Below, piece after piece: positions 1 through 64,000 of a stretch of DNA of 64,000 nucleotides. The notes below the pieces were generated by a model, which worked only from the letters and a program-made list of their open reading frames with translations, searched no databases and was not told where the DNA came from. Source of the stretch: Rhodospirillaceae bacterium (GTDB lineage: Bacteria > Pseudomonadota > Alphaproteobacteria > Rhodospirillales > Rhodospirillaceae). Each line of letters starts with the position of its first letter. The first letter of the stretch is position 1. Where the stretch lies: NCBI GenBank assembly GCA_028822445.1, contig JAPKDQ010000004.1, forward strand, positions 1 through 64,000, given 5' to 3'. A program made the translations under genes and the position numbers.

Positions 1-171
1 GGCTACTTTTTTCTTAGCGGCTTTACGCTTAGGAGCGGCCTTCTTCTTGGCTACTACTTTCTTAGCGGCTTTACGCTTAGGAGCGGCCTTCTTCTTGGCT
101 ACTACTTTCTTAGCGGCTTTACGCTTAGGCGCTACTTTCTTCTTCGCTTTAGTCTTCTTCTTAACTGCCAT
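1..171 (-). CDS. Histone H1-like lysine/alanine-rich DNA-binding protein (3' end outside window)
   Basis: This gene reads leftwards from an ATG at 169-171 and leaves the window still open, so only the first 57 codons are visible. The product begins MAVKKKTKAKKKVAPKRK and then repeats a 16-residue unit made almost only of Lys, Ala, Val, Pro and Arg. Such sequences are typical of bacterial histone H1-like or AlgP-type C-terminal tails, which bind DNA non-specifically and compact the nucleoid. No globular domain is seen in the visible part. The repeats are identical at DNA level, so copy number may vary between strains or be collapsed in assembly. A lysine-rich tail attached to another domain remains possible. 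Confidence 0.75.
   Translation of the reverse strand, partial: MAVKKKTKAKKKVAPKRKAAKKVVAKKKAAPKRKAAKKVVAKKKAAPKRKAAKKKVA
13..129. repeat. 48-bp in-frame tandem repeat in histone-like gene
   Basis: Two identical 48-base units lie at 13-60 and 61-108. A third copy matches for its first 21 bases (109-129) and then diverges. 48 bases equal 16 codons, so gain or loss of units keeps the reading frame. Bases 1-12 look like the degenerate end of a further unit, so the array probably continues to the left. Confidence 0.9.
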
Positions 172-469
172 AGTGTTTAGATTCCCTGCAGTGGTTTACA
201 ACAATAAGACGCCGAAAGGACTAGTACTGTAACATATTGGCGCGGTTTTCGTACACGTCAATATAGAAGTGTAATCACAATCGCCTAACTATGCTCAAGA
301 GAGGATTAATAAACCGCCGCTCTTTTTTATTAACGGTGGCTTTTGAGTCACACTTTTTAAACGTATAAAATTTACATTTGGTTCGCCTAAAGCTAAAAAA
401 ATGCACTGGGTATTGTCAGCGGGTATGATCAAAGACTGACAATTAACTCAATCAGACTAAGTAAGATAA
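172..469. other. Intergenic region between the histone-like and methyltransferase genes
   Basis: 298 bases with no open frame I believe. It should contain the promoter of the leftward histone-like gene and the 3' end of the leftward methyltransferase transcript. Around 307-345 there is an imperfect hairpin (arms ccgccg and cggtgg about 14 bases apart) next to T-rich sequence. It is too weak to call a terminator with confidence. Confidence 0.4.
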
Positions 470-1606
470 TTACTTTTCTGCGACGCATGCAGGGAACCTA
501 AGTCCATTTGTTCCGTAGTTCATAACTTTACCCGGCATGTACACGTTGACCATCTCCATGCGCGCATTTTTCGCAGAAAACCCAGCTTTTACAGCCTCTG
601 CGCCAAGATCCATTTCGCGATAGGTACCGCCAAATTTCTCGTTGTTATTGTGTACTTCCCACTCGGCGAGAAAGGCTTCTAAAGGCGGCAGTTCTTTGAG
701 GCGCGGGTTATCCATATGCATCATGACGCCGCCACCTTTGAGCAATCTTTTACTTTCAGCGAAGATGTTCACGACGGCAGGGGTGCTGGTCTCATGCATA
801 ATGATGTGAGACAGAACGATGTCGAAACTACCATCGTCAAAGTTAGTGCTTTCCGCATTTTGCTGACTGTAATGAATTTTGTGTCCGAGGTCTTCTGCAC
901 GGGCATGAGCGTATCGAAGTAGCGACTCGCCCACGTCAATCGCATGGATTTCGGCATCTGGAAACGCTTCAGCCCAGACCGTTGTACTCTGTCCAACGGT
1001 GCAACCCATATCCAAAATCCGTTTTGGTCGCGCGTCTGGGTACTGTTTTTTATAGTGCTCTAACAATGTGCGACCCAGAAAATCCATTTTAGAACCGATG
1101 TTTCCAAGCGTGTACAAATAGGTGCCGCGGTCATAAAGCGCGCCTGCAGATACATCCTCGTCGTCGTGGGTCATATGATACGCGCCAGGCTGCAGATGAA
1201 TATCGTAATATGATAGGTAGTGGGGCACCACGAAGTTAGGATCTAACGTCAGTGTCCCGCCTGTTGTTCCACTCACTTTCTTCGCGTTTTCTTTGAGACG
1301 TGGCAAATCACGTTCAACAGAGTCAATAACGCTATCCCATGTCATTTCTTGAGTATGTCGCTGCATCGCAGAGTACATCTGGTAGTAACTATTCTTGGTC
1401 ATGACTTTGCGCACTTCATGCCTATCTTTAGGGTCACGGCCGTTCTCTTTGACGAATGCCGGATACACCTCATTGTGATAGACTGTCTTGTTACCCGGAG
1501 AGACGTTGCCTGCTAGATATCGGCGTACGTCCATGTAGTATTCTTGACGCGATTGCTCGTCATGAATTGTATCAACTAATACGGCATGGGCGTGTTGTTT
1601 GGGCAT
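470..1606 (-). CDS. Class I SAM-dependent methyltransferase
   Basis: About 378 residues. The C-terminal half is a Rossmann-type methyltransferase domain: motif I DMGCTVGQS at about residues 199-207, the acidic end of strand beta2 (HAIDVGE), and a motif IV/V region (FDIVLSHIIMHE). The N-terminal ~180 residues are a separate conserved region with YYDIHLQPGAYH and AGALYDRGTY. The protein at 7448-8527 shares this two-part layout and the DIH..PG and Y(D/E)RG signatures, so the two are paralogues. I chose the second of two close ATGs (1604-1606) because AGGAC sits about 7 bases before it but directly abuts the first (1612). The substrate is unknown; small-molecule methylation is an inference only. 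Confidence 0.85.
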   Translation of the reverse strand: MPKQHAHAVLVDTIHDEQSRQEYYMDVRRYLAGNVSPGNKTVYHNEVYPAFVKENGRDPKDRHEVRKVMTKNSYYQMYSAMQRHTQEMTWDSVIDSVERDLPRLKENAKKVSGTTGGTLTLDPNFVVPHYLSYYDIHLQPGAYHMTHDDEDVSAGALYDRGTYLYTLGNIGSKMDFLGRTLLEHYKKQYPDARPKRILDMGCTVGQSTTVWAEAFPDAEIHAIDVGESLLRYAHARAEDLGHKIHYSQQNAESTNFDDGSFDIVLSHIIMHETSTPAVVNIFAESKRLLKGGGVMMHMDNPRLKELPPLEAFLAEWEVHNNNEKFGGTYREMDLGAEAVKAGFSAKNARMEMVNVYMPGKVMNYGTNGLRFPACVAEK

Positions 1607-1726
1607 GGTCATGTCCTGGGTGAGTGTTCTTTAAATCAGCTTATAGCCTGCCATGTCACGCTCGACACTTGAGCTATTACCGCTACGTTGATCGCATAAC
1701 GGACAGGTGTAAACCTCTGGTTCTGT

Positions 1727-2806
1727 CTACTTTATTTCGCCGCTCTGCGAGATCAGGACTGCGAGAGCCTTCGTACTAGGGAACTGGGCTAGAACAATCA
1801 TCGCTATGACCATAATGGGCACGCTCAGGATCATACCTATAACGCCCCATATGGACCCCCAGACCGATAACGCCAGCACGATTATGACTGGGCTGAGATT
1901 AAGGGATTTACCTGTAACCCTTGGCTCAATAACGTTTCCGACGACGATTTGCGCGCCCATTAGCCCTGCAAGGAGCAGGCCAGTTAAGCCAGGGGACCCG
2001 AATTGAAGAATACTTAAGACGACAGGGAAAGCGATGGCTACGACAGAGCCGAGATATGGGATGTAATTAAGGATAAAGATCAAAAGTGCCCAGAATGCAG
2101 CAAAATCGATGTCAGCGACCAACAAGATGGCATAACTGATGCCACTGACTAACAGGCTCATGGCTGTTTTGATCCAAACGTACTTCTCGATGTTGCTGCC
2201 AATAGCGGACAGCGTTGATTTAATTGCGTTCTCTCGTTCTGGTGTTGACGCAAAGGCTTTTATTTTTAGGTCTATGGTGCGGATCTCGAGCAGTAGGAAG
2301 GCTACATAAAGAAATATCTGAAATGTATTGCTGGCAATGCTTTGAAGCGCGCCAACAAGACGCAACACAGTGGACTGAAAGTCTATGTTCTCATTCAGTG
2401 CCGTAATTGTGAGTGTCGTGCCGAACCACAGCTCAATGCTGGCCGTAAAGCTAACGAAGAGAGCTTGAAGCTTCTCCTGGTAGGCGGGAGCAGCATCAAC
2501 GATCGTGTCAATATTTCCTGCGACGAGTTGAACTAACACGGTCAAGAACATGATCAAGACGAGTATAGACCCAGCAAGGGCGAGGCTGCTGGGCAGATGC
2601 CTCCCTTTGATCGATATTTTTTCCAGGCCATGGGCAAGCGCCTTTAGCAGGTAGGTTATGAATATCGCGAGGACCAGGGGGATCAGGATGCTTTGGCCAA
2701 CCACAAGTAAGTAAAGAGTGAGTGCGGCAACGCCAATTGTGGCGGCGAATGTTACCGTATTTGGTGGCCTAGAAAGAGACGCGTTATTCGTATTCGTGTC
2801 AGACAT
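1727..2806 (-). CDS. AI-2E family transporter (PerM/YdiK-like permease)
   Basis: 359 residues with a short polar N-terminus and paired hydrophobic helices at about 20-90, a soluble segment, then five or so C-terminal membrane helices. The conserved C-terminal part is recognisable: FILNYIPYLGSVVA, then a long hydrophobic stretch with V.EPRV.GKSLNLSP and GMILSVPIM. This is the AI-2E_transport family (PF01594). Members include exporters of autoinducer-2 and Na+/H+ antiporters, so the substrate cannot be read from the sequence. It lies alone, upstream of and divergent to the TonB-dependent receptor. Confidence 0.88.
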   Translation of the reverse strand: MSDTNTNNASLSRPPNTVTFAATIGVAALTLYLLVVGQSILIPLVLAIFITYLLKALAHGLEKISIKGRHLPSSLALAGSILVLIMFLTVLVQLVAGNIDTIVDAAPAYQEKLQALFVSFTASIELWFGTTLTITALNENIDFQSTVLRLVGALQSIASNTFQIFLYVAFLLLEIRTIDLKIKAFASTPERENAIKSTLSAIGSNIEKYVWIKTAMSLLVSGISYAILLVADIDFAAFWALLIFILNYIPYLGSVVAIAFPVVLSILQFGSPGLTGLLLAGLMGAQIVVGNVIEPRVTGKSLNLSPVIIVLALSVWGSIWGVIGMILSVPIMVIAMIVLAQFPSTKALAVLISQSGEIK

Positions 2807-3016
2807 AGCGGCTATCTCTCAATAATAGTTAAAGAACTTTTCGCTCGGCGCACCATAGTTAACCGCCTCCCAGAAAAGCAGTTTTAAATTAGGAGGGATT
2901 ATCGCCTTTGCAACACCTGACTGCCAGGGGAATTTAGAGGTTCTGGAGTTCGAATATAATGTAGTGATCGCTCGATCAGTCATTGTCATTAACCTTTAGA
3001 TTGTCTACGCACCCCT

Positions 3017-5089
3017 ATGGACCGTATTTTATTTCCCGTTCTCCTTATTTCTCTCTGTATGGCCACAACGGCTGGTCGGTCACAATCTATTGATGAAATT
3101 AATGTGACAGCGAAACGGCTACCCAATTCGCCGTCGTCGGATGTGTATAGTTCAGTTTTTCTTGGCGACGCTGACCTCGATGGAGCTGCAATTGGCCTGG
3201 ATGATGCTCTAAGGCGTGTGCCAGGTTTTGGGTTATTTCGTCGTCAGGCTTCTAGAGCGGCTCATCCAACAACACAGGGCGTGAGTTTGCGTGGGCTCGG
3301 CCCCAACGGGGCGGGGCGAACCCTAGTTCTCCTTGATGGCATTCCGTTGAATGACCCGTTTGGCGGTTGGGTTGAATGGGTGCATTTGCCCACTTCAATT
3401 ATTGGGCAGGCGACCATCGTTCGCGGTGGTGGCTCTGGAACGTGGGGGAACAGCGCTTTGGCCGGCGTTGTGCGTTTGGATAGTCGTTCGCTCCAAGACA
3501 AAACCGTAAGTGCTGATATTAGGTACGGAAATAAGAACAGCGTTTCTGGTAGCGGTTCTTTTAAAACGGAAACAGAAACCGGCACTTTTTCGGGTTCTGC
3601 ACATATTTTTGAGTCTGATGGGTTCTATTTAATTGGTGATACCCAGCGCGGAGCAGCGGATCGCAGAGCAGGGCGCGGCAATGAAGGGCTTCGCCTAGCA
3701 TGGACTGTTGCGACGGGGTCGGGAACGACTTGGACTCTTGCAGCTAACGCGTCATCTGACACATTTGTAAATGGTTCTAATTTGGCTGGGGCTGAAACGG
3801 ATACCTACGGCGTTTCTTTGAGTGCCGTGAACAGAGATAGTGGTTCTAGCCCGACCTGGGAAACCCATTTGTATGCGCAACGAAAAGAATTCGAGAATGT
3901 GTTCGCGGCCTTCGATGGCACGCGCTCGACAGTGCGTCCCGTTCTAGATCAATTCGATGTGCCCGTCATAGGGCTCGGCGCAAATGTTTTGATGCGGTGG
4001 TCCCATATTGAAAGCTGGACCATTGAGGGTGGCGCTGACATCAGATTTTCTGACGGCGAAACGAACGAGAGATTTCGCAATCTAGGCGCCGGCTTTACGC
4101 GCGCGCGCCAAGCTGGTGGTGAGCAGCTTATCGTAGGCTCATTTCTTGAGGGCACCAAATTCCTTTCCCCGAGTACGTTGGTCACCTTCGGCGCCCGTGT
4201 TGACTATTGGGATCAAAGAAATGGAATTCGCAAAGAGTCGAACTTAGAAAACAGCAGCGTTCTGGTTGATCGCCATTTTGCTGACCGCAATGGCATTTCT
4301 GTCAACGGTCGTGCTGGCTTTCGCAGCGACATCACAGACTTTCTGGATGTTCGTGCTTCTATATATTCTGGTTTCCGCGTCCCGACACTAAACGAGCTCT
4401 ACCGGCCATTCAGAGTTGGTAATGATATTACGGAAGCAAATGAAACCCTTGTCAACGAGCGGATGGTCGGGGCTGAGGCTTCCTTGGTATGGGACTACCG
4501 GCGCGTGTCGGCGCAGGCAACAATATTCAGAAATGACCTGTTTGACCCTGTTTTGAATACGACAATAACGACTGCACCAGGGTTTAATTCTAAATTTGGA
4601 GTTTTTATTCCGAATGGCGGTAGCCTCCGCCAACGGCGCAATGTTGATCGTGTCGAGACTTGGGGGGTGGAGCTTGATGCCGCTGTTCAAGTGACAGATT
4701 GGTTCGAAATTAGTGGGGGCTATCTTTTCTCAGATCCCAAAATCTCTAGCAGCAGTATTGCGCCATCCTTGGAAGGTAATCGCCTTGCCCAAGTTGCTAA
4801 GCATCAAGCATCCCTTGGTGTGTCTGTGCAGCCGAATGAACGCTTGCATGTTTCGGCAGACTTATTCCTGTCAAGTGCTCAATTTGAGGACGATCTGAAT
4901 TCGAGAGTTCTAGGCCATGCCGTGACTATGAATTTGTATATTGGTTATGATTTAACGGAGTCCGTCGAGGTCTATGCCTCTGCCGAAAATTTATTCGACG
5001 AGCGGGTTGAGGCTGGGCGTACTGCGTCTGGTCTTATCACACTCGGGCCCCCAGTATTTTTATGGGTGGGTATACGTCTCAATTATTAG
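3017..5089 (+). CDS. TonB-dependent outer-membrane receptor
   Basis: 690 residues. A signal peptide occupies about residues 1-22, followed by a TonB-box-like DEINVTAKR. The plug domain (about 40-155) contains DDALRRVPGF, GVSLRGLGPNGAGRTL and VLLDGIPLNDPFGG. The rest is a beta-barrel rich in alternating aromatic residues, ending GPPVFLWVGIRLNY with the usual C-terminal aromatic. It transports an unknown ligand (siderophore, cobalamin or sugar) across the outer membrane using TonB energy. No substrate-defining neighbour, ExbB/ExbD, TonB or periplasmic transporter is adjacent. I looked for a cobalamin riboswitch in the 210 bases upstream and saw none. There is no good Shine-Dalgarno before the ATG; the signal peptide supports this start. 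Confidence 0.9.
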   Translation: MDRILFPVLLISLCMATTAGRSQSIDEINVTAKRLPNSPSSDVYSSVFLGDADLDGAAIGLDDALRRVPGFGLFRRQASRAAHPTTQGVSLRGLGPNGAGRTLVLLDGIPLNDPFGGWVEWVHLPTSIIGQATIVRGGGSGTWGNSALAGVVRLDSRSLQDKTVSADIRYGNKNSVSGSGSFKTETETGTFSGSAHIFESDGFYLIGDTQRGAADRRAGRGNEGLRLAWTVATGSGTTWTLAANASSDTFVNGSNLAGAETDTYGVSLSAVNRDSGSSPTWETHLYAQRKEFENVFAAFDGTRSTVRPVLDQFDVPVIGLGANVLMRWSHIESWTIEGGADIRFSDGETNERFRNLGAGFTRARQAGGEQLIVGSFLEGTKFLSPSTLVTFGARVDYWDQRNGIRKESNLENSSVLVDRHFADRNGISVNGRAGFRSDITDFLDVRASIYSGFRVPTLNELYRPFRVGNDITEANETLVNERMVGAEASLVWDYRRVSAQATIFRNDLFDPVLNTTITTAPGFNSKFGVFIPNGGSLRQRRNVDRVETWGVELDAAVQVTDWFEISGGYLFSDPKISSSSIAPSLEGNRLAQVAKHQASLGVSVQPNERLHVSADLFLSSAQFEDDLNSRVLGHAVTMNLYIGYDLTESVEVYASAENLFDERVEAGRTASGLITLGPPVFLWVGIRLNY

Positions 5090-5434
5090 CTGTTTGCTAT
5101 TGTGGGAAAGCGCGTCTGGTGACTTTAAAACCAAAGAGCGTTTAGAAAAATTGCGGGGGAAAAGGTATTGCTTGCTACCTGTCTACCGGGATGCACAGTA
5201 AAAGGCAGTTAGAAGGCCTCCATATACATGGCGAAAACGATGCAACTGGAGACGTGCAGAATTCTCTGTCGTTCTATACAAAATGCGCTATGTGGGGGCG
5301 TTCATGGGACAATGAAGCATGGTTAACGCGCATTAGATATCGTAGTCGCGACAGAGCCGTTATGCGTAATGACTTCTGCGGGTTCTAAGTTTCGAAGTTT
5401 GTAGATTAGAGGGGATCACTTACGCTCAAATACA
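5090..5434. other. Intergenic region, nothing convincing
   Basis: 345 bases between the convergent receptor and spermidine-synthase-like genes. One open frame (5191-5388, 65 codons) has no recognisable family, no good ribosome-binding site and an unconvincing composition. I see no clear terminator hairpin with a T-run. Confidence 0.4.
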
Positions 5435-6157
5435 TTAAGGGTCCGACTTCCGCGCAAGGTAGATGGTTTGAGTGAATTGATTGCCCTGGAGGGGGTTATC
5501 GAATGTGACTTCTTCGACCCAGGCTTCTGCAAAGACGTTCGCGAGCTTTTCAGTGAACGACGTGTCTGGCAGATCGTTGGACCAAAGCCCGAAGATGCCT
5601 CCATCTTGAAGATGTGTCGCGAGTTTTAGCAATCCATCCGGTTCATAAAAAGCTGCGTTTTTCGGATTGAGAAGGAACTCGGGTGAGTGGTCAATGTCGA
5701 CCAAGATTGCGTCGAATTTTCTCGTGGGGCTGTGGGGGTCAAAACCTTCGTTTGATAATGCTAGCGCAAAGAAATCACCGTGGACGAACCGGCATCGCGA
5801 ATCACCGGTCAGCTCTGGACCTAAAGGCAATAATCCCGTCGCATGCCAATCAATAACGGTGTCCAGAGTTTCAACCACGGTGAGGGATGACACAGCCGCG
5901 CACTTAAGGACGGTTTGGGCCGTATAACCGAGGCCTAGACCACCAACCAGAATGTCTTTTGTAGAGTTCTGTAGGGCTGTAAGCCCGAGATCTGCGAGTG
6001 CAATTTCTGATGACGTAAAGAGGCTAGACATAAGGAACTCTTCGCCAAGTTTAATTTCATAAACGTCGACGTCCAAAGAAAGTTCACGCCGACGGCGCAA
6101 GCTCAAGTCACCTATTGGTGTTTGTCTGAAACCAAGTTCTTCGAAAGAAGCGCTCAT
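5435..6157 (-). CDS. Spermidine synthase-like protein (Rossmann methyltransferase fold)
   Basis: 240 residues. A short beta-rich N-terminus (GDLSLRRRREL..DVDVYEIKLGEEFLMSSLFT) precedes a Rossmann core with the glycine loop VGGLGLGYTA (about 71-80), the acidic residue after beta2 (TVVETLDTVIDW) and FDAILVDIDHSPE. This layout belongs to the spermidine/spermine synthase superfamily. Stand-alone bacterial members of this size often have unknown substrates and need not make polyamines. The gene precedes a small basic-protein gene on the same strand in genome order; they may be co-transcribed (gap 38 bases). Confidence 0.78.
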   Translation of the reverse strand: MSASFEELGFRQTPIGDLSLRRRRELSLDVDVYEIKLGEEFLMSSLFTSSEIALADLGLTALQNSTKDILVGGLGLGYTAQTVLKCAAVSSLTVVETLDTVIDWHATGLLPLGPELTGDSRCRFVHGDFFALALSNEGFDPHSPTRKFDAILVDIDHSPEFLLNPKNAAFYEPDGLLKLATHLQDGGIFGLWSNDLPDTSFTEKLANVFAEAWVEEVTFDNPLQGNQFTQTIYLARKSDP

Positions 6158-6195
6158 ATTGAAGGTTTCCTTCCCAGATACGAAGGAGTTTGCGC

Positions 6196-6384
6196 TTACT
6201 CAGTTGGAGCGTCTGGTGCCGACGTAGCATCGCTGGGCGTCTGGCCGTCACCTTGATCAGGATTAGCGCCTTCTTTTCTCTCAGCGGCTTTGGCCTGCTT
6301 TGCTGCAAGCCGTTCAGCTTTCTTGGCAGCTTTTTGGCGCTCTCGTTCGAAACGGTCGAATTGGTAATTAGGTTTTCTGGCCAC
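6196..6384 (-). CDS. Small charged protein, conserved in alphaproteobacteria
   Basis: 62 residues starting at GTG (6382-6384), with GGAG about 8 bases upstream. The N-terminal two thirds (MARKPNYQFDRFERERQ, then repeated Lys/Ala/Arg) is a basic, probably alpha-helical segment. The tail is acidic and Pro/Ser/Thr-rich. I recognise the MARKPNY..FER.ER start as common in annotated hypothetical proteins of alphaproteobacteria. No function is known to me. It lies directly upstream of the spermidine-synthase-like gene in the same direction. Confidence 0.65.
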   Translation of the reverse strand: MARKPNYQFDRFERERQKAAKKAERLAAKQAKAAERKEGANPDQGDGQTPSDATSAPDAPTE

Positions 6385-6518
6385 GGGCTATTCTCCTAGC
6401 GCAAAGATGCGCTGTGATTCAGACGCTGATATTCAATATCGTTAGTGAATCAGATTTCATGGCCCCATAGTCTACTCGAAAGCGAAAGCGAATGCGTGCA
6501 AGTTAACTCGTTAAGGCG

Positions 6519-6551
6519 GGTTCCGCCCCCACAGCCTGTGGAGGCGGAACC
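6519..6551 (-). terminator. Strong hairpin just after the cold-shock gene
   Basis: Arms ggttccgcc (6519-6527) and ggcggaacc (6543-6551) pair perfectly. Inside them ccacag and ctgtgg also pair, giving a nearly continuous 15-bp stem. It begins 8 bases beyond the cold-shock stop codon. There is no long T-run on the cold-shock strand, so it may act as a weak terminator or as a 3'-end stabilising structure rather than a classical intrinsic terminator. Confidence 0.6.
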
Positions 6552-6559
6552 GTCTTTAC

Positions 6560-6769
6560 TTAATCTGCAAGTGATAGGTTCTCGGCAGAAGACTTACCAT
6601 TTTGGCCAGCCTGGAGTTCGAATTGAACCTTTTGACCTTCGTTAAGTGTGCTCAGGCCTGCGCGTTCAACGGCTGAAATGTGAACGAATGCATCTTTTGT
6701 GCCATCGTCTGGCTCGATGAATCCGTAACCCTTGGCTGCGTTGAAAAATTTAACTGTACCGACTGTCAT
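6560..6769 (-). CDS. Cold-shock domain protein (CspA family)
   Basis: 69 residues starting [10 protein letters not shown] at 6769, with AGAGGAAATTCAA directly upstream as ribosome-binding site. An in-frame upstream extension to 6814 lacks this support. Both RNA-binding motifs are intact: KGYGFIEPD (RNP1) and [10 protein letters not shown] (RNP2). This is a single five-strand OB-fold that binds single-stranded RNA/DNA and acts as an RNA chaperone. The likely leader is long (about 150 bases), as is usual for cspA-type genes controlled through the 5' UTR. A strong hairpin follows the stop. Confidence 0.95.
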
Positions 6770-6920
6770 TTGAATTTCCTCTAACAGGAGTGTTTGTTCC
6801 GTAAGCCACACCATGTGGCAATACGTTTTGTCTAACGCTCACACTGTTAGGAGATAAATAAAGTAAACGGCGGACCGACTATTCAGCTAACACGAAACAA
6901 ATGTAATACGTATGCGAGGA

Positions 6921-6948
6921 TATGTAGGGTAATTCAGCCTAAAGTCAA
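6921..6948 (-). promoter_or_regulatory. Candidate sigma70 promoter for the cold-shock gene
   Basis: On the minus strand TTGACT (6943-6948) and TACATA (6921-6926) are separated by 16 bases. Transcription from here would give a leader of about 145 bases before the cold-shock ATG. The -10 match is poor, so this is a tentative call. The remaining 6770-7118 stretch holds this leader and the promoter region of the divergent gene at 7119; no other gene is seen. Confidence 0.35.
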
Positions 6949-7118
6949 TGAGTTGCCCGCTGATTACCACCGGATAGTGCCAGTTAGGCCTCGTTTATGG
7001 GCCAATTTCACTCGGTAACTATGATGTGCCTCATTGCCAGAAATCCAAGGCCTAGGTGATATATTAGCGATGATATGGCAGTATGAGGCCAAATGGCTAG
7101 CTGAGGGCATAGATTGAC

Positions 7119-7445
7119 ATGACTCGAGAAACCAGGCCGCCGAGAGCGGAACAGCAATTTTTTGATGATCCAGCGATAGATCGGATCATGGGGGCCTTTA
7201 TGGCGCTCGCGACCGAGCACTATGTTTTGAGGGATCGTTTTCTGGCACTGGAACGAGGCTTGGCCCAGTCAGGGTCGATTAACCCAGCGGCTTTGGATCA
7301 AGAACCGGATGAGTCTGAACGTGCTGAGTCATTGGCAGACCGGAAGGCGTTCGTTGAGGCGCTTATGCGGCCGCTATTGGGTGAGCAGGATGCTTTAGGA
7401 GTGCCAGGAAAATTCAGTCTTAAGACCACTAAGTCTGAGGCGTGA
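7119..7445 (+). CDS. Hypothetical protein upstream of methyltransferase
   Basis: 108 residues, probably cytoplasmic and largely alpha-helical: AIDRIMGAFMALATEHYVLRD, a heptad-like ALERGLAQ segment, then an acidic DEPDESERAES-type linker and another helix. I do not recognise a family. Its stop overlaps the upstream-most possible start of the methyltransferase gene and lies 2 bases before the ATG preferred here. It is therefore almost certainly the first gene of a three-gene operon with the methyltransferase and the WrbA-like flavoprotein. A small partner or regulator of the methyltransferase is one reading, without direct evidence. Confidence 0.7.
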   Translation: MTRETRPPRAEQQFFDDPAIDRIMGAFMALATEHYVLRDRFLALERGLAQSGSINPAALDQEPDESERAESLADRKAFVEALMRPLLGEQDALGVPGKFSLKTTKSEA

Positions 7446-7447
7446 TT

Positions 7448-8527
7448 ATGGATGATCGATCATTTACTGCCGCCCAAGATTTTCTGTTGTCGGCTAAAAC
7501 GTTTTGGACGACGACACTCTATGGCGCGGTTCGAGACAGCTACTCGGAGAAAGCAAACCATTCCCAAGACGGGGCTTCGGATTCCGTCGAAGCCGTTGCA
7601 GAGGCTCTCGAAGACACGACGCTGTATCAGTTTTATGCATGGTTAGAGCGGCATTTGCAGAGAATGAAGTATGCAGGGCGGTATGGTCTTGTGCCGTACC
7701 ACGAGGAACGGCGCAGAGAGATGCTAGAGGCGTTAGGTCATGTGGACACTGATGATCGCTTCTTGGAGCTCAACGAAAACCTGGACTTGCCTGCATACTA
7801 TACTGGCGTTGATATTCATCAGCATCCTGGAGGTGTGTGGTCAGATGCTCTTGCAGGGGTCATCTATGAGCGTGGCGCGAGAACCACAACACCTCTCCTC
7901 GATGCTGCTGGCAAAGACGTGCATGAGCGGTTTACTGATTTGGCATTGGCTGGGGGTTCTCACTCTAATGTTTTGGATATGGGCTGTGGTTTCGGTAAAA
8001 GCACGCAACCCTTCTTTAGGCGGCTTCCGGATAGCCGTATTGAAGGAGTTGATCTAGCGGCACCATGCATAAAACTGGCAGCGAGCTTGGCGCAGAAAGC
8101 ACAATCAAAGAACGTGCGGTTTCGTCAAATGAATGCCTGCAATACAGATTACGCTAACGAGTCTTTTGACCTCGTGACATCGACCATGGTGCTGCACGAA
8201 TTGCCACCTAAGACGCTCGATGAGTTCTTTGATGAGGCCTTTCGCGTTTTGTCTCCAGGCGGGCGCATGGTGAATTTGGATTTCTACTGCTTACCTGATG
8301 CGTTTCGGCGCTTCATTCACTATGGGCATGCGCGCCGTAACAATGAGTCGTACATGGGGCCTTTGGCTGAGATGGATATATCCAAGCTCCTGACATCAAA
8401 GGGGTTTGTTGATGTGGAAATCTTACCCTTTAAGGAAACCGAGGGTGTCGACATAGATGCGAACGGTTCATGGCGATTTCCATGGACCGTGATTGCGGCA
8501 AGGAAACCAGAAAGGTGCGGATCATGA
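7448..8527 (+). CDS. Class I SAM-dependent methyltransferase (paralogue of 470-1606)
   Basis: 359 residues from ATG 7448, preceded by GAGG at 8 bases; a GTG at 7442 is less likely. The N-terminal region carries YYTGVDIHQHPGGV and IYERGAR, matching the other methyltransferase in this window. The C-terminal domain has motif I DMGCGFGKS (about 177-185), an acidic beta2 end (IEGVDLA) and FDLVTSTMVLHELP. The C-terminus ends with FPWTVIAARKPE, as in small-molecule methyltransferases. It overlaps the next gene by 4 bases (ATGA), so it is translationally coupled to a WrbA-like flavodoxin. The substrate is unknown. Confidence 0.87.
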   Translation: MDDRSFTAAQDFLLSAKTFWTTTLYGAVRDSYSEKANHSQDGASDSVEAVAEALEDTTLYQFYAWLERHLQRMKYAGRYGLVPYHEERRREMLEALGHVDTDDRFLELNENLDLPAYYTGVDIHQHPGGVWSDALAGVIYERGARTTTPLLDAAGKDVHERFTDLALAGGSHSNVLDMGCGFGKSTQPFFRRLPDSRIEGVDLAAPCIKLAASLAQKAQSKNVRFRQMNACNTDYANESFDLVTSTMVLHELPPKTLDEFFDEAFRVLSPGGRMVNLDFYCLPDAFRRFIHYGHARRNNESYMGPLAEMDISKLLTSKGFVDVEILPFKETEGVDIDANGSWRFPWTVIAARKPERCGS

Positions 8528-9174
8528 CAAAAATAGCGGTTGTGTATTTTAGCCAGTATCGAGGTCATACCGAGGTTCTCGCGGATTACATACGTAAGGG
8601 TGCGGATAGCGTAGGGGGCGTCACTGTTGTTGTAGTGTCAGTAGAAGAGGTCGAAGACCATTGGAACGATCTTCATCAAGCAGATGCTATAGTGTTCGGC
8701 ACTCCGACCTACGTTGGAAGCATCGCTGCAAAGTTCAAGGAATTTATCGAGAAGCTCGCCGGCGAAGTCTGGCTAAAGCGCGTTTGGACTGGAAAGCTTG
8801 CGGGCGGTTTTACGTGCTCTGCTGGGCAGAGTGGGGACAAGTTAAACTGCTTGCAGCAGCTTGTCGTATTCGCGGCTCAGATGGGTATGATTTGGGTGTC
8901 GGTCCCTGTTCTAGGCGGGAAGTATTCAAGCAAGGGCGGCGATAATGATATTAATCGTCTAGGCGGCTACATCGGGGTTATGGCTCAGGCCAATATTGAC
9001 GAGGGGCCCGATACTGCGCCACCTCAGTCAGACCGTGCGACTGCTGAAATCTATGGTGCGCATATCGCAAAGACCGCACGAGAACTCTGTGAAGGTCGCA
9101 AGGTATTGCAGTCAGGCACCCAAGCTACATTTGAGGGACGGCCCAAAAATTTAACTGAAACATTTGGTGGATAA
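8524..9174 (+). CDS. WrbA-like flavodoxin / NAD(P)H:quinone oxidoreductase family
   Basis: 216 residues starting MTKIAVVYFSQYRGHTEVLA. The ATG at 8524 overlaps the previous stop; upstream in-frame Met codons lie inside the methyltransferase. The N-terminal FMN-phosphate loop (YFSQYRGHTE, residues 8-17) and the second flavin loop (FGTPTYVG) are present, as are the GGFTCSAGQSG and LGGKYSSKGGDNDINR regions seen in WrbA-type proteins. It probably binds FMN and carries out two-electron reduction of quinones. Its coupling to a methyltransferase could point to a shared quinone-like substrate (inference). A strong terminator follows immediately. Confidence 0.87.
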   Translation: MTKIAVVYFSQYRGHTEVLADYIRKGADSVGGVTVVVVSVEEVEDHWNDLHQADAIVFGTPTYVGSIAAKFKEFIEKLAGEVWLKRVWTGKLAGGFTCSAGQSGDKLNCLQQLVVFAAQMGMIWVSVPVLGGKYSSKGGDNDINRLGGYIGVMAQANIDEGPDTAPPQSDRATAEIYGAHIAKTARELCEGRKVLQSGTQATFEGRPKNLTETFGG

Positions 9175-9207
9175 AAAAGCCCTCAGTTTATACACCAAGG
9201 GCTTTTT
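9174..9207. terminator. Bidirectional intrinsic terminator
   Basis: AAAAAGCCCT (9174-9183) pairs with AGGGCTTTTT (9198-9207 with one extra A) around a loop of about 14 bases. It lies exactly at the stop codon of the flavodoxin gene and ends 22 bases before the stop of the convergent DUF1838 gene. The A and T runs on both sides let it serve transcripts from both directions. Confidence 0.9.
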
Positions 9208-9229
9208 CATAATATTCTGTGTTAGCGAA

Positions 9230-10135
9230 CTAGAACGGAAATTCGCGTTTCAGTGGCTCTGGGCCTCCGCGCTCTTCCATGAGTTTCTTAAAGAACGTCC
9301 AGCTGGTTTCGTTCTCTCGATCATCATCAAGAGGCGGCGGGGCCGTGTATTTAGGGTAATTTTCTGCAATTTCTTTCTTTAATGTCTCGGGCATATCGTC
9401 CCAGCTTTTCAACTTTAGCCCAGCCGTATGCATATAGATAATGCCGTCACGGCCGGCCATTTCCATCCACGGTAGCCAGTCAGAGTGACGGACCCAGCCA
9501 ATTTGTACGTTGGGCTTGGCTACGTTTTCATCCATCAAACTTTCGATGTCTCCCATGAAATTGAACATCTCAGTGGCTCTGTATTGGCCCCCAATGTATT
9601 TCTGGTAGTCGCCGGAAAGAATATTTGTGTAATACAGCGGTATTGCTGAGGTCATCCACCAGCGACCATTCATCATTTCAGCAGGAAATTTCATTGGCTT
9701 GCCGTCACGTGCCATCCCGAACGAAGGTCCAGAATTCACCGGGTCATTATCGATGTGGATGACTTCAACATCTTCGCCTGTGTAGGGGTTTTTCCACGTT
9801 TTCATTGCTGCGCCCGTAAGTTTGTCTTTGTAGAGCAAGATTTCACGGGTTTTCAGGGTATACCCGTAGTTGCCGTCCTTATCGCGCACGGTCTCACAGT
9901 GACGAATATTCATGCCCTCGACGTCGAAGAGGTACTTGTCAGACATGCCCATGCGGCGACCGAATGCCCGGCCCTTCCACCAATACGTAGCGGCTTCGCC
10001 GTCATTCAATGAGCACTGAATTTTACGCATGACCTTAGCAACGCCCTCAGCGGTGTCTAAGTCATGCTGCCCAGCACTTGCTAGGGCGGGCAGAATTAAC
10101 GCGAGCGCTGCTGCCATGAGTCCTTGTTTTAACAT
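9230..10135 (-). CDS. DUF1838 family protein, secreted
   Basis: 301 residues with a Sec-type signal peptide (about 1-21, ending LASAG). The mature part has the DUF1838 features: a conserved KIQCSLNDGEAATYWWKGRAFG start, a YKDKLTGA..KTWKNPYTGE segment resembling other family members, and a late WLPWMEMAGRDG motif. Family function is unknown; members are often multi-copy in bacteria that degrade complex organics. A second, more diverged member lies at 48680-49594 and uses a Tat signal instead. Both share an SW/DW-x-PWMxM motif. Confidence 0.82.
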   Translation of the reverse strand: MLKQGLMAAALALILPALASAGQHDLDTAEGVAKVMRKIQCSLNDGEAATYWWKGRAFGRRMGMSDKYLFDVEGMNIRHCETVRDKDGNYGYTLKTREILLYKDKLTGAAMKTWKNPYTGEDVEVIHIDNDPVNSGPSFGMARDGKPMKFPAEMMNGRWWMTSAIPLYYTNILSGDYQKYIGGQYRATEMFNFMGDIESLMDENVAKPNVQIGWVRHSDWLPWMEMAGRDGIIYMHTAGLKLKSWDDMPETLKKEIAENYPKYTAPPPLDDDRENETSWTFFKKLMEERGGPEPLKREFPF

Positions 10136-10215
10136 TCGTTACTCCCGGGGTTTCTGGGCTTTCAGTATATTGGCCCCATGCAGAACTATAATCTAAGCAA
10201 GTGTCCTGGGTTAGG

Positions 10216-11223
10216 TCAGGTTTCCAATTTTACGACTACTTTTCCAAGATTTTTTCCACTGAGCAAGTGTTTAACGGCCGCTGGGACGTCTTCCAGGCCC
10301 GTAAATTCGGCGGGATCAATGAATACCTCGATTTCGTCCCGCTGGTACATGCCGATAAGGCGCCGTGCAGCATCTGGGTGGTATTCTTCGAAATGTGGAT
10401 TAATGAAGGCTCTGACAGAGGCAGAGCGGAAATAGAGCTTCTGATAGATGCGAGGACTTGTAACCTGTTCCCAGGGTTTGCCGACCTCAGAGGTGTAGCC
10501 AGATATGACCAGGCGACCTTTAACCGCGAGATTATCCACAAAAGCATCGAAAATAGCGCCACCGACCGAGTCATAGGCGATGTCTATGCCATTGGGATAT
10601 TCCTGTTTCAGAACGTCGCCGACCGCCTCGGTGCGGTAATTAATAACCCGGTCGCAGCCTATGCTGCGAAGGCGCTCTGCTTTATCGTCGGAACCACAAA
10701 TACCAATGACGTGGTTACCAGCTTTCTTGGCGACTTGTACAATGATGTGACCCAAGCCTCCAGCTGCTGCTGAGATTGCAATGGTCTCTCCCGTTGTCAT
10801 TTGGCCGACTTGCTCAATACCTACCATGCCTGAAATTCCCGTTGGCATAAGGCATGCAATTTCTGGTGAGGCCTCGGGCACCTTGTACAGACGAGATGTT
10901 TCAGCGACTTGGTAATCGCGGTAGCCAGCGCCAACTTTCCACGTGGCGATAGAGTCACCTACTGCGAAATCATCTACGTTCGGTCCAAGCTTCTCAATAC
11001 GGCCAACCACCTCAATGCCGAGGTCAGTCGGTGGCGTGTAGCTAATATAACTTACGGCATCGCGCACCATGTTGAGGTCATACACACCGTTAACGCCAGC
11101 ATAGACGTTCCGAACCAGGACTTCGCCAGGGCCAGGTTCTCCAATTTCTGCATCTACGATTTTGGTGCAGGCTGCGAAGTCCTCACCATACTGCGTCATT
11201 ATGAGCTTTCGAGACTGCATCAT
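10216..11223 (-). CDS. Zinc-independent MDR oxidoreductase (prostaglandin reductase 3 / quinone reductase-like)
   Basis: 335 residues. The N-terminal GroES-like domain (MQYGEDFAACTKIVDA...GPGEVLVRN..AGVN) lacks the catalytic zinc cysteines of alcohol dehydrogenases. A cofactor domain follows, with the loop SAAAGGLGHIIVQVAKKAG (about 152-170) suited to NADPH. It ends with KHLLSGKNLGKVVVKLE, typical of quinone reductase / PTGR3 (ZADH2) proteins. These reduce alpha,beta-unsaturated ketones or quinones. Its start overlaps the MFS gene stop by 4 bases (ATGA), so exporter and reductase are co-translated. Confidence 0.86.
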   Translation of the reverse strand: MMQSRKLIMTQYGEDFAACTKIVDAEIGEPGPGEVLVRNVYAGVNGVYDLNMVRDAVSYISYTPPTDLGIEVVGRIEKLGPNVDDFAVGDSIATWKVGAGYRDYQVAETSRLYKVPEASPEIACLMPTGISGMVGIEQVGQMTTGETIAISAAAGGLGHIIVQVAKKAGNHVIGICGSDDKAERLRSIGCDRVINYRTEAVGDVLKQEYPNGIDIAYDSVGGAIFDAFVDNLAVKGRLVISGYTSEVGKPWEQVTSPRIYQKLYFRSASVRAFINPHFEEYHPDAARRLIGMYQRDEIEVFIDPAEFTGLEDVPAAVKHLLSGKNLGKVVVKLET

Positions 11224-12530
11224 GCGTCCTCTGTTTCGTTGCTTGAGATTTTAAACTGGACCGTGGCAAACGTGCCGATAGCCATTGTAGCGGCTGCAAT
11301 ATCGAACGCCACTGCCATGCTCGTGAAATTTGCTATGACGCCCCAAAGAATACCGCCACCTGCCATGCCTGCCGTAAAGCTCATCATGGTCATGGAGAGC
11401 CCGCGTCCGCGCACCCAAGACGGCAGCACCATTTGCGCCGCGACTTGAAATGACAGCATGCAAATCATCCAGGCGCCGCCGTAAAAAAATAGTACAACTG
11501 CAAAGAGAAGCTGATCGCGAACGACGCTGACCCCATAAAGAGTGACGGCGAGAATCAAGCTGGCAAAGAAAACAATACTATCCCGCGAGAAGCGAGAGTT
11601 TAGGGCTGGAGCGATAAAGAGTGCTGTGACGACCGCGCCGACACCGATCGTACCCATTAACGTGCCGAAGCCCTCCGGTCCGGCACCCAATTCTTCGCGG
11701 GCTAGGAGGGGTAAGAGAGCCATTAATGCGCTAGCACAAAAGAAATGCGCGGATCCGCGGACGAGGACGGATTGAAACCGTTTGGCGCGGCGAACGTAGA
11801 TAATGCCCGCCGTCATATTGGACCATAGGCTCTGCTTTTGTGCGGGCCTTAACGGGGGGCCTTCCCATTTATAAACTACCCACATGAATATTAGATAACT
11901 CACCGCGTTCACGACAAATGCAGGTGCAACGCCTGCCCAGCCGATCAACAGCCCAGCAAGAGCAGGCCCGATAAGCCGTGAAATATTCATGGACAGGGAG
12001 TTAAGGGTGACTGCATTTACAACTTCTGATCTGGGCACAATATCTTGAAGCGTCGCAGACATGGCAGGTATCTGGCACGCTCCGCCAATGCCAAGCAGAA
12101 AAGTAAACACGATAAGTAATGTGGGAGTGACCATGCCGAGTTGAGTCAAAGCGGCCAAGGTTAAGGTGACGGCAACCATCCACCACAGAACGAAAATCAT
12201 ATATCGGCGTCTGTCTATCATGTCGGCCAGCGAGCCAGCGATTAAAGCGAGAAAGAGTGTGGGAATCATCTGGGCGGCTTGCACCAAAGCGATGAGAAAT
12301 GGGGAATCTGAGAGATCCGTCATGAGCCAAGCGGATCCAATACCCTGCATCCAGGTACCGATTAGGGAAAAAAGGCCAGCTATCCAGAAAGAACGAAATG
12401 TCGCTAGTCGCAGTGTACCCCAGACCGCAAAAATAGACTGGCGTTGGCCTTGGTATTTCACACCGCTTGTAGCGGTATCTGGCAGACCTTTTGCGTCGTT
12501 CTGGCATTCTTTGGCGTTATTATGAGGCAT
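11220..12530 (-). CDS. MFS exporter (EntS-like, MFS_3 family)
   Basis: 436 residues with about 12 transmembrane helices. The N-terminus SFWIAGLFSLIGTWMQGIGSAW and the loop between helices 2 and 3 (GSLADMIDRRR) are characteristic of the MFS_3 group (PF05977), which includes the enterobactin exporter EntS and many uncharacterised efflux proteins. A long polar N-terminal tail (about 30 residues) precedes the first helix. It is the first gene of a two-gene operon with the quinone-reductase-like enzyme, which may modify or detoxify the exported compound (inference). The substrate is unknown. Confidence 0.87.
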   Translation of the reverse strand: MPHNNAKECQNDAKGLPDTATSGVKYQGQRQSIFAVWGTLRLATFRSFWIAGLFSLIGTWMQGIGSAWLMTDLSDSPFLIALVQAAQMIPTLFLALIAGSLADMIDRRRYMIFVLWWMVAVTLTLAALTQLGMVTPTLLIVFTFLLGIGGACQIPAMSATLQDIVPRSEVVNAVTLNSLSMNISRLIGPALAGLLIGWAGVAPAFVVNAVSYLIFMWVVYKWEGPPLRPAQKQSLWSNMTAGIIYVRRAKRFQSVLVRGSAHFFCASALMALLPLLAREELGAGPEGFGTLMGTIGVGAVVTALFIAPALNSRFSRDSIVFFASLILAVTLYGVSVVRDQLLFAVVLFFYGGAWMICMLSFQVAAQMVLPSWVRGRGLSMTMMSFTAGMAGGGILWGVIANFTSMAVAFDIAAATMAIGTFATVQFKISSNETEDA

Positions 12531-12659
12531 ATCTTGCTCTTAGTCGTCAGTGGCTGAACCTGTCAATGTAACGACTCCGTGTGATCGCCAGATGACAGGA
12601 ACAAGAGCAAATACTATGGTGTTTGACACTCAAAAATTCGTTGTAAGGAATCTAGGCCT

Positions 12660-13298
12660 ATGAAACTCGTCTTTACTCCAAATCCAGAATACATCCATAA
12701 GGTCCTCGTGGTTGCGTACGAGGGGGGCATTGTTGATCGCCTGGAATTCCAGAGAACCCGGCCGTTTGACGGGGAAACGATTTGGGATTTCCATCCCATG
12801 GGTAAGGTTCCAGCTTTATCGCTGGATAACGGGGACCCTCTTTATGGTGGTTTGGTGATTTGTGAGTATCTCGATTCGTTATCAACAACCGGAAAGCATA
12901 TGTACCCCACAGGAGACGCTCGTTGGCCGGCCCTGCGTCAAGTGACTTTGGGTGATGGCATGTTTGATGCCACGACCCTGCTGCGGGTTGAGGGGTGGCG
13001 AGATAAGAAAGACTGGAACCTGGACTACATGCTTCGCGAGCGTCGGAAGATGATTGGATGTCTAGATCGGATGGAAACGGAAACGCCTCAGTTTAAAGAA
13101 GTTGACTTCCACATAGGCCATATCTGCATGGCTGGAGGGCTGAGCTACTTGGATTTGAGAAACCCAATCCAAGAGTACGCCATCGTAGATGGCGATGATG
13201 CGTTTGATTGGCGGGAAGGACGTCCAAACCTCTCTTCGTGGTATGACGAGATAATAAAACGCCCCTCGCTTGAGTGGCGTTTTATTATGGACGAATAG
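12660..13298 (+). CDS. Glutathione S-transferase family protein
   Basis: 212 residues. The N-terminal thioredoxin-like domain (about 1-80) begins KLVFTPNPEYIHKVLV and includes MGKVPAL with the cis-proline and CEYLDSL at the end. The C-terminal all-helical domain follows. The usual active-site Ser is not obvious in TPNPEY, so catalysis may differ. The last 16 codons are embedded in a 13-bp perfect hairpin (13251-13288), which constrains the C-terminal sequence. It lies alone between the divergent MFS operon and the convergent SapC gene. The substrate is unknown. Confidence 0.85.
   Translation: MKLVFTPNPEYIHKVLVVAYEGGIVDRLEFQRTRPFDGETIWDFHPMGKVPALSLDNGDPLYGGLVICEYLDSLSTTGKHMYPTGDARWPALRQVTLGDGMFDATTLLRVEGWRDKKDWNLDYMLRERRKMIGCLDRMETETPQFKEVDFHIGHICMAGGLSYLDLRNPIQEYAIVDGDDAFDWREGRPNLSSWYDEIIKRPSLEWRFIMDE
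13251..13288. terminator. 13-bp perfect hairpin inside the 3' end of the GST gene
   Basis: ATAATAAAACGCC (13251-13263) pairs perfectly with GGCGTTTTATTAT (13276-13288). The 12-base loop itself can form ctc/gag pairs. A-rich and T-rich arms give it intrinsic-terminator properties in both directions. It ends 8 bases before the GST stop codon is reached, so termination on the + strand would occur at or before the end of the coding sequence. It can also stop the leftward SapC transcript. Confidence 0.75.
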
Positions 13299-13355
13299 AT
13301 TAGTTTATTTGACGAGGAACATGGGGCTGTTAAGCCACCATGTGGTGAAGACCGT

Positions 13356-14141
13356 TTAAGCGTCAGCAGAGTTCTGTGCTTCTGGAAGGCGCCCCATAAT
13401 AAGTTCCCAGTTGTTTAATGATGCAACATGGAAATACATGGCCGCGAGCCATCCCTTTTTCCGCCACTCTAAGAATGTTTTATCGGGAATTTCGCGCAGT
13501 TTTTGCTCGTTAATTGAAGCGAAAGCGCCAACGTCTATTTTCTTGCCATCAGGCAGGTCGATGGCCAGGGAGCGCTCTTCAACGAGATCTGAGTCTCTTA
13601 GCATCTCAGAAAATTCTGCGGTCGCCCCATACGCCCCATGAAACTGTTGACATATTTCAAGGGCATCCGTGACTACCTGCGTTTCTTTTTCACCCTCGAA
13701 GAGTGCGCTTGCGTTGGAATGAGCCGAGTTTGACTCGTGATCAATACCCAGTTGCAATCTTTCGTCTTCTGGTTTGCCTAAGAGAATAAAGGGATACCGC
13801 CTTACGTAAGCCGGAACATAACAGAAGCGCTCCCAATTGCCTTCATCGTCGACGAATACGTTCTGGTCATTTCTTAATCCCAAGGCAACCGTTGGCACCA
13901 TCTCTTTACCTACGAAAACGATGGGGTAGTGACGGGCAGCAAGTACGAATTCTGGAAGGGTAATGGGAACTGCGTTGGTTTTTTGCGTGAACGTGAAATC
14001 ATTGGCAGGCCGCATTTTGAAGTCACCGTGGCTTTCTGCCGTGACGGGGCGGGGCTCGTGATAAAACAGCGGCGGTTGCATGCGCTCTTCATCGTTTTGA
14101 TTGGTGTCCGCAGCGTGCGTTTCATTTGATTGATCAGTCAA
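13356..14141 (-). CDS. SapC family protein
   Basis: About 261 residues if translation starts at TTG 14141, which has AAGGAAGG 8 bases upstream; the frame is also open to 14162. After an acidic, Gln/Asn-rich N-terminus, the SapC domain (PF07277) runs from about residue 50 to the end: ALRLRNDQN-type strand, FCYVPAYVRRYPFIL, LFEGEKETQ, SALAIDLPDGKKI-like and an EWRKKGWLAA..HVASLNNW ending. SapC was first described as part of a paracrystalline surface layer locus in Campylobacter, yet the domain is widespread in proteobacteria without S-layers and its function there is unknown. The gene stands alone. Confidence 0.85.
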   Translation of the reverse strand: MTDQSNETHAADTNQNDEERMQPPLFYHEPRPVTAESHGDFKMRPANDFTFTQKTNAVPITLPEFVLAARHYPIVFVGKEMVPTVALGLRNDQNVFVDDEGNWERFCYVPAYVRRYPFILLGKPEDERLQLGIDHESNSAHSNASALFEGEKETQVVTDALEICQQFHGAYGATAEFSEMLRDSDLVEERSLAIDLPDGKKIDVGAFASINEQKLREIPDKTFLEWRKKGWLAAMYFHVASLNNWELIMGRLPEAQNSADA

Positions 14142-14339
14142 TGTTCTATCCTTCCTTGCCAAGGCTTAATGCCAGGGCTATTTCATTATTTGAGCGCAAA
14201 ATAAAGGCTTCTGCGGCTGGGTCAACGGGTGGATGTCTCTGGTAGTGGCCAGGGAAGTCAAAGGGTAAAGGTGTATGGAGGTTCGTTGTCTGTGTAGGAT
14301 CAGACATCTAGAGGCGATCCGTTGAAGTGAGGTGTTGCA

Positions 14340-15071
14340 ATGTTATCGGGCAAATCGGTTCTTGTTACGAATGTCTGCCACTTTGTGGGAGTATCAGCGG
14401 CTCAAGTCCTTCGGGCATACGGGGCCTCCGTTCGGTGTCATGATGCAAGTTTCAGAGATAAAGAAAAAGCCTCCGCCTTTGAGGCAAAGAATCCAGGACT
14501 TGCAGCGCTATCTGCTCCATCGACAACTGAAGCTGTGGATATGGCCGTGTCTGACCTAGGCTCTCTGGATATTGCAGTTATTAACGACTTTTTCCCGGCC
14601 GTGCGTGCTCCAATGGGTGAGGCGACGACAGAAGAATTTCGCAAAGGCTTAGAGGCATTGATGGTCGTTCCGTTCGAAACGGCTTCTGCGGCAGCTCGTC
14701 ATATGAGACCAAATAAGTGCGGAAAAATGATTTTTGTAACCTCTGCAGCCCCATTTCATGGCTTGCCAAATTACAGCATGTATGCGGCTGGCCGGGGGGG
14801 GGCAAATGCCATGGCTCTGTCGATTGCCAAGGAGTTGGCTCGCGATAATATTCAGGTTAACGCTGTTGCCCCAAACTATGTCGAGAATGAAAGCTATTTC
14901 CCGCAAGAGCTGCTGGCCGACGAAAAGGCCCTCGCTAAGATGATCAGTAAAGTACCCCTCGGGAGGTTAGGGAAGCCCGAAGAAGTATCAGAGATGATCG
15001 CGTTTCTTGCTTCTGACAAGGCAGATTTTATTACAGGACAGATTATCCCGGTCGCTGGCGGCTGGGCTTAG
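14340..15071 (+). CDS. Halohydrin dehalogenase-like protein (SDR fold)
   Basis: 243 residues in the short-chain dehydrogenase fold, but without the NAD(P)-binding glycine motif. Instead the N-terminus reads TNVCHFVG: the halohydrin dehalogenase fingerprint T-x4-F-x-G (T10, F15, G17), where the cofactor loop is replaced by a halide-binding site. The catalytic set is S135, Y148 and R152 in exact S-x12-Y-x3-R spacing, with Arg where SDR reductases have Lys. CHDASF, NDFFPA and TSAAPF also resemble known HheC-type enzymes. Such enzymes release halide from vicinal haloalcohols to form epoxides and can open epoxides with cyanide or azide. GAGGTG precedes the ATG at 7 bases. It stands alone. Activity is inferred from motifs. 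Confidence 0.85.
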   Translation: MLSGKSVLVTNVCHFVGVSAAQVLRAYGASVRCHDASFRDKEKASAFEAKNPGLAALSAPSTTEAVDMAVSDLGSLDIAVINDFFPAVRAPMGEATTEEFRKGLEALMVVPFETASAAARHMRPNKCGKMIFVTSAAPFHGLPNYSMYAAGRGGANAMALSIAKELARDNIQVNAVAPNYVENESYFPQELLADEKALAKMISKVPLGRLGKPEEVSEMIAFLASDKADFITGQIIPVAGGWA

Positions 15072-15250
15072 TGAAGTCGTGTAACGCTACTTTGGAACAA
15101 GCTTTTCGGTCAGCGCATGCTATAGGTCATGCTCTAGGTGTACCGTCAAAACCCTACCAATTTTCTATGCTAGCCAAGCCTTGCGCGTCAATGCACGAGC
15201 GTTAAGGTTTCGCCAATCCAGATTGTTAGCCTGAAAGGATCAATTAAATC

Positions 15251-16849
15251 ATGACAGGTTCTGATCTTCTTAGGCCGTTGTCTTTTTTGGTCCTATCGAT
15301 TGCAACCCTTCTTACTAGCGTGCCCGCGCAGGCGGAGATGGTGTTTCACCGTGGGAACATTGGTGAGCCTGATTCGCTAGACCCGCATCTGACTACCAGC
15401 CAGGGCGCCGCAGCCATTATTTTTGATATGTTTATTGGCCTAACGACGGTTGATTCCAAGGTGAACGTCATTCCAGGGGCTGCGGAAAGCTGGACGGTTT
15501 CTGAAAATGGTAAAAAGTATGTTTTTACTTTGCGCGAGGGCATGCAGTGGTCTGATGGAACGCCCGTAACAGCGGGTGATTTTGAGTACGCCTTCAAGCG
15601 GATGCTAGATCCTGCTACCGCATCGCGCATCGCGCCCATGTTCTATATGATCGAGAATGCTAGATCCGTAAATGGTGGGCAGATGTCGGTGGATAACCTG
15701 GCGGTGATGGCTATTGATGACCGTACCTTAGAAATTAAGCTCAATGCACCGACACCGTTCTTTCTCGAGCTTATTGTTCACCGTTGTTTCCCTGTGCCAC
15801 GCTGGGCCATCGAGAAGCATGGCAGGGAATGGACCCGGGCTGAAAATATTGTCGTTAACGGTGCATTCAAATTAGAGGAATGGGTGCCGCAAACGTCCGT
15901 TAAGGTTGTTCGCAACCCTAAGTTTTTCGACGCGGATAGTGTCGCGCTTGATGCGGTTGTCTACTACACGACGGAAGACCTCTCGGCAGCGTTTAACCGT
16001 TATCGCGCTGGCGACCTTGATATGATTATTTCTTTCCCGCCGTCTCAGCTTGACTGGATAAAAGAGAACTTGGACGGTGACTTGCGTATGACGCAGAACT
16101 TGGGTCTTGAATACATCACTTTCAATACGGAGAAGGCTCCGTTTGATGACCCACGGGTTCGTTTAGCGCTCAGCATGGCATTGGATCGGGAAACGCTTAC
16201 AAACAGGGTTATGCGTGGCGGTGAGGTAGCGGCTTATAGCCTTATTCCGTTGGGTTCGCGAGCGGGGTATGCACCCGCCTTTGCAGACTATCGTAACCAG
16301 TCGCAAGCCGAACGTAATTCACGGGCGAAAGCACTTCTAGCTGAGGCTGGGTATGGGCCTGATAATCCTCTGTCGTTTAGTTTTAGATACAACACGCAGG
16401 AGGTTTTGCGGCGTGTTGCAGCAGCAGCAGCAGCCATGTGGCAGCGTGGATTAGATGTAAACGTTAGCTTGCTAAACAGCGACCTAAACGCTTTGAACGC
16501 TGACCTTCGGAATGGGGACTATGAGGTGGCGCGATACCAATGGTTTGGTGAGCATCGCGACCCGTCGACGTTTCTGTACCTTCTTGAGTCTGAGGCTGTT
16601 GGCGATAATCACTCGAAATACAATAACCCTGAGTACGACGCGTTCATGCAGCAGGCCTATGCCTCTGCAGATGTGGAACAACGGAAGCGCTTGATGGCGA
16701 AAGCGGAACGTATTGCTATGGACGCGGCACCAATTGTGCCATTGAATTTTTACGTTGGCAAAAGGCTTGTAAAACCGTTCGTGAAAGGACTGGATGATAA
16801 TGTCCGGGGCATTAACCTTAGTCGATACGTTTCTATAGACCGGCCCTGA
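15251..16849 (+). CDS. Oligopeptide-type ABC substrate-binding protein (SBP family 5), orphan
   Basis: 532 residues with a Sec signal peptide (about 1-29, SVPAQAEM). The family 5 periplasmic-binding fold is clear: GEPDSLDPHLTTSQGA near the mature N-terminus, LREGMQWSDGTPVTAGDFEYAFKR, and DDPRVRLALSMALDRE in the middle. The ending LNFYVGKRLVKP and Y..SIDRP resembles OppA/MppA. It would deliver oligopeptides or similar ligands to an ABC permease, but no permease or ATPase genes lie nearby. AAAGGATC precedes the ATG. It is convergent with yaaA, with only 3 bases between the stop codons. Confidence 0.9.
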   Translation: MTGSDLLRPLSFLVLSIATLLTSVPAQAEMVFHRGNIGEPDSLDPHLTTSQGAAAIIFDMFIGLTTVDSKVNVIPGAAESWTVSENGKKYVFTLREGMQWSDGTPVTAGDFEYAFKRMLDPATASRIAPMFYMIENARSVNGGQMSVDNLAVMAIDDRTLEIKLNAPTPFFLELIVHRCFPVPRWAIEKHGREWTRAENIVVNGAFKLEEWVPQTSVKVVRNPKFFDADSVALDAVVYYTTEDLSAAFNRYRAGDLDMIISFPPSQLDWIKENLDGDLRMTQNLGLEYITFNTEKAPFDDPRVRLALSMALDRETLTNRVMRGGEVAAYSLIPLGSRAGYAPAFADYRNQSQAERNSRAKALLAEAGYGPDNPLSFSFRYNTQEVLRRVAAAAAAMWQRGLDVNVSLLNSDLNALNADLRNGDYEVARYQWFGEHRDPSTFLYLLESEAVGDNHSKYNNPEYDAFMQQAYASADVEQRKRLMAKAERIAMDAAPIVPLNFYVGKRLVKPFVKGLDDNVRGINLSRYVSIDRP

Positions 16850-16852
16850 AGC

Positions 16853-17641
16853 CTACCTTTGCTCGGACATGGGAATAAACTTCCGGGTGAAGACCCATTG
16901 TTCGTCTGTTGAGGCAGCGGCATCAAACGTATATCGATCAATGGAAAAACCTTTAAGTTCTTCTGGCTCATTGATTCGGTTTTTAATAATATATCTCGAC
17001 ATAACGCCGCGCGCCTTCTTAGCTAAGAAGCTTATGATCTTGGCTTCGCCGCCTTTGATTTCTTTAAACATGGGTTGAATAATGGGGACGTTCAGTGTCT
17101 TGGCTTGAACCGCTGCGAAGTACTCATTAGATGCCAGGTTTATTAGTGTCTTAGTTTTTGATTTTGTTACCATATTTGCTACGGCCTCGTTCAGTTTTAC
17201 ATCCCAAAAATCATAAAGATTGTCACCGCGTTTGGTGTCGACCCTAGACCCCATTTCGAGCCTGTAGGGCTGCATGCCGTCGAGAGGGCGAAGCAATCCA
17301 TAAAGGCCTGAGAGAATGCCAACATGCTTTTGCGCAAAAGCGAAGTCCTCTTTGTCGAGCGATTTGGCATCCAATCCGAGATATACATCGCCAGCAAAGG
17401 CGAGGGCTGCTTGTTTGGTTTTAGACTTGCCCGCAGGACCGAAAGCCTTAAACCGCTCAGCATTAAGGTTTGCCAGGTTCTCGCTTATGCCCATTAGGCG
17501 CTTGAGATCTTGAGGCGTGTACTTTCGCGCACGTCTGATGAGCTCAGTAGTGTCATCTTGGAATAATGGTTTAGTCTTAGAAATGCCGTTGGCGGGGTCG
17601 GAGAAGTCCAATTTCTTAGCGGGGGAGAGGACTGTATACAT
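16853..17641 (-). CDS. yaaA: Peroxide stress protein YaaA (UPF0246/DUF328)
   Basis: 262 residues, full family length. The N-terminus MYTVLSPAKKLDF, the middle GLYGLLRPLDGMQPYRLEMG and LINLASNEYF, and the C-terminal FLAKKARG..YII are diagnostic of YaaA. In E. coli YaaA lowers free intracellular iron and limits DNA damage during peroxide stress, and structural work gives it a DNA-binding fold. It is divergent from the ArsC/Spx-like gene with only about 50 bases between starts, so the two probably share a promoter region. OxyR control is known in E. coli; I see no site I can assign here. Confidence 0.92.
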   Translation of the reverse strand: MYTVLSPAKKLDFSDPANGISKTKPLFQDDTTELIRRARKYTPQDLKRLMGISENLANLNAERFKAFGPAGKSKTKQAALAFAGDVYLGLDAKSLDKEDFAFAQKHVGILSGLYGLLRPLDGMQPYRLEMGSRVDTKRGDNLYDFWDVKLNEAVANMVTKSKTKTLINLASNEYFAAVQAKTLNVPIIQPMFKEIKGGEAKIISFLAKKARGVMSRYIIKNRINEPEELKGFSIDRYTFDAAASTDEQWVFTRKFIPMSEQR

Positions 17642-17693
17642 GGTGTAATCTCAACGGCTAATGGGTTAAAATTAGTTTATACAGGGTTATATC

Positions 17694-18038
17694 ATGATCA
17701 AGGTTATTGGCATCAAGTCTTGCGATACGTGTCGGAAGGCTGTGTCTTGGCTTTCCAAGCAAGAGATCGATCATAAGTTCCACGATCTTAGGATCGATGG
17801 GCTAGAAGTAACTCGTTTGTTCGGCTGGATTTCAGCAGTTGGATGGGAAACGCTTTTAAACCAACGTAGTACCACTTGGCGCGGCCTTTCAGTGGCTGAA
17901 AAGTCTGATATCACAGCGGAAAAAGCTGAGAAGCTCATGTTGGCTTATCCTACGTTGATCAAAAGACCGGTATTTGAGGTTGGAAGAGCTGTTTATGTCG
18001 GGTTTTCTGATACTATTCAAGCTGCTCTTAAGGCCTGA
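17694..18038 (+). CDS. ArsC/Spx/YffB family thioredoxin-fold protein
   Basis: 114 residues with a thioredoxin-like fold and the N-terminal CDTC at residues 10-13 (IKSCDTCRKAV). The family then has WISAVGWETLLNQRSTTWR and a late RPVFEVG, the latter equivalent to the conserved RP[VI] of ArsC-type proteins. Two close cysteines and the short C-terminus fit the YffB/Spx-like branch better than true arsenate reductases, which use a single N-terminal Cys with three downstream arginines. It may act as a glutathione-dependent reductase. No ars genes are nearby. Confidence 0.85.
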   Translation: MIKVIGIKSCDTCRKAVSWLSKQEIDHKFHDLRIDGLEVTRLFGWISAVGWETLLNQRSTTWRGLSVAEKSDITAEKAEKLMLAYPTLIKRPVFEVGRAVYVGFSDTIQAALKA

Positions 18039-18122
18039 AACGCGCCAATACGTTGACATGCTGAGGTGTTTGCCGCACACCATATTCTTAATTTCTCTAC
18101 CTTCGGTGCAAAGGATCGCATC

Positions 18123-18743
18123 ATGGCTGTGCCCGGTTATTTACTTGTTCTCGGCCATTCTCTCGTGCCCGAAAAGATGGCTAAATATTCTGCCGCGTTA
18201 CCGCCAATTTACGAGAAATTTTGTGGGTGCTATCTCGGCATTGGGGGACCGGGTCGGGGTGTCGAGCATCTTGAGGGCCCCTGGTCTGACCATTCGGTTG
18301 TCCTCGGCCGATTCAATGAGCCCGACGACGTTAGTAAATTTTGGTGTTCGCCCGAATATGAGCAGGCCAAAAAACTCCGTATGGGGGGCGGCGAGTTTAA
18401 TGTATTTAAAATTCCAGGGAATGAATACGAATCGCAGGATGGTGAGCCCGCATTTCTGATTTCTATATACCGGATTCTAGATCCAGATGTATTCGCACCG
18501 CTTGCAAAGACTGAGGAAGAACGGCTGAAAAATATAAGTGTCCCATATATCTTGAAGGCTAAGAATGAAGAAACGGAGCGGCTTGAAGGTGATCTGATCG
18601 GTCACGATTTCTCTGTGGCTTCGTTTCCAACGCAGTCTGCGGCGACCAGTTTTTGGAATGATCCCAGGAATAAAGAGCTACGGGAAGCGCGGTCTGAAGC
18701 TGCGATTTATAACAGCTTTTTGGTCCGTGGCGTGCGCAGATAG
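18123..18743 (+). CDS. Tandem DUF1330 domain protein
   Basis: 206 residues from ATG 18123, preceded by AAGGATC; an upstream in-frame ATG at 18066 lacks a ribosome site. Two ferredoxin-like (dimeric alpha-beta barrel) repeats are visible: PGYLLVLGHSLVPEKMAKY..GPGRGVEHLEGPW..HSVVLGRF (about 2-100) and EPAFLISIYRILDPDVFAPL..VASFPTQSAATSFWND (about 105-200). DUF1330 proteins are usually about 100 residues, so this one is an internal duplication. The catalytic role is unknown. It sits 46 bases before the SLC13 gene in the same direction. Confidence 0.8.
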   Translation: MAVPGYLLVLGHSLVPEKMAKYSAALPPIYEKFCGCYLGIGGPGRGVEHLEGPWSDHSVVLGRFNEPDDVSKFWCSPEYEQAKKLRMGGGEFNVFKIPGNEYESQDGEPAFLISIYRILDPDVFAPLAKTEEERLKNISVPYILKAKNEETERLEGDLIGHDFSVASFPTQSAATSFWNDPRNKELREARSEAAIYNSFLVRGVRR

Positions 18744-18789
18744 ATAGGTGATGTTTGGGGCCCCCTGGAATGACCGCACCTAGTGTCCG

Positions 18790-20571
18790 ATGACAGTTGA
18801 TCAAGTATCAGCGTTTGCGATTCTCGCTGGCGTCCTCATTTTTTTTATCGGTGGCTGGCTGCGCTATGATTTTATTGCGTTTGGTGCGCTGTTTGCGGGC
18901 GTCGTAGCGGGCATTGTGCCGTCGGATGGTGCTTTTGCCGGGTTCGGCAACCCTGTGGTTGTGACCGTTGCGCTTGTTCTGATGATCAGTGAGGGGCTCC
19001 GGCAATCTGGTGTTATTGATCTAATTGCGGAGTATGCGGTTCCCGATACGAAGAGCCCAACGCTTCTGATCGCGGTCCTCGCAGGGCTCGCTGCAGCGCT
19101 ATCAGGTTTAATGAATAATGTTGGGGCTCTAGCTCTCTTGATGCCTGTTGCATTGCACGCGGCCAGGCGGTCACAGATTTCTCCTGCTTTATTGCTGATG
19201 CCGCTATCGTTTGGTTCGATCCTTGGCGGTATGACCACGCTCATTGGGACGCCACCAAATATATTGGTATCTAACTTCCGATCTGCCGGCGCGGGTGAGC
19301 CTTTTGGAATGTTTGATTACTCCTGGGTTGGCGTGCCGGTTGCAGCTGCAGGCGTTGCGTTCGTCGCTCTTATCGGATGGCGGCTTATACCCGTTAGTAA
19401 AATTGCGACACCGACTGGTGACCCTGAGTTGGATATCCAACCCTACATGACAGAAGTGCGTCTGACCGATGCGTCTTCGCTTGTAGGAACCTTCATGCTT
19501 CAGGCCATGGATGAGCTAACGGAAAGAGATGTCTCTGTGGCAGGCCTCATTCGTGGTGAGAATCAAATACCCTACCCAGGTATGACGGAGCGGGCGCAGG
19601 TTGACGATATTTTCGTTGTGACCGGAGAAGCAGAAGCTCTAGAGAAGGCTATCGCAGATTTTAAACTTGAGCTCGTTGGCGAAGAAGAAATTGAAGCGGG
19701 CTCTATTAAGTCAGAGCGCATCAGCCTTGTTGAAGTTGTGGTGAGTCCCGGCGCCAGAATCGCGGGTATGACGACCAAAGAGATTGGTTTGCGCAATCGC
19801 TACCGCCTCAACCTTCTTGCCGTATCGCGTCATGGTGAACGCACGCTAACCCGCATGAATCAGCACCGGTTTCGACCCGGCGACGTACTTTTGTTGCAAG
19901 GGGATGCTGATCAAATCGGAGACTCGCTCAGTAGGCTCGGTTGCCTCCCACTTGCGAAGCGTTCTTTGGGTGTTGGCCGTCATCGACGAGCGCTCTTTGC
20001 GAGCACCGTGTTTGGTATTTCCATCGTAGCAGCAGCGCTCAAAATGGTTCCTATTACTATTGCATTTGGTTTGGCGATTGCAGTTATGGTCCTTGGTCGG
20101 ATTGTTTCTCCAAGTCGGGCCTATAGCAGCATCGAATGGCCTGTGCTTGTTTTGCTCGGATGTATGATTCCCATCGGAGAGGCGTTGGATAGAACAGGTG
20201 CTGCCGCTCTCATTGCGCAAGGTATCGTTGCGCTGACATCCCAGTTTCCAATCGTAGTAGCTTTAATCTTGGTGATGGTTGTGACGATGACACTATCAGA
20301 CATTATGAATAACGCTGCGACGGCGGTCGTAATGGCCCCGATTTCGGTGCAAATCGCTGACCAGTTGAATTCAAACCCTGATGCGTTTTTAATGGCTGTC
20401 GCAATCGGCGCATCTTGTGCGTTCCTCACGCCCATCGGACACCAAAACAACACGCTTATAATGGGGCCTGGCGGATACCGGTTTGGTGATTACTGGCGAA
20501 TGGGGCTTCCTCTGGAAATCCTTGTGGTAGCGACCTCCATTCCATTCCTTTTATTCGCTTGGCCTCTGTAA
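18790..20571 (+). CDS. SLC13-family permease with two RCK_C (TrkA-C) domains
   Basis: 593 residues. N-terminal and C-terminal blocks of membrane helices (about 5-200 and 400-593) surround a cytoplasmic insert with two TrkA-C domains (about 215-300 and 310-395; the second has SPGARIAGMT and RPGDVLLLQGDADQ). The ion-transporter signatures GMTTLIGTPPNILVS and SDIMNNAATAVVMAPIS are both present. This type is annotated as SLC13/DASS or sodium:sulfate-like symporters; sulfate, dicarboxylates or other anions are possible. Its stop shares a base with the bioM ATG, so it is part of the biotin-transport operon. Confidence 0.88.
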   Translation: MTVDQVSAFAILAGVLIFFIGGWLRYDFIAFGALFAGVVAGIVPSDGAFAGFGNPVVVTVALVLMISEGLRQSGVIDLIAEYAVPDTKSPTLLIAVLAGLAAALSGLMNNVGALALLMPVALHAARRSQISPALLLMPLSFGSILGGMTTLIGTPPNILVSNFRSAGAGEPFGMFDYSWVGVPVAAAGVAFVALIGWRLIPVSKIATPTGDPELDIQPYMTEVRLTDASSLVGTFMLQAMDELTERDVSVAGLIRGENQIPYPGMTERAQVDDIFVVTGEAEALEKAIADFKLELVGEEEIEAGSIKSERISLVEVVVSPGARIAGMTTKEIGLRNRYRLNLLAVSRHGERTLTRMNQHRFRPGDVLLLQGDADQIGDSLSRLGCLPLAKRSLGVGRHRRALFASTVFGISIVAAALKMVPITIAFGLAIAVMVLGRIVSPSRAYSSIEWPVLVLLGCMIPIGEALDRTGAAALIAQGIVALTSQFPIVVALILVMVVTMTLSDIMNNAATAVVMAPISVQIADQLNSNPDAFLMAVAIGASCAFLTPIGHQNNTLIMGPGGYRFGDYWRMGLPLEILVVATSIPFLLFAWPL

Positions 20572-21245
20572 TGATTAGTATAGATCACGTCACTGTTCGG
20601 CTTCAGAGCCGGGTCGTTCTTGATGACTTAGCGCTGTCCCTCACGGAGCATCGTATCGGAGTGATCGGCGACAATGGCTCGGGCAAGAGCACCTTCGCTA
20701 AACTCTTAAACGGTCTTCTCTTACCCGATCATGGAACCGTTACTGTTGACGGATTTGATACGCGGTCAGATGGTAAAAAGGTGCGATCGCGAGTTGGGTT
20801 TCTATTTCAGAATCCGGATAATCAGATTGTGATGCCGACTGTCGCTGAAGATCTAGCCCTCGGGCTCAAGCCGCTCCGCTTAGATGGTGACGTGTTAAGG
20901 CAACGCATTTCCGACACATTAGAGCGGTTTTCTTTGTCTCACTTGGCTGATCGCTCTGCTCACCTATTATCCGGCGGCGAAAAGCAGCTTGTCGCTCTTG
21001 CTGGTGTGATGATTGCAGAACCGGATATTCTTGTATGCGACGAACCAACGACCCTGCTTGATCGCCGTAATGCAGAGTTAGTGATGAAAACTATCGCAGA
21101 CCTGCCTTGCACGGTTATTGTTGTGACCCACCATGTTGAGCATCTTGATAGCTTCGACCGTGTGCTTGTCCTCGATAAGGGGCGCATTTCGCACGATGGC
21201 GCGCCAGACTGCGCTATTCCATTGTATCTAGGGCCCTTGTCATGA
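20571..21245 (+). CDS. bioM: Biotin ECF-type transporter ATPase BioM
   Basis: 224 residues from ATG 20571, which overlaps the SLC13 stop by one base; an upstream in-frame start lies inside that gene. Walker A is GDNGSGKST (about 33-41), the signature is LLSGGEKQL, and Walker B is ILVCDEPTTLLD with H-loop VVTHHVEH. This is the single ATPase of the tripartite BioMNY biotin importer, supplying ATP hydrolysis for the T and S components. Its stop overlaps bioN by 4 bases (ATGA). The identity rests on the following BioN and BioY. Confidence 0.92.
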   Translation: MISIDHVTVRLQSRVVLDDLALSLTEHRIGVIGDNGSGKSTFAKLLNGLLLPDHGTVTVDGFDTRSDGKKVRSRVGFLFQNPDNQIVMPTVAEDLALGLKPLRLDGDVLRQRISDTLERFSLSHLADRSAHLLSGGEKQLVALAGVMIAEPDILVCDEPTTLLDRRNAELVMKTIADLPCTVIVVTHHVEHLDSFDRVLVLDKGRISHDGAPDCAIPLYLGPLS

Positions 21246-21859
21246 TTGCCGGGCTTTATCTCCCAGGTGATGGCTGGATCCATGGGTTGAGTGCCCCGGT
21301 TAAGCTGGGGTTTATGTTTTTTACAGGCCTAACTATTGTTGTAATTAGTCATGTCTCTGTAATGGTCCTTCTTACTATTAGTGTTGGCTTTATATTTTCA
21401 GTTGTGGCGGGGTTGGGCTTTAAGCGGTTGTGGCTTTCAACGCGTCCATTATTGATCTGGGTCCTTGCAATCTTATTGGCTCAACTCTGGCTTGTAAGCG
21501 CTGAAGCCGCAGTTCTGATTTCGTTGAGGCTCGTGACCCTAGTTTGGGTTGCTACCTTAGTCACATATACGACCCGCCTGTCAGAGATGAGTGATGTTCT
21601 TGCGGCGATGTGCTCGGTGTTACGCCCTCTTGGGGTTAACCCTGAGCGAATTGCTTTTCTTATTGCGCTGACAATCCGTCTCATCCCTTCGGTTTTCGAT
21701 ATCGTTCGAGACGTTCGAGACGTGCAAAAAGCGCGGGGGCTTGAGCGCGCCTACATTGCGATGTTTGTTCCGGCCCTGACGAGATTGCTACGTGAATCGG
21801 ATGCTCTTTCAGACGCTCTGACGGCGCGTGGATTTGAACGCTGGGGAGATAAGCGGTGA
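21242..21859 (+). CDS. bioN: Biotin ECF transporter transmembrane subunit BioN
   Basis: 205 residues of CbiQ/BioN type: 4-5 membrane helices, then the coupling-helix region with ERIAFLIALTIRLIPSVFD and the two Ala-Arg-Gly motifs VQKARGL and DALTARGFERW near the C-terminus, which contact the ATPase. It is the energy-coupling membrane component between BioM and the substrate-binding BioY. It overlaps its neighbours on both sides by 4 bases, so translation is coupled across the module. Confidence 0.92.
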   Translation: MIAGLYLPGDGWIHGLSAPVKLGFMFFTGLTIVVISHVSVMVLLTISVGFIFSVVAGLGFKRLWLSTRPLLIWVLAILLAQLWLVSAEAAVLISLRLVTLVWVATLVTYTTRLSEMSDVLAAMCSVLRPLGVNPERIAFLIALTIRLIPSVFDIVRDVRDVQKARGLERAYIAMFVPALTRLLRESDALSDALTARGFERWGDKR

Positions 21860-22401
21860 GCGCCAAGGATACAGTTCTTGTGGCGATGTTTGCGGCGCTT
21901 ACTGCTGCGCTTGGTCTGCTACCGCCGATTCCGGTGCCTTTTGTCCCTGTACCGGTAACAGGTCAAACGCTTGGCATCATGCTTTCTGGATGTGTGATTG
22001 GCGCCCGTAGGGCAGCTTTCGCAATGTTACTGCTCCTTGTCCTTTTGGCACTCGGCCTGCCTTTATTGTCCGGTGGGAGGGGCGGCCTTGGAGTGTTTGT
22101 TGGTCCTAGTGCAGGCTATCTGATCGCCTGGCCATTAGCCGCGTATTGTATTGGCGCCTTCGTATCGCGTTTTGGTGCTTCAATCGGTGTTCTTTTCCTT
22201 GCGAATTGCGTAGGCGGGATCGGTCTTGTCTATGTGGTTGGAGTTCCCATTATGGCATTAGTTCTTGATCTTTCCGTTGGAAATGCAGCTCTCGCTGGAT
22301 CTGTTTTTCTTCCGGGCGATCTCATTAAAGCGGGCGTGGCATCAGCTGTTGCGGCGGCTGTGCTTCGGGCCTATCCCACGCAGAAAAATACCCAAGCATG
22401 A
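21856..22401 (+). CDS. bioY: Biotin-specific S component BioY
   Basis: 181 residues starting at GTG 21856, overlapping the bioN stop. Six hydrophobic helices and the BioY signatures are present: PPIPVPFVPVPVTGQTLGIML near the N-terminus, LLSGGRGGLGVFVGPSAGYLI in the middle, and FLPGDLIKAGVASAVAAAV near the end. The last pair corresponds to the conserved biotin-binding and packing motifs. BioY binds biotin with high affinity and works with BioM and BioN. It overlaps the following acyl-CoA ligase-like gene by 4 bases. Confidence 0.94.
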   Translation: MSAKDTVLVAMFAALTAALGLLPPIPVPFVPVPVTGQTLGIMLSGCVIGARRAAFAMLLLLVLLALGLPLLSGGRGGLGVFVGPSAGYLIAWPLAAYCIGAFVSRFGASIGVLFLANCVGGIGLVYVVGVPIMALVLDLSVGNAALAGSVFLPGDLIKAGVASAVAAAVLRAYPTQKNTQA

Positions 22402-23888
22402 ACCTCAATGATTCCGCACTTGTTCACGGCGGCCTTCTAGCTGCTGCCAACAGACTCCCGAATAAGACCGCGCTTGTTTGCGATCAGCAAAGCTATACGT
22501 ATTCAGATATAGTCTCACGCGCGCATAGTTTTGCGGTTCAAGTTGATCAACACCTTGCCCGGCGCGTTGCCCTATGCTTGCCGAACAGCCCGGTCGTCGT
22601 CGATGTGTTTTTCGGAACTCTCATGGCAGGCGGTTGCCTTTTTTTGTTTGATCCGGGATGGCCGCCTGTCTTACTCCGAACCTTGCTCTCAGAGCATGCG
22701 CCAGACATTCTTGTTGCGCCTGAAGACGTGCTTTCTAATCAAGAATGTGCTCTGGAAACAACGCTCGGACTCAGTGGCGCAGAGATGGGGACGGCTTTAG
22801 ATTGTTCAAGAGGCAGCATTGCGCTTCGTTCGCAGTTATCGCCCGATATGTCATTTCTGGTCGGCTTTACATCTGGATCTAGCGGACCGCCAAAGGGTTT
22901 CGTTCGCTCACATGTTACGTGGACCGAAAGCTTCAAACACAGCGCAATTGAGTTTGAGTTGACCCAGGCGGATTGTGTTCTCGCGCCCGGGCCTTTAAGC
23001 CACGGGCTGTCTTTGTACGCCGTGATTGAGGCGTTATGCACTGGGGCAACGGCCGTTATTCAGTCGCAGTTCGATACTTCCAATGTGTTGAGCGCAATCT
23101 ATACACGGCAGGCCAGCGTTCTTGTGGTCGTGCCGACAATGCTCGACGCCATAGTTGAGCGCGCAATTGAACAGTCATTTTCCAGCGTAACAAGGCTGGT
23201 AACTGCCGGCGCAAAGTTGTCTCCGTCCCTTAGGCACCGTGCTGGCCGTATTTTTCCGAATGCGGAGATTATCGAATACTACGGCGCGTCTGAGCTTAGT
23301 TTTATCTCGGTTGCAAAAGGATCAGAAGACTGTCCCCCAAGTTCGGTTGGTCGACCCTTTTCGGGCGTGGAGATCGAGGTGCGTGACGAGCGCAGGCAAA
23401 CGGTTGATGTCGGTGACGTCGGCACCATTTGGGTTAAAAGTGATATGCTGTGTTCCGGCTATGTTGGCCGCACTGATGGAAGCGGTATGCGCATAGACGG
23501 CGCCTGGGCGACTGTTGGAGATTTCGGTCACGAGGATGCTGAAGGGTACCTTTATTTAGATGGCCGCGAAGGGTCGGCTATCACATCAGCCGGTTACACC
23601 GTCTATCCATCTGCTATCGAATCCGTCTTGTTTAGTTACCCGGGCGTTGCGGATGTTGCCGTGATGGGGGTGCCCCATCCTAGATGGGGGGAGATTATTG
23701 CAGCAGCAGTTGTTCCAGCTGTGGGCGCTTTAATCTCAGAAGCTGAATTGTCCGAGCATTGTCAAAGCGTGCTCGAGCCCTATGCCTGTCCAAGGCTCTG
23801 GACAATCACAGATCATTTGAAACGAACGCAAAGTGGGAAGATTGATAGGGTGGCGCTTCGCGCGCAGTTCTCGTCGGGCTCAATCTAA
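22398..23888 (+). CDS. AMP-dependent acyl-CoA synthetase/ligase linked to biotin uptake
   Basis: 496 residues of the adenylate-forming superfamily. Visible motifs: phosphate loop FTSGSSGPPKG (about 158-168), EYYGASELSF (A5), GYLYLDGREGSAI (A7/A8) and the C-terminal catalytic Lys in RTQSGKIDR. It is fused to the bioMNY operon through a 4-base overlap with bioY. A comparable link is known in Bacillus subtilis, where a bioY paralogue (yhfU) lies with an acyl-CoA ligase-like gene (yhfT) in a biotin-controlled operon. A role activating a pimelate-like or fatty acid is plausible, but the substrate is not defined by the sequence. Confidence 0.87.
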   Translation: MNLNDSALVHGGLLAAANRLPNKTALVCDQQSYTYSDIVSRAHSFAVQVDQHLARRVALCLPNSPVVVDVFFGTLMAGGCLFLFDPGWPPVLLRTLLSEHAPDILVAPEDVLSNQECALETTLGLSGAEMGTALDCSRGSIALRSQLSPDMSFLVGFTSGSSGPPKGFVRSHVTWTESFKHSAIEFELTQADCVLAPGPLSHGLSLYAVIEALCTGATAVIQSQFDTSNVLSAIYTRQASVLVVVPTMLDAIVERAIEQSFSSVTRLVTAGAKLSPSLRHRAGRIFPNAEIIEYYGASELSFISVAKGSEDCPPSSVGRPFSGVEIEVRDERRQTVDVGDVGTIWVKSDMLCSGYVGRTDGSGMRIDGAWATVGDFGHEDAEGYLYLDGREGSAITSAGYTVYPSAIESVLFSYPGVADVAVMGVPHPRWGEIIAAAVVPAVGALISEAELSEHCQSVLEPYACPRLWTITDHLKRTQSGKIDRVALRAQFSSGSI

Positions 23889-24117
23889 TATTTTACCCGA
23901 AAACTGATTTGGGGGTGGGCTGTATTTATTACAGCGGTCATTCCGCATGGAGCGGCGTAATGAGCTCGAATTGAACCGGTATTCCATTTTGTGACCTCTT
24001 CGACCGAAGTCTGCCTTTGGTGTGCGTTAATTCTATAGCTTAAGTATGCGCGAAATCACCACCCCAGCTGAACTAGAACTTTCGTGCCGAGAAGCTCTAT
24101 TAAACATTGTATTAGGC

Positions 24118-24582
24118 TTAACTCTCCATGAAGCCCGGATCTACGTTGGCGACATAGGTTGCTTTTAGATAGGGAAATGCACCGAGCGGGGATTCAACAT
24201 AATGGCAGAACCGCCATCCGGCATGGGTCCGCTTCACGATCGCAGAGACGCGGACGTTCAGCCCGAGCGGGGCATCTTCCATACCCTTGATGAGACCGTC
24301 CCAATGCATAATGAAATTCATGACCACGTGGGTATCACTGATCGTCTTGCACTTGAGGTTCCAAGTCCGAATGGAAAATTTAAGCAGAAGGCGCTCTGAT
24401 GCCTTCCAATAGGGTTCTATGACATCCCAGCCATACATGGGGTCTGCGACTTCTTCAGCGATATAGAACGGGTTTTGTTCGTCTGGATCCCACAACGCTC
24501 TTAGCTCTGTTGGCTTTATTCGGGTCCAACGGTCTCTGAAGCTAGCGAGAAGGTCTTCTAGTTCGGTTTCTAGGTTGCTCAT
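24118..24582 (-). CDS. SnoaL/NTF2-like protein
   Basis: About 154 residues from ATG 24582 (MSNLETELEDLLA), with GGAG about 6 bases upstream; a further in-frame ATG at 24621 has no such site. The sequence has the cone-shaped alpha+beta layout of NTF2-like proteins: an N-terminal helix, a segment with FYIAEEVADPMYGWDVIEPY, then antiparallel strands ending GWRFCHYVESPLGAFPY. Family members include ketosteroid isomerases, SnoaL cyclases and many stress or ligand-binding proteins. The catalytic residues cannot be assigned. It stands alone, between the ligase and a two-component pair. Confidence 0.65.
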   Translation of the reverse strand: MSNLETELEDLLASFRDRWTRIKPTELRALWDPDEQNPFYIAEEVADPMYGWDVIEPYWKASERLLLKFSIRTWNLKCKTISDTHVVMNFIMHWDGLIKGMEDAPLGLNVRVSAIVKRTHAGWRFCHYVESPLGAFPYLKATYVANVDPGFMES

Positions 24583-24737
24583 AAGATCTCCACGTGCATT
24601 TGATTTGATGTTTGTTATCAAACCCTCAACATGAACACTATATAATTTGCGGTGAGTGGGCAGTGTGGTCTTATAGAGACACTATTTCTTGAGACTAAGC
24701 CACTGTGTGGGCGTATGAACGCAGGAAAGCGATAGAT

Positions 24738-25415
24738 ATGAGAATTTTGGTCGTGGAAGACGATCTTAAGACGGCGAGCTTTGTGACCAAAGGGTTACGT
24801 GAAGCGGGCTATGTGGTAGATCACGCTGAAGATGGCACCCAGGCACTCGAACGTGCCTTGTCAGAGGCCTATGACGTGTTGGTTATTGATCGCATGTTGC
24901 CTGGGCTTAACGGAATTAAGGTGGTCGAAACAATCCGCAGTGAAGGCGTTGATTCGCCGGTCTTGTTTCTCAGCGCGCTCGGCGACGTCGAGGATCGGGT
25001 TCAAGGGCTTAAAGCGGGCGGAGATGATTACCTGGTCAAGCCGTTTGCTCTATCAGAACTTCTTGCGAGGCTTGAGGCGCTAATGCGGCGTGGCCGTGGG
25101 CAGGGCGAAGTGACCCAGCTTTCCGTTGGGGACCTGGAGATGGATATTTTGGCCCGCAAAGTAATCCGACAGGGGCAGCGCGTTTATTTGCACCCGCGCG
25201 AATTTAAACTCTTAGAATACCTGATGCGGCATGCTGGACAAGTTGTCACCAGAACTATGCTGTTAGAGAATGTCTGGGAGTATCACTTTGACCCACAGAC
25301 AAATGTCATCGACGTGCATATTAGCCGTCTGCGTCAAAAAGTAGACAAGCCGTTTGATAAAACAATTTTGCACACTGTCCGTGGCGCTGGCTATAAACTC
25401 GAGCTTTCTTCCTAG
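24738..25415 (+). CDS. OmpR-family response regulator
   Basis: 225 residues from ATG 24738 (MRILVVEDD); the frame is open upstream but the receiver domain starts here. The receiver has the acidic pair E7-D8-D9, phosphoacceptor D51 in VLVIDRMLPG, and Lys in LVKPFALSEL. The C-terminal winged-helix DNA-binding domain (about 130-225) has RQGQRVYLHPREFKLLEYL and VDVHISRLRQKV..TVRGAGYKL. The layout resembles CusR/CzcR-type regulators, which respond to metals or envelope signals. Its stop is 3 bases from the kinase GTG, so the two are co-translated. Confidence 0.93.
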   Translation: MRILVVEDDLKTASFVTKGLREAGYVVDHAEDGTQALERALSEAYDVLVIDRMLPGLNGIKVVETIRSEGVDSPVLFLSALGDVEDRVQGLKAGGDDYLVKPFALSELLARLEALMRRGRGQGEVTQLSVGDLEMDILARKVIRQGQRVYLHPREFKLLEYLMRHAGQVVTRTMLLENVWEYHFDPQTNVIDVHISRLRQKVDKPFDKTILHTVRGAGYKLELSS

Positions 25416-25418
25416 GCC

Positions 25419-26807
25419 GTGGCTCGACTTGGACGCCTGGTCAAAACAACGACCTTCAGACTAGCCCTCCTATACACGGCACTTTTCGCTGGATCAGTCG
25501 GGGCGCTGTTTGTCTTCGTGTTTATCAATACAAGTGTTTTTGCTGAACGTCAGACGGAAGCCGCCATTGAGGCGGAAGTGACTGGGCTCCAGGAAACGTT
25601 TAGGCGTGAAGGTATTGCTGGGTTGATTAATGCGATTAATCGACGCGTTGACCCTAATTTTCGGACCGACGGCATATACATCTTGATGAGCCCCGGCCAG
25701 AAAAGGCTGGCTGGGAACCTTACGTCTTGGCCAGGTGACATTCGTCCAGACGATCTATGGATTAGTTTCTCCATTGTAGAAATGCAGACCGCGGATGCTG
25801 CAACAGCGGATGTCCGGGGGCTCCAATTTATTGTATCAGGCGGATATCGACTTCTCGTTGGGCGGGATATTCGTGAGGCTCGAGATTTTAGGGCGCAGCT
25901 TCTTCGATCGCTGAATATTGGATTGGGCATTACGGTGGCTCTGGGCGTGGTCGGTGGATTCTTGTTTAGTCGAACTATTATGGGGCGGGTGGAGCGAATA
26001 ACGCAGACCTGCCGCCGCATCATGCGTGGGGATCTTAGTCAGCGCATTGATACAGCTGGGCAAAGTGATGAATTGTCGCGTCTTTCAGAGTCCGTTAATG
26101 AAATGCTCGACCAGATCGAGCGCTTGATGAATGGCCTACGGGAAGTCTCCGACAATGTTGCACATGATCTGCGCACACCATTGAACCGTTTGAGGGTGCG
26201 ACTGGAAGTCGCAGTTAATAACGCGGTGGACGAAAAAGAAAAAGAAGAGCTTGAAGAAGCGATTGCTGATGCGGATAGGCTGCTCGCGACGTTCTCGTCA
26301 TTGCTTCGAATTGCCCGAGCTGAGGCCTCTTTAAGACGATCATTCGAGACCGTAGATTTAGGTTCGATTGTTGAAGACGTAGTAGACCTGTATCAGCCGC
26401 TTGCAGAAGAGAAGGGTATCCGATTTGAGTCAAATGTTGAGTTTGGGGTAAAGGCTTGGGGTGACCCTAATCTCATCGCGCAGGCTCTAGCAAACTTAGT
26501 CGACAATGCTGTCAAATATACGCCAAACGGCGGCGAGGTGATGGTGAGCCTAAAGTCGGAATCCGGTTTGGCAAGCCTAACAGTGGTTGATTCTGGCCCT
26601 GGGATTCCTGAGGCTTACCGCGAAAAAGTGTTTGGCCGGCTCTATCGGCTGGATGATAGTCGCTCGACGCCAGGGTCAGGCCTCGGTCTAAGTTTGGTCT
26701 GGGCGGTCGGCAAGTCTCACGGATTATCTATAGACCTGTTCGATAACACCCCAGGATTGGTCGTAACGGTCCGTTTCCCGGAGGCGTCAATCGCGTCTGA
26801 CGCTTAG
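25419..26807 (+). CDS. Membrane sensor histidine kinase
   Basis: 462 residues starting at GTG 25419. Transmembrane helices at about 13-36 and 163-187 enclose a periplasmic sensor of about 125 residues without a domain I recognise. A HAMP linker follows, then HisKA with phospho-acceptor H249 in NVAHDLRTPLNRL. The HATPase_c domain has N-box NLVDNAVKYTP, G1 VVDSGPGIP and G2 SGLGLSL. It should autophosphorylate H249 and pass phosphate to the response regulator at 24738. The signal cannot be read from the sequence; no metal-efflux genes lie beside it. Confidence 0.92.
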   Translation: MARLGRLVKTTTFRLALLYTALFAGSVGALFVFVFINTSVFAERQTEAAIEAEVTGLQETFRREGIAGLINAINRRVDPNFRTDGIYILMSPGQKRLAGNLTSWPGDIRPDDLWISFSIVEMQTADAATADVRGLQFIVSGGYRLLVGRDIREARDFRAQLLRSLNIGLGITVALGVVGGFLFSRTIMGRVERITQTCRRIMRGDLSQRIDTAGQSDELSRLSESVNEMLDQIERLMNGLREVSDNVAHDLRTPLNRLRVRLEVAVNNAVDEKEKEELEEAIADADRLLATFSSLLRIARAEASLRRSFETVDLGSIVEDVVDLYQPLAEEKGIRFESNVEFGVKAWGDPNLIAQALANLVDNAVKYTPNGGEVMVSLKSESGLASLTVVDSGPGIPEAYREKVFGRLYRLDDSRSTPGSGLGLSLVWAVGKSHGLSIDLFDNTPGLVVTVRFPEASIASDA

Positions 26808-26844
26808 CTTTGTGCACAATCTATATTTATTTCTTGGGGTCGTA

Positions 26845-27423
26845 TTACTCGGCGGCTTTTTGAGCCGGAATAAAAGGGCAGTAGTCTTCCTTCTCCACCA
26901 GATCGAAGGCAAAGATGAATTTTGCCATGCCGCACAATACCGCCATGATCACGCCCATCTCCATCATTTCGCCATCGGTGAAATGATGGGCGCAGCGCGC
27001 ATGGATTTTTTTGGTCACAGAGCCCATTGGGTTCGTCAGTACCATGACATCGGTGAGGGCGAGGGCGGCTTTTTCCTTCTCGGAAAAGGGGCCATTCTCA
27101 TAGTCATCCAGACCTTCGATTTGTTCTTCCGATACACCAGCCTCGCGGGCGGCAATCTTGTCGCCTCGGTTGCAGTGGGCGCAGCCATGAATGTTGGCGA
27201 GGCGGAGGCGAACCAGTTCGATCACACTGGTTTCGATGCGACCTGAGTAGAAGACCTTCTTATAAAAGTCGTCCATGTACCAGTCGTACATATGCGGCGC
27301 ATTGCCGAAGGTTTCGACAAAGGTCGCGTCTTTGTGTACCGACATACTGTCGTCCCAGGGTTTTTGCATGTGCTCGGGAAGGTCGTCTTTGGCGACGCGT
27401 TTGATATGTGGTTCTGGTTTCAT
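26845..27423 (-). CDS. Carboxymuconolactone decarboxylase / AhpD-like protein
   Basis: 192 residues from ATG 27423 (MKPEPHIKRV), with GAGAGGGC about 4-6 bases upstream; longer frames to 27462 have weaker sites. The redox motif HGCAHCNRGDK (CxxC with adjacent His) matches the AhpD-type alkylhydroperoxidase fold, with ELVRLRLANIHGC before it and AHHFTDGEMMEMGVIM after. Such proteins decompose peroxides or act on lactone/protocatechuate-type intermediates. The gene is convergent with the kinase gene; no catechol-pathway genes are adjacent. Confidence 0.82.
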   Translation of the reverse strand: MKPEPHIKRVAKDDLPEHMQKPWDDSMSVHKDATFVETFGNAPHMYDWYMDDFYKKVFYSGRIETSVIELVRLRLANIHGCAHCNRGDKIAAREAGVSEEQIEGLDDYENGPFSEKEKAALALTDVMVLTNPMGSVTKKIHARCAHHFTDGEMMEMGVIMAVLCGMAKFIFAFDLVEKEDYCPFIPAQKAAE

Positions 27424-27520
27424 GAGGCCCTCTCTTTTCATTATCTTGCCATACCTGCGCAAGTTGCCATAGTGGGTTTGTAAAAAATCGGAAATAATAT
27501 GAATTTCAATGAGTTAAGGC

Positions 27521-28066
27521 ATGTCTGATGCGCTAAATAGCCTTTTGCCTGAGTACGAATTTAAAGAACATCACACCACCGTGGTGCTCGGCACGCCGGA
27601 GCAGGTGTTTGCCTCAGTTGAGGATATGGACCTGAGTGACTCGAGTATTGCTCGCATTCTTATGCGGCTATGGCGTATCCCGGCAAAGCTTCTGATTAAG
27701 AATGTGTCGGACCGGAATATGTCTGTGTCTGATTTCATCCCGCTAATCAACAGGCCGCCCTTCGATCTCATACGCGGTATGATTGGCGGCAATAATAGCC
27801 CTAAGCATAAAAGCGCCGTCGATGCAGAGTTGTTCCGTGCGTTCGATGAACCCGGATGCATTAAGTTGGCGTGGGCCTTCTGGCTGACAGACCTTGGAGA
27901 TGATCACGTGCGGGTCGACACAGAGACACGCGTTCTGTGCACCGATAAGAAAACCTTGCGGGGTTTCAGGGTCTATTGGCTGATTATTCGTCCGTGGTCT
28001 GGATTAATCCGAATGCGATTGCTTGCGTCCATCAAGCGCCATACTGAAACCGGTTCTAAAGCTTAA
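27521..28066 (+). CDS. SRPBCC/DUF2867-like ligand-binding protein
   Basis: 181 residues with a helix-grip-like pattern: an N-terminal strand EHHTTVVLGTPEQVFASVEDMDL, a helical segment, and a C-terminal run of strands ending TETRVLCTDKKTLRGFRVYW followed by a long helix. I recognise the closing TRV...FR.YW.IIRPWSGLIR pattern from DUF2867-like and polyketide-cyclase-like hypothetical proteins. It has no visible signal peptide or membrane helix. It overlaps the convergent MDR dehydrogenase by 11 bases at the 3' ends. Function unknown. Confidence 0.6.
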   Translation: MSDALNSLLPEYEFKEHHTTVVLGTPEQVFASVEDMDLSDSSIARILMRLWRIPAKLLIKNVSDRNMSVSDFIPLINRPPFDLIRGMIGGNNSPKHKSAVDAELFRAFDEPGCIKLAWAFWLTDLGDDHVRVDTETRVLCTDKKTLRGFRVYWLIIRPWSGLIRMRLLASIKRHTETGSKA

Positions 28067-29060
28067 TCACGACCTTACCGATATGGGCGCCGCTATCAAG
28101 ATACTCATAAGCTTCTAGTGCTTCATCGAAGGGGAATACTTTGTCGATGACGGGGTCGATGCCGTTGATCTCAATCGCTGCTATGCATTCTTCCAACATT
28201 GTTCGGCTGCCCGAGGTGATGCCTTTAACAATGAGATTATTGAGCAGTAATCCGCCAAGGTTGGGCTGTTCGCCACGCCCACCCAAAGCGCCAATGAGAC
28301 CGATTCTGGCATTTGGTGCGCAGGCGGCCATAGACTTGCCGAGCGTGCTGGTGCCTCCGGTTTCGACAACGATGTTCACACCGCCGGTCTTTTCCAAAAC
28401 TTCTTTTTCCCAGTCCGGGTTCGAGCGATAGTTGACTGTGACGTCTGCGCCGAGCGCCTTCATGCGTTCCAGCTTTTCATCACTAGAGGAGGTGATTACG
28501 GCGAGGGCACCGTTCATCTTTGCGACTTGAAGCGCAAAGACGGAAACGCCTCCGGTGCCGAGCATCAGAACCTTATCCCCGGCTTTAATCTGTGCAAAGT
28601 CTTGGACTGAAGACCATACGGTTGCTCCAGTTATAGGAAGTGTTGCGCATTCTTCTGGTGACATATTTATCGGGGTTTTGGCCAAGCAAGAGGCAGGAAC
28701 GGAGACGTGTTCCGCTAACATCCCGTCCGCAGTGCTTCCGAGATCATTGCCAAAATAGGCAGGTTTAAAAGCACCATCAATCCAGCCGGTGAAGTGCGCA
28801 GCACAGACCTGATCCCCCAGTTTGACGTTGGTGACCCCTTCGCCGATGGCGATCACTTCGCCTGCGCCATCACCTAAGGGTATACGCGTCTCGGGCTTCG
28901 GGCCGCCATATCTACCTTCCATGACCATCAGGTCACGGTGGTTCAAGGAGCAGGCCTTGATAGCTACTACCGCCTGGCCGTGGCCAGCGATGGGTGTGTC
29001 TCGCTCCACCATGCGCAGTGACTTCAGGCCAGATTGATCTCCAACTTCCCAGGCTTTCAT
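28056..29060 (-). CDS. NAD(P)-dependent alcohol dehydrogenase, MDR family (first of a tandem pair)
   Basis: 334 residues. The N-terminal GroES-like domain has ACSLNHRDLMVMEGRYG and IPLGDGAGEVIAIGEGV; the cofactor domain has VLMLGTGGVSVFALQVAK (about 165-182) with conserved S..SSDEKLERMKALGAD. These features are seen in zinc-containing or quinone-reductase-like MDR enzymes annotated as NAD(P)-dependent alcohol dehydrogenases; the catalytic zinc cysteines are not obvious. About 60% of positions look shared with the next gene, so they arose by duplication. They probably form a two-gene operon with a 33-base gap. Confidence 0.87.
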   Translation of the reverse strand: MKAWEVGDQSGLKSLRMVERDTPIAGHGQAVVAIKACSLNHRDLMVMEGRYGGPKPETRIPLGDGAGEVIAIGEGVTNVKLGDQVCAAHFTGWIDGAFKPAYFGNDLGSTADGMLAEHVSVPASCLAKTPINMSPEECATLPITGATVWSSVQDFAQIKAGDKVLMLGTGGVSVFALQVAKMNGALAVITSSSDEKLERMKALGADVTVNYRSNPDWEKEVLEKTGGVNIVVETGGTSTLGKSMAACAPNARIGLIGALGGRGEQPNLGGLLLNNLIVKGITSGSRTMLEECIAAIEINGIDPVIDKVFPFDEALEAYEYLDSGAHIGKVVIKL

Positions 29061-29093
29061 AGCGTTCCTTTCCGCCGTCGTGGTCGACGGACG

Positions 29094-30110
29094 TTAGTCG
29101 TGACTGATAACGATCTTACCCAAATGGGCTTGGCTTTCCATATGCTTAAAAGCATCGGTCGCCTGACTGAATGAGAATTCCTTATCGATGATAGGTTTTA
29201 GGTTATGGGCTACCATCGTATCGGCCAAGTCCTGTAGCATTTTTTTGCTGCCAACGGTGATGCCGCGCACGTTTAGGTTTTTGCCTACCATCGTCCCAGT
29301 ATTCAGGGGGGATTCTGCGTCGCCCGCGAGGCCGCCGACCATCCCGATCCGACCATTGAAGGCTGAGGCTTCGAAGGAGCCCTGCAAGCTGCCAGGGCCA
29401 CCGGTTTCGATCACGATATTGGCGCCTGCGCCGCCTGTGGCTTCGAGTACCGCCTTGGCCCAGTTCTCAGAGGTTTTGTAGTTGATGCCATGATCAGCGC
29501 CTAGAGCTTTTGCTTTCTCAAGTTTATCGTCGCTCGATGACGTAATAACAGCTGTTAGGCCTCTTGCTTTGGCGATCTGTACGCCAAAGATTGAGACGCC
29601 GCCAGTGCCTAAAAGGAGAACTGTATCGCCATCTTGAGCGGCGCCGGCTTCGACAATGGCATTCCATGCCGTCACGCCCGCACAGGGGAGGCAGGCCCCT
29701 TCGGCGTAAGAGAAGGAGTCTGGTAACTTGACCAAGGCTTCTGCTGGGAAGGCGCCAAGCTCGGTGAGGGTTCCGTCTGCGCCACCGCCCAAATCTGAGC
29801 CAAAGTATTGCGGGCCGAAGGGTCCGTCCATCCAGGCTGAGAAGAAACTGACACAGACCCGATCACCGACTGAGACCGAGTCCACGCCCTCACCGAGGGA
29901 AACCACTTCACCAGCTCCATCGCTGAGGGGGATCAGGTGCTCATTGCCACCGGGTCCATACCAGCCGTTGAGGACCATAAAGTCGCGATAGTTTAGAGAG
30001 TTAGCGTGAAACTTAACAACAGCCTGGCCAGGCGCGGCTGTGGGGATGTTTCTATCTACGCATCTGAGGGAGTTGATCCCTTGCTGTGCACCAACTTCAT
30101 AAGCTTTCAT
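29094..30110 (-). CDS. NAD(P)-dependent alcohol dehydrogenase, MDR family (second of a tandem pair)
   Basis: 338 residues from ATG 30110 (MKAYEVGAQQG), with GGAG about 9 bases upstream; the frame is open to 30131 but without ribosome site. It shares with its neighbour the NYRDFMVLNGWYG, LSDGAGEVVSLGEGV, LLLGTGGVSIFGVQIAK and SSSDDKLEKAKALGAD segments. The C-terminus ends HLGKIVISHD. The duplicated pair may serve related ketones or alcohols; a third MDR enzyme (10216-11223) is of a different subgroup. Confidence 0.87.
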   Translation of the reverse strand: MKAYEVGAQQGINSLRCVDRNIPTAAPGQAVVKFHANSLNYRDFMVLNGWYGPGGNEHLIPLSDGAGEVVSLGEGVDSVSVGDRVCVSFFSAWMDGPFGPQYFGSDLGGGADGTLTELGAFPAEALVKLPDSFSYAEGACLPCAGVTAWNAIVEAGAAQDGDTVLLLGTGGVSIFGVQIAKARGLTAVITSSSDDKLEKAKALGADHGINYKTSENWAKAVLEATGGAGANIVIETGGPGSLQGSFEASAFNGRIGMVGGLAGDAESPLNTGTMVGKNLNVRGITVGSKKMLQDLADTMVAHNLKPIIDKEFSFSQATDAFKHMESQAHLGKIVISHD

Positions 30111-30291
30111 TACTTTGTCTCCTGAGGGCATTGGTTTGTGTCTCTATGGGATAGCTTAATCCTTTAGGCCCGTCACGGCTTTGGTTAAGTCGTGTTCTAT
30201 AAAGCTTTATCCGTAGCTTGATCAAAGCTCGGACTCCCCTGCGCAAGCTCAGCGGCCTATACTTATAGTGGATCATGGAAAGGGACATCTA

Positions 30292-31881
30292 ATGGGTTTA
30301 CGAGGTATTTGGTTCTTAGGCTTGGCGATATTTACTTTAATGGCGCTCTCGGCAACACCCGATCAGGTTCGTGCAGACGCGCTATCTTGCGAAAGCCTCG
30401 CCTTTCAAGACTTCTCACGCATTTCAGATGCGCCGACACAGGTAATAGCTGCTCGTACAGTAGCGGCTGAGGGTCGGTTACCGGACTACTGCAGGGTGGA
30501 GGGCTACATCTCACCAACGATAGGTTTTGAGATCCGCATCCCGCAAGAGATTTGGAATGGCAAGTTGTTGATGCAGGGGTGCGGCGGGTTCTGTGGAACA
30601 ACGCAGATGATAGCCCAGTGCGATGATGCGGTGGCGCGAGGCTATGCCTGTGTCTCGACTGACTTGGGTCACAAGAGTACGCCCATCGATGCCAAATGGG
30701 CCTATAACAATCCGCAAGGAGAAATTGATTTCTATTATCGCGCCACCCACGCGACGGCCCAAGCTGCCAAGGTAATTCTTAAGACAGCGATGCAGCGGGA
30801 GATCGAGCGGTCCTATTTCCGAGGATGCTCCACCGGCGGACGGCAAGGGCTTGTTTCCGCACAACGCTTTCCGACCGACTTCGACGGCGTGATTGCAGCG
30901 GCCCCGGCCGGTGTTAGTTCTGGTGGGGGGTTGCACTTGATTTGGAGTGCGCTCGCCAATCTAGACAAAGATGGGAAATGGATACTGAGCGCGGCCAAAG
31001 TACCTATGCTGCACGACGCAGTTGTTAAGGCTTGTGACGGTCTCGACGGTCTTAAGGACGGCCTCATCGACGACCCTCGAAATTGTGGCTTTGACCCTAG
31101 CGTTCTAGAATGTAGTGGGGGCGCGTCTGACGCCTGCCTCACTGAAGTCGAGGTGACTGTCGCAGAGAAGATTTACCAAGGAGCTGTAAACTCCGGCGGT
31201 GAACCGTTGTACCGTGCTGTTCCTATGCGAGGATCAGAGCTCAACTGGGTTCCAGCTTATATTGGCGTGAACGCACAGCCGTCGATTTACTATTTGTTCG
31301 GCGGCGATTTCTTCCGCTACCTGGCCTTCGCAGATGACCCAGGGCCTGACTGGATGCCCGAAGACTTTGACCTAGACCGTGATCCGTCTCGAATGGGCTA
31401 CAACCGGCACCTGAATAATGCTGCGAGCCCTGATCTACGCGCCTTTGTCGCTCGCGGCGGAAAGGTCATTTCTTATCAAGGCTGGGCAGATCAGTCCGTT
31501 CCCCCGCTGGGCGTTATTGACTATTTGTCGGATGTCGAGCGGTTCATGGGTGGCAAAGATGAAGTGTCTGACTTTTATCGCCTCTTCATGTTGCCAGGTG
31601 TTGCCCATTGCGTCGGTGGCGAAGGGCCAAGTCGTGTTGATGCCCTAGCAGCTCTTGAGGCTTGGGTTGAGAAAGGTGAGGCTCCGGATCAACTTATTGC
31701 CTACAAACTTAAGAAGGACCCAGGCGATTTTTCTGCTGCCTATTTACCTCCCTCCAACAAAGATGTTGCAGTGTCTCGTCCTGTCTATCCGTATCCAAAA
31801 GTTGCTCGGTACCGTAGTGGCGACCCTGACCATTGGGAGAGCTTTGGTCCTCATGACGTTCCTAGTCAGGACAATGATTAA
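30292..31881 (+). CDS. Tannase/feruloyl esterase family protein, secreted
   Basis: 529 residues from ATG 30292 (MGLRGIWFLG), preceded by AAAGGGA; a further in-frame ATG 8 codons upstream is less likely. A Sec signal peptide spans about 1-28. The tannase/feruloyl esterase domain (PF07519) covers most of the rest, with nucleophile motif FRGCSTGGRQGL (serine in GCSTGG), GCGGFCG-type loop, YQGWADQSVPPLGV with the acidic residue and MLPGVAHCVGGEGP with the histidine. It hydrolyses ester bonds in gallate, ferulate or similar aromatic esters. It is divergent from the MDR gene pair. Confidence 0.9.
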   Translation: MGLRGIWFLGLAIFTLMALSATPDQVRADALSCESLAFQDFSRISDAPTQVIAARTVAAEGRLPDYCRVEGYISPTIGFEIRIPQEIWNGKLLMQGCGGFCGTTQMIAQCDDAVARGYACVSTDLGHKSTPIDAKWAYNNPQGEIDFYYRATHATAQAAKVILKTAMQREIERSYFRGCSTGGRQGLVSAQRFPTDFDGVIAAAPAGVSSGGGLHLIWSALANLDKDGKWILSAAKVPMLHDAVVKACDGLDGLKDGLIDDPRNCGFDPSVLECSGGASDACLTEVEVTVAEKIYQGAVNSGGEPLYRAVPMRGSELNWVPAYIGVNAQPSIYYLFGGDFFRYLAFADDPGPDWMPEDFDLDRDPSRMGYNRHLNNAASPDLRAFVARGGKVISYQGWADQSVPPLGVIDYLSDVERFMGGKDEVSDFYRLFMLPGVAHCVGGEGPSRVDALAALEAWVEKGEAPDQLIAYKLKKDPGDFSAAYLPPSNKDVAVSRPVYPYPKVARYRSGDPDHWESFGPHDVPSQDND

Positions 31882-32273
31882 GGGGTGATGGTGTACGTTC
31901 TGTAATGTAACCGAAGAGAATGAACTAGCGTTCGTGAGGTATGCAATTCAGATGTCCCAATGAATAAAAAATCCCGTTCCTTTATGCGGGCCTAATACTG
32001 CTTGCACCTGCTGTTATCTTTCGTCTGTTTGCAGGCAATCCCTAAGTCTCTTTTCAAACGATAGTTTTGCCAGAGAAAGCGGATTTTCCCCTGACGCGAG
32101 GGGTTAGGAGCGCGCTGGACCCCGCTTTCGCAGTTCGCCGCTCTCATGCACCAGTAATACTTGCCCGTTCTTTATTCATTTTTGTGTCTAAGAGAACGCA
32201 ATTACTGTCTTCTATGTTGTTGACGTTTTTGCAAGACTATTAACGTTTCTGAATGGGCCAGGTTGCAATGCTG
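31882..32273. other. Intergenic region with structured element
   Basis: 392 bases between the convergent esterase and znuB genes. It contains short palindromic elements. Near 31965-31990 there is a T-run (minus strand) behind a weak cccg/cggg hairpin, which may end the leftward zinc transcript. A stronger compound hairpin lies at 32075-32129 (separate entry). No protein-coding frame is credible. Confidence 0.5.
32075..32129. repeat. Compound stem-loop element (possible small RNA or palindromic repeat)
   Basis: An outer stem GAAAGCGG (32075-32082) / CCGCTTTC (32122-32129) encloses a hairpin CCCCT (32088-32092) / AGGGG (32099-32103) with a 6-base loop, and a GC-rich gcgcgct segment in between. 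This is a small three-way-junction-like fold. It could be a structured RNA or a dispersed palindromic (REP/MITE-like) element. The strand is undetermined and I match it to no known RNA family. Confidence 0.5.
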
Positions 32274-33077
32274 TCACGCCCGGTCGTTGCGCGTTCTAAG
32301 GAAGCTACCAATTATGCCAAAGGCAAACAACACGGCAGCAGCCAATACAATGGCGGGGCCCGCTGGAACATCCCATTGATAGGATCCGAATAACCCTAGA
32401 GCAGTTGCCACGCACCCTGAGATGATCGCGAAGACCGCCATTTGCTCTGGCGTCCTTGCCATGTGCCGAGCAGTTGCAGGAGGAATAACGAGCATTGCTG
32501 TGATGAGCAGGATGCCAACAATTTTCATTGATATGGCTACTAAAATCGCGATTAGAATGACGAAAGACAGTTCGATGCCCGGCCCAGAAATCCCCTCGGC
32601 TCGAGCTATGTCTTTGTTTACCGTTAATGCTACCAAAGGCCGCCATAGTACGGCGAGTGCGCCAGTTATTACAGCCGCTCCAACCCAAGTCCATATAACG
32701 TCAGTGACTGAAACAGAAAGTATATCGCCGAACAAATATGCCATGAGGTCGATGCGGATGCCTTGCAAGAAGGTGATAGCTATTAAGCCGCCAGCTAACG
32801 TGGTGTGAGATAATAAACCGAGAAGGGTGTCGCTGGACCAGTCCCTTTTTTGTTGCAACCAAACTAGCACCAAGGCAACTGTAACGCCTATTGCGATTGT
32901 CCCAACGGTTGGCGCGACCCCAATGATAAACCCGACGGCAACTCCAAGCAGCGCTGAGTGAGCCAGTGTGTCACCAAAATATGCCATGCGGCGCCAGACT
33001 ACGAAGCACCCCAGTGGTCCTGCGGCCACCGCGACACCAATGCCAGCTAAAACAGCGCGTATTAGGAAATCATCCAT
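32274..33077 (-). CDS. znuB: Zinc ABC transporter permease ZnuB
   Basis: 267 residues with about 8 membrane helices. Family signatures: AAGPLGCFVVWRRMAYFGDTLAHSALLGVA at the N-terminus, YLFGDILSVS in the middle and LLITAMLVIPPATARH. This is the membrane component of the ZnuABC high-affinity zinc importer. It follows znuC by 17 bases in the same direction. Manganese specificity cannot be excluded from the protein alone, but the adjacent Zur-like regulator and His-rich partners favour zinc. Confidence 0.93.
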   Translation of the reverse strand: MDDFLIRAVLAGIGVAVAAGPLGCFVVWRRMAYFGDTLAHSALLGVAVGFIIGVAPTVGTIAIGVTVALVLVWLQQKRDWSSDTLLGLLSHTTLAGGLIAITFLQGIRIDLMAYLFGDILSVSVTDVIWTWVGAAVITGALAVLWRPLVALTVNKDIARAEGISGPGIELSFVILIAILVAISMKIVGILLITAMLVIPPATARHMARTPEQMAVFAIISGCVATALGLFGSYQWDVPAGPAIVLAAAVLFAFGIIGSFLRTRNDRA

Positions 33078-33094
33078 GCTTTTGGGCTCACTTT

Positions 33095-33877
33095 TTAGGA
33101 TGCATGGTCATGTGGGTGCTCATCGCCCCATGCGGGAGTAAGAACTTCTCCGGCTGGACCGTGGTTATGGTCATGGTGGTGTGTATAGATTGCTAACATG
33201 TCGGCACTATTTTGACCGAAAAGCCTCAAAAATTCAGGATGCTGGCTTACTTCAGCGGGTTGGCCTGAACAGCAAATGTGGTTGTTGAGGCAGTACACGC
33301 GGCTCGTGCCTGACATAACAACGTTTAAATCATGGGAGACCATGATGACCGCGCAGTTAATTCTGTCGCGCGTTTCTTGGATGAGTCGGTAAAGGTCGAC
33401 CGCCCCTGTAATATCAACGTTTTGGGTTGGCTCATCCAGAATCAAGAGCTCTGGCTTTCTAAGGATTGCGCGCGCCAGTTGGACGCGTTGCATCTCCCCC
33501 CCTGATAGAACGTGAATACTCTTATCTAAGCTTTGACCAAGTTTGACGTGCTCTAAAGATTCTTCGAGTTCGATGTCGGGGCGGCTGAGTGTGAGCGTCA
33601 AAAACCGGCGCACTGTAAGCGGAAGAGTCGCATCGATCTCAAGTCTCTGTGCTTGATAACCAACGACGAGGCCTGGCTTACGTTTAATTGAACCGCTATT
33701 GATTTCTTCTAGCCCTAGAAGCGCTTTCACGAGGGTGGACTTGCCGGCGCCATTTGGTCCGATCAACGTCACGATCTCGCCGCTTTCAACGCTTAGGTCA
33801 ATGCCGTCGAGGATGACTTGATCTTCCCGCTTTATTTTAATGTTAACGGCTTCGATGAGCGTAGTTTTATTTTTCAT
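33095..33877 (-). CDS. znuC: Zinc ABC transporter ATPase ZnuC
   Basis: 260 residues. Walker A GPNGAGKST (about 38-46), signature LSGGEMQRV, Walker B LLILDEPTQNVD and H-loop VSHDLN are all present. The C-terminus is rich in His and Asp (HHHDHNHGP and DEHPHDHAS), as in many zinc transporter ATPases, and may hold or sense zinc. It couples ATP hydrolysis to zinc import with ZnuB and ZnuA. It starts 12 bases after the zur stop in the same direction, so zur, znuC and znuB form one operon. Confidence 0.93.
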   Translation of the reverse strand: MKNKTTLIEAVNIKIKREDQVILDGIDLSVESGEIVTLIGPNGAGKSTLVKALLGLEEINSGSIKRKPGLVVGYQAQRLEIDATLPLTVRRFLTLTLSRPDIELEESLEHVKLGQSLDKSIHVLSGGEMQRVQLARAILRKPELLILDEPTQNVDITGAVDLYRLIQETRDRINCAVIMVSHDLNVVMSGTSRVYCLNNHICCSGQPAEVSQHPEFLRLFGQNSADMLAIYTHHHDHNHGPAGEVLTPAWGDEHPHDHAS

Positions 33878-33889
33878 GATCTATAACTT

Positions 33890-34369
33890 TTAGGCCTGAC
33901 AATTTGGGCAAACGCCGATAATTTCCACGACGCGTTGATTGATTTTGAAGCCTGCCGAAGCAGCAGTTTTTTCAAGCGCTTCTGCAAGGGGCTGGCCGGC
34001 AACTTCTGCAGCGGACCCGCAACTCTCGCAAATTAGAAACTGTGCTTCATGATTTTCGTCCGGGGTTGAGCAACCGATGAACGTCTTGCAGCTAGATATT
34101 TTGTGAGCGAGTCCAGCTTCAAGCAGAAAATCCAGTGCACGATAGACAACCATCGGTGCAGGGCGTCGCCCGTCTTTTTGTAACCGGTCTAATATCTCAT
34201 AGGCGCCTAGTGGATTGTGGCTTTGCCACAAAACCTCCAGAACCTTTCTTCGGGTTTTTGTAAAGCGCAGGCCAAGAACACGGCTCTTCTCTTCAGCATT
34301 TTCTAATGCGCTTGAGACGCAGCGTTTGTGATCGTGGGTGGGTGCCTGAAAGCCCATATGATTGGCCAT
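33890..34369 (-). CDS. zur: Fur-family zinc uptake regulator (Zur)
   Basis: About 159 residues if started at ATG 34369. An in-frame ATG at 34414 would place the start inside the candidate operator and is less likely. The winged-helix DNA-binding region (LRFTKTRRKVLEVLW..GAYEILDRLQK) and dimerisation domain follow. Metal ligands are visible as CESCG and the C-terminal CPNCQA (structural zinc) with His residues before. It represses zinc-uptake genes when zinc is plentiful. Identity as Zur rather than Fur rests on its genomic position with znuBC and znuA. Confidence 0.88.
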   Translation of the reverse strand: MANHMGFQAPTHDHKRCVSSALENAEEKSRVLGLRFTKTRRKVLEVLWQSHNPLGAYEILDRLQKDGRRPAPMVVYRALDFLLEAGLAHKISSCKTFIGCSTPDENHEAQFLICESCGSAAEVAGQPLAEALEKTAASAGFKINQRVVEIIGVCPNCQA

Positions 34370-34394
34370 AAATAAGTGGATGGAAACATAAAAC

Positions 34395-34407
34395 GTTATG
34401 ATATAAC
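34395..34407. promoter_or_regulatory. Candidate Zur operator
   Basis: GTTATGATATAAC is a perfect 5-bp inverted repeat (gttat / ataac) around GAT. It lies between the divergent zur and znuA genes, 26 bases before the zur start and 35 before the znuA start, as expected for a shared zinc-responsive operator. Its AT-rich palindromic form agrees with known Zur sites in proteobacteria. No experimental evidence is available from the sequence. Confidence 0.6.
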
Positions 34408-34441
34408 AATACATATTACAGTGTATTAGCCGAGGGTAAAG

Positions 34442-35398
34442 ATGTCTTTCTCAAAGTGCTCAGCAGTAACGGGCGTCATTTTATGCTTTTCAGCTTTAGT
34501 CGCATCTGCGGCATCGGTTACCCCGCCCAAAGTTCTGGTGACAGTCAGGCCAATTCACTCGTTAGTCGCTGCTGTTATGGGGGATATTGCCGAGCCTGGT
34601 CTTTTATTGAATGGAAGTCAGACGCCGCATTCCTACACATTGGTTCCCTCCGATGCGAAAGCCCTGAGCGCCGCTGATGTTGTGGTATGGGTCGGTGAAC
34701 CGCTCGAAACCTTTTTAGAAGGGCCGCTGGAAACGCTCTCGTCCGGCTCACTTGTTATCGAACTTGCGTCTGAAGGCAGTATACGACTTCGTGAGAACCG
34801 CGACGGGGGAGTCTGGGAGACAGTTGGGTCTGGACACTCAAATGATGAGCAGGCTCATGATCACCATGAAGAGTATGCAAGAATGGACGGTCACATTTGG
34901 CTTGATCCGAGGAATGCCAGGGCTATCGTAAAGATTACTGCTAATGCGTTGTCCATATCTGACCCTAAGAACGCCGAGCTTTACCAAGAAAACGCAACAC
35001 AGACCCTGCAGAGGTTAGGTGCCATGGAAGTGCGAGTGCGGGCAGCCCTTTCCTCGGTTCAAGACCAACCGTTTTTGGTTGCGCATGATGCGCTTCAGTA
35101 TTTTGATACGTTTTTTAGTCTAAATGCGGTTGGCGCGATTGCGGTTACTCCTGACCAGCCGCCGAGTGCACGCCGCTTGTCTGAGCTGCGGCAAAAGGTT
35201 AACGCGCTGGAATCAGTGTGCTTGTTCACTGAGCCAGGTTTTGCGCCGAAGGTTATGAGCGTTATTGCCGACGCAGGAAATACGCGTATGGGGGTTGTGG
35301 ACCCATTGGGCATCAATATTGAACCAGGGCAGGAGCTGTATTTCGACTTAATGGAGGGGTTGGCAACAGACCTTACAGATTGCTTTAGTCGTTCTTAA
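34442..35398 (+). CDS. znuA: Zinc ABC transporter substrate-binding protein ZnuA
   Basis: 318 residues with a signal peptide (about 1-23). Metal ligand His residues occur in RPIHSLVAAVM, NGSQTPHSY and DGHIWLDPRNA, with a His-rich loop HDHHEEY (about 140-150) typical of ZnuA. The C-terminal lobe has FLVAHDALQYF and VCLFTEPGF. It captures zinc in the periplasm for ZnuB. GAGGG precedes the ATG. It is divergent from zur and followed by a strong intrinsic terminator. Confidence 0.93.
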   Translation: MSFSKCSAVTGVILCFSALVASAASVTPPKVLVTVRPIHSLVAAVMGDIAEPGLLLNGSQTPHSYTLVPSDAKALSAADVVVWVGEPLETFLEGPLETLSSGSLVIELASEGSIRLRENRDGGVWETVGSGHSNDEQAHDHHEEYARMDGHIWLDPRNARAIVKITANALSISDPKNAELYQENATQTLQRLGAMEVRVRAALSSVQDQPFLVAHDALQYFDTFFSLNAVGAIAVTPDQPPSARRLSELRQKVNALESVCLFTEPGFAPKVMSVIADAGNTRMGVVDPLGINIEPGQELYFDLMEGLATDLTDCFSRS

Positions 35399-35843
35399 GG
35401 CTCTATCGATAGTGCATGGCCTGGGTGCTTAGCCAAACATTCGGTACTTCCAATGCGCCACTCTGTAACCTGCGAAGTGCTTTAAAAGCACTCTTTTTTT
35501 CGCATGTACGCGCTACTGGTCTCTCAAAACGGGGATCTCATTAGTCAAATGAATGGTGCTTTTAGGTAGCGTACTGAAAAGGAGTGGCAAGTTATCTAGC
35601 CCTGAGTCTATCGAGAAAAGGTAGATTCATTATGCCGTTCAAAGAAAGCCCCGGAGGTCGGATAATATAGGCTTTATTGATATGACCACATTGGGTTCTG
35701 AATTGCCCTGAATGTGGTGTCTTTGTGATAAATGACTAAATACGATGGAAAGTTAGCCTCCACCCTTGAATTCCTCCTTATCCATAATTATAGAGACTGG
35801 TAAAATCAGACTATTTTGGTCCGGCTTTTAAGGTGGCTATTTT
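35399..35843. other. Intergenic region between znuA and the suf operon
   Basis: 445 bases. Besides the znuA terminator it contains a hairpin with perfect 8-bp arms at 35685-35692 and 35711-35718 (accacatt / aatgtggt). Just before the regulator gene, an imperfect palindrome ctggtaaaatcag (about 35799-35811) is a possible Rrf2-type operator. The suf promoter must lie here. No credible coding frame. Confidence 0.5.
35476..35500 (+). terminator. Intrinsic terminator after znuA
   Basis: AGTGCTTT (35476-35483) and AAAGCACT (35485-35492) form an 8-bp perfect stem with a minimal loop, followed by C and seven T. It lies 77 bases beyond the znuA stop. Confidence 0.9.
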
Positions 35844-36326
35844 ATGTTTAAAGTCAACAAGTTAACAGATTACGCCACAGTGGTGCTGATAGATATGTCA
35901 AGAAGTGGCTGCGTTAGACCCACTCAGGCTATTTCAGACAATACCGGCATACCTTTGCCGACCGTGGCAAAGCTTATGAAACCCCTCGTTAAGTCTGGGC
36001 TGATTGCTTCCCATCGCGGTGTCCGTGGCGGATACAGCTTAAATAAAGCTGCTGATCAAACGACGATCGCTGACGTTATTGAGGCTGTAGAAGGACCTAT
36101 CGCCTTGACGGCCTGCGTTGATACATCTGATGAGCAGTGTTGTTATGAGAACCTTTGCCCGGCTAGCGGTAAATGGAATCGCGTTAATCGCGCGGTCACC
36201 GGTGCTCTCCAAGATGTAACACTCGCTGACATGATGGCTGATTTGCAGGACGAGAGCCCTTTTATAATCGTTGAGCCATCGACGTCTATTACTGATCCGT
36301 TATTGAAGCATGAACAGGTGAACTAG
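35844..36326 (+). CDS. Rrf2-family suf operon regulator (IscR/SufR-like)
   Basis: 160 residues. The N-terminal winged helix-turn-helix ([34 protein letters not shown]) is typical of Rrf2 proteins. Cluster-ligand cysteines C91, C99 or C100 and C105 ([16 protein letters not shown]) are present, so it can bind an Fe-S cluster as IscR does. It is the first gene of the suf operon and 2 bases from sufB, so it very likely controls this operon in response to Fe-S status. Confidence 0.9.
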
Positions 36327-36328
36327 AG

Positions 36329-37783
36329 ATGGCTGCTACGCAACAAACTGTTGACGCTGTGCGTGAAGTCGAGACCTATAAGCATGGCTGGGAAACGGAT
36401 ATCGAGTCTGATATGGCCCCAAAAGGGCTGAGTGAAGATATAGTTCGTTTTATATCAGCGAAAAAAGAAGAGCCGGAGTGGATGCTGGAATGGCGCCTTA
36501 AAGCCTATCGATATTGGTTAACACTGGCTGATCAGGAACCGGATTGGGCAAAACTAAACTACCCGAAGATTGACTATCAAGATTCCTATTATTATGCGGC
36601 TCCTAAGTTAGGTGACGGGCCAAAGAGCCTTGATGAAGTCGACCCGAAACTTAGAGAAACATATGACAAGTTAGGTATTCCTCTTCTTGAGCAAGAGATG
36701 CTGGCCGGGGTGGCTGTTGATGCTGTATTTGACAGTGTCTCGGTTGCTACGACCTATAAGAAGAAACTGAGCGAACTCGGCGTAATCTTCTGTCCGATGT
36801 CAGAGGCGATTAAGGAACACCCAGAGCTTGTTCAGAAGTATTTGGGATCGGTCGTGCCCTATAGCGACAACTTCTTCGCAACGCTGAACTGTGCGGTGTT
36901 TACAGATGGATCGTTCGTCTACATTCCAAAAGGTCTAAGATGCCCGATGGAGCTGTCGACTTACTTCCGCATCAACGAAAAGAACACGGGGCAGTTTGAA
37001 CGGACGCTAATCATTGCTGAAGAAGGCTCGTATGTCAGTTATCTAGAGGGGTGCACCGCACCACAGCGTGACGAGAACCAATTGCACGCGGCTGTGGTGG
37101 AGCTCGTTATTCTTGATGATGCAGAGATCAAGTATTCCACGGTTCAGAATTGGTACCCAGGAGACGAAGATGGCAAGGGTGGTATCTATAACTTCGTTAC
37201 TAAACGTGCTGCTTGCCGCGGCAAAAACTCTAAGGTGATGTGGACCCAGGTCGAGACTGGGTCTGCCGTCACTTGGAAGTACCCTAGTTGCATTCTTCAA
37301 GGTGATAATTCGTCTGGAGAATTTTATTCGGTCGCGATTACGAATAATCGACAGCAAGCCGACACCGGAACCAAAATGATTCATCTCGGAAAGAATACGC
37401 GCTCTAAGATTATTGCTAAAGGGATATCGGCCGGGAAATCAAATAGTACATATCGTGGTTTGGTTCGGATGCAACCGAAAGCTGACGGTTCTCGAAACTT
37501 TACGCAGTGCGATAGTTTATTGATTGGCGATCAGTGTGGCGCACATACGGTACCCTATATTGAGAGCCGCAATCCAACGGCGCAGACAGAACATGAAGCC
37601 ACCACATCGAAGATCAGTGATGAGCAAATGTTTTACTGTCAGCAGCGTGGACTGAATGCGGAGGAGGCTGTGTCTTTGATCGTCAACGGATTTTGTAAAG
37701 AAGTCTTGCAGACTTTGCCCATGGAATTTGCGGTCGAAGCCCAAAAGCTCGTTGGAATTAGTTTAGAAGGAAGTGTGGGCTAG
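36329..37783 (+). CDS. sufB: Fe-S cluster assembly scaffold SufB
   Basis: 484 residues. SufB signatures: [62 protein letters not shown] and [21 protein letters not shown]; a C-terminal [13 protein letters not shown]. It forms the SufBCD scaffold with SufC and SufD, on which Fe-S clusters are built. It directly follows the Rrf2 regulator. Length and motifs are complete. Confidence 0.96.
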
Positions 37784-37811
37784 TCCCAACGCTCAGGAAA
37801 GAATTGCTGAT

Positions 37812-38570
37812 ATGCCGTTGATTGAAATTAAGAACCTGCACGTATCCGTACAAGGCAAGGAAATTCTAAAAGGAATTGACCTAAACATGAACGGTGGTGA
37901 AGTACACGCCATTATGGGGCCGAACGGTACAGGTAAGAGCACGTTGTCGTATGTGCTCGCTGGCCGTGAAGGGTATGAAATAACAGAAGGAAGCGTTCTA
38001 TTCGACGGCGTCGACCTTCTGAAAATGGAAGCGGATGAACGTGCAAGGGCAGGCCTTTTTCTTGCATTTCAGTACCCTATGGAGATCCCCGGCGTTGCGA
38101 CGGCCACGTTCTTGAAGACGGCTCTGAATGCCAAGCGAAGAGCGCAGGGGCAGGATGAAATCGATGCAATGGAGTTTCTCAACTTAATTAAGGCTAAGAC
38201 GGCCGAGCTTGAGATTCCCTATGAAATGATTAAGCGACCCCTTAACGTCGGGTTCTCTGGCGGTGAGAAGAAAAGGGCGGAGGTGCTGCAGATGAGCCTT
38301 CTAGAGCCTCGAGTCGCGATACTAGATGAAACTGACTCCGGCCTTGATATTGATGCCTTAAAAGTTGTTTCTCGTGGTGTGAATTCACTCCGTAGCGAAG
38401 CCCGTGCGTTCCTTATCATCACGCACTATCAGCGTTTGCTGACGTATATCGTTCCCGATTTCGTGCATGTTCTTGTTGGTGGCCGGATCGTGGAAAGTGG
38501 AGATAAATCGCTTGCTGAACTCTTGGAAGCAGAGGGTTATGCGCGGTTCGAAGAGAACGAAGCGGCTTAG
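37812..38570 (+). CDS. sufC: Fe-S cluster assembly ATPase SufC
   Basis: 252 residues from ATG 37812 (MPLIEIKNLHV) with CAGGAAAG upstream; the frame is also open from 37773 inside sufB. Walker A MGPNGTGKST, signature NVGFSGGEKKRAE, Walker B AILDETDSGLD and a SufC-type ITHYQRLL switch are visible. This is the soluble ABC ATPase of the SufBC2D complex. The SufC-specific GTGKST and DETDSGLD are diagnostic. Confidence 0.95.
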   Translation: MPLIEIKNLHVSVQGKEILKGIDLNMNGGEVHAIMGPNGTGKSTLSYVLAGREGYEITEGSVLFDGVDLLKMEADERARAGLFLAFQYPMEIPGVATATFLKTALNAKRRAQGQDEIDAMEFLNLIKAKTAELEIPYEMIKRPLNVGFSGGEKKRAEVLQMSLLEPRVAILDETDSGLDIDALKVVSRGVNSLRSEARAFLIITHYQRLLTYIVPDFVHVLVGGRIVESGDKSLAELLEAEGYARFEENEAA

Positions 38571-38584
38571 AACGAGTTTTAGTC

Positions 38585-39934
38585 ATGACGAAGTTACAAA
38601 CAACTACTGGTCAGGTTTTTGGAGATACTTACGCGGATGCCGTCGGCGCTCTTCCGGGTGCCCAGGAAACGTGGATCAATGGCATGCGGAAGACATCGCG
38701 CGCGCTAGTTGGCGCTCAGGGCTTTCCTGGCCGCAAAGTTGAGGCTTGGAAGTACACGTCATTAAACCAGGTCGAGAAAGTTCCATTTATACCCGCAGCC
38801 AAAGCCGATGATGTCGAGGTATCGTCATTGCCCCTTGGTATTCCTGTCATTGATGGCGCCCTTAAAATGGTGTTCGTAAATGGCGTTTATCGTGGTGATC
38901 TATCGGACTCTTTCGCTGATCTGGGTGACGGTGTTTCGCTTAAACCATTTGCGGATGTGTTGAAATCTGATCCCAGTGCGCTAAAGGTTGTCCTAGGGTC
39001 TAGTGCGGAAGCATGTCAATCATTTACGACTGCTTTGAATACTGGGTTCATGGAGCATGGTGTAGTTATTCACCTTGCAAAGAATGTCGTTCTTGAGCGC
39101 CCAATTCACCTTATATCTATCGGTGCATCAGGTGCAGAGCCTGGTGCTTTTCACCCAAGGTTTAGTTTTTCTCTAGAGCAAAGCTCCAGTGCAACCGTGA
39201 TCGAAAGCCACTCTGGTTTACCCGGGCAGGCTTACCTCAGTAATCCCATAACCGAGATACTCTTGAGAGAAGGGGCTGCGCTTCTTCATTATACGATTGT
39301 CGGTGAGGACAGTGATGCCTTTCACCTCGGGCGCGCCTCTGTGACGGTCGATAAAAATGCCAAGTATGAGTCTTTTATTTTATCCCTTGGCGGCCAACTA
39401 GTGAGAAGAGAAGTTAAGGTTAGTCTTGAGGGGTTGAATGCTTCAGCTATTGTTGACGGGGTCTATGCCCTGTCAGACAAGCAGCATAGTGATATTACAT
39501 CTGAAATTTTACACTTAGCGCCTAACACAACTTCGAACCAGGTTGTAAAAGGTGTGCTCGGCGGGGAGTCTCGGGGCGTATTTCAAGGGCGAGTTCACGT
39601 CGCACGGGAAGCTCAAAAGACTGAGGGGCGGCAATTGCACAAAGCCTTACTCCTGAATCGGGGACCGGAAGTGGACTGTAAACCAGAGCTAGAAATTTAT
39701 GCGGATGATGTGCAGTGCGCACATGGTGCTACGACCGGCGAGATGGACCAGAACCATATTTTCTATTTTTTAAGTCGCGGCATTGATGAAGAAACAGCGC
39801 GCGCGTTGCTTGTAGAAGGGTTCCTCGATGAGGTTATGTTTAATATTGGAGACGAGGCTGTCCGTGAAACTATTTTTGGGTTGGTTTCTAACTGGTTGGC
39901 ACGGCAGAAAATTGCGGCGGTAAGTGGATCATGA
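38585..39934 (+). CDS. sufD: Fe-S cluster assembly protein SufD
   Basis: 449 residues. Family features: GRKVEAWKYTSLNQV near the N-terminus, the beta-helix core, KGVLGGESRGVFQGRVHV, and a C-terminal HGATTGEMDQNHIFYFLSRG. SufD is a catalytically silent partner of SufB in the SufBC2D scaffold. It is 14 bases from sufC and overlaps sufS by 4 bases. Confidence 0.95.
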   Translation: MTKLQTTTGQVFGDTYADAVGALPGAQETWINGMRKTSRALVGAQGFPGRKVEAWKYTSLNQVEKVPFIPAAKADDVEVSSLPLGIPVIDGALKMVFVNGVYRGDLSDSFADLGDGVSLKPFADVLKSDPSALKVVLGSSAEACQSFTTALNTGFMEHGVVIHLAKNVVLERPIHLISIGASGAEPGAFHPRFSFSLEQSSSATVIESHSGLPGQAYLSNPITEILLREGAALLHYTIVGEDSDAFHLGRASVTVDKNAKYESFILSLGGQLVRREVKVSLEGLNASAIVDGVYALSDKQHSDITSEILHLAPNTTSNQVVKGVLGGESRGVFQGRVHVAREAQKTEGRQLHKALLLNRGPEVDCKPELEIYADDVQCAHGATTGEMDQNHIFYFLSRGIDEETARALLVEGFLDEVMFNIGDEAVRETIFGLVSNWLARQKIAAVSGS

Positions 39935-41187
39935 CTGCGCTAGCGCACGTAAGCCCGGAATCTAAGGCTCGAAAGTTTGATATTGCATCTGTGCGGGCGG
40001 ATTTTCCTATTTTGCGCCGTTTGGTGCACGAGAAGCCACTTACTTATCTTGATACTGCTGCATCGGCTCAGAAGCCGCAGTCTGTAATCGATGTGATTAA
40101 AAACCAATACGAAAACGAATACGCCAATGTTCACCGTGGGGCCTATTGGCTTAGTGAGACCCTAACGACTAAATATGAAGATGCTCGTGAATCTGTGCGG
40201 GCTTTCTTGAACGCTAAGTCTGATAAAGAAATTATATTTACTAAAGGTGCGACTGAATCGATAAACTTGGTTGCGTCATCGTTTGGCCGGTCACTAAAGG
40301 TTGGCGACGAAATTGTGATTACGGGCCTAGAGCACCATTCGAATATTGTTCCTTGGCAAATGCTGCGCAATCAGTGCGGGGTTGAACTCAAGGTGGCTCC
40401 AGTCACTGATGATGGTGACGTGACCCTTGATTCGATTTCTAAGCTGCTGTCGCCGAAGACTAAACTTGTTGCTGTGGCGCACGTGTCCAACGCCTTGGGT
40501 ACAGTTTTGCCCATAAAAGATATTGCTAAGTTGGCACATGATGCTGGTGCACGCATTCTTATCGATGGGTGCCAAGGCATTGTGCATGAAGACGTCGATG
40601 TCCAAGATATGGATTGCGACTTCTATGCTTTTTCAGGACACAAGATATACGGACCTAATGGCATTGGAGTGCTGTACGGTAAGGAAGATATACTTGAAGA
40701 AATGCCACCCTATCAGGGTGGTGGAGAAATGATTAGTACTGTCACATTCGATCATAGTGAATGGGCTGAGTTACCAGCTAAGTTTGAGGCAGGGACACCG
40801 CCCATTGTTCCAGCTGTTGGGCTTGGTGAGGCGATTAGATATGTGAGCGCCTTTGATGCTGCGTCTGTTTCTGCCCATGAGAAAGCCTTGCTGGCCTATG
40901 GGACGGAGCAATTGCAGGCTGTTGAGGGTGTTACCCTTATCGGCACCGCAGAACGCAAAACCGCAGTTCTTTCATTTGTGCTTGAAGGCGCACATCCGCA
41001 CGATTTAGCGACTATATTGGATAGGTGTGGCGTCTGTGTGCGGGCCGGGCATCATTGTGCGCAGCCGTTAATGGATAGGTTTGGCGTATCCGCAACCGTT
41101 CGTGCATCCTTTGGGCTTTATAATACTCAAGATGAAGTCGACGTTCTTATTGAGGCTCTAGGTCGAGCACGAGAGATACTGTGTTGA
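39931..41187 (+). CDS. sufS: Cysteine desulfurase SufS
   Basis: 418 residues of the SufS (group II) class. PLP lysine in FSGHKIYGP, cofactor contacts in EHHSNIVPW and DGCQG, and the catalytic cysteine in RAGHHCAQPLMDRF are all present. It mobilises sulfur from cysteine as persulfide for Fe-S synthesis. SufU, encoded next, is a likely acceptor. It overlaps both neighbours by a few bases. Confidence 0.95.
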   Translation: MTALAHVSPESKARKFDIASVRADFPILRRLVHEKPLTYLDTAASAQKPQSVIDVIKNQYENEYANVHRGAYWLSETLTTKYEDARESVRAFLNAKSDKEIIFTKGATESINLVASSFGRSLKVGDEIVITGLEHHSNIVPWQMLRNQCGVELKVAPVTDDGDVTLDSISKLLSPKTKLVAVAHVSNALGTVLPIKDIAKLAHDAGARILIDGCQGIVHEDVDVQDMDCDFYAFSGHKIYGPNGIGVLYGKEDILEEMPPYQGGGEMISTVTFDHSEWAELPAKFEAGTPPIVPAVGLGEAIRYVSAFDAASVSAHEKALLAYGTEQLQAVEGVTLIGTAERKTAVLSFVLEGAHPHDLATILDRCGVCVRAGHHCAQPLMDRFGVSATVRASFGLYNTQDEVDVLIEALGRAREILC

Positions 41188-41684
41188 TGCAGCCTGACGG
41201 ACAAGACCAAGACCTATTGTCGTTGTATCAGAGTATTATTCTGGATCATGGCAAGTCGCCGCGTAACACCGGTCGTGTTGAACGTCACGACTGTAGTAGT
41301 GAAGGAAGGAATCCGCTTTGTGGCGATCGAGTAACCGTTACGGCTGCGCTCGATGAGTCGGATATCTTAACTGATTTGAAATTTGATGCGAAAGGCTGTG
41401 CAATCTCTATAGCCTCGGCATCTATGATGACCGAAGCGGCTAAGGGCTTGACCACAGACGAGGTGCAACGCATATCAGATGCGGTTCGTATTTTATGCAT
41501 AGAAAAATTTTCTGGTGAGGATATCAATGGATTCCTTGGTGAGACACTAAGTGCCCGGTTGGAAAGCTTAAGGGCGTTAAGCGGTGTTCGTCAGTTTCCG
41601 ACAAGAGCGAAGTGTGCGCTATTGCCCTGGCAAACTCTGATGGCCTGTATTCAAGGAAATAGTACTGCATCCACGGAGCGGTAG
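41187..41684 (+). CDS. sufU: SufU-type sulfur transfer / scaffold protein
   Basis: 165 residues from ATG 41187, which overlaps the sufS stop by one base; GTG and TTG codons lie just upstream in frame. Conserved cysteines in NPLCGDRV, AKGCAISIA and RAKCALLPW mark the SufU/IscU family; the insert between them (SGEDINGFLGETLS) favours SufU. SufU accepts sulfur from SufS using a zinc-bound Cys. Using SufU instead of SufE is common in Gram-positives and in many alphaproteobacteria. Confidence 0.92.
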   Translation: MQPDGQDQDLLSLYQSIILDHGKSPRNTGRVERHDCSSEGRNPLCGDRVTVTAALDESDILTDLKFDAKGCAISIASASMMTEAAKGLTTDEVQRISDAVRILCIEKFSGEDINGFLGETLSARLESLRALSGVRQFPTRAKCALLPWQTLMACIQGNSTASTER

Positions 41685-41718
41685 TAGGGAGTATTAAGAT
41701 GTTAAGGATTGTAGTTCT

Positions 41719-42120
41719 ATGATGCCTCCATATTCTATGCCGGCTATGGATTCCGAGCCTCCTGAAGAGGGGGATGTCGTGACACGCGGGGTAGCTTTGC
41801 CCGAGGACGCTGATTACGTTGTCACAGAATCTGCAGCCGTTGAAGCGCTTCGTAGCGTGTTCGATCCAGAAATTCCGGTCAATATATATGATCTCGGACT
41901 GATCTATGACCTTAGCATATCTGAGCGGGGTAACGTGGACGTGGTGATGACGCTTACAGCGCCGGCCTGCCCTGTCGCTGGAACGCTGCCAGGGGAAGTG
42001 GCTGATGCTGTTGCAGAGACTAAAGGGGCAGGAGAGGTTACTGTGAAAATCACCTGGGACCCACCTTGGACACCTGAAAACATGTCTGAGGTTGCTCGCG
42101 TCGCTTTGGATATGTTTTAG
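41719..42120 (+). CDS. sufT: SUF system Fe-S maturation protein SufT (DUF59/MIP18)
   Basis: 133 residues. The DUF59 core has LRSVFDPEIPVNIYDLGLIYD, then MTLTAPACPVAGTLPGEV with the conserved cysteine, and VKITWDPPWTPENMSE. These features define SufT, a suf-associated member of the MIP18 family, linked with maturation of Fe-S proteins. It lies 35 bases after sufU and 35 before sufA. Confidence 0.93.
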   Translation: MMPPYSMPAMDSEPPEEGDVVTRGVALPEDADYVVTESAAVEALRSVFDPEIPVNIYDLGLIYDLSISERGNVDVVMTLTAPACPVAGTLPGEVADAVAETKGAGEVTVKITWDPPWTPENMSEVARVALDMF

Positions 42121-42154
42121 CCCCCTGTACCCGCAACCTCCGGGAGATTTAAAA

Positions 42155-42535
42155 ATGACTGCTATGAACCGACCACCTCCTATTACAGTGACCGACGCGG
42201 CTGTATCCCGCGCCGTCCATTTGATCAGCGTTGCCGATACACCTGTAGCTGGCATAAGAATTGGTATTGAGTCGGGCGGGTGTTCGGGCTTCGCTTACAA
42301 AGTTGAGTATGCTGAAGAAGCTGGAAAATTCGAGGATGTTGTAGAGACCGGCGGTGTTAAATTTTTTGTCGACCCGATGGCCGTTATGTACTTGCTTGGA
42401 TCAGAGTTAGATTATCAAGAGACGAAGATGGAAAGCAGTTTCGTGTTCACTAATCCAAATGAAACCGGACGGTGTGGTTGTGGAGAAAGTTTTTCTGCAG
42501 TCCCTAACCAGCCGTCTGATGCTGATGCACAATAA
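42155..42535 (+). CDS. sufA: A-type Fe-S cluster carrier (SufA/IscA-like)
   Basis: 126 residues from ATG 42155 (MTAMNRPPPI), with CGGGAG upstream. The three cluster-ligand cysteines are in the standard positions: GGCSGFAYKVEY, then GRCGCGESF near the C-terminus. This family passes Fe-S clusters to target proteins. It is the last gene of the operon. SufA and ErpA-like carriers cannot be told apart safely here, but the operon position supports SufA. Confidence 0.9.
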   Translation: MTAMNRPPPITVTDAAVSRAVHLISVADTPVAGIRIGIESGGCSGFAYKVEYAEEAGKFEDVVETGGVKFFVDPMAVMYLLGSELDYQETKMESSFVFTNPNETGRCGCGESFSAVPNQPSDADAQ

Positions 42536-42547
42536 CAATTCCATTAC

Positions 42548-42748
42548 TTAGGGGTACGGATTGAGCCTGCCGATGTATACCGCCATGATGTCGATAATGG
42601 GACCCTGTATATCTTTCTGATTAATAACGTCTCTTGCGACCTCTACATCGACTGCTTCTGCTGCTGTGTACCTACATTTTTTCAAAACATTGCTAAGCGA
42701 ATCGCGAACCGTTGCATAATCACGGGCGATGAGAGTAGCGCCAAGCAT
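42548..42748 (-). pseudogene. Fragment resembling a response-regulator receiver domain
   Basis: 66 codons. LIARDYATVRDSLSNVLKK resembles the opening of a receiver domain (acidic pair, first helix), and GPIIDIMAVYIG resembles the strand with the phosphoacceptor Asp. The frame then ends after a few residues, so half the receiver fold is missing. The first acidic pair is reduced to RD. I read this as a decayed remnant, though a short functional protein is possible. Confidence 0.4.
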
Positions 42749-42959
42749 GTTATTTTATGGCTCACGAGCCTACGGTTGATCAATGATCAGTATTCTTTAA
42801 GACTTTACGCCATGTAGCGATATGCCACAGTTATTACGGCTTTCCAGAGTTTCTCAAATTGGGTTGGGGCTGATCAAGGAGCATGCAGTAACCGACTGAT
42901 TGTCTGAGACAAAAATTGTAATTGTAATCTGTCAGACTAAAGGTCACGTATTATTATAT

Positions 42960-43163
42960 ATGGAAACTTTACTCACCATTCTGCTCTCGTTATCGCTCCT
43001 AGCGGTACTAGGCGTTTTATTCACAGGCCTATTCGCTTTTGTGAAGGGTGGAGAGTTCCATGAAAAGTATGGAAATAAGCTCATGCAATGGCGTGTTAAA
43101 GCCCAATCCCTAGCCATTGGTATTGTGTTGCTACTGGTTCTTGTGCGAGCCGCTGGAGATTAG
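42960..43163 (+). CDS. HIG1-domain (hypoxia-induced) membrane protein
   Basis: 67 residues from ATG 42960 (METLLTILLS); upstream in-frame TTG at 42900 is unlikely. Two hydrophobic helices (about 5-27 and 48-64) flank the loop KGGEFHEKYGNKLMQWRVKAQ, which matches the HIG_1_N pattern. In mitochondria such proteins associate with respiratory supercomplexes or cytochrome oxidase. The bacterial family is typical of alphaproteobacteria. It is convergent with the TSUP gene. Confidence 0.78.
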   Translation: METLLTILLSLSLLAVLGVLFTGLFAFVKGGEFHEKYGNKLMQWRVKAQSLAIGIVLLLVLVRAAGD

Positions 43164-43187
43164 GGTTTTGATGTAATACCCCATCGC

Positions 43188-44042
43188 CTAATAGAAGGCG
43201 ATGAACATTCTCACTGCTGTTATGGCGAGAAATAAAGAAAACAGAAGCCGAAGAATTCGCGGCTTTATAGCGTGGGCAACGCGACTGCCAATCGGGGCGG
43301 AGCATATGGTCATCAGAGATATCGCCAAGAACCCTAAGACATTGACGTACCCTAGTGAGGCGATTGGCAGGTCAGGTATGTTCCAGCCACCAGCCACAAA
43401 TCCAATTGTTGCTGGTACAGCAATAACTAAACCGAACCCCGCCGAAGTGGCGACGGCTTTATGAATTGGATACCTGAGGGCATTGAGAAACGGAACAGAT
43501 AATGTTCCACCACCGATGCCCATCATCGCGGAACACGCACCAATAGCGGCAGGCGCCCATGCTCCTCGTACACTATACAGCCAGGACTTAGCATCCAGTT
43601 CATCGAGTTGTCCGGGTGGAGCGTCTGAAGAAGTTCCATCTCTAACGACCAGATCAACTGCGACGGCAATGGCGATCAAAGAAAAGAGGAGCGCAAGAGC
43701 TGGGCCATCAATTTGTGTGGTTGCTATCCATGTTCCGATTGCGACACCAATTACTAAGAAGGGTCCCCAAGAACGGAGTAGGGCCCAATCAACGGCATCT
43801 TTTTTGCTGTGGGCACGGAGTGAGGCGATGGACGTGGGAATAATCGTAGCCAATGAGGTGCCGATTGCTAAGTGGAGGCGAATGCCGATGTCGACGTCAG
43901 CTATGCCTAGGACTGTAAAAAGGGCAGGGACGGTTATAATTCCGCCGCCTACGCCTAAGAGCCCTGCTAGAAACCCAGCGATTAGACCCGTGGCCATGAG
44001 GCCCAGAATTAAAGGATATTCTGAGAGTATTAGATCGAGCAA
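43188..44042 (-). CDS. TSUP-family permease (TauE/SafE-like)
   Basis: 284 residues with 8 or so membrane helices. Family motifs GFLAGLLGVGGGIITVPALF near the N-terminus and AIGACSAMMGIGGGTLSVPFLN in the second half are diagnostic of TauE/SafE (PF01925). These proteins carry sulfite, sulfonates or other organic anions. No sulfur-metabolism genes adjoin it directly, though the suf operon is close. The last codons form a 7-bp hairpin with the region after the HIG1 gene (43182-43203). Confidence 0.9.
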   Translation of the reverse strand: MLDLILSEYPLILGLMATGLIAGFLAGLLGVGGGIITVPALFTVLGIADVDIGIRLHLAIGTSLATIIPTSIASLRAHSKKDAVDWALLRSWGPFLVIGVAIGTWIATTQIDGPALALLFSLIAIAVAVDLVVRDGTSSDAPPGQLDELDAKSWLYSVRGAWAPAAIGACSAMMGIGGGTLSVPFLNALRYPIHKAVATSAGFGLVIAVPATIGFVAGGWNIPDLPIASLGYVNVLGFLAISLMTICSAPIGSRVAHAIKPRILRLLFSLFLAITAVRMFIAFY

Positions 44043-44206
44043 TAGAACGATCCGGGGCTAGGAAAGGACGGCCGCTCTGGCAGGCATGTAATCTTCAGAG
44101 GGCTCGCGAACTTAGTGAATTTTTGCATCAAACCGCGTTGTCGGTTTCCGGCTGCGCTCACTTGATCAGTCGTAATAGGTGTAGAATTTATCATGCCATC
44201 ACTGAC

Positions 44207-45109
44207 CTATTCTGCGCTAAGTCTTTGGTAGGCTAATCCAGTATGCGCCTCTGTACTAAACCTGGATAAGGCTTCAATTAAATTTCTTAAGTCGTCCTGG
44301 AGTTTAGCAAACCCTGGGCGACGAGTGAGTGAATTTTCATCAACATATAGGGATCTGTTGATTTCTATTTGCAGGGCATGAACACCTGATTCAGGTGTTC
44401 CATAGTGCTTTGTAGTAAACCCACCTGCGTAAGGATTATTTCGTATAACCGAATACCCCAGGTTTCCGAGTAGGCGCTCTGTTTCTTCAGTAATTAGCGA
44501 CGAACATGATAGCCCGTTGCGATCTCCCAAGACGATGTCGACGCAGTTATTGCTTGCCCCTTTCCCAGTCGGCAGACCAGCCGACGGCATAGAGTGACAG
44601 TCTATTAAAACGCAGTATCCGAAATGGTCTCTCGCAGTATTGATTAGGCTGGTTAAGGACCTGTGATAGGGCTTGTAGAGGCGTGCAATTCGGCTTTGAA
44701 CTTCTTGCCAGGTTAGTTTTCGCGCGTAGATTTCTTTTTGGTTCGCGACGATGCGGGCGACGGTTCCTAGTCCAGCAGCAACCCGAGGTGAGGCGGTATT
44801 TACGAAATCTGGCAGTCTGTCGCTAAACATGTCCGGATCTAGTTCGTAGGGCTCGCGGTTTAAATCCAGATAGGCCCTTGGGTAGAGTGCCCTGATCATG
44901 GGGATGCCAGCGTATTTTGCTGATACAAAGAGCTCATCAACATAGCAGTCTTCTGAATGACGGAGCGCAGTTTTACTAAGCGCGCTGGCGTTGATGAGGT
45001 CTGCTGGATAGTGGTTCCCAGAATGAGGCGAGGCGATAACCAAAGGGGTTGAGAGGTTCTCAGGGGCTAACACTTCTATTGGGTCCGCAATATCCTCCAG
45101 ATTGCACAT
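44207..45109 (-). CDS. N-formylglutamate amidohydrolase family protein
   Basis: 300 residues. Conserved elements: VIASPHSGNHYP, RHSEDCYVDELF, ALYPRAYLDLNREPYELDP, YKPYH, VLIDCHSMPS with zinc-like ligands, and GVHALQIEINRSLYVDE. This family (PF05013) hydrolyses N-formyl-L-glutamate, the last step of one histidine degradation route, and includes related amidohydrolases. No hut genes are adjacent, so substrate remains inferred from the family. It stands alone before tRNA-Val on the opposite strand. Confidence 0.9.
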   Translation of the reverse strand: MCNLEDIADPIEVLAPENLSTPLVIASPHSGNHYPADLINASALSKTALRHSEDCYVDELFVSAKYAGIPMIRALYPRAYLDLNREPYELDPDMFSDRLPDFVNTASPRVAAGLGTVARIVANQKEIYARKLTWQEVQSRIARLYKPYHRSLTSLINTARDHFGYCVLIDCHSMPSAGLPTGKGASNNCVDIVLGDRNGLSCSSLITEETERLLGNLGYSVIRNNPYAGGFTTKHYGTPESGVHALQIEINRSLYVDENSLTRRPGFAKLQDDLRNLIEALSRFSTEAHTGLAYQRLSAE

Positions 45110-45243
45110 ATTTTCTAATCACCCCATGTATTTGGCCGTCAACTGCTCTTGCCAAGCGATGTAATCGACAAACTATAATACTCCAATATGAGTGTTCTGA
45201 AACACTTGCAATAACCTGGCTGTCCACCTAAAAGAAGTTCCCG

Positions 45244-45272
45244 TTTACCTGGGGGCAATTTCACAGGTATTA
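45244..45272 (+). promoter_or_regulatory. Candidate promoter of tRNA-Val
   Basis: TTTACC (45244-45249) and GTATTA (45267-45272) are 17 bases apart, and the mature tRNA starts 9 bases after the -10 element. Matches to consensus are moderate. Confidence 0.35.
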
Positions 45273-45281
45273 CGCTGGTAA

Positions 45282-45356
45282 GGACGCGTAGCTCAGCGGG
45301 AGAGCACCTCGTTGACATCGAGGGGGTCACTGGTTCAATCCCAGTCGTGTCCACCA
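45282..45356 (+). tRNA. tRNA-Val (anticodon GAC), CCA encoded
   Basis: The full cloverleaf can be written: acceptor GGACGCG/CGTGTCC, D-stem gctc/gagc, anticodon stem cctcg/cgagg around loop TTGACAT with GAC at 45314-45316, T-arm actgg/ccagt around TTCAATC. Discriminator A and CCA are encoded at 45353-45356. This tRNA reads GUC and GUU valine codons. Confidence 0.95.
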
Positions 45357-46081
45357 TTCCCTAAGTATCTATTTTTATTAGTAAAAATTGATAAATTAAC
45401 GGTCTTTCCTGTCTCCAATAAAGTAGACGGAAATGTTTCCAGCAATCACCTAGCAATCAACCAAAGCAGTTGAGGATCCACGTCTAGTTTCAAACGGTGA
45501 GTTGCTGTTTTTTCTGTCACTGCCAATAGCGCCAAAAGGTGACAGTAGCCTAGTAGTATGACCACTCCTTTCGTTGCTCCCATAACGTAAGCTTGTGGTG
45601 CAGGTGGTTTTTAAGCCAGCACTGGAGAGATTTCTCTAGAGCAGAATTCGGAATACTTGCCGGATGTCGATCACTTCTTCCCATGGGTGCTTATGAAAGA
45701 AGGGCTAGCATCCGGATTGGACGGCATCTGAAATCTGGTCCTCGCGTGTAAAGGATGCAGTCGTGGGGTTGATGGAAAAGGGGCGCGTGTGCCGAGTCTT
45801 GGTCTGTTGGAGCGTCTGAACAAGAGAAATGCCTACCTAATTGAAAGTCATCATCCACTTGGTGAAACGCTGACCGCGCAGTCCGGCCAAACCCAAGAAG
45901 ATCGACGTCGGTTCCTGCAATCGCATTTCGATTTAGCCCTCAAGTATCTTCAGCACACATGGTATCCGGTCGAAAAGCGGGAGCCTTTGTTCTGACTAAT
46001 TCAGTTTCTTTCTACGACAACAACGCCCCCGAGTTTCTGGCCCGCACTATGGTTAATCACTTTCTCACCACCTAGATCTTC
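45357..46081. other. 725-base stretch downstream of tRNA-Val without a recognisable gene
   Basis: No supported gene. An open frame at 45789-45995 starts with GTG and gives 68 residues (…LNKRNAYLIESHHPLGE…) that I cannot assign. A hairpin with perfect 7-bp arms (ctgtcac 45514-45520, gtgacag 45539-45545) is present. The location after a tRNA 3' end suggests a decayed insertion, but I see no direct repeat of the tRNA end, no integrase and no IS ends. Confidence 0.4.
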
Positions 46082-46819
46082 CTATCCCAGCTCTTCTAGG
46101 CCAGGCTCCAAAAGATACTTTGACTGAACGGGAAACTTCGGATTTTCGTCATTGCACTTGTTGAGAATTATAGCAATGCAAGATTCAAGTGGTATGTCTA
46201 AGCGGCGCTCTAGCGGGTTCAATTCTGTAACTTGAGTATCTAAACCAACGTTCAGTGTAGCCACAGGTGAAGAGGTTAACTTATGACCATTTTGGGTGTA
46301 AAAATCATAGTAGAATGTTGGCGAAAAACTATAGAAGCCGTGATTTATAACCACCAACGGATTGGTATGATAAATATAGCCACCGACTTTAGCCATTCCG
46401 AGGATATTGATAACGGCTTGTGCCACATTAAAGCAATGCTCCATCGTTCCGCCATCGAACACGATATCAAACTGGCCGTCTAACTCGTCTGGTATGGGTA
46501 CATTAAGGTCAACGATAATTTCGTTGCCCCTTACCTCCTTAAAATCAATGACAGTAAGTTCAATGCCCATGCGGCTAAATAGGTCATAAGCTTCTGGCAC
46601 CTTATCGATGAGCTTTGTCATACCGTGCCATTTCAGTATTTCTTCCCCGTCTGACCGATAAGACAGGCCCTCCATCGCATTATCACCCAGAATGCGGCGC
46701 AGCATTTTTTCAGTTACAATTATATCTGGATAACCAAGCGACACCATTTTTGCTGGCTTGTTAGAGACCAATCCCAGCACTTTTTTTATGTTACTTAGCG
46801 TGAAAAAATTAGCAGCCAA
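46082..46819 (-). CDS. Methyltransferase-like protein of uncertain class
   Basis: 245 residues. The central part (VIDFKEVRGNEIIVDLNVPIP then FDIVFDGGTMEHCFNVAQAV and KVGGYIYHTNPL) follows the strand order of class I SAM-dependent methyltransferases of sugar or polyketide pathways. A clear DxGxGxG motif I is missing; KMVSLGYPDIIV may be its divergent equivalent. The C-terminal part (GFYSFSPTFYYDFYTQNGHKL) resembles such families too. It lies beside the gene-poor tract after tRNA-Val and its use of AT-rich codons appears higher than that of neighbours. Confidence 0.6.
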   Translation of the reverse strand: MAANFFTLSNIKKVLGLVSNKPAKMVSLGYPDIIVTEKMLRRILGDNAMEGLSYRSDGEEILKWHGMTKLIDKVPEAYDLFSRMGIELTVIDFKEVRGNEIIVDLNVPIPDELDGQFDIVFDGGTMEHCFNVAQAVINILGMAKVGGYIYHTNPLVVINHGFYSFSPTFYYDFYTQNGHKLTSSPVATLNVGLDTQVTELNPLERRLDIPLESCIAIILNKCNDENPKFPVQSKYLLEPGLEELG

Positions 46820-47047
46820 AGAGTAATTCCTTTCTTTTTCGGCAATGAGTCTAAGTCTAGTAAATAGAGCGTCTCTGAAAGAAATAAATGCCGCTCATAC
46901 CTAACAGCTGAAAGGTTTATCTTCAAATTTGCAACCTATATAGTGATGGGCTGCTACCCAATTAGATGTTTCTAAGAAGACGCGATGCGCGGTTACCAAG
47001 TTTGACCTTGGGCAGGATATGTATATGCGGGCTTTGCCTGATCCAGA

Positions 47048-48562
47048 TTAGTTTTCTTCGCGAAGCGTGATGGTTTCGTAGTTGATCTTTCCTTTGTTGG
47101 GCTTGTAGCCAATCACACGTGGCCCAATTGCATCTAAAAGAGGAACTTCGTGAAGCAGCAATGCTGTTGCCTGATCATGGTAAAAAGCTAGTACTTTCTG
47201 AGTCAATTCAGCTCTCTGTTGCAAATTTGATGCTGACATTGCGGCATTCATTGTTGGCATGATTCGCTGGTCGCAGAACCAAGGAGTTTGCCACAGGCAC
47301 GAATGAAGCCGGAGTGTGCGTAACGGTTCAAACGTGGGCCACCCTCCGAAAATTTGGCTAAAACCATCACCTTTCCACTTCCCCTGAAGTATGATCCTAA
47401 CCATTTGCGTGGTCGGAATAGAAATTATCCTCATTGTTACGCCGACGTCGGCCAAATTGGATGCAACAAGTTGATAAATAGCGCTGTCAGAAGCGTTGGA
47501 GCCAATAATAACTTCCACGTCTAGTTTGAATCCATTCTCGATTCCAGCTTCTTTCAGAAGTGTGCGTGCTTTAGCCGGGTCATACGGATATGGCATTAAA
47601 TCTGGATTGTAGCCAAAAAGGCTTCTAACAGCGCCTTGTGTGGCCGGTTTGCTGTAACCGGACAGGAGGATCTCAGTAATTGCGTTCTTATTAACGGCAT
47701 AATTTAACGCTCGACGCACGCGGACGTCATTCGTCGGCCGTCCTTCTTCCACGACGAATGAAATGCTCATGACGTCTATGGGGTTGCGTTGATGCATGTA
47801 TCCACCACTTGCCTCAACCACTCCGATATTATCTGGGCCCATGCCAATCGCTATATCGATGGCCCCCGTTGCTATGCCTTGAAGCCTGCTGGTTGTTTCC
47901 GGTAGTTGGAGTACTTCCATGGTTTCTATTTGTGGTGCACGCCACGATAGCTTGTTTGCTTCGTAATATACCTTGCCTCGTTCCCACGATTTAATTTTGA
48001 AAGGACCAGTTCCGATTGGATCTCGCGCAAATTTATCCGGGCCCAATGCATCCCAGTGATCTGGTTCTACGATGTAGAGTGCTGCGAAAAGTCTAGGGAG
48101 AATGGCAGAGGGCTTATGAGTTCTTACCGATAGGGTGTAATCATCAATAACCGACGCACCTGCAATGGCGCTGAGATCACGGGCGGTACTTGTGATTTGT
48201 CCGTGTGACGTTTGTAGATATTCCAAAGAGTGGACTACGTCATGAGCTCTTAAGGGGCGGCCATTAGAGAATTTAACGTTCTCACGCAACGAGAAGTGCC
48301 AGACTCTAGGTTCTATTTGCTCCCAAGATGTAGCTAGTTCCCCTACTAGTTGACCGTCCTCTAGGAACGTGGTCAGTGTTTCAAATGTAGGAGACCAGGA
48401 GTATGTGGAAAAAACACTAACGGACCTATGCGGATCTCCATCGCTAACCGGGAGTGCCGCCACCCCAACTTTGAGAGACGGAGCAGCTTCGATACTTGTT
48501 ATGCTCCCTAGAACGAAGGTCAGGTAGGAAAGAAATCCAGAAAGATAAACGAGTGTCTTCAT
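47048..48562 (-). CDS. Dipeptide/oligopeptide-type ABC substrate-binding protein, orphan
   Basis: 504 residues with a signal peptide (about 1-26) and SBP family 5 motifs: LREFVKFSNGRPLRAHDVVHSLEYL-like segment, DPIGTGPFKIKSWERG, and VRRALNYAVNKNAITEILLSG. The protein would bind a peptide or related ligand for an ABC importer. No permease or ATPase gene is near. AAGGATAAT precedes the ATG at 48562. Together with the protein at 15251-16849 it is a second such orphan; they belong to different subgroups. Confidence 0.9.
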   Translation of the reverse strand: MKTLVYLSGFLSYLTFVLGSITSIEAAPSLKVGVAALPVSDGDPHRSVSVFSTYSWSPTFETLTTFLEDGQLVGELATSWEQIEPRVWHFSLRENVKFSNGRPLRAHDVVHSLEYLQTSHGQITSTARDLSAIAGASVIDDYTLSVRTHKPSAILPRLFAALYIVEPDHWDALGPDKFARDPIGTGPFKIKSWERGKVYYEANKLSWRAPQIETMEVLQLPETTSRLQGIATGAIDIAIGMGPDNIGVVEASGGYMHQRNPIDVMSISFVVEEGRPTNDVRVRRALNYAVNKNAITEILLSGYSKPATQGAVRSLFGYNPDLMPYPYDPAKARTLLKEAGIENGFKLDVEVIIGSNASDSAIYQLVASNLADVGVTMRIISIPTTQMVRIILQGKWKGDGFSQIFGGWPTFEPLRTLRLHSCLWQTPWFCDQRIMPTMNAAMSASNLQQRAELTQKVLAFYHDQATALLLHEVPLLDAIGPRVIGYKPNKGKINYETITLREEN

Positions 48563-48679
48563 ATTATCCTTACTACCTTTATACTTTTCCTAATTAATGG
48601 AATGATACAGTCGCATGTCATGGTTTGGAATGCATTCAAAGACGTTGCCACGGCAGCGCATTTTAAAAAGGAGTTATAG

Positions 48680-49594
48680 GTGACAAATGATTCCCAATTT
48701 ACCTTGAATATCGGTAGGCGGCAGGCATTGAATTTCAGTGTTAGCGCACTTGCAACGGCATCCATAGCACCGTTGGCTAATACCGCTGTCGCTTCAGGCT
48801 ACTTTGAATCGTCTGACCCTGTGAGTGTCCTACGTACGCTTCATCGTATGCGTGGGAGTGAGGATGGCCGTATCGCCATGGGTTGGCTGAAAGGCCAAAG
48901 GTATGGCGTTGTTGATGGAGAGATCACGCCATTAATGGGAATGGTGACGGGTACATTTGCGCGACACAAAGTCCGTGATGATGGCGCCGTCGAAATTTCT
49001 AGCTTTGAACTAGCATTTTATACTGATTTTCAGACCGGAGACCTCTTAGACACACTCACTATTCCCTACACAGGAAAAACTGTCGAAGTGCCAAGGCTCT
49101 TATTGGGCCCGAATAAAAGAACGATTAGGCCAGTTTTTCATGAGTTGATGGAAATGGGTGGGGAAGTCGGGAGAACAGAATCTGAAACTGCAATGCGACC
49201 TGTTGGCTCGACACGGCTTGAACGTTGGCTTGGGCCGGTGACGGTGAAAGACAGTAATGTGTGGATTACGGAAGCATCGAGCGCAAAATTGGTTCCGGCT
49301 AACCCTGAGGCTGATAAAGTGATTTACAGTGAATCAGTAACATATAAAGCAGATTATGAAGACGTGGTTAATTCAGACTTGCCGACAATAACCTCAACAA
49401 TGAGCTATACAGGTATCACGAGTTGGCGGCCGTGGATGCAGATGGGGGAGCACTCTGGCCATACGACTTCTCACGCGCTTGGCAGTAAGTCATTCGATGT
49501 AGGCGGGTTGCCGGACGACTACCGTGCTATGGCAGAAAAGTATTATCCAGATGCTATTAAAGATCCCGCAGCAATTTTGGACAAGATAGGCTAG
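48680..49594 (+). CDS. DUF1838 family protein with Tat signal
   Basis: 304 residues starting at GTG 48680 with AGGAG 8 bases upstream. The N-terminus has a twin-arginine segment (IGRRQALNFSVSALATA) and a hydrophobic stretch ending with TAVASG, a Tat-type export signal. The mature part shows DUF1838 features: SVLRTLHRMRGSEDGRIAMGWLKG, GDLLDTLTIPYTGKTVEVP and a late TSWRPWMQMGEHSG. It is a diverged homologue of the Sec-exported protein at 9230-10135. Tat export suggests a folded or cofactor-bound state. Function unknown. Confidence 0.82.
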   Translation: MTNDSQFTLNIGRRQALNFSVSALATASIAPLANTAVASGYFESSDPVSVLRTLHRMRGSEDGRIAMGWLKGQRYGVVDGEITPLMGMVTGTFARHKVRDDGAVEISSFELAFYTDFQTGDLLDTLTIPYTGKTVEVPRLLLGPNKRTIRPVFHELMEMGGEVGRTESETAMRPVGSTRLERWLGPVTVKDSNVWITEASSAKLVPANPEADKVIYSESVTYKADYEDVVNSDLPTITSTMSYTGITSWRPWMQMGEHSGHTTSHALGSKSFDVGGLPDDYRAMAEKYYPDAIKDPAAILDKIG

Positions 49595-50023
49595 CCGCTG
49601 ATTGCTTTTTAAGCCTATCTATTTTTCATATAGCACACTCGGTTTCGCGCCTCGGTCGCAGCGGATCTCAGTTCAAAAATTCTAACACCTTTAGTGAGTA
49701 CCGCATTTTTTCTGTTCTATGTAGTCAGTTGTGCGTTCTCTATGTTCCAGTCGATTAGGTAGTGCCACCTAGGAAATCCAGTTTATGAATCCTATGCTAG
49801 GCCGCCGTCCAAAGCGATGCCGTGTTCCATCAACTGCCACGAGTAGAGAAAAATTACGAAAGCGAAATCCATACCATGGTTTCATTGCGATAGTTCCACA
49901 AAGCATTACGTCTTTTACGCCGTCTTGTAAGTTTGCAATGATGGGGGGCAGTATCGTGATTACTAGAGCTATAGACAGAATTGTGAAATTCTGTGGATGA
50001 ATTATATGCTGCAGTTGCCGGTC
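49595..50023. other. Intergenic region, nothing convincing
   Basis: 429 bases between the DUF1838 and parE genes, which converge. A 71-codon frame at 49785-50000 is basic and has no recognisable family, and short frames on the other strand are no better. No clear terminator with a T-run is seen. Confidence 0.4.
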
Positions 50024-52009
50024 TTATATGTCTAGGGCCACGGCGAATTCTGCATGATCCTGGATGAACTTAAAGCGAGCTTCTGGTTTCCTTCCCATGA
50101 GTTGCTCAACTAAGTTTTCGGTACTCTGAAGATCAGAGTTTTGTTCACCGCTTACACTTGGCATTGTAACCCGCTGTAGAGTTCGTTTTTCCGGGTCCAT
50201 AGTGGTCTCCTTAAGTTGGGCAGCAGGCATTTCTCCTAACCCCTTAAATCGACTCACTTCAATCTTGCCTCGGCTATCAAATTCTTCTTTTGTAATTCGG
50301 TCCTTATCGTCATCATCCATGGCATAAAAAGTCTTGCCGCGTTGGCTCAGGCGATACAATGGCGGCATAGCTAAGTATAACCTGCCTGTTTCGACGAGAC
50401 CGGGTAGTTCTCTAAAAAAGAAAGTCATGAGCAACGCAGCGATGTGGGCACCATCCACATCGGCATCTGTCATGATGATGATTTTCTCGTATCGCAATTT
50501 ATCGAGATTAACTTTGGCACCGCGACCACACCCCATTGCTTCAAATAGGTCCTGTAGTTCTTGGTTGGCCCTAAGTTTATCTTGGGTGGCGGAGGCGACG
50601 TTAAGAATCTTGCCGCGTAAGGGAAGAATGGCCTGGGTTTTGCGGTTTCTCGCTTGTTTCGCTGACCCGCCAGCTGAGTCACCCTCGACCAAGAATAATT
50701 CAGTGCCCTCGGCGCTCGCGTTGCTGCAGTCTGATAATTTTCCAGGAAGCCGGAGTCTCTTTGTTGCGCTTTTGCGAACTAGGTCTTTTTCTTGCTTTCG
50801 GCGTTGCCTGACATCTGCTCGTGATAGAGCTAGCTCTAGAATTTGAGCGGCCACCTCTGTATCGCCAGACAGCCAATGTTCAAAGTGATCTTTCAATATC
50901 CCTTCCACGAGTTTAGTCGCTGAGGCGGAAGAAAGCCTTTCTTTCGTTTGTCCTTGGAACTGAGGCTCAGAAACAAAGACTGATAGCATGCCGCAGGCTC
51001 CGCCAACGACGTCTTCAGCGGTAAGGGTACTCACCTTCTTAATACCGGCCATTTCGCCGTAGGCCTTTAGTGCTTTTCCGAAACTCGATCTGAAGCCGGC
51101 TTCGTGTGTTCCCCCTTCAGGGGTTGGCACAGTGTTGCAGTAAGAGTTCAGGAACCCATCTTGATCCTCAGGCCAACAAATAGCCCAATCTACACGTCCA
51201 CTTTCGTCAGCAGTTTCCACTGAACCGGAAAAGAACGCGTCACTAACCAACGTCCGCCCTTTGGTAACTGATGATAGATAATCTTGCAGTCCCTTCGGAA
51301 AGTGCAGTTCTGCCTTGGCCGGGGTGTCGTCTTTGCCAGTGATTAATGATTCATCACAGGACCATTTAATTCTGACGTCTTCAAAAAGGTAGGCCTTTGA
51401 TCTCGCCATCTTATAGACCGTAGATGGCCTGAAAGAAGCATCACTCCCAAAAATCTTATGGTCGGGCCGAAATGTTATGATCGTTCCGCGTCTATTCGCC
51501 GTCGATTTAATCTTTTTCAGTTTTGACTTTACGTCACCTCTGCTGAAGCTCTGTTCCCAGTGCGCTTTGTCCCGGGCAACTTGAACGACGAGTTCTTCTG
51601 AGAGGGCGTTGACAACTGACACGCCGACGCCATGCAAACCGCCAGAGGTTTTGTAAGCCTGGCCGGAGAATTTCCCACCAGAGTGGAGGGTAGTCATTAT
51701 CACTTCCAGAGCAGATTTCTTAGGAAACTTAGGGTGAGGGTCGACCGGTATACCTCGGCCGTTATCTCGGACCGTAACCTCGTTTTCTTTGTCCAGGTGG
51801 ATTTCTATAATTGTGGCATGCCCAGCTACGGCTTCGTCCATAGCATTATCTAGGACCTCAGCGACCAAGTGGTGCAGTGCCTTTTCGTCGGTGCCACCGA
51901 TGTACATGCCTGGTCGACGGCGCACGGGTTCGAGGCCTTCTAGGACTTCGATATCTTTGGCGGTGTATTCGGAACTCTTCTTGCCCGGGTGTTGGAATAG
52001 ATCTGACAT
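50024..52009 (-). CDS. parE: DNA topoisomerase IV subunit B ParE
   Basis: 661 residues. GHKL ATPase domain: VLEGLEPVRRRPGMYIGG, EVLDNAMDEAVAGHA and NGRGIPVD, with GGLHGVGVSVVNALS. Toprim domain: LFLVEGDSAGGSAKQARNRK and MTDADVDGAHI. The C-terminal MPPLYRLS and RFKGLGEMPA are typical. ParE rather than GyrB is supported by its length without the GyrB insert and by the EMPAAQLKETTMDP type. With ParC it decatenates daughter chromosomes. Confidence 0.95.
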   Translation of the reverse strand: MSDLFQHPGKKSSEYTAKDIEVLEGLEPVRRRPGMYIGGTDEKALHHLVAEVLDNAMDEAVAGHATIIEIHLDKENEVTVRDNGRGIPVDPHPKFPKKSALEVIMTTLHSGGKFSGQAYKTSGGLHGVGVSVVNALSEELVVQVARDKAHWEQSFSRGDVKSKLKKIKSTANRRGTIITFRPDHKIFGSDASFRPSTVYKMARSKAYLFEDVRIKWSCDESLITGKDDTPAKAELHFPKGLQDYLSSVTKGRTLVSDAFFSGSVETADESGRVDWAICWPEDQDGFLNSYCNTVPTPEGGTHEAGFRSSFGKALKAYGEMAGIKKVSTLTAEDVVGGACGMLSVFVSEPQFQGQTKERLSSASATKLVEGILKDHFEHWLSGDTEVAAQILELALSRADVRQRRKQEKDLVRKSATKRLRLPGKLSDCSNASAEGTELFLVEGDSAGGSAKQARNRKTQAILPLRGKILNVASATQDKLRANQELQDLFEAMGCGRGAKVNLDKLRYEKIIIMTDADVDGAHIAALLMTFFFRELPGLVETGRLYLAMPPLYRLSQRGKTFYAMDDDDKDRITKEEFDSRGKIEVSRFKGLGEMPAAQLKETTMDPEKRTLQRVTMPSVSGEQNSDLQSTENLVEQLMGRKPEARFKFIQDHAEFAVALDI

Positions 52010-52101
52010 GAGCGCATTATATACAGCGCACCGCAGGCAACAACTGCATACGGTGTGAATATTAGCTTATGATAACAATATGTTGTGGAAATGGAGCTGC
52101 T

Positions 52102-52506
52102 GTGACTAATCCAATAAACTTAAAAGAGCCTAAGGGTGAATTATCGATACGAACTGTTGGCATGCCGGGTGACACGAACCCCGCCGGCCACATTTTTGGT
52201 GGATGGGTTCTTAGCCAGATGGATATGGCCGGAGCGATCCATGCGTCGAGCTATACTGGGACACGTGTTGTCACCGTTGCTGTAGACAGTATGAAATTCC
52301 ATAAGCCAATTGAGATTGGGGATGAGGTTTCTTGTTATACTACGATTGGCCGAATAGGGCGCTCGTCCGTTGCTATACATATCGAAACATGGGTGCGCAG
52401 AGCGAGGCATGGTTCACCGCTAATGGTGACAGCAGGTTCCTATACCTACGTCGCCATGGATGAAGATGGTGAGCCGACGGAAATCGTGCCAAAGAACGTA
52501 AAGTAA
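52102..52506 (+). CDS. Acyl-CoA thioesterase (YciA-like hotdog fold)
   Basis: About 134 residues if started at GTG 52102, which has GGAG about 7 bases upstream; an ATG at 52069 is also open. Hotdog motif: DTNPAGHIFGGWVLSQMDMAG with the catalytic Asp, then VTVAVDSMKFHKPIEIGDEV and FVAMDEDGEP-like ending. YciA-type enzymes hydrolyse various acyl-CoAs. It precedes the FAD oxidase gene by 14 bases. Confidence 0.88.
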   Translation: MTNPINLKEPKGELSIRTVGMPGDTNPAGHIFGGWVLSQMDMAGAIHASSYTGTRVVTVAVDSMKFHKPIEIGDEVSCYTTIGRIGRSSVAIHIETWVRRARHGSPLMVTAGSYTYVAMDEDGEPTEIVPKNVK

Positions 52507-52520
52507 GAAGGGTTCATTCT

Positions 52521-54077
52521 ATGCCTGATTCGGCTATTCCCATTGATGATATGTCATCCAAACTAGCTGCAATCGTTGGTGGCGAGCATGTGATTACCGA
52601 TGCGACGGAAAGGAATATTTATAGCAACGACATATTTTTCTGGAAAGATGCGGCGACGGCGGATGTCGTAGTGCAGCCTGGGTCTCCGGAAGAGGTGTGC
52701 GCACTAGTTAAATTGGCGGAAGATTTGGATTTGAATATCTCCACTCGTGGTGGAGGCATGTCCTATACCCAGGGCTATGTGCCGACAGAAACAGGCTGCA
52801 TGCTCGTAGATCTTCGTCGCCTTAATCACATTCGTGAAATTAATGTGACAGATCGATATGTCGTTGTGGATGCCGGCTGCACTTGGATTAGCATTGTAGA
52901 TGCACTCGATGATCAGGGTTTGAGGCTAGATTTTCCGGCCCCGTTCTCCGGAATTTACTCCACCGTAGGCGGTGCAATGTCGCAGAATGTTCCTTCTACG
53001 ATGAAGGGCATTCTAGGAATAGAGGTTATTCGCGCAGACGGGGCAATGGTTCGAACTGGCTCGTGGGGACGGGTTGATGCCGATGCGCCCTTCTTTCGAG
53101 ATTACGGTCCAGACCTGACGGGATTATTTCTTGGCGACACAGGAGCTTTTGGGATCAAGACCGGAGTTTCGCTTCACATCAGTAAGAAGATTGGCGTAAC
53201 AGCTCATGCGTCCTTCGCTTTTGAATCATACGAAGATATGGCCGAAATTATGGTCGAACTGGGTCCCTATGATTTTGTCACTCGCCGTTTAGGCCTCGAT
53301 CCATTCAAGAGTCAGAACGCGGCCAAAGTTGGCTTTAAAGAGGCTATCAAAACATTAGGTGACGTAACCACAACGGGCTCATCCCTGATTTCTGGCATCA
53401 AAGATTCCATGAAGATGGCGGCAGCGGCTGCAAATTTTATGGACGGTGTTAAGTGGTCTCTTCACCTTACGGTCGAGGCCCTGACTGAAGATGCAGCAGA
53501 GGTAGGTGTTGAAATTGTGCGAGAAATTTGCCTAAAGCGTAGTCGTGAAATTGCTAATATTATGCCCAGAGCTATGGAAGCGCGTGGGTTCTCGGTTCGA
53601 GGTTTTCTTGGCAAAGATGGACAGCGGTGGGTGCCAACTAACTCGCTATGGCCATTAAGTCGTGCCAAGGAGATCGCAACAGCGGTTCAAGGCTTCTTTG
53701 ATAGCCGACGTGCTGAGATGGATAAGCGTGGCATGTGGGAATCTTACATGACCAATTATGGTCACGGGCACTTCATGTGCGAGCCTAGTTTCTATTGGGT
53801 TGATGAGGTGAGTGAGCATCATCTCAGACATCTACCGTCTGATGAGGCAAAGAAATTTCGTTCTATTCCCGCCAATCCTGAAGCACGCGCTTATGCGCAG
53901 AAGCTCAGGTTTGAGCTCCGCGATTTTTTTCATGACTTGGGTGCCGTGCACGTTCAATTGGCTAAATTTTATAGATATCAGGAGTCATTAGCGCCTGAGA
54001 CGGCGCGCCTATTGTCGGACATTAAGGGGGTGCTGGATCCGAATCGTAGGCTTAACCGAAGGAATCTCGGCCTTTAA
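52521..54077 (+). CDS. FAD-linked oxidase (4-cresol/vanillyl-alcohol oxidase or D-lactate dehydrogenase type)
   Basis: 518 residues. The N-terminal FAD_binding_4 domain (about 40-220) has VQPGSPEEVCALVKLAEDL, STRGGGMSYTQGYVPT and YSTVGGAMSQNVPSTMKG. The C-terminal FAD-oxidase_C half ends GVLDPNRRLNRRNLGL, the usual closing motif. Substrates in this family include D-2-hydroxy acids and phenolics; none can be assigned here. It probably forms an operon with the upstream thioesterase. It overlaps the convergent DUF482 gene by 4 bases. Confidence 0.85.
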   Translation: MPDSAIPIDDMSSKLAAIVGGEHVITDATERNIYSNDIFFWKDAATADVVVQPGSPEEVCALVKLAEDLDLNISTRGGGMSYTQGYVPTETGCMLVDLRRLNHIREINVTDRYVVVDAGCTWISIVDALDDQGLRLDFPAPFSGIYSTVGGAMSQNVPSTMKGILGIEVIRADGAMVRTGSWGRVDADAPFFRDYGPDLTGLFLGDTGAFGIKTGVSLHISKKIGVTAHASFAFESYEDMAEIMVELGPYDFVTRRLGLDPFKSQNAAKVGFKEAIKTLGDVTTTGSSLISGIKDSMKMAAAAANFMDGVKWSLHLTVEALTEDAAEVGVEIVREICLKRSREIANIMPRAMEARGFSVRGFLGKDGQRWVPTNSLWPLSRAKEIATAVQGFFDSRRAEMDKRGMWESYMTNYGHGHFMCEPSFYWVDEVSEHHLRHLPSDEAKKFRSIPANPEARAYAQKLRFELRDFFHDLGAVHVQLAKFYRYQESLAPETARLLSDIKGVLDPNRRLNRRNLGL

Positions 54078-55279
54078 GGGGCTTGTCGCTCAGTTCTCTT
54101 GAACGGACCTAGTTCAGTCAGGGTATCAACGTCACCTTCGATTGCTGGCCTCTCCTGGCTTAAGTACTGGGAGACGGCATCACGGAATCCTCCATCTGCA
54201 ATCCAATGCGCCGAATAAGTTTTGCGTGGTAGGTAGCCTCTCTGGAGTTTGTGAGGGCCTTGTGCTCCGGCCTCAACCCAAGATAATCCGCGCTCTATGG
54301 CAAAATCTATCGCGCGGTAATAGCAGACTTCAAAGTGCAGCATTGGATAATGCACGACGGTACCCCAGTTTCGACCAAATAGCGTATCGCCGCCGAGTAG
54401 GTTCAGTGCACCACATACTATTTCCCCGCCTTCTTCTCCCATTATGAGAAGAACTTGATCACCCATCTGCTCTGAAAGTAAATCAAAGAAGGACCTAGTC
54501 ATGTAGGCCTGTCCCCATTTGCGATCAGATGTAAGCCTATAAAACCGGTAGAAAGCGTCCCAGTGACGGCAGGTGATGTCATCGCCCGAGACTGTGTAAA
54601 TATTAACACCGCTCGCGTTTGCTTTTTCCCGCTCTTTGCGAATGTTTTTACGTTTCCGGGAAGAGAGGGCTGCTAGAAAATCATCGAAACTTTTGTAGTC
54701 CTCGTTCTTCCAGTGAAATTGCTGTCCATAACGTTCAAGCAAGCCAGCATCTGCCATCACTCTAAAGTCGGCTTCATCGGGAAAAGTTACATGGAGTGAT
54801 GATACATTCTTCCGGTCGGCGACTTCGATCATGCCAGCTAACAACGTGCGCTTTAAATCCTGGTCATCAAAGTTGATAGCGTTTGGGCGTGTCATGAGAC
54901 GCGGCCCTGTAGCGGGGGTAAAGGGAACAGCACACTGTAGCTTTGGGTAGTAATTACCTCCAGCACGTTCGTAGGCGTTCGCCCACCCCCAATCGAATAC
55001 GTACTCACCGTAGGAATGGTCTTTTAGGTACATTGCAGCACAGGCCAGGAGCGTCCCGTCTGTTGTCTCAACGGCGACATGCTGGGGTTGCCAGCCAGTT
55101 TCTTCGGTAACTGAGCCAGAATCTTCCAGTGCGCTATAAAAAGCATGTTGAACGAAAGGATTAAAATCGTTGCTATTTTGACGTGCGCAAATGTCCCACT
55201 GTTCTTTATCGATCTCATGGATTGATGGAACAATGCGGACGGTAGCAGACTGCAGGCTAGGTGATTTCGGTTGAGGCAT
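54074..55279 (-). CDS. FemAB/DUF482-like acyltransferase family protein
   Basis: 401 residues. The sequence has the double-GNAT layout of the DUF482/FemAB-like group (PF04339): DWGWANAYERAGGNYYPKLQCAVPFTPATGPRLM, RKRKNIRKEREKA, YRFYRLTSDRKWG and the ending EAGAQGPHKLQRGYLP. These proteins are annotated as peptidogalycan-related acyltransferases, but the true substrate is generally unknown. It is next to ridA and serA, which is not informative. Confidence 0.85.
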   Translation of the reverse strand: MPQPKSPSLQSATVRIVPSIHEIDKEQWDICARQNSNDFNPFVQHAFYSALEDSGSVTEETGWQPQHVAVETTDGTLLACAAMYLKDHSYGEYVFDWGWANAYERAGGNYYPKLQCAVPFTPATGPRLMTRPNAINFDDQDLKRTLLAGMIEVADRKNVSSLHVTFPDEADFRVMADAGLLERYGQQFHWKNEDYKSFDDFLAALSSRKRKNIRKEREKANASGVNIYTVSGDDITCRHWDAFYRFYRLTSDRKWGQAYMTRSFFDLLSEQMGDQVLLIMGEEGGEIVCGALNLLGGDTLFGRNWGTVVHYPMLHFEVCYYRAIDFAIERGLSWVEAGAQGPHKLQRGYLPRKTYSAHWIADGGFRDAVSQYLSQERPAIEGDVDTLTELGPFKRTERQAP

Positions 55280-55309
55280 GTCTTTGGCTATTGCGTTCGA
55301 ATACTAAGT

Positions 55310-55777
55310 TCAGGTGATTTCGATGATTGCGTCGACTTCAACGGGAGTGTCGAGAGGCAGGGACGGGCAGCCCACCGCTGCCCGAGCATGACGACCAGCG
55401 TCACCGAAAACCTCGACCATCAGGTCCGACGCTCCATTGATCACCTTAGGATGATCAGTAAAGTCTGACCCGGCTGCAACAAATCCACCAAGCCTTACCA
55501 CGCGCTTCATGCGGTCTAGATCGCCGTCGCAGGCTAACTTCACGAGAGAAATAATATTGACGGCACTTTGGCGTGCTGCAGCTGCTGCGTTGTCTATTGA
55601 AACAGTGTCCCCCACTTTTCCTTTGAACATCAACTTTCCATCTCTAAGCGGTAATTGACCAGATATATAGACAAGAGAGCCCGAGATTGCGTAGGGAACG
55701 TAGTTTGCAACCGGAACTAAGACTTTAGGCAGTTCAATGCCAAGCTCTGAGAGGCGTTTTTCATAGTTTCCGGTCAT
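55310..55777 (-). CDS. RidA family protein (YjgF/YER057c/UK114)
   Basis: 155 residues. Core motifs: YVPYAISGSLVYISGQLPLRDG, AARQSAVNIISLVKLA, and the C-terminal VGCPSLPLDTPVEVDAIIEI with the expected Arg (RAAVG). RidA proteins hydrolyse reactive enamine/imine intermediates from PLP enzymes. It is slightly longer than E. coli RidA (about 128) and fits an atypical subgroup. AGGATCACTTC precedes the ATG. Confidence 0.9.
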   Translation of the reverse strand: MTGNYEKRLSELGIELPKVLVPVANYVPYAISGSLVYISGQLPLRDGKLMFKGKVGDTVSIDNAAAAARQSAVNIISLVKLACDGDLDRMKRVVRLGGFVAAGSDFTDHPKVINGASDLMVEVFGDAGRHARAAVGCPSLPLDTPVEVDAIIEIT

Positions 55778-55982
55778 TTGAAGTGATCCTTTCTGGTCAA
55801 TATTGCTATGCTAAAAATGTACGTCTCAGTTGGTTAGTTTGGGGGCTCCATGCTGGTATTGAAATGTGCTACTTCACTTCCTTTGAAGGTGACCTTTATC
55901 GATATACATGCCATTCCCAACCCATCAGCGCAAACCCCATTGCGAGTTGCGATAAACCCAACACCTAGTAGGGCTACAGACC

Positions 55983-57218
55983 ATGAGTAAGCTTTCCCTT
56001 CCTAAGGACAAGATCAAAGTCCTGCTGCTAGAAAATGTACATGCCAATGCGGTAGACCTTTTTAAGCGTCAGGGTTATGGCCAAGTGGAAGAAGTTAAAG
56101 GAGCACTCGACGAGTCTGAGTTAAGGTCTCGTATTGCGGACGCTCACATGATTGGAATCCGGTCTCGAACCCAGATCACGAAGAGCGTCCTCGAAGCTGC
56201 TGAAAAACTGATGGCAATCGGCTGTTTCTGCATCGGGACTAATCAAGTTGAAATAGCGGCAGCAAAGATGCGGGGTATCCCTGTTTTTAATGCGCCTTAC
56301 TCAAATACACGTTCCGTCGCAGAACTAGTGCTCGCGCAGGCCATCATGTTATTGCGCGGCATTCCAGAGAAATCTTGGGATACCCATAACGGTGGCTGGA
56401 TGAAAACGGCCGCGGGCTCTTATGAAATCAGAGGAAAAACGCTTGGAATTATTGGGTATGGCCATATTGGGACCCAACTGTCTGTTATGGCGGAATCTCT
56501 TGGGATGCGCGTTCAATTCTATGACATTGTCGAGCAATTAGCGCTTGGGAACGCGACGCCGATTCGTGACTTAGAGGAGTTGCTCGGGTCGTCAGATATT
56601 GTGTCGTTACACGTTCCCGCTACTGAAATAACGGCTGGAATGATTGACAAGGCATGCTTGCAGGCAATGAAGAAGGGAGCGCACCTTATTAACGCGTCTC
56701 GCGGAAACGTTGTAGATCTTGATGCGCTAGCACAGTGTTTAAAAGACGGCCACCTTGCCGGTGCGGCCGTTGATGTTTTTCCCAAAGAACCTGCCTCACT
56801 GAACGAAACATTTGAAAGTCCACTCCGTGGCTTAAGGAATGTAATCCTTACGCCCCATATCGGCGGAAGCACTATGGAGGCTCAAGCGAATATTGGGACA
56901 GAAGTTTCTGACAAATTAGTTAAGTATTCCGATAATGGGTCAACGTTAGGTGCGGTAAATTTTGTTGAAGTCGCATTACCGCCACAACAAAACGCTCTTC
57001 GATTTATGCATATTCATCGCGATGTTCCAGGTGTTTTATCGAAAATCAACAACGTTTTCTCTACTCGCAATATTAATATATCAGGCCAATACCTTCGTGC
57101 TGATGGTGAGATTGGATATGTTGTGACGGATGTGATGGGTGACCTTCAAGTGGGTATGGGGGTCCGCCGGGACCTTGAGGCTATCGAAGGTACGTTGAGA
57201 AGCCGTTTCCTGTACTAG
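55983..57218 (+). CDS. serA: D-3-phosphoglycerate dehydrogenase SerA
   Basis: 411 residues. NAD-binding domain with LGIIGYGHIGTQLSV (about 155-169), catalytic Arg in NASRGNVVDLDAL, Glu in VDVFPKEP and His in LTPHIGGST. A C-terminal ACT domain (about 340-411) starts IHRDVPGVLSKINNVFS and allows feedback control by serine. It catalyses the first step of serine synthesis. The length matches the E. coli type (410). Confidence 0.95.
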   Translation: MSKLSLPKDKIKVLLLENVHANAVDLFKRQGYGQVEEVKGALDESELRSRIADAHMIGIRSRTQITKSVLEAAEKLMAIGCFCIGTNQVEIAAAKMRGIPVFNAPYSNTRSVAELVLAQAIMLLRGIPEKSWDTHNGGWMKTAAGSYEIRGKTLGIIGYGHIGTQLSVMAESLGMRVQFYDIVEQLALGNATPIRDLEELLGSSDIVSLHVPATEITAGMIDKACLQAMKKGAHLINASRGNVVDLDALAQCLKDGHLAGAAVDVFPKEPASLNETFESPLRGLRNVILTPHIGGSTMEAQANIGTEVSDKLVKYSDNGSTLGAVNFVEVALPPQQNALRFMHIHRDVPGVLSKINNVFSTRNINISGQYLRADGEIGYVVTDVMGDLQVGMGVRRDLEAIEGTLRSRFLY

Positions 57219-57224
57219 AGATTG

Positions 57225-58211
57225 TTAGGCGCAAGCCTCTAGAATAGGCAGTGTTGCGACACTTGTTTCTTCTGGCACCGGAAACCCGATTCCAAGCAAG
57301 TGACGCCATTCAAGGGCGGCTTTTAGCTTATCCGTTTCTGCAGACTGTTCCGCAAGCGTGATCCTCCAGTAGGCGGCCTTCGCATTGCTGTGCCACGAAT
57401 CATCAATTTCAAGGGCCGTTACAGCACCTGGTGCCGTAAGTCGCAGGGTGGGTTTAGAGCAGGCCCAGGCCATGAAAGCCTTAAACGCTTCCGGTAGAGT
57501 TCCGTTGCGCTGCTGAGTTGCAGAGAACTCTTGAACCAGCACTTCCAGGGTTAATGATTCGATTGGTGTACTTGTATTGTTTCGCCATGACTTGAGTAGC
57601 GTCAATAACCGGCGTGTCCCTCCAGTATTCAGGCTATCGCTTAGCCGTAAAGTCGCCGCCTCTGCGATCGGATTGGTGATGCGCCAGCCGGAGGCTCTAT
57701 CCAGAGTTGTGGGTCCAGGAATCTTAAATCCGGCTCCATGCTCAAGCGCGGGAATAACCCGAACGTTCCGGTCTGATGTTGATACTGTTACGCCGAGGTC
57801 TGCGGCATTAATGGCCTCGGCCTCGTATTGCTCGGACAGGCCTGCGTGAACAACTTTTAGAGCGTCAGCGGTGCGGCTGACGCGAAGTTTGGAAGGGAGG
57901 AGATAGAGCACGTCAACACACTCGACGGGGGCAAGCGACGTTCGTTTTCCTACGCCGCCCACGACCAGAGCATCGCCACTCATTATTTCTGGAACTCGGT
58001 TCGGGTAAAGCGCGCGACGCAGTGTATGTACAACGTCTTCTGCCTGAAGCCGGCAGTTTGCATAGGCCTGGGGTGTCGGGACGACAGTGCGCAGGAATGC
58101 GTTAAACAGCTCGTTAAGCCAGTAATTTTCTAAATGGTTTGGTTCAATTATGCTGGCCGGGAGCAATGGATCAGCAAGAGCGCGATGGGACAGCGATGCT
58201 GGAAATGTCAT
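57225..58211 (-). CDS. CD-NTase-like nucleotidyltransferase fold protein with degenerate active site
   Basis: 328 residues. The region from about 80 to 215 follows the CD-NTase/OAS pattern: SGDALVVGGVGKRTSLAPVE as the GG/S-x4-T helix turn, the metal-ligand position CVDVLYLLP, the third-acid position VRVIPAL, then GWRITNP and LLTLLKSWRN. However, the first Asp is Cys98, the third is Arg151, and only Asp100 remains, so catalysis is unlikely. A late EIDDSWHSNAKAAYW is also family-like. It lies 45 bases downstream of nrdJ in the same direction and convergent with serA. I recognise no CBASS effector nearby. A regulatory or scaffold pseudo-enzyme is an inference. Confidence 0.65.
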   Translation of the reverse strand: MTFPASLSHRALADPLLPASIIEPNHLENYWLNELFNAFLRTVVPTPQAYANCRLQAEDVVHTLRRALYPNRVPEIMSGDALVVGGVGKRTSLAPVECVDVLYLLPSKLRVSRTADALKVVHAGLSEQYEAEAINAADLGVTVSTSDRNVRVIPALEHGAGFKIPGPTTLDRASGWRITNPIAEAATLRLSDSLNTGGTRRLLTLLKSWRNNTSTPIESLTLEVLVQEFSATQQRNGTLPEAFKAFMAWACSKPTLRLTAPGAVTALEIDDSWHSNAKAAYWRITLAEQSAETDKLKAALEWRHLLGIGFPVPEETSVATLPILEACA

Positions 58212-58256
58212 GCGTCTCTAGCCCCTCTATGTGGCCTTAAACCGAAGGTATGAAAC

Positions 58257-61200
58257 TTATGAGCACCCATTTGTGGCGCCACATGTATTGCATTTCATAC
58301 ATGTTCCATTCCGAACTAGAGTGAAATTCCCGCATTCACCACAGGCGTCACCCTCGTAGCCCTGCATCTTGGCTTTGCTTATAGCTTCCATTTTAACAGA
58401 TGACGGCGCTGGTCCGGTCATGGCCGCAGACGAGCCTTCGGTGGATGATATATGTCTGCCTGGGCCTGCGGATACCTGGCTAGACCCGCCAACTGCTGCA
58501 TCCATAGGTATAATTGTTTCAGTCGTCGTGACTTCGCCGTCTCTTTCATTACGTTGATCGCCGGGATTGATGAAATAAAGATTGCTGGATCGAATATACC
58601 CTTGAGACACTTTGCGTTCGGCGAGTCTGAGAAGTTTCTCCGCCTCGTTCCCTTCACCCATGGCATCGTGATTGGTGTCTGAATGCTCGACGTGACCCAA
58701 TTCGTATCTCCCAAGATAAGAGACGGCTAGCTCTCGGAATATATAATCGAGAATAGACGTTGCCATCTTGATTGAACTATTACCCTCGACGATTCCTGCA
58801 GGCTCGAATCGGGTAAAGGTAAACGCGTCGACGTACTCTTCTAAGGGCACTCCGTATTGAAGCCCTATAGAAATAGCGATCGCAAAGTTGTTCATAAGAC
58901 TTCTGAAGGCGGCACCTTCTTTGTGCATGTCTATAAAAATCTCACCGATTGCACCATCGTCGTATTCACCGGTTCTGAGGTATACTTTATGTCCGCCAAC
59001 GATGGCTTTTTGTGTGTAGCCCTTGCGGCGATCAGGTAGGCGTTGGCGTTCTCGTTCGATAACGCGCTCTACGATACGCTCCGCAATAATTTCAGCACGT
59101 GCTGTTGCTGGCTGAGCGGCAATGTCTTCGATGCCAGCATTAATATCATCGTCGCCGCTAATGCCATCAAATATAGCTGATGCAAGCGGTTGCGAGAGCT
59201 TGGAGCCGTCACGATACAATGCATTTGCTTTTAGTCCGAGTTTCCAGGACTGGACATAGGCATTACGACAGTCCTCTATGGTGGCGTCGCTCGGCATATT
59301 TATAGTTTTTGAAATGGCGCCTGAAATAAACGGCTGGGCAGACGCCATCATGCCAATATGACTAGACGCCGAGAGGAACCGCTTGCCTGTTCGTCCACAC
59401 GGGTTTGCGCAGTCGAATACAGGTAAGTCACTATCTTTAAGTCCAGGAGCACCCTCGAGCGTCATGGCGCCACACGCGTGAATATTTGCAGATTCAATAT
59501 CTGCATCAGAAAAACCGAGAGCCTTGAGCATATTAAAATCAATTCTCTCTAGATCCGCCGCCTCTAAACCAAGGCGCTGAATACAGAACTCTTCGCCCAA
59601 GGTATACTTATTGAAAGCAAACTTTATGTCGAACGCATTTGGCAAAGCATCTTCAAGAGCGCCTAAAGCATCACCATCAAACCCCCGATCCATGAGGGTC
59701 TGGTGGTTAACACCAGGAGCGCCATCAAGGGTGCCATGTCCAACCGCGTAGCCCTGTATAACGTCTATCTCGGGATCGCTGTACCCGAGCGTTTTTAAAG
59801 AAAGTGGCACAATTCGATTGATGATCTTGAAATACCCGCCACCCGCAAGTTTCTTGAATTTAACCAAAGCGAAGTCAGGTTCGATGCCGGTCGTATCGCA
59901 GTCCATGACGAGACCGATTGTACCGGTAGGCGCGACGACAGAGACCTGAGCGTTTCTGAAGCCATGTTGGCCACCAATTTCTAGCGCATTGTCCCAGGCT
60001 TTCTTGGCTGCTGTCGTGATTGGTACATCAGGGCAGCTCGCACCATTGAGTGGGACTGGGTTTATGTTGAGTCCTTCGTATCCCTCATGATGCCCATAGG
60101 CTGCCCTTCTGTGGTTTTTTATAACACGCAGCATATGTTTTTTGTTGCTGTTGAATCCTGGGAATGGTCCTAACCCCTGGGCCATTTCGGCTGATGTAGC
60201 GTATGATTCGCCCGTCATCAGTGCGGTAATCGCACCACATAAACCTCGGCCTTCTGGGCTGTCATAGGACAAGCCGTTTGCCATCAGAAGACCGCCTATA
60301 TTCGCGTATCCCAATCCAAGTGTTCTGAATTGAAAAGAACCCTTGGCGATTTCCTTGGATGGAAATTGCGCCATTAGCACGGAAATCTCTAGCGTGATTG
60401 TCCACAGCCTTGTTGCGTGCTTGAAGCCTTCCACATCAAAGCTGCAGTCATCATTGCGAAATGTAAGTAGGTTTAACGAGGCGAGATTGCAGGCGGTATC
60501 GTCAAGAAACATATACTCTGAGCATGGATTCGATCCATTAATACGGCCCGATTCTGGGCACGTGTGCCAGTCGTTTACGGTTGTATCGAATTGAATCCCA
60601 GGGTCAGCACATTGCCATGCGGCTTCCGCTATCCGGTCCCAAAGCTCAGCAGCGTCTATTGTTTCCGCAATGCTCCCGTCGGTTCGATTTAGTAAATCCC
60701 AAGATTTACCATTCTGTGCAGCTTCAAGAAATTCGTCGGTGACGCGAATGCTGTTGTTAGAGTTTTGTCCAGAGACCGTCAGGTATGCCTCGGAGTCCCA
60801 ATCTGTATTATAGGTTTCGAACTTGATTTCAGTGTAGCCTTGCCGCGCAAACTGTACTGCTCTCTGTATGGCGTTGTCCGGGACCATTGATTTTCGTGCA
60901 GCCCGAATTGATTTCTTTAGTGTATCGTTTTTTGTGACGTCAAATCGACTCTCGGTATCGATGCCGTCCCAGTTGCGGGTCGCCTTTAGTATCTCGTTAA
61001 GATGCAACTGACACAATTTTGACCCGGTTACGAGGGCCGCCACTTTTTGTTCTTCCCGTACTTTCCAGGAGATGAATGATTCAATATCCGGGTGATCAAC
61101 GTCGACGATGACCATTTTGGCTGCGCGCCGCGTGGTGCCGCCGGACTTAATTGCGCCAGCAGCGCGATCACCGATTTTTAAGAAACTCATGAGGCCTGAG

Positions 61201-61952
61201 GATTGCCCTCCACCGGACAAACTTTCACCATGACCCCTGACTGCGGAAAAATTAGTGCCTGTGCCGGACCCATATTTGAACAGCCGTGCTTCACGGGTCC
61301 ATAGGTCCATGATACCGCCTTCATTAACGAGGCTGTCCGACACGGATTGAATGAAACAAGCATGAGGCTGGGGGTGCTCGTAGGCACTAGAAGACTTGGT
61401 CAAACGCCCGGTGCGGAAGTCGACGTAGAAATGCCCCTGTGAGGGGCCATCAATACCGTATGCCCAATGCAGGCCTGTATTAAACCATTGTGGTGAATTC
61501 GGGGCGGCCATCTGAGTACAAAGCATGTAGCGCATTTCATCAAAAAATGCTTCGGCATCGTCTTCGCTGTCGAAGTAACCGCCCTTCCAGCCCCAGTACG
61601 CCCAAGTTCCAGCCAAGCGATTAAATACTTGGCGAGCGTCAGCCTCGCCGACAAAGCGGTCGTGCTTCTTAAGGCGCTTGAGTGTCTTGTGATCGGGTTC
61701 CTGCCGCCAGAGAACTTCTGGCACGTCGTTTTCTTCTATGGCCTTCAGCTTGGCAGGGACCCCCGCTTTCCGGAAATACTTCTGGGCAAGCACATCACAA
61801 GCTACCTGTGACCAACTTTCAGGCACCTGTATTTCTGCTTGCGTGAATACGACAGAACCGTCGGGGTTCTTGATCTCACTTTTTATCGATCTAAAGGGAA
61901 TACCAACATATGGCGATTTGCCTGGTACGGTGAACCGGCGCTGAATTCGCAT
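58257..61952 (-). CDS. nrdJ: Vitamin B12-dependent ribonucleotide reductase (class II) NrdJ
   Basis: 1231 residues. The N-terminal [13 protein letters not shown] and [16 protein letters not shown] lead to the RNR barrel. Key motifs: [13 protein letters not shown] with one redox Cys, [12 protein letters not shown], and [23 protein letters not shown] containing the thiyl Cys and catalytic Glu. The C-terminus has a zinc-ribbon-like [20 protein letters not shown] for thioredoxin-type reduction. It reduces ribonucleotides using adenosylcobalamin. The length is standard for this family, so there is no intein. Upstream lie NrdR-like boxes; a degenerate NTase gene follows. Confidence 0.97.
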
Positions 61953-62330
61953 AATGTGCCCCTTTGGACCTTGCTGGTCGATAACATCACTCTACTCAAG
62001 GCTTCGAGGTCGGCCAGAATCTCCGTGGAGCAGCCATTAAGACTACACCAGCGTGGCATCTGATTAGAGCATTCCCCTCAGTCCAGCACACTCGTATTAC
62101 TAGATGTGGTAGTTGAATTCCGAGCGACCACAACACTACGGATTTAGGCAGTTTTTATCAACAATATTTTGTGCTTCCCGCCTGAAAAACCACAATACTT
62201 TGATTTTTTACCATCATTATTATTGGCTAACATTTAGCTACGGGCGCAATAATGTCGGTCGTGAAGCTGGACGGCTTCCCAGAAAGCCGCCATATTCGGT
62301 CCAGAACTGAATTTCTAGGAAAACGAAGGC
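61953..62330. other. Intergenic region between nrdJ and the NDUFA12 gene
   Basis: 378 bases between divergent genes, holding promoters of both. It includes a phased set of NrdR-like boxes (62128-62205, separate entry). I saw no cobalamin riboswitch (no B12 box), although nrdJ needs cobalamin. No coding frame. Confidence 0.6.
62128..62205. promoter_or_regulatory. NrdR-like box array, 31-base spacing
   Basis: CAACAATATTTTGTGC (62159-62174) matches the NrdR box consensus acaCwAtATaTwGtgt at 12 of 16 positions, and CCACAATACTTTGATT (62190-62205) at 11 of 16. The starts are 31 bases apart, the known spacing for paired NrdR boxes. A weaker third element (62128-62143, about 8 of 16) lies another 31 bases away. 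NrdR represses ribonucleotide reductase genes when dATP is high. nrdJ starts 207 bases further on. Confidence 0.6.
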
Positions 62331-62681
62331 ATGACACTCGGGACTTGGCTTTACACTAAATTTAAAGGCCAAAAAGTGGGAGAGGACGATATCGGAAACG
62401 TTTACTACCGATCTTCTCGGAAGCGGGCAGGAAACCGAGAAGAACGCTGGGTTGTTTTCGCCGGCGAGTCTGAAGCGTCGATAGTCCCGCCAGAGTGGCA
62501 TTCCTGGCTCCACCACACCACTGATGAGCCGATTAAGGCCCAGAGAGAATCATGGCATAAACCGCACCAGTGCAATTTAACTGGGACTGAAGATGCTTAC
62601 CTACCTCCTGGTCATGACCGTATGGGTGGAAACAGATTGGTAGCGACCGGCGATTACGAAGCCTGGTCTCCTGATGGCTAA
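62331..62681 (+). CDS. NADH:ubiquinone oxidoreductase accessory subunit NDUFA12 (B17.2)
   Basis: 116 residues. The family is recognised by KVGEDDIGNVYYRS near the N-terminus and by RRWVVFAGESEASIVPPEWHSWLH and DYEAWSPDG-like segments in the rest. NDUFA12 is an accessory subunit of mitochondrial complex I and is encoded only in alphaproteobacteria among bacteria. It overlaps the following MlaD-like gene by 8 bases. Confidence 0.93.
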   Translation: MTLGTWLYTKFKGQKVGEDDIGNVYYRSSRKRAGNREERWVVFAGESEASIVPPEWHSWLHHTTDEPIKAQRESWHKPHQCNLTGTEDAYLPPGHDRMGGNRLVATGDYEAWSPDG

Positions 62682-63144
62682 TTCAAATTGGCGGGATGTC
62701 TGGGTCGGCACTACCACGGTTGTTCTAGCCGTGTGCCTCGTTGTCATTCTGTCGAGGTCAGTCCCTAACAGCCAGACGGCCGAAAACAACCTTAGTTTGA
62801 TGGCTGAATTTGGAAGAATAGATGGTTTGCGCGTCGATAGCCCGGTTCGTTTGGCTGGTATAGATGTGGGTTATGTTGGCGCCATAGCTCTAGGCGAGGG
62901 GCGCCGCGCAAAAGTGACGTTAGTCATAGGAAATCCTGATCTACCAATTCCTGCAGATACCGCAGCGGCGATCGAAACGGATGGGATTTTTGGCGAGAAA
63001 TATGTTGAGCTATACCCTGGCGGTGATTTTGAAGTCTTGTCCAATGGGGAACGCGTTTCATATGTCCAAGATTCCGTTGTTCTCGAGAGCCTGTTGAATC
63101 AAGTGGTCAGTCGATCGAAAGCAAGCGAGGATGAAACACCATGA
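62674..63144 (+). CDS. MlaD-family (MCE-domain) lipid transport protein, copy 1
   Basis: 156 residues with an N-terminal membrane anchor (about 8-28: WVGTTTVVLAVCLVVILS) and an MCE domain (about 40-120) with GRIDGLRVDSPVRLAGIDVGYV and GIFGEKYVELYPGG. MCE proteins form rings that move phospholipids between membranes. It overlaps both neighbours by a few bases. The second copy follows directly. Confidence 0.88.
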   Translation: MANSNWRDVWVGTTTVVLAVCLVVILSRSVPNSQTAENNLSLMAEFGRIDGLRVDSPVRLAGIDVGYVGAIALGEGRRAKVTLVIGNPDLPIPADTAAAIETDGIFGEKYVELYPGGDFEVLSNGERVSYVQDSVVLESLLNQVVSRSKASEDETP

Positions 63145-63593
63145 AACGCAATCCAATTGAAACAATGCTTGGTGCAGTTGTTCTCTTAGTCGCCGGCATG
63201 TTTCTGTTTTTAGCATACTCAACTGCACAAATTGAAATACGAGACGGCATTAAGATTGAAGCGAGGTTTTTGAAAGTCGGTGGGTTGCAGGTGGGGAGCG
63301 ACGTAAGAATTAGCGGCGTAAACGTTGGTACTGTTGAATCACAGCGCCTCGATTTGGAAACCTACGAAGCGAAGGTCCTCCTCGTGATTGATAAGTCTGT
63401 TTCTATTCCTGCTGATACTGTCGCAGCAATTGTGGGTGATGGCCTTTTGGGTAGCAAGTACGTTGACCTTCGTCCCGGGCTGTCTTCTAAACTTATAAAA
63501 GGTGGTGAATCACTAGAGAGAACTGTTGATTTCCAATCACTTGAGGATCTAGTGGGTGAGATTATGTTCCTTGCGACTGGCGATGAATCTTAA
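63141..63593 (+). CDS. mlaD: MlaD-family (MCE-domain) lipid transport protein, copy 2
   Basis: 150 residues. N-terminal helix LGAVVLLVAGMFLFLAYSTA, then the MCE domain with KVGGLQVGSDVRISGVNVGTVES, GDGLLGSKYVDLRPG and a C-terminal tail. It resembles typical alphaproteobacterial MlaD more closely than the first copy. It overlaps copy 1 by 4 bases (ATGA). The other mla genes are not in view. Confidence 0.9.
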   Translation: MKRNPIETMLGAVVLLVAGMFLFLAYSTAQIEIRDGIKIEARFLKVGGLQVGSDVRISGVNVGTVESQRLDLETYEAKVLLVIDKSVSIPADTVAAIVGDGLLGSKYVDLRPGLSSKLIKGGESLERTVDFQSLEDLVGEIMFLATGDES

Positions 63594-63648
63594 CCCTCTA
63601 TGCTAGTGCCTTGCCAATGACTTTTTTAGAGTGCACTCATTTTTCACA

Positions 63649-64000
63649 ATGAAATTACACAAAAAAAACGTTATAATTGTAGCGAGCTTTGCTCTGGCCA
63701 TGGGTTTAATTTCGACCCCAGTTCCTGCGATCGCCAATTATTTACCAGCTGATACGACGATACTTCGCTGGCTTGATAAAGTTACCGGCCGCGTGAGCAC
63801 GCTTGAAGCAAGGGTCGGCGATACTGTTGCCATAGGGACGTTGTCGATACAAGTATACACCTGCATGACCCGGCCACCAGAGGAAGCACCAGAAAGCGCA
63901 GCCTTTCTAAAAATCATAGACAGACAATCAGAACTTTCGAATGCAGAGGTTTTTTCTGGTTGGATGTTTGCTTCTAGTCCAGCTTTGTCTGCGATGGACC
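63649..64000 (+). CDS. DUF2155 family protein (3' end outside window)
   Basis: At least 117 residues, open to the right edge. A signal peptide (about 1-27) precedes LRWLDKVTGRVSTLEARVGD, YTCMTRPPEEAPESAAFLKI and VFSGWMFASSPALSAMD, the conserved blocks of DUF2155 (PF09923). This family is seen next to NDUFA12 and mlaD in alphaproteobacteria; its role is unknown. A leucyl/phenylalanyl-tRNA transferase gene often follows. Confidence 0.9.
   Translation, partial: MKLHKKNVIIVASFALAMGLISTPVPAIANYLPADTTILRWLDKVTGRVSTLEARVGDTVAIGTLSIQVYTCMTRPPEEAPESAAFLKIIDRQSELSNAEVFSGWMFASSPALSAMD

Follow-up and report, generated by a model that had tools for sequence, protein, structure and literature searches.

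A probable halohydrin dehalogenase gene kept across a genus of the Rhodospirillaceae

The gene, its fingerprints and its neighbours

The window, meaning the whole 64,000-nucleotide stretch analysed here, carries an open reading frame that starts with ATG, stops with TAG and yields a product of 243 amino acids, which is very probably a halohydrin dehalogenase (HHDH) judging from its sequence features (Table 1). HHDHs convert chlorinated or brominated alcohols to epoxides, and they serve in making chiral epoxides and beta-substituted alcohols. The product fits exactly both published fingerprints of the family, T-x4-[F/Y]-x-G near the N-terminus and S-x12-Y-x3-R, as defined in the available sections of PMC11976700 and PMC4989007. 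The first is present as T10-x4-F15-x-G17 (TNVCHFVG) and occupies the position of the glycine-rich nucleotide loop of short-chain dehydrogenases (SDRs), while S135, Y148 and R152 of the second lie within residues 135-152, SAAPFHGLPNYSMYAAGR. An earlier note on this DNA had read the gene as an HHDH from these same residues and spacings, and the motifs, the tree and the sequence and fold searches support that reading; the local similarities it listed (TNV.HF, CHD.SF, NDxF and TSA.PF) are also seen in the alignment against HheC.

The note had further claimed that the cofactor glycine motif was lost, and a pattern scan agreed, finding no match in the window protein to either TG-x3-[GA]-x-G or S-x10-14-Y-x3-K, the two SDR patterns. 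Seven SDR paralogs, out of 18 others matched in the genome, were scanned for comparison. Neither HHDH motif occurs in any of the seven, Y-x3-K is present in all of them, and the strict glycine pattern was matched in three and missed in four, which makes the lack of a match in the window protein a weak argument taken alone. The telling difference is instead the arginine, as R152 stands where classical NAD(P)-dependent SDRs have the catalytic lysine of Y-x3-K; HheC has one chance Y-x3-K match elsewhere in its sequence. Family libraries see only an SDR in the window protein, as had been expected of an automatic pipeline: PF13561 and PF00106 of Pfam both score over their cut-offs, whereas NCBIfam gave 196 matches and not one of the 25 listed reached its cut-off.

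Table 1 Features of the halohydrin dehalogenase locus, in window coordinates.
Feature	Position	Strand	Basis
Halohydrin dehalogenase gene (very probable), nearest A/C-type HHDHs	14340..15071	+	ORF, motifs, tree, model
HHDH motif 1, residues 10-17	14367..14390	+	Motif definition in PMC11976700 (available sections)
HHDH motif 2, catalytic triad S135-x12-Y148-x3-R152	14742..14795	+	Definition in PMC11976700 and PMC4989007 (available sections)
Glutathione S-transferase-like (GST) gene, conserved neighbour	12660..13298	+	
sapC-like gene (PF07277), divergent neighbour	13356..14162	-	
Conserved intergenic block, sigma-70-like promoter fit for sapC	14198..14225	-	Alignment of 8 loci and promoter scan

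The conserved intergenic block points away from the HHDH gene and was rejected as its promoter, fitting the divergent sapC instead; the promoter scan is weak on its own, since it found 3 sites against 2.0 expected from shuffles. A sapC ortholog in a relative (G009:C8:130143-130922) was reported by the search to contain one in-frame TAA. Downstream, an SBP family 5 gene at 15251 was considered as an operon partner and rejected, because the related locus L037 has two opposite-strand genes in between and the Reyranella-type loci match it only distantly (24-27% identity). The L037 stretch (10750-13208) comprises ~2.3 kb absent from window positions 15071-15251 and holds, on the other strand, a cyclase-like gene of 530 codons and a DNA-glycosylase-like gene, both read from translations; the 530-aa protein has weak matches elsewhere in the window's genome, at 25-30% identity over parts. 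The contig also has suf-like and parE-like genes (names from translations), and the HHDH gene is therefore presumably chromosomal.

Relationship to characterised halohydrin dehalogenases

The ten best PDB sequence matches of the window protein are all HHDHs, from 229 bits (6a41) down to 130 bits (8oxf), and several are HheC variants, while the best NAD(P) SDR scores 102 bits. HHDHs also top both fold lists and make up the fifteen best Foldseek matches. The AlphaFold model of the monomer (pLDDT 92.2) has an SDR-like Rossmann fold and fits the 6a41 structure to 1.5 A across 243 residues. In the halide-pocket region, judged from sequence alone, the motif 1 loop appears to replace the nucleotide loop.

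The tree comprised 59 rows, 51 of HHDHs (including HheC, HheA2 and 6a41) and eight of SDRs, seven of these from the window's own genome; it was built without the HheB, D, E, F and G types and without HheA3 and HheA5, which are alphaproteobacterial according to the available sections of PMC4989007. HHDHs and SDRs are split by a branch with 100/100 support that was recovered in all 200 bootstrap trees, and the window protein lies within a 13-row clade (98/98). Furthermore, 6a41 is placed among Reyranella proteins, and HheC, HheA2 and the divergent relative L022 group on long branches (93/93); the branching order among the main HHDH groups is poorly resolved. An earlier 65-row tree, which included the mistranslated row L119, gave the same HHDH/SDR split with a support value of 0; before the 59-row tree was built, L119 was dropped along with five rows that were duplicates or near-duplicates. 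Among the types in the tree, the window protein is thus very probably an HHDH nearest the A/C types. The computable refutation tests of the earlier note hence left its reading standing, as the protein falls with characterised HHDHs and outside the SDRs included, its nucleotide loop is apparently replaced by the HHDH motif, and HHDHs rank first in the sequence and fold searches.

The closest of the solved structures listed, 6a41, is labelled 'dehalogenase' or 'dehalogenation enzyme' in the PDB and is 46% identical end to end, with both motifs in common, yet it sits in the Reyranella branch and the window protein in another. HheC from Agrobacterium radiobacter AD1 is 36-38% identical and has both motifs and the same fold as predicted for the window protein. 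However, HheC continues into a C-terminal extension that bears Trp249 (PMC4989007, available sections). The window protein lacks this extension, its last residue, A243, aligning to HheC residue 245. The HheC operon also includes an epoxide-hydrolase gene, as stated in the available sections of PMC11976700, whereas none was seen beside the window gene. HheA and HheA2 of the Arthrobacter type share 34-35% identity and both motifs with the window protein. One HheA-type gene, L117, is carried by a Microbacterium plasmid; in the 65-row tree almost no branch length separates it from HheA2, and it lies between annotated epoxide hydrolase and glycerol kinase genes with transposase genes around, a setting absent from the window. 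Finally, HheD2 (PDB 7b73) is an HHDH by function with the same general fold, yet at 29% identity it is no closer to the window protein than FabG; HheD2 itself reportedly shares 47% identity with HheB and 30% with HheA (PMC5892878, available sections).

Conservation of the gene and its surroundings

An HHDH homolog was found in all seven genus genomes searched, the other six being 71-88% identical to the window protein, and in eight of 54 further relatives at E <= 1e-30. An order-wide sample gave matches at E <= 1e-45 in six of 150 genomes, the window's own included. In total, 374 stretches encoded a relative, and the best 80, chosen for similarity, were kept; both motifs occur somewhere in the match in 79 of these 80, so the description of HHDHs as rare in the earlier note holds only in a relative sense. 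When 43 hand-picked loci of the 80 were aligned with the window protein, both motifs stood at the right positions in 43 of the 44 sequences, and the motif 2 residues were present in all 44. L047, whose motif 1 has S in place of T, is the sole exception in both counts. A more divergent relative, L022 (G034:C2:38039-38752; 1501-2214, minus strand), comes from one of the eight matching further relatives, lies outside the best-80 set and was left out of the alignment of 44. Its own alignment shows Pro at the position of the catalytic Tyr with motif 1, Ser and Arg intact, and this protein of the HHDH clade is possibly inactive or repurposed.

The HHDH gene is under purifying selection, with synonymous change far exceeding non-synonymous change: dN/dS came to 0.07 against the nearest relative and to 0.10 in a second pair, the other 13 of the 15 pairs being saturated at synonymous sites.

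The surroundings were compared across 84 distinct loci (95 less 11 duplicates; gene calling missed the HHDH gene in 7 of the 95), and the counts are lower bounds because several loci have short flanks. The order GST, divergent sapC and HHDH is kept in at least nine of the 84, with ADH and DUF1838 genes farther out. At least 34 loci, mostly Reyranella-type, have HHDH divergently adjoining a UbiE-like methyltransferase gene (name from translation), and in the Reyranella-type loci L069-L114 the gene stands beside ubiE-, ubiB-, coaBC- and dut-like genes, likewise named from translations. In at least 23 of the 84 loci, this Reyranella-type HHDH gene is followed by a same-strand pair of dipeptide-type ABC permease genes, again named from translations. 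In the window's own genome, the Trp_halogenase profile had no match and the HAD type II profile gave nothing over its cut-off.

Proposed function and native role

By analogy with HheC, whose mechanism as given in section 4 of PMC4989007 (available in part) served as the model, the window protein would use an SDR fold devoid of a nicotinamide cofactor site, the freed space binding halide. Ser135 would hold the hydroxyl of a vicinal haloalcohol, while Arg152 would lower the pKa of Tyr148, allowing the tyrosine to take the haloalcohol proton. The oxygen would then close to the epoxide, and the halide would exit into a pocket lined by the loop of residues 10-17. In the reverse direction, halide or other small anions may open epoxides. 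In the cell, the enzyme would most probably work alone, clearing reactive haloalcohols, or in reverse epoxides, that arrive from the environment. As a whole, an HHDH with predicted HheC-like chemistry and such a putative stand-alone role in removing haloalcohols or epoxides is the best explanation of the locus, and we regard it as very likely.

It is scarcely credible that the gene encodes an ordinary NAD(P)-dependent SDR, such as a FabG-like reductase, with the motifs arising by chance, as the catalytic Lys shared by every own-genome SDR examined is replaced by Arg, the motifs recur together in all but one of the aligned sequences, and the tree sets HHDHs fully apart from SDRs. Moreover, just 12 of 200,000 shuffles (6e-5) contained both motifs, with motif 1 required within the first 25 residues. 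A partnership with the neighbouring GST, which would capture the epoxide product, could be suggested from the conserved gene order and from the GST orthologs outside the genus, found in 3/8 genomes with an HHDH match and 1/46 without. However, the controls behave alike, sapC occurring in 5/8 versus 3/46 and ADH in 3/8 versus 1/46, so that shared ancestry is all the co-occurrence needs; in addition, G011 and G022 have GST and sapC close together with no HHDH there, the HHDH of G011 being on another contig. This partnership was accordingly dropped as quite improbable. GST occurs without an HHDH match in G022, GST and HHDH lie on different contigs in two other relatives, and sapC occurs without HHDH in G022, G024 and G030. 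Because GST, sapC and ADH are also found in relatives without HHDH, the neighbourhood is silent on the substrate, and the GST-sapC-HHDH block looks inherited and points to no partner.

Less improbable, albeit still unlikely, is that the protein descends from within the HHDH clade and natively catalyses something other than dehalogenation, such as the opening of epoxides with a different anion or some other cofactor-free conversion of a metabolite. Consistent with this, the genus retains the gene under purifying selection, no HHDH pathway genes were recognised among its neighbours, and the EHN and LEH epoxide hydrolase profiles have no match in the window's genome. The authors of PMC11976700, in the sections available, likewise consider the tested haloalcohols and epoxides probably not the natural substrates even of HheC. 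Nevertheless, the window protein and almost all aligned relatives keep the motif 1 residues together with the catalytic Ser, Tyr and Arg, and dehalogenation of some haloalcohol should therefore be possible.

The enzyme family is known, and the gene stands out as an ordinary resident kept across a bacterial genus. With at most 46% identity to solved structures among the matches listed, and with genus orthologs spanning the identities given above, these HHDHs add new enzymes to the family. Among the open-licence titles listed, none dealt with the physiological role of HHDHs in these bacteria. It could tentatively be speculated that the HHDHs of this genus and, separately, those of the Reyranella type are long-standing residents with a native role, not recent genes for xenobiotic degradation, and that the epoxide-hydrolase-linked HheA and HheC are late recruits from such a pool. 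If so, the native role may lie in natural halohydrin or epoxide metabolism, or in a reaction with a non-halide anion. An HHDH resident across a genus offers a system in which deletion could test the native role.
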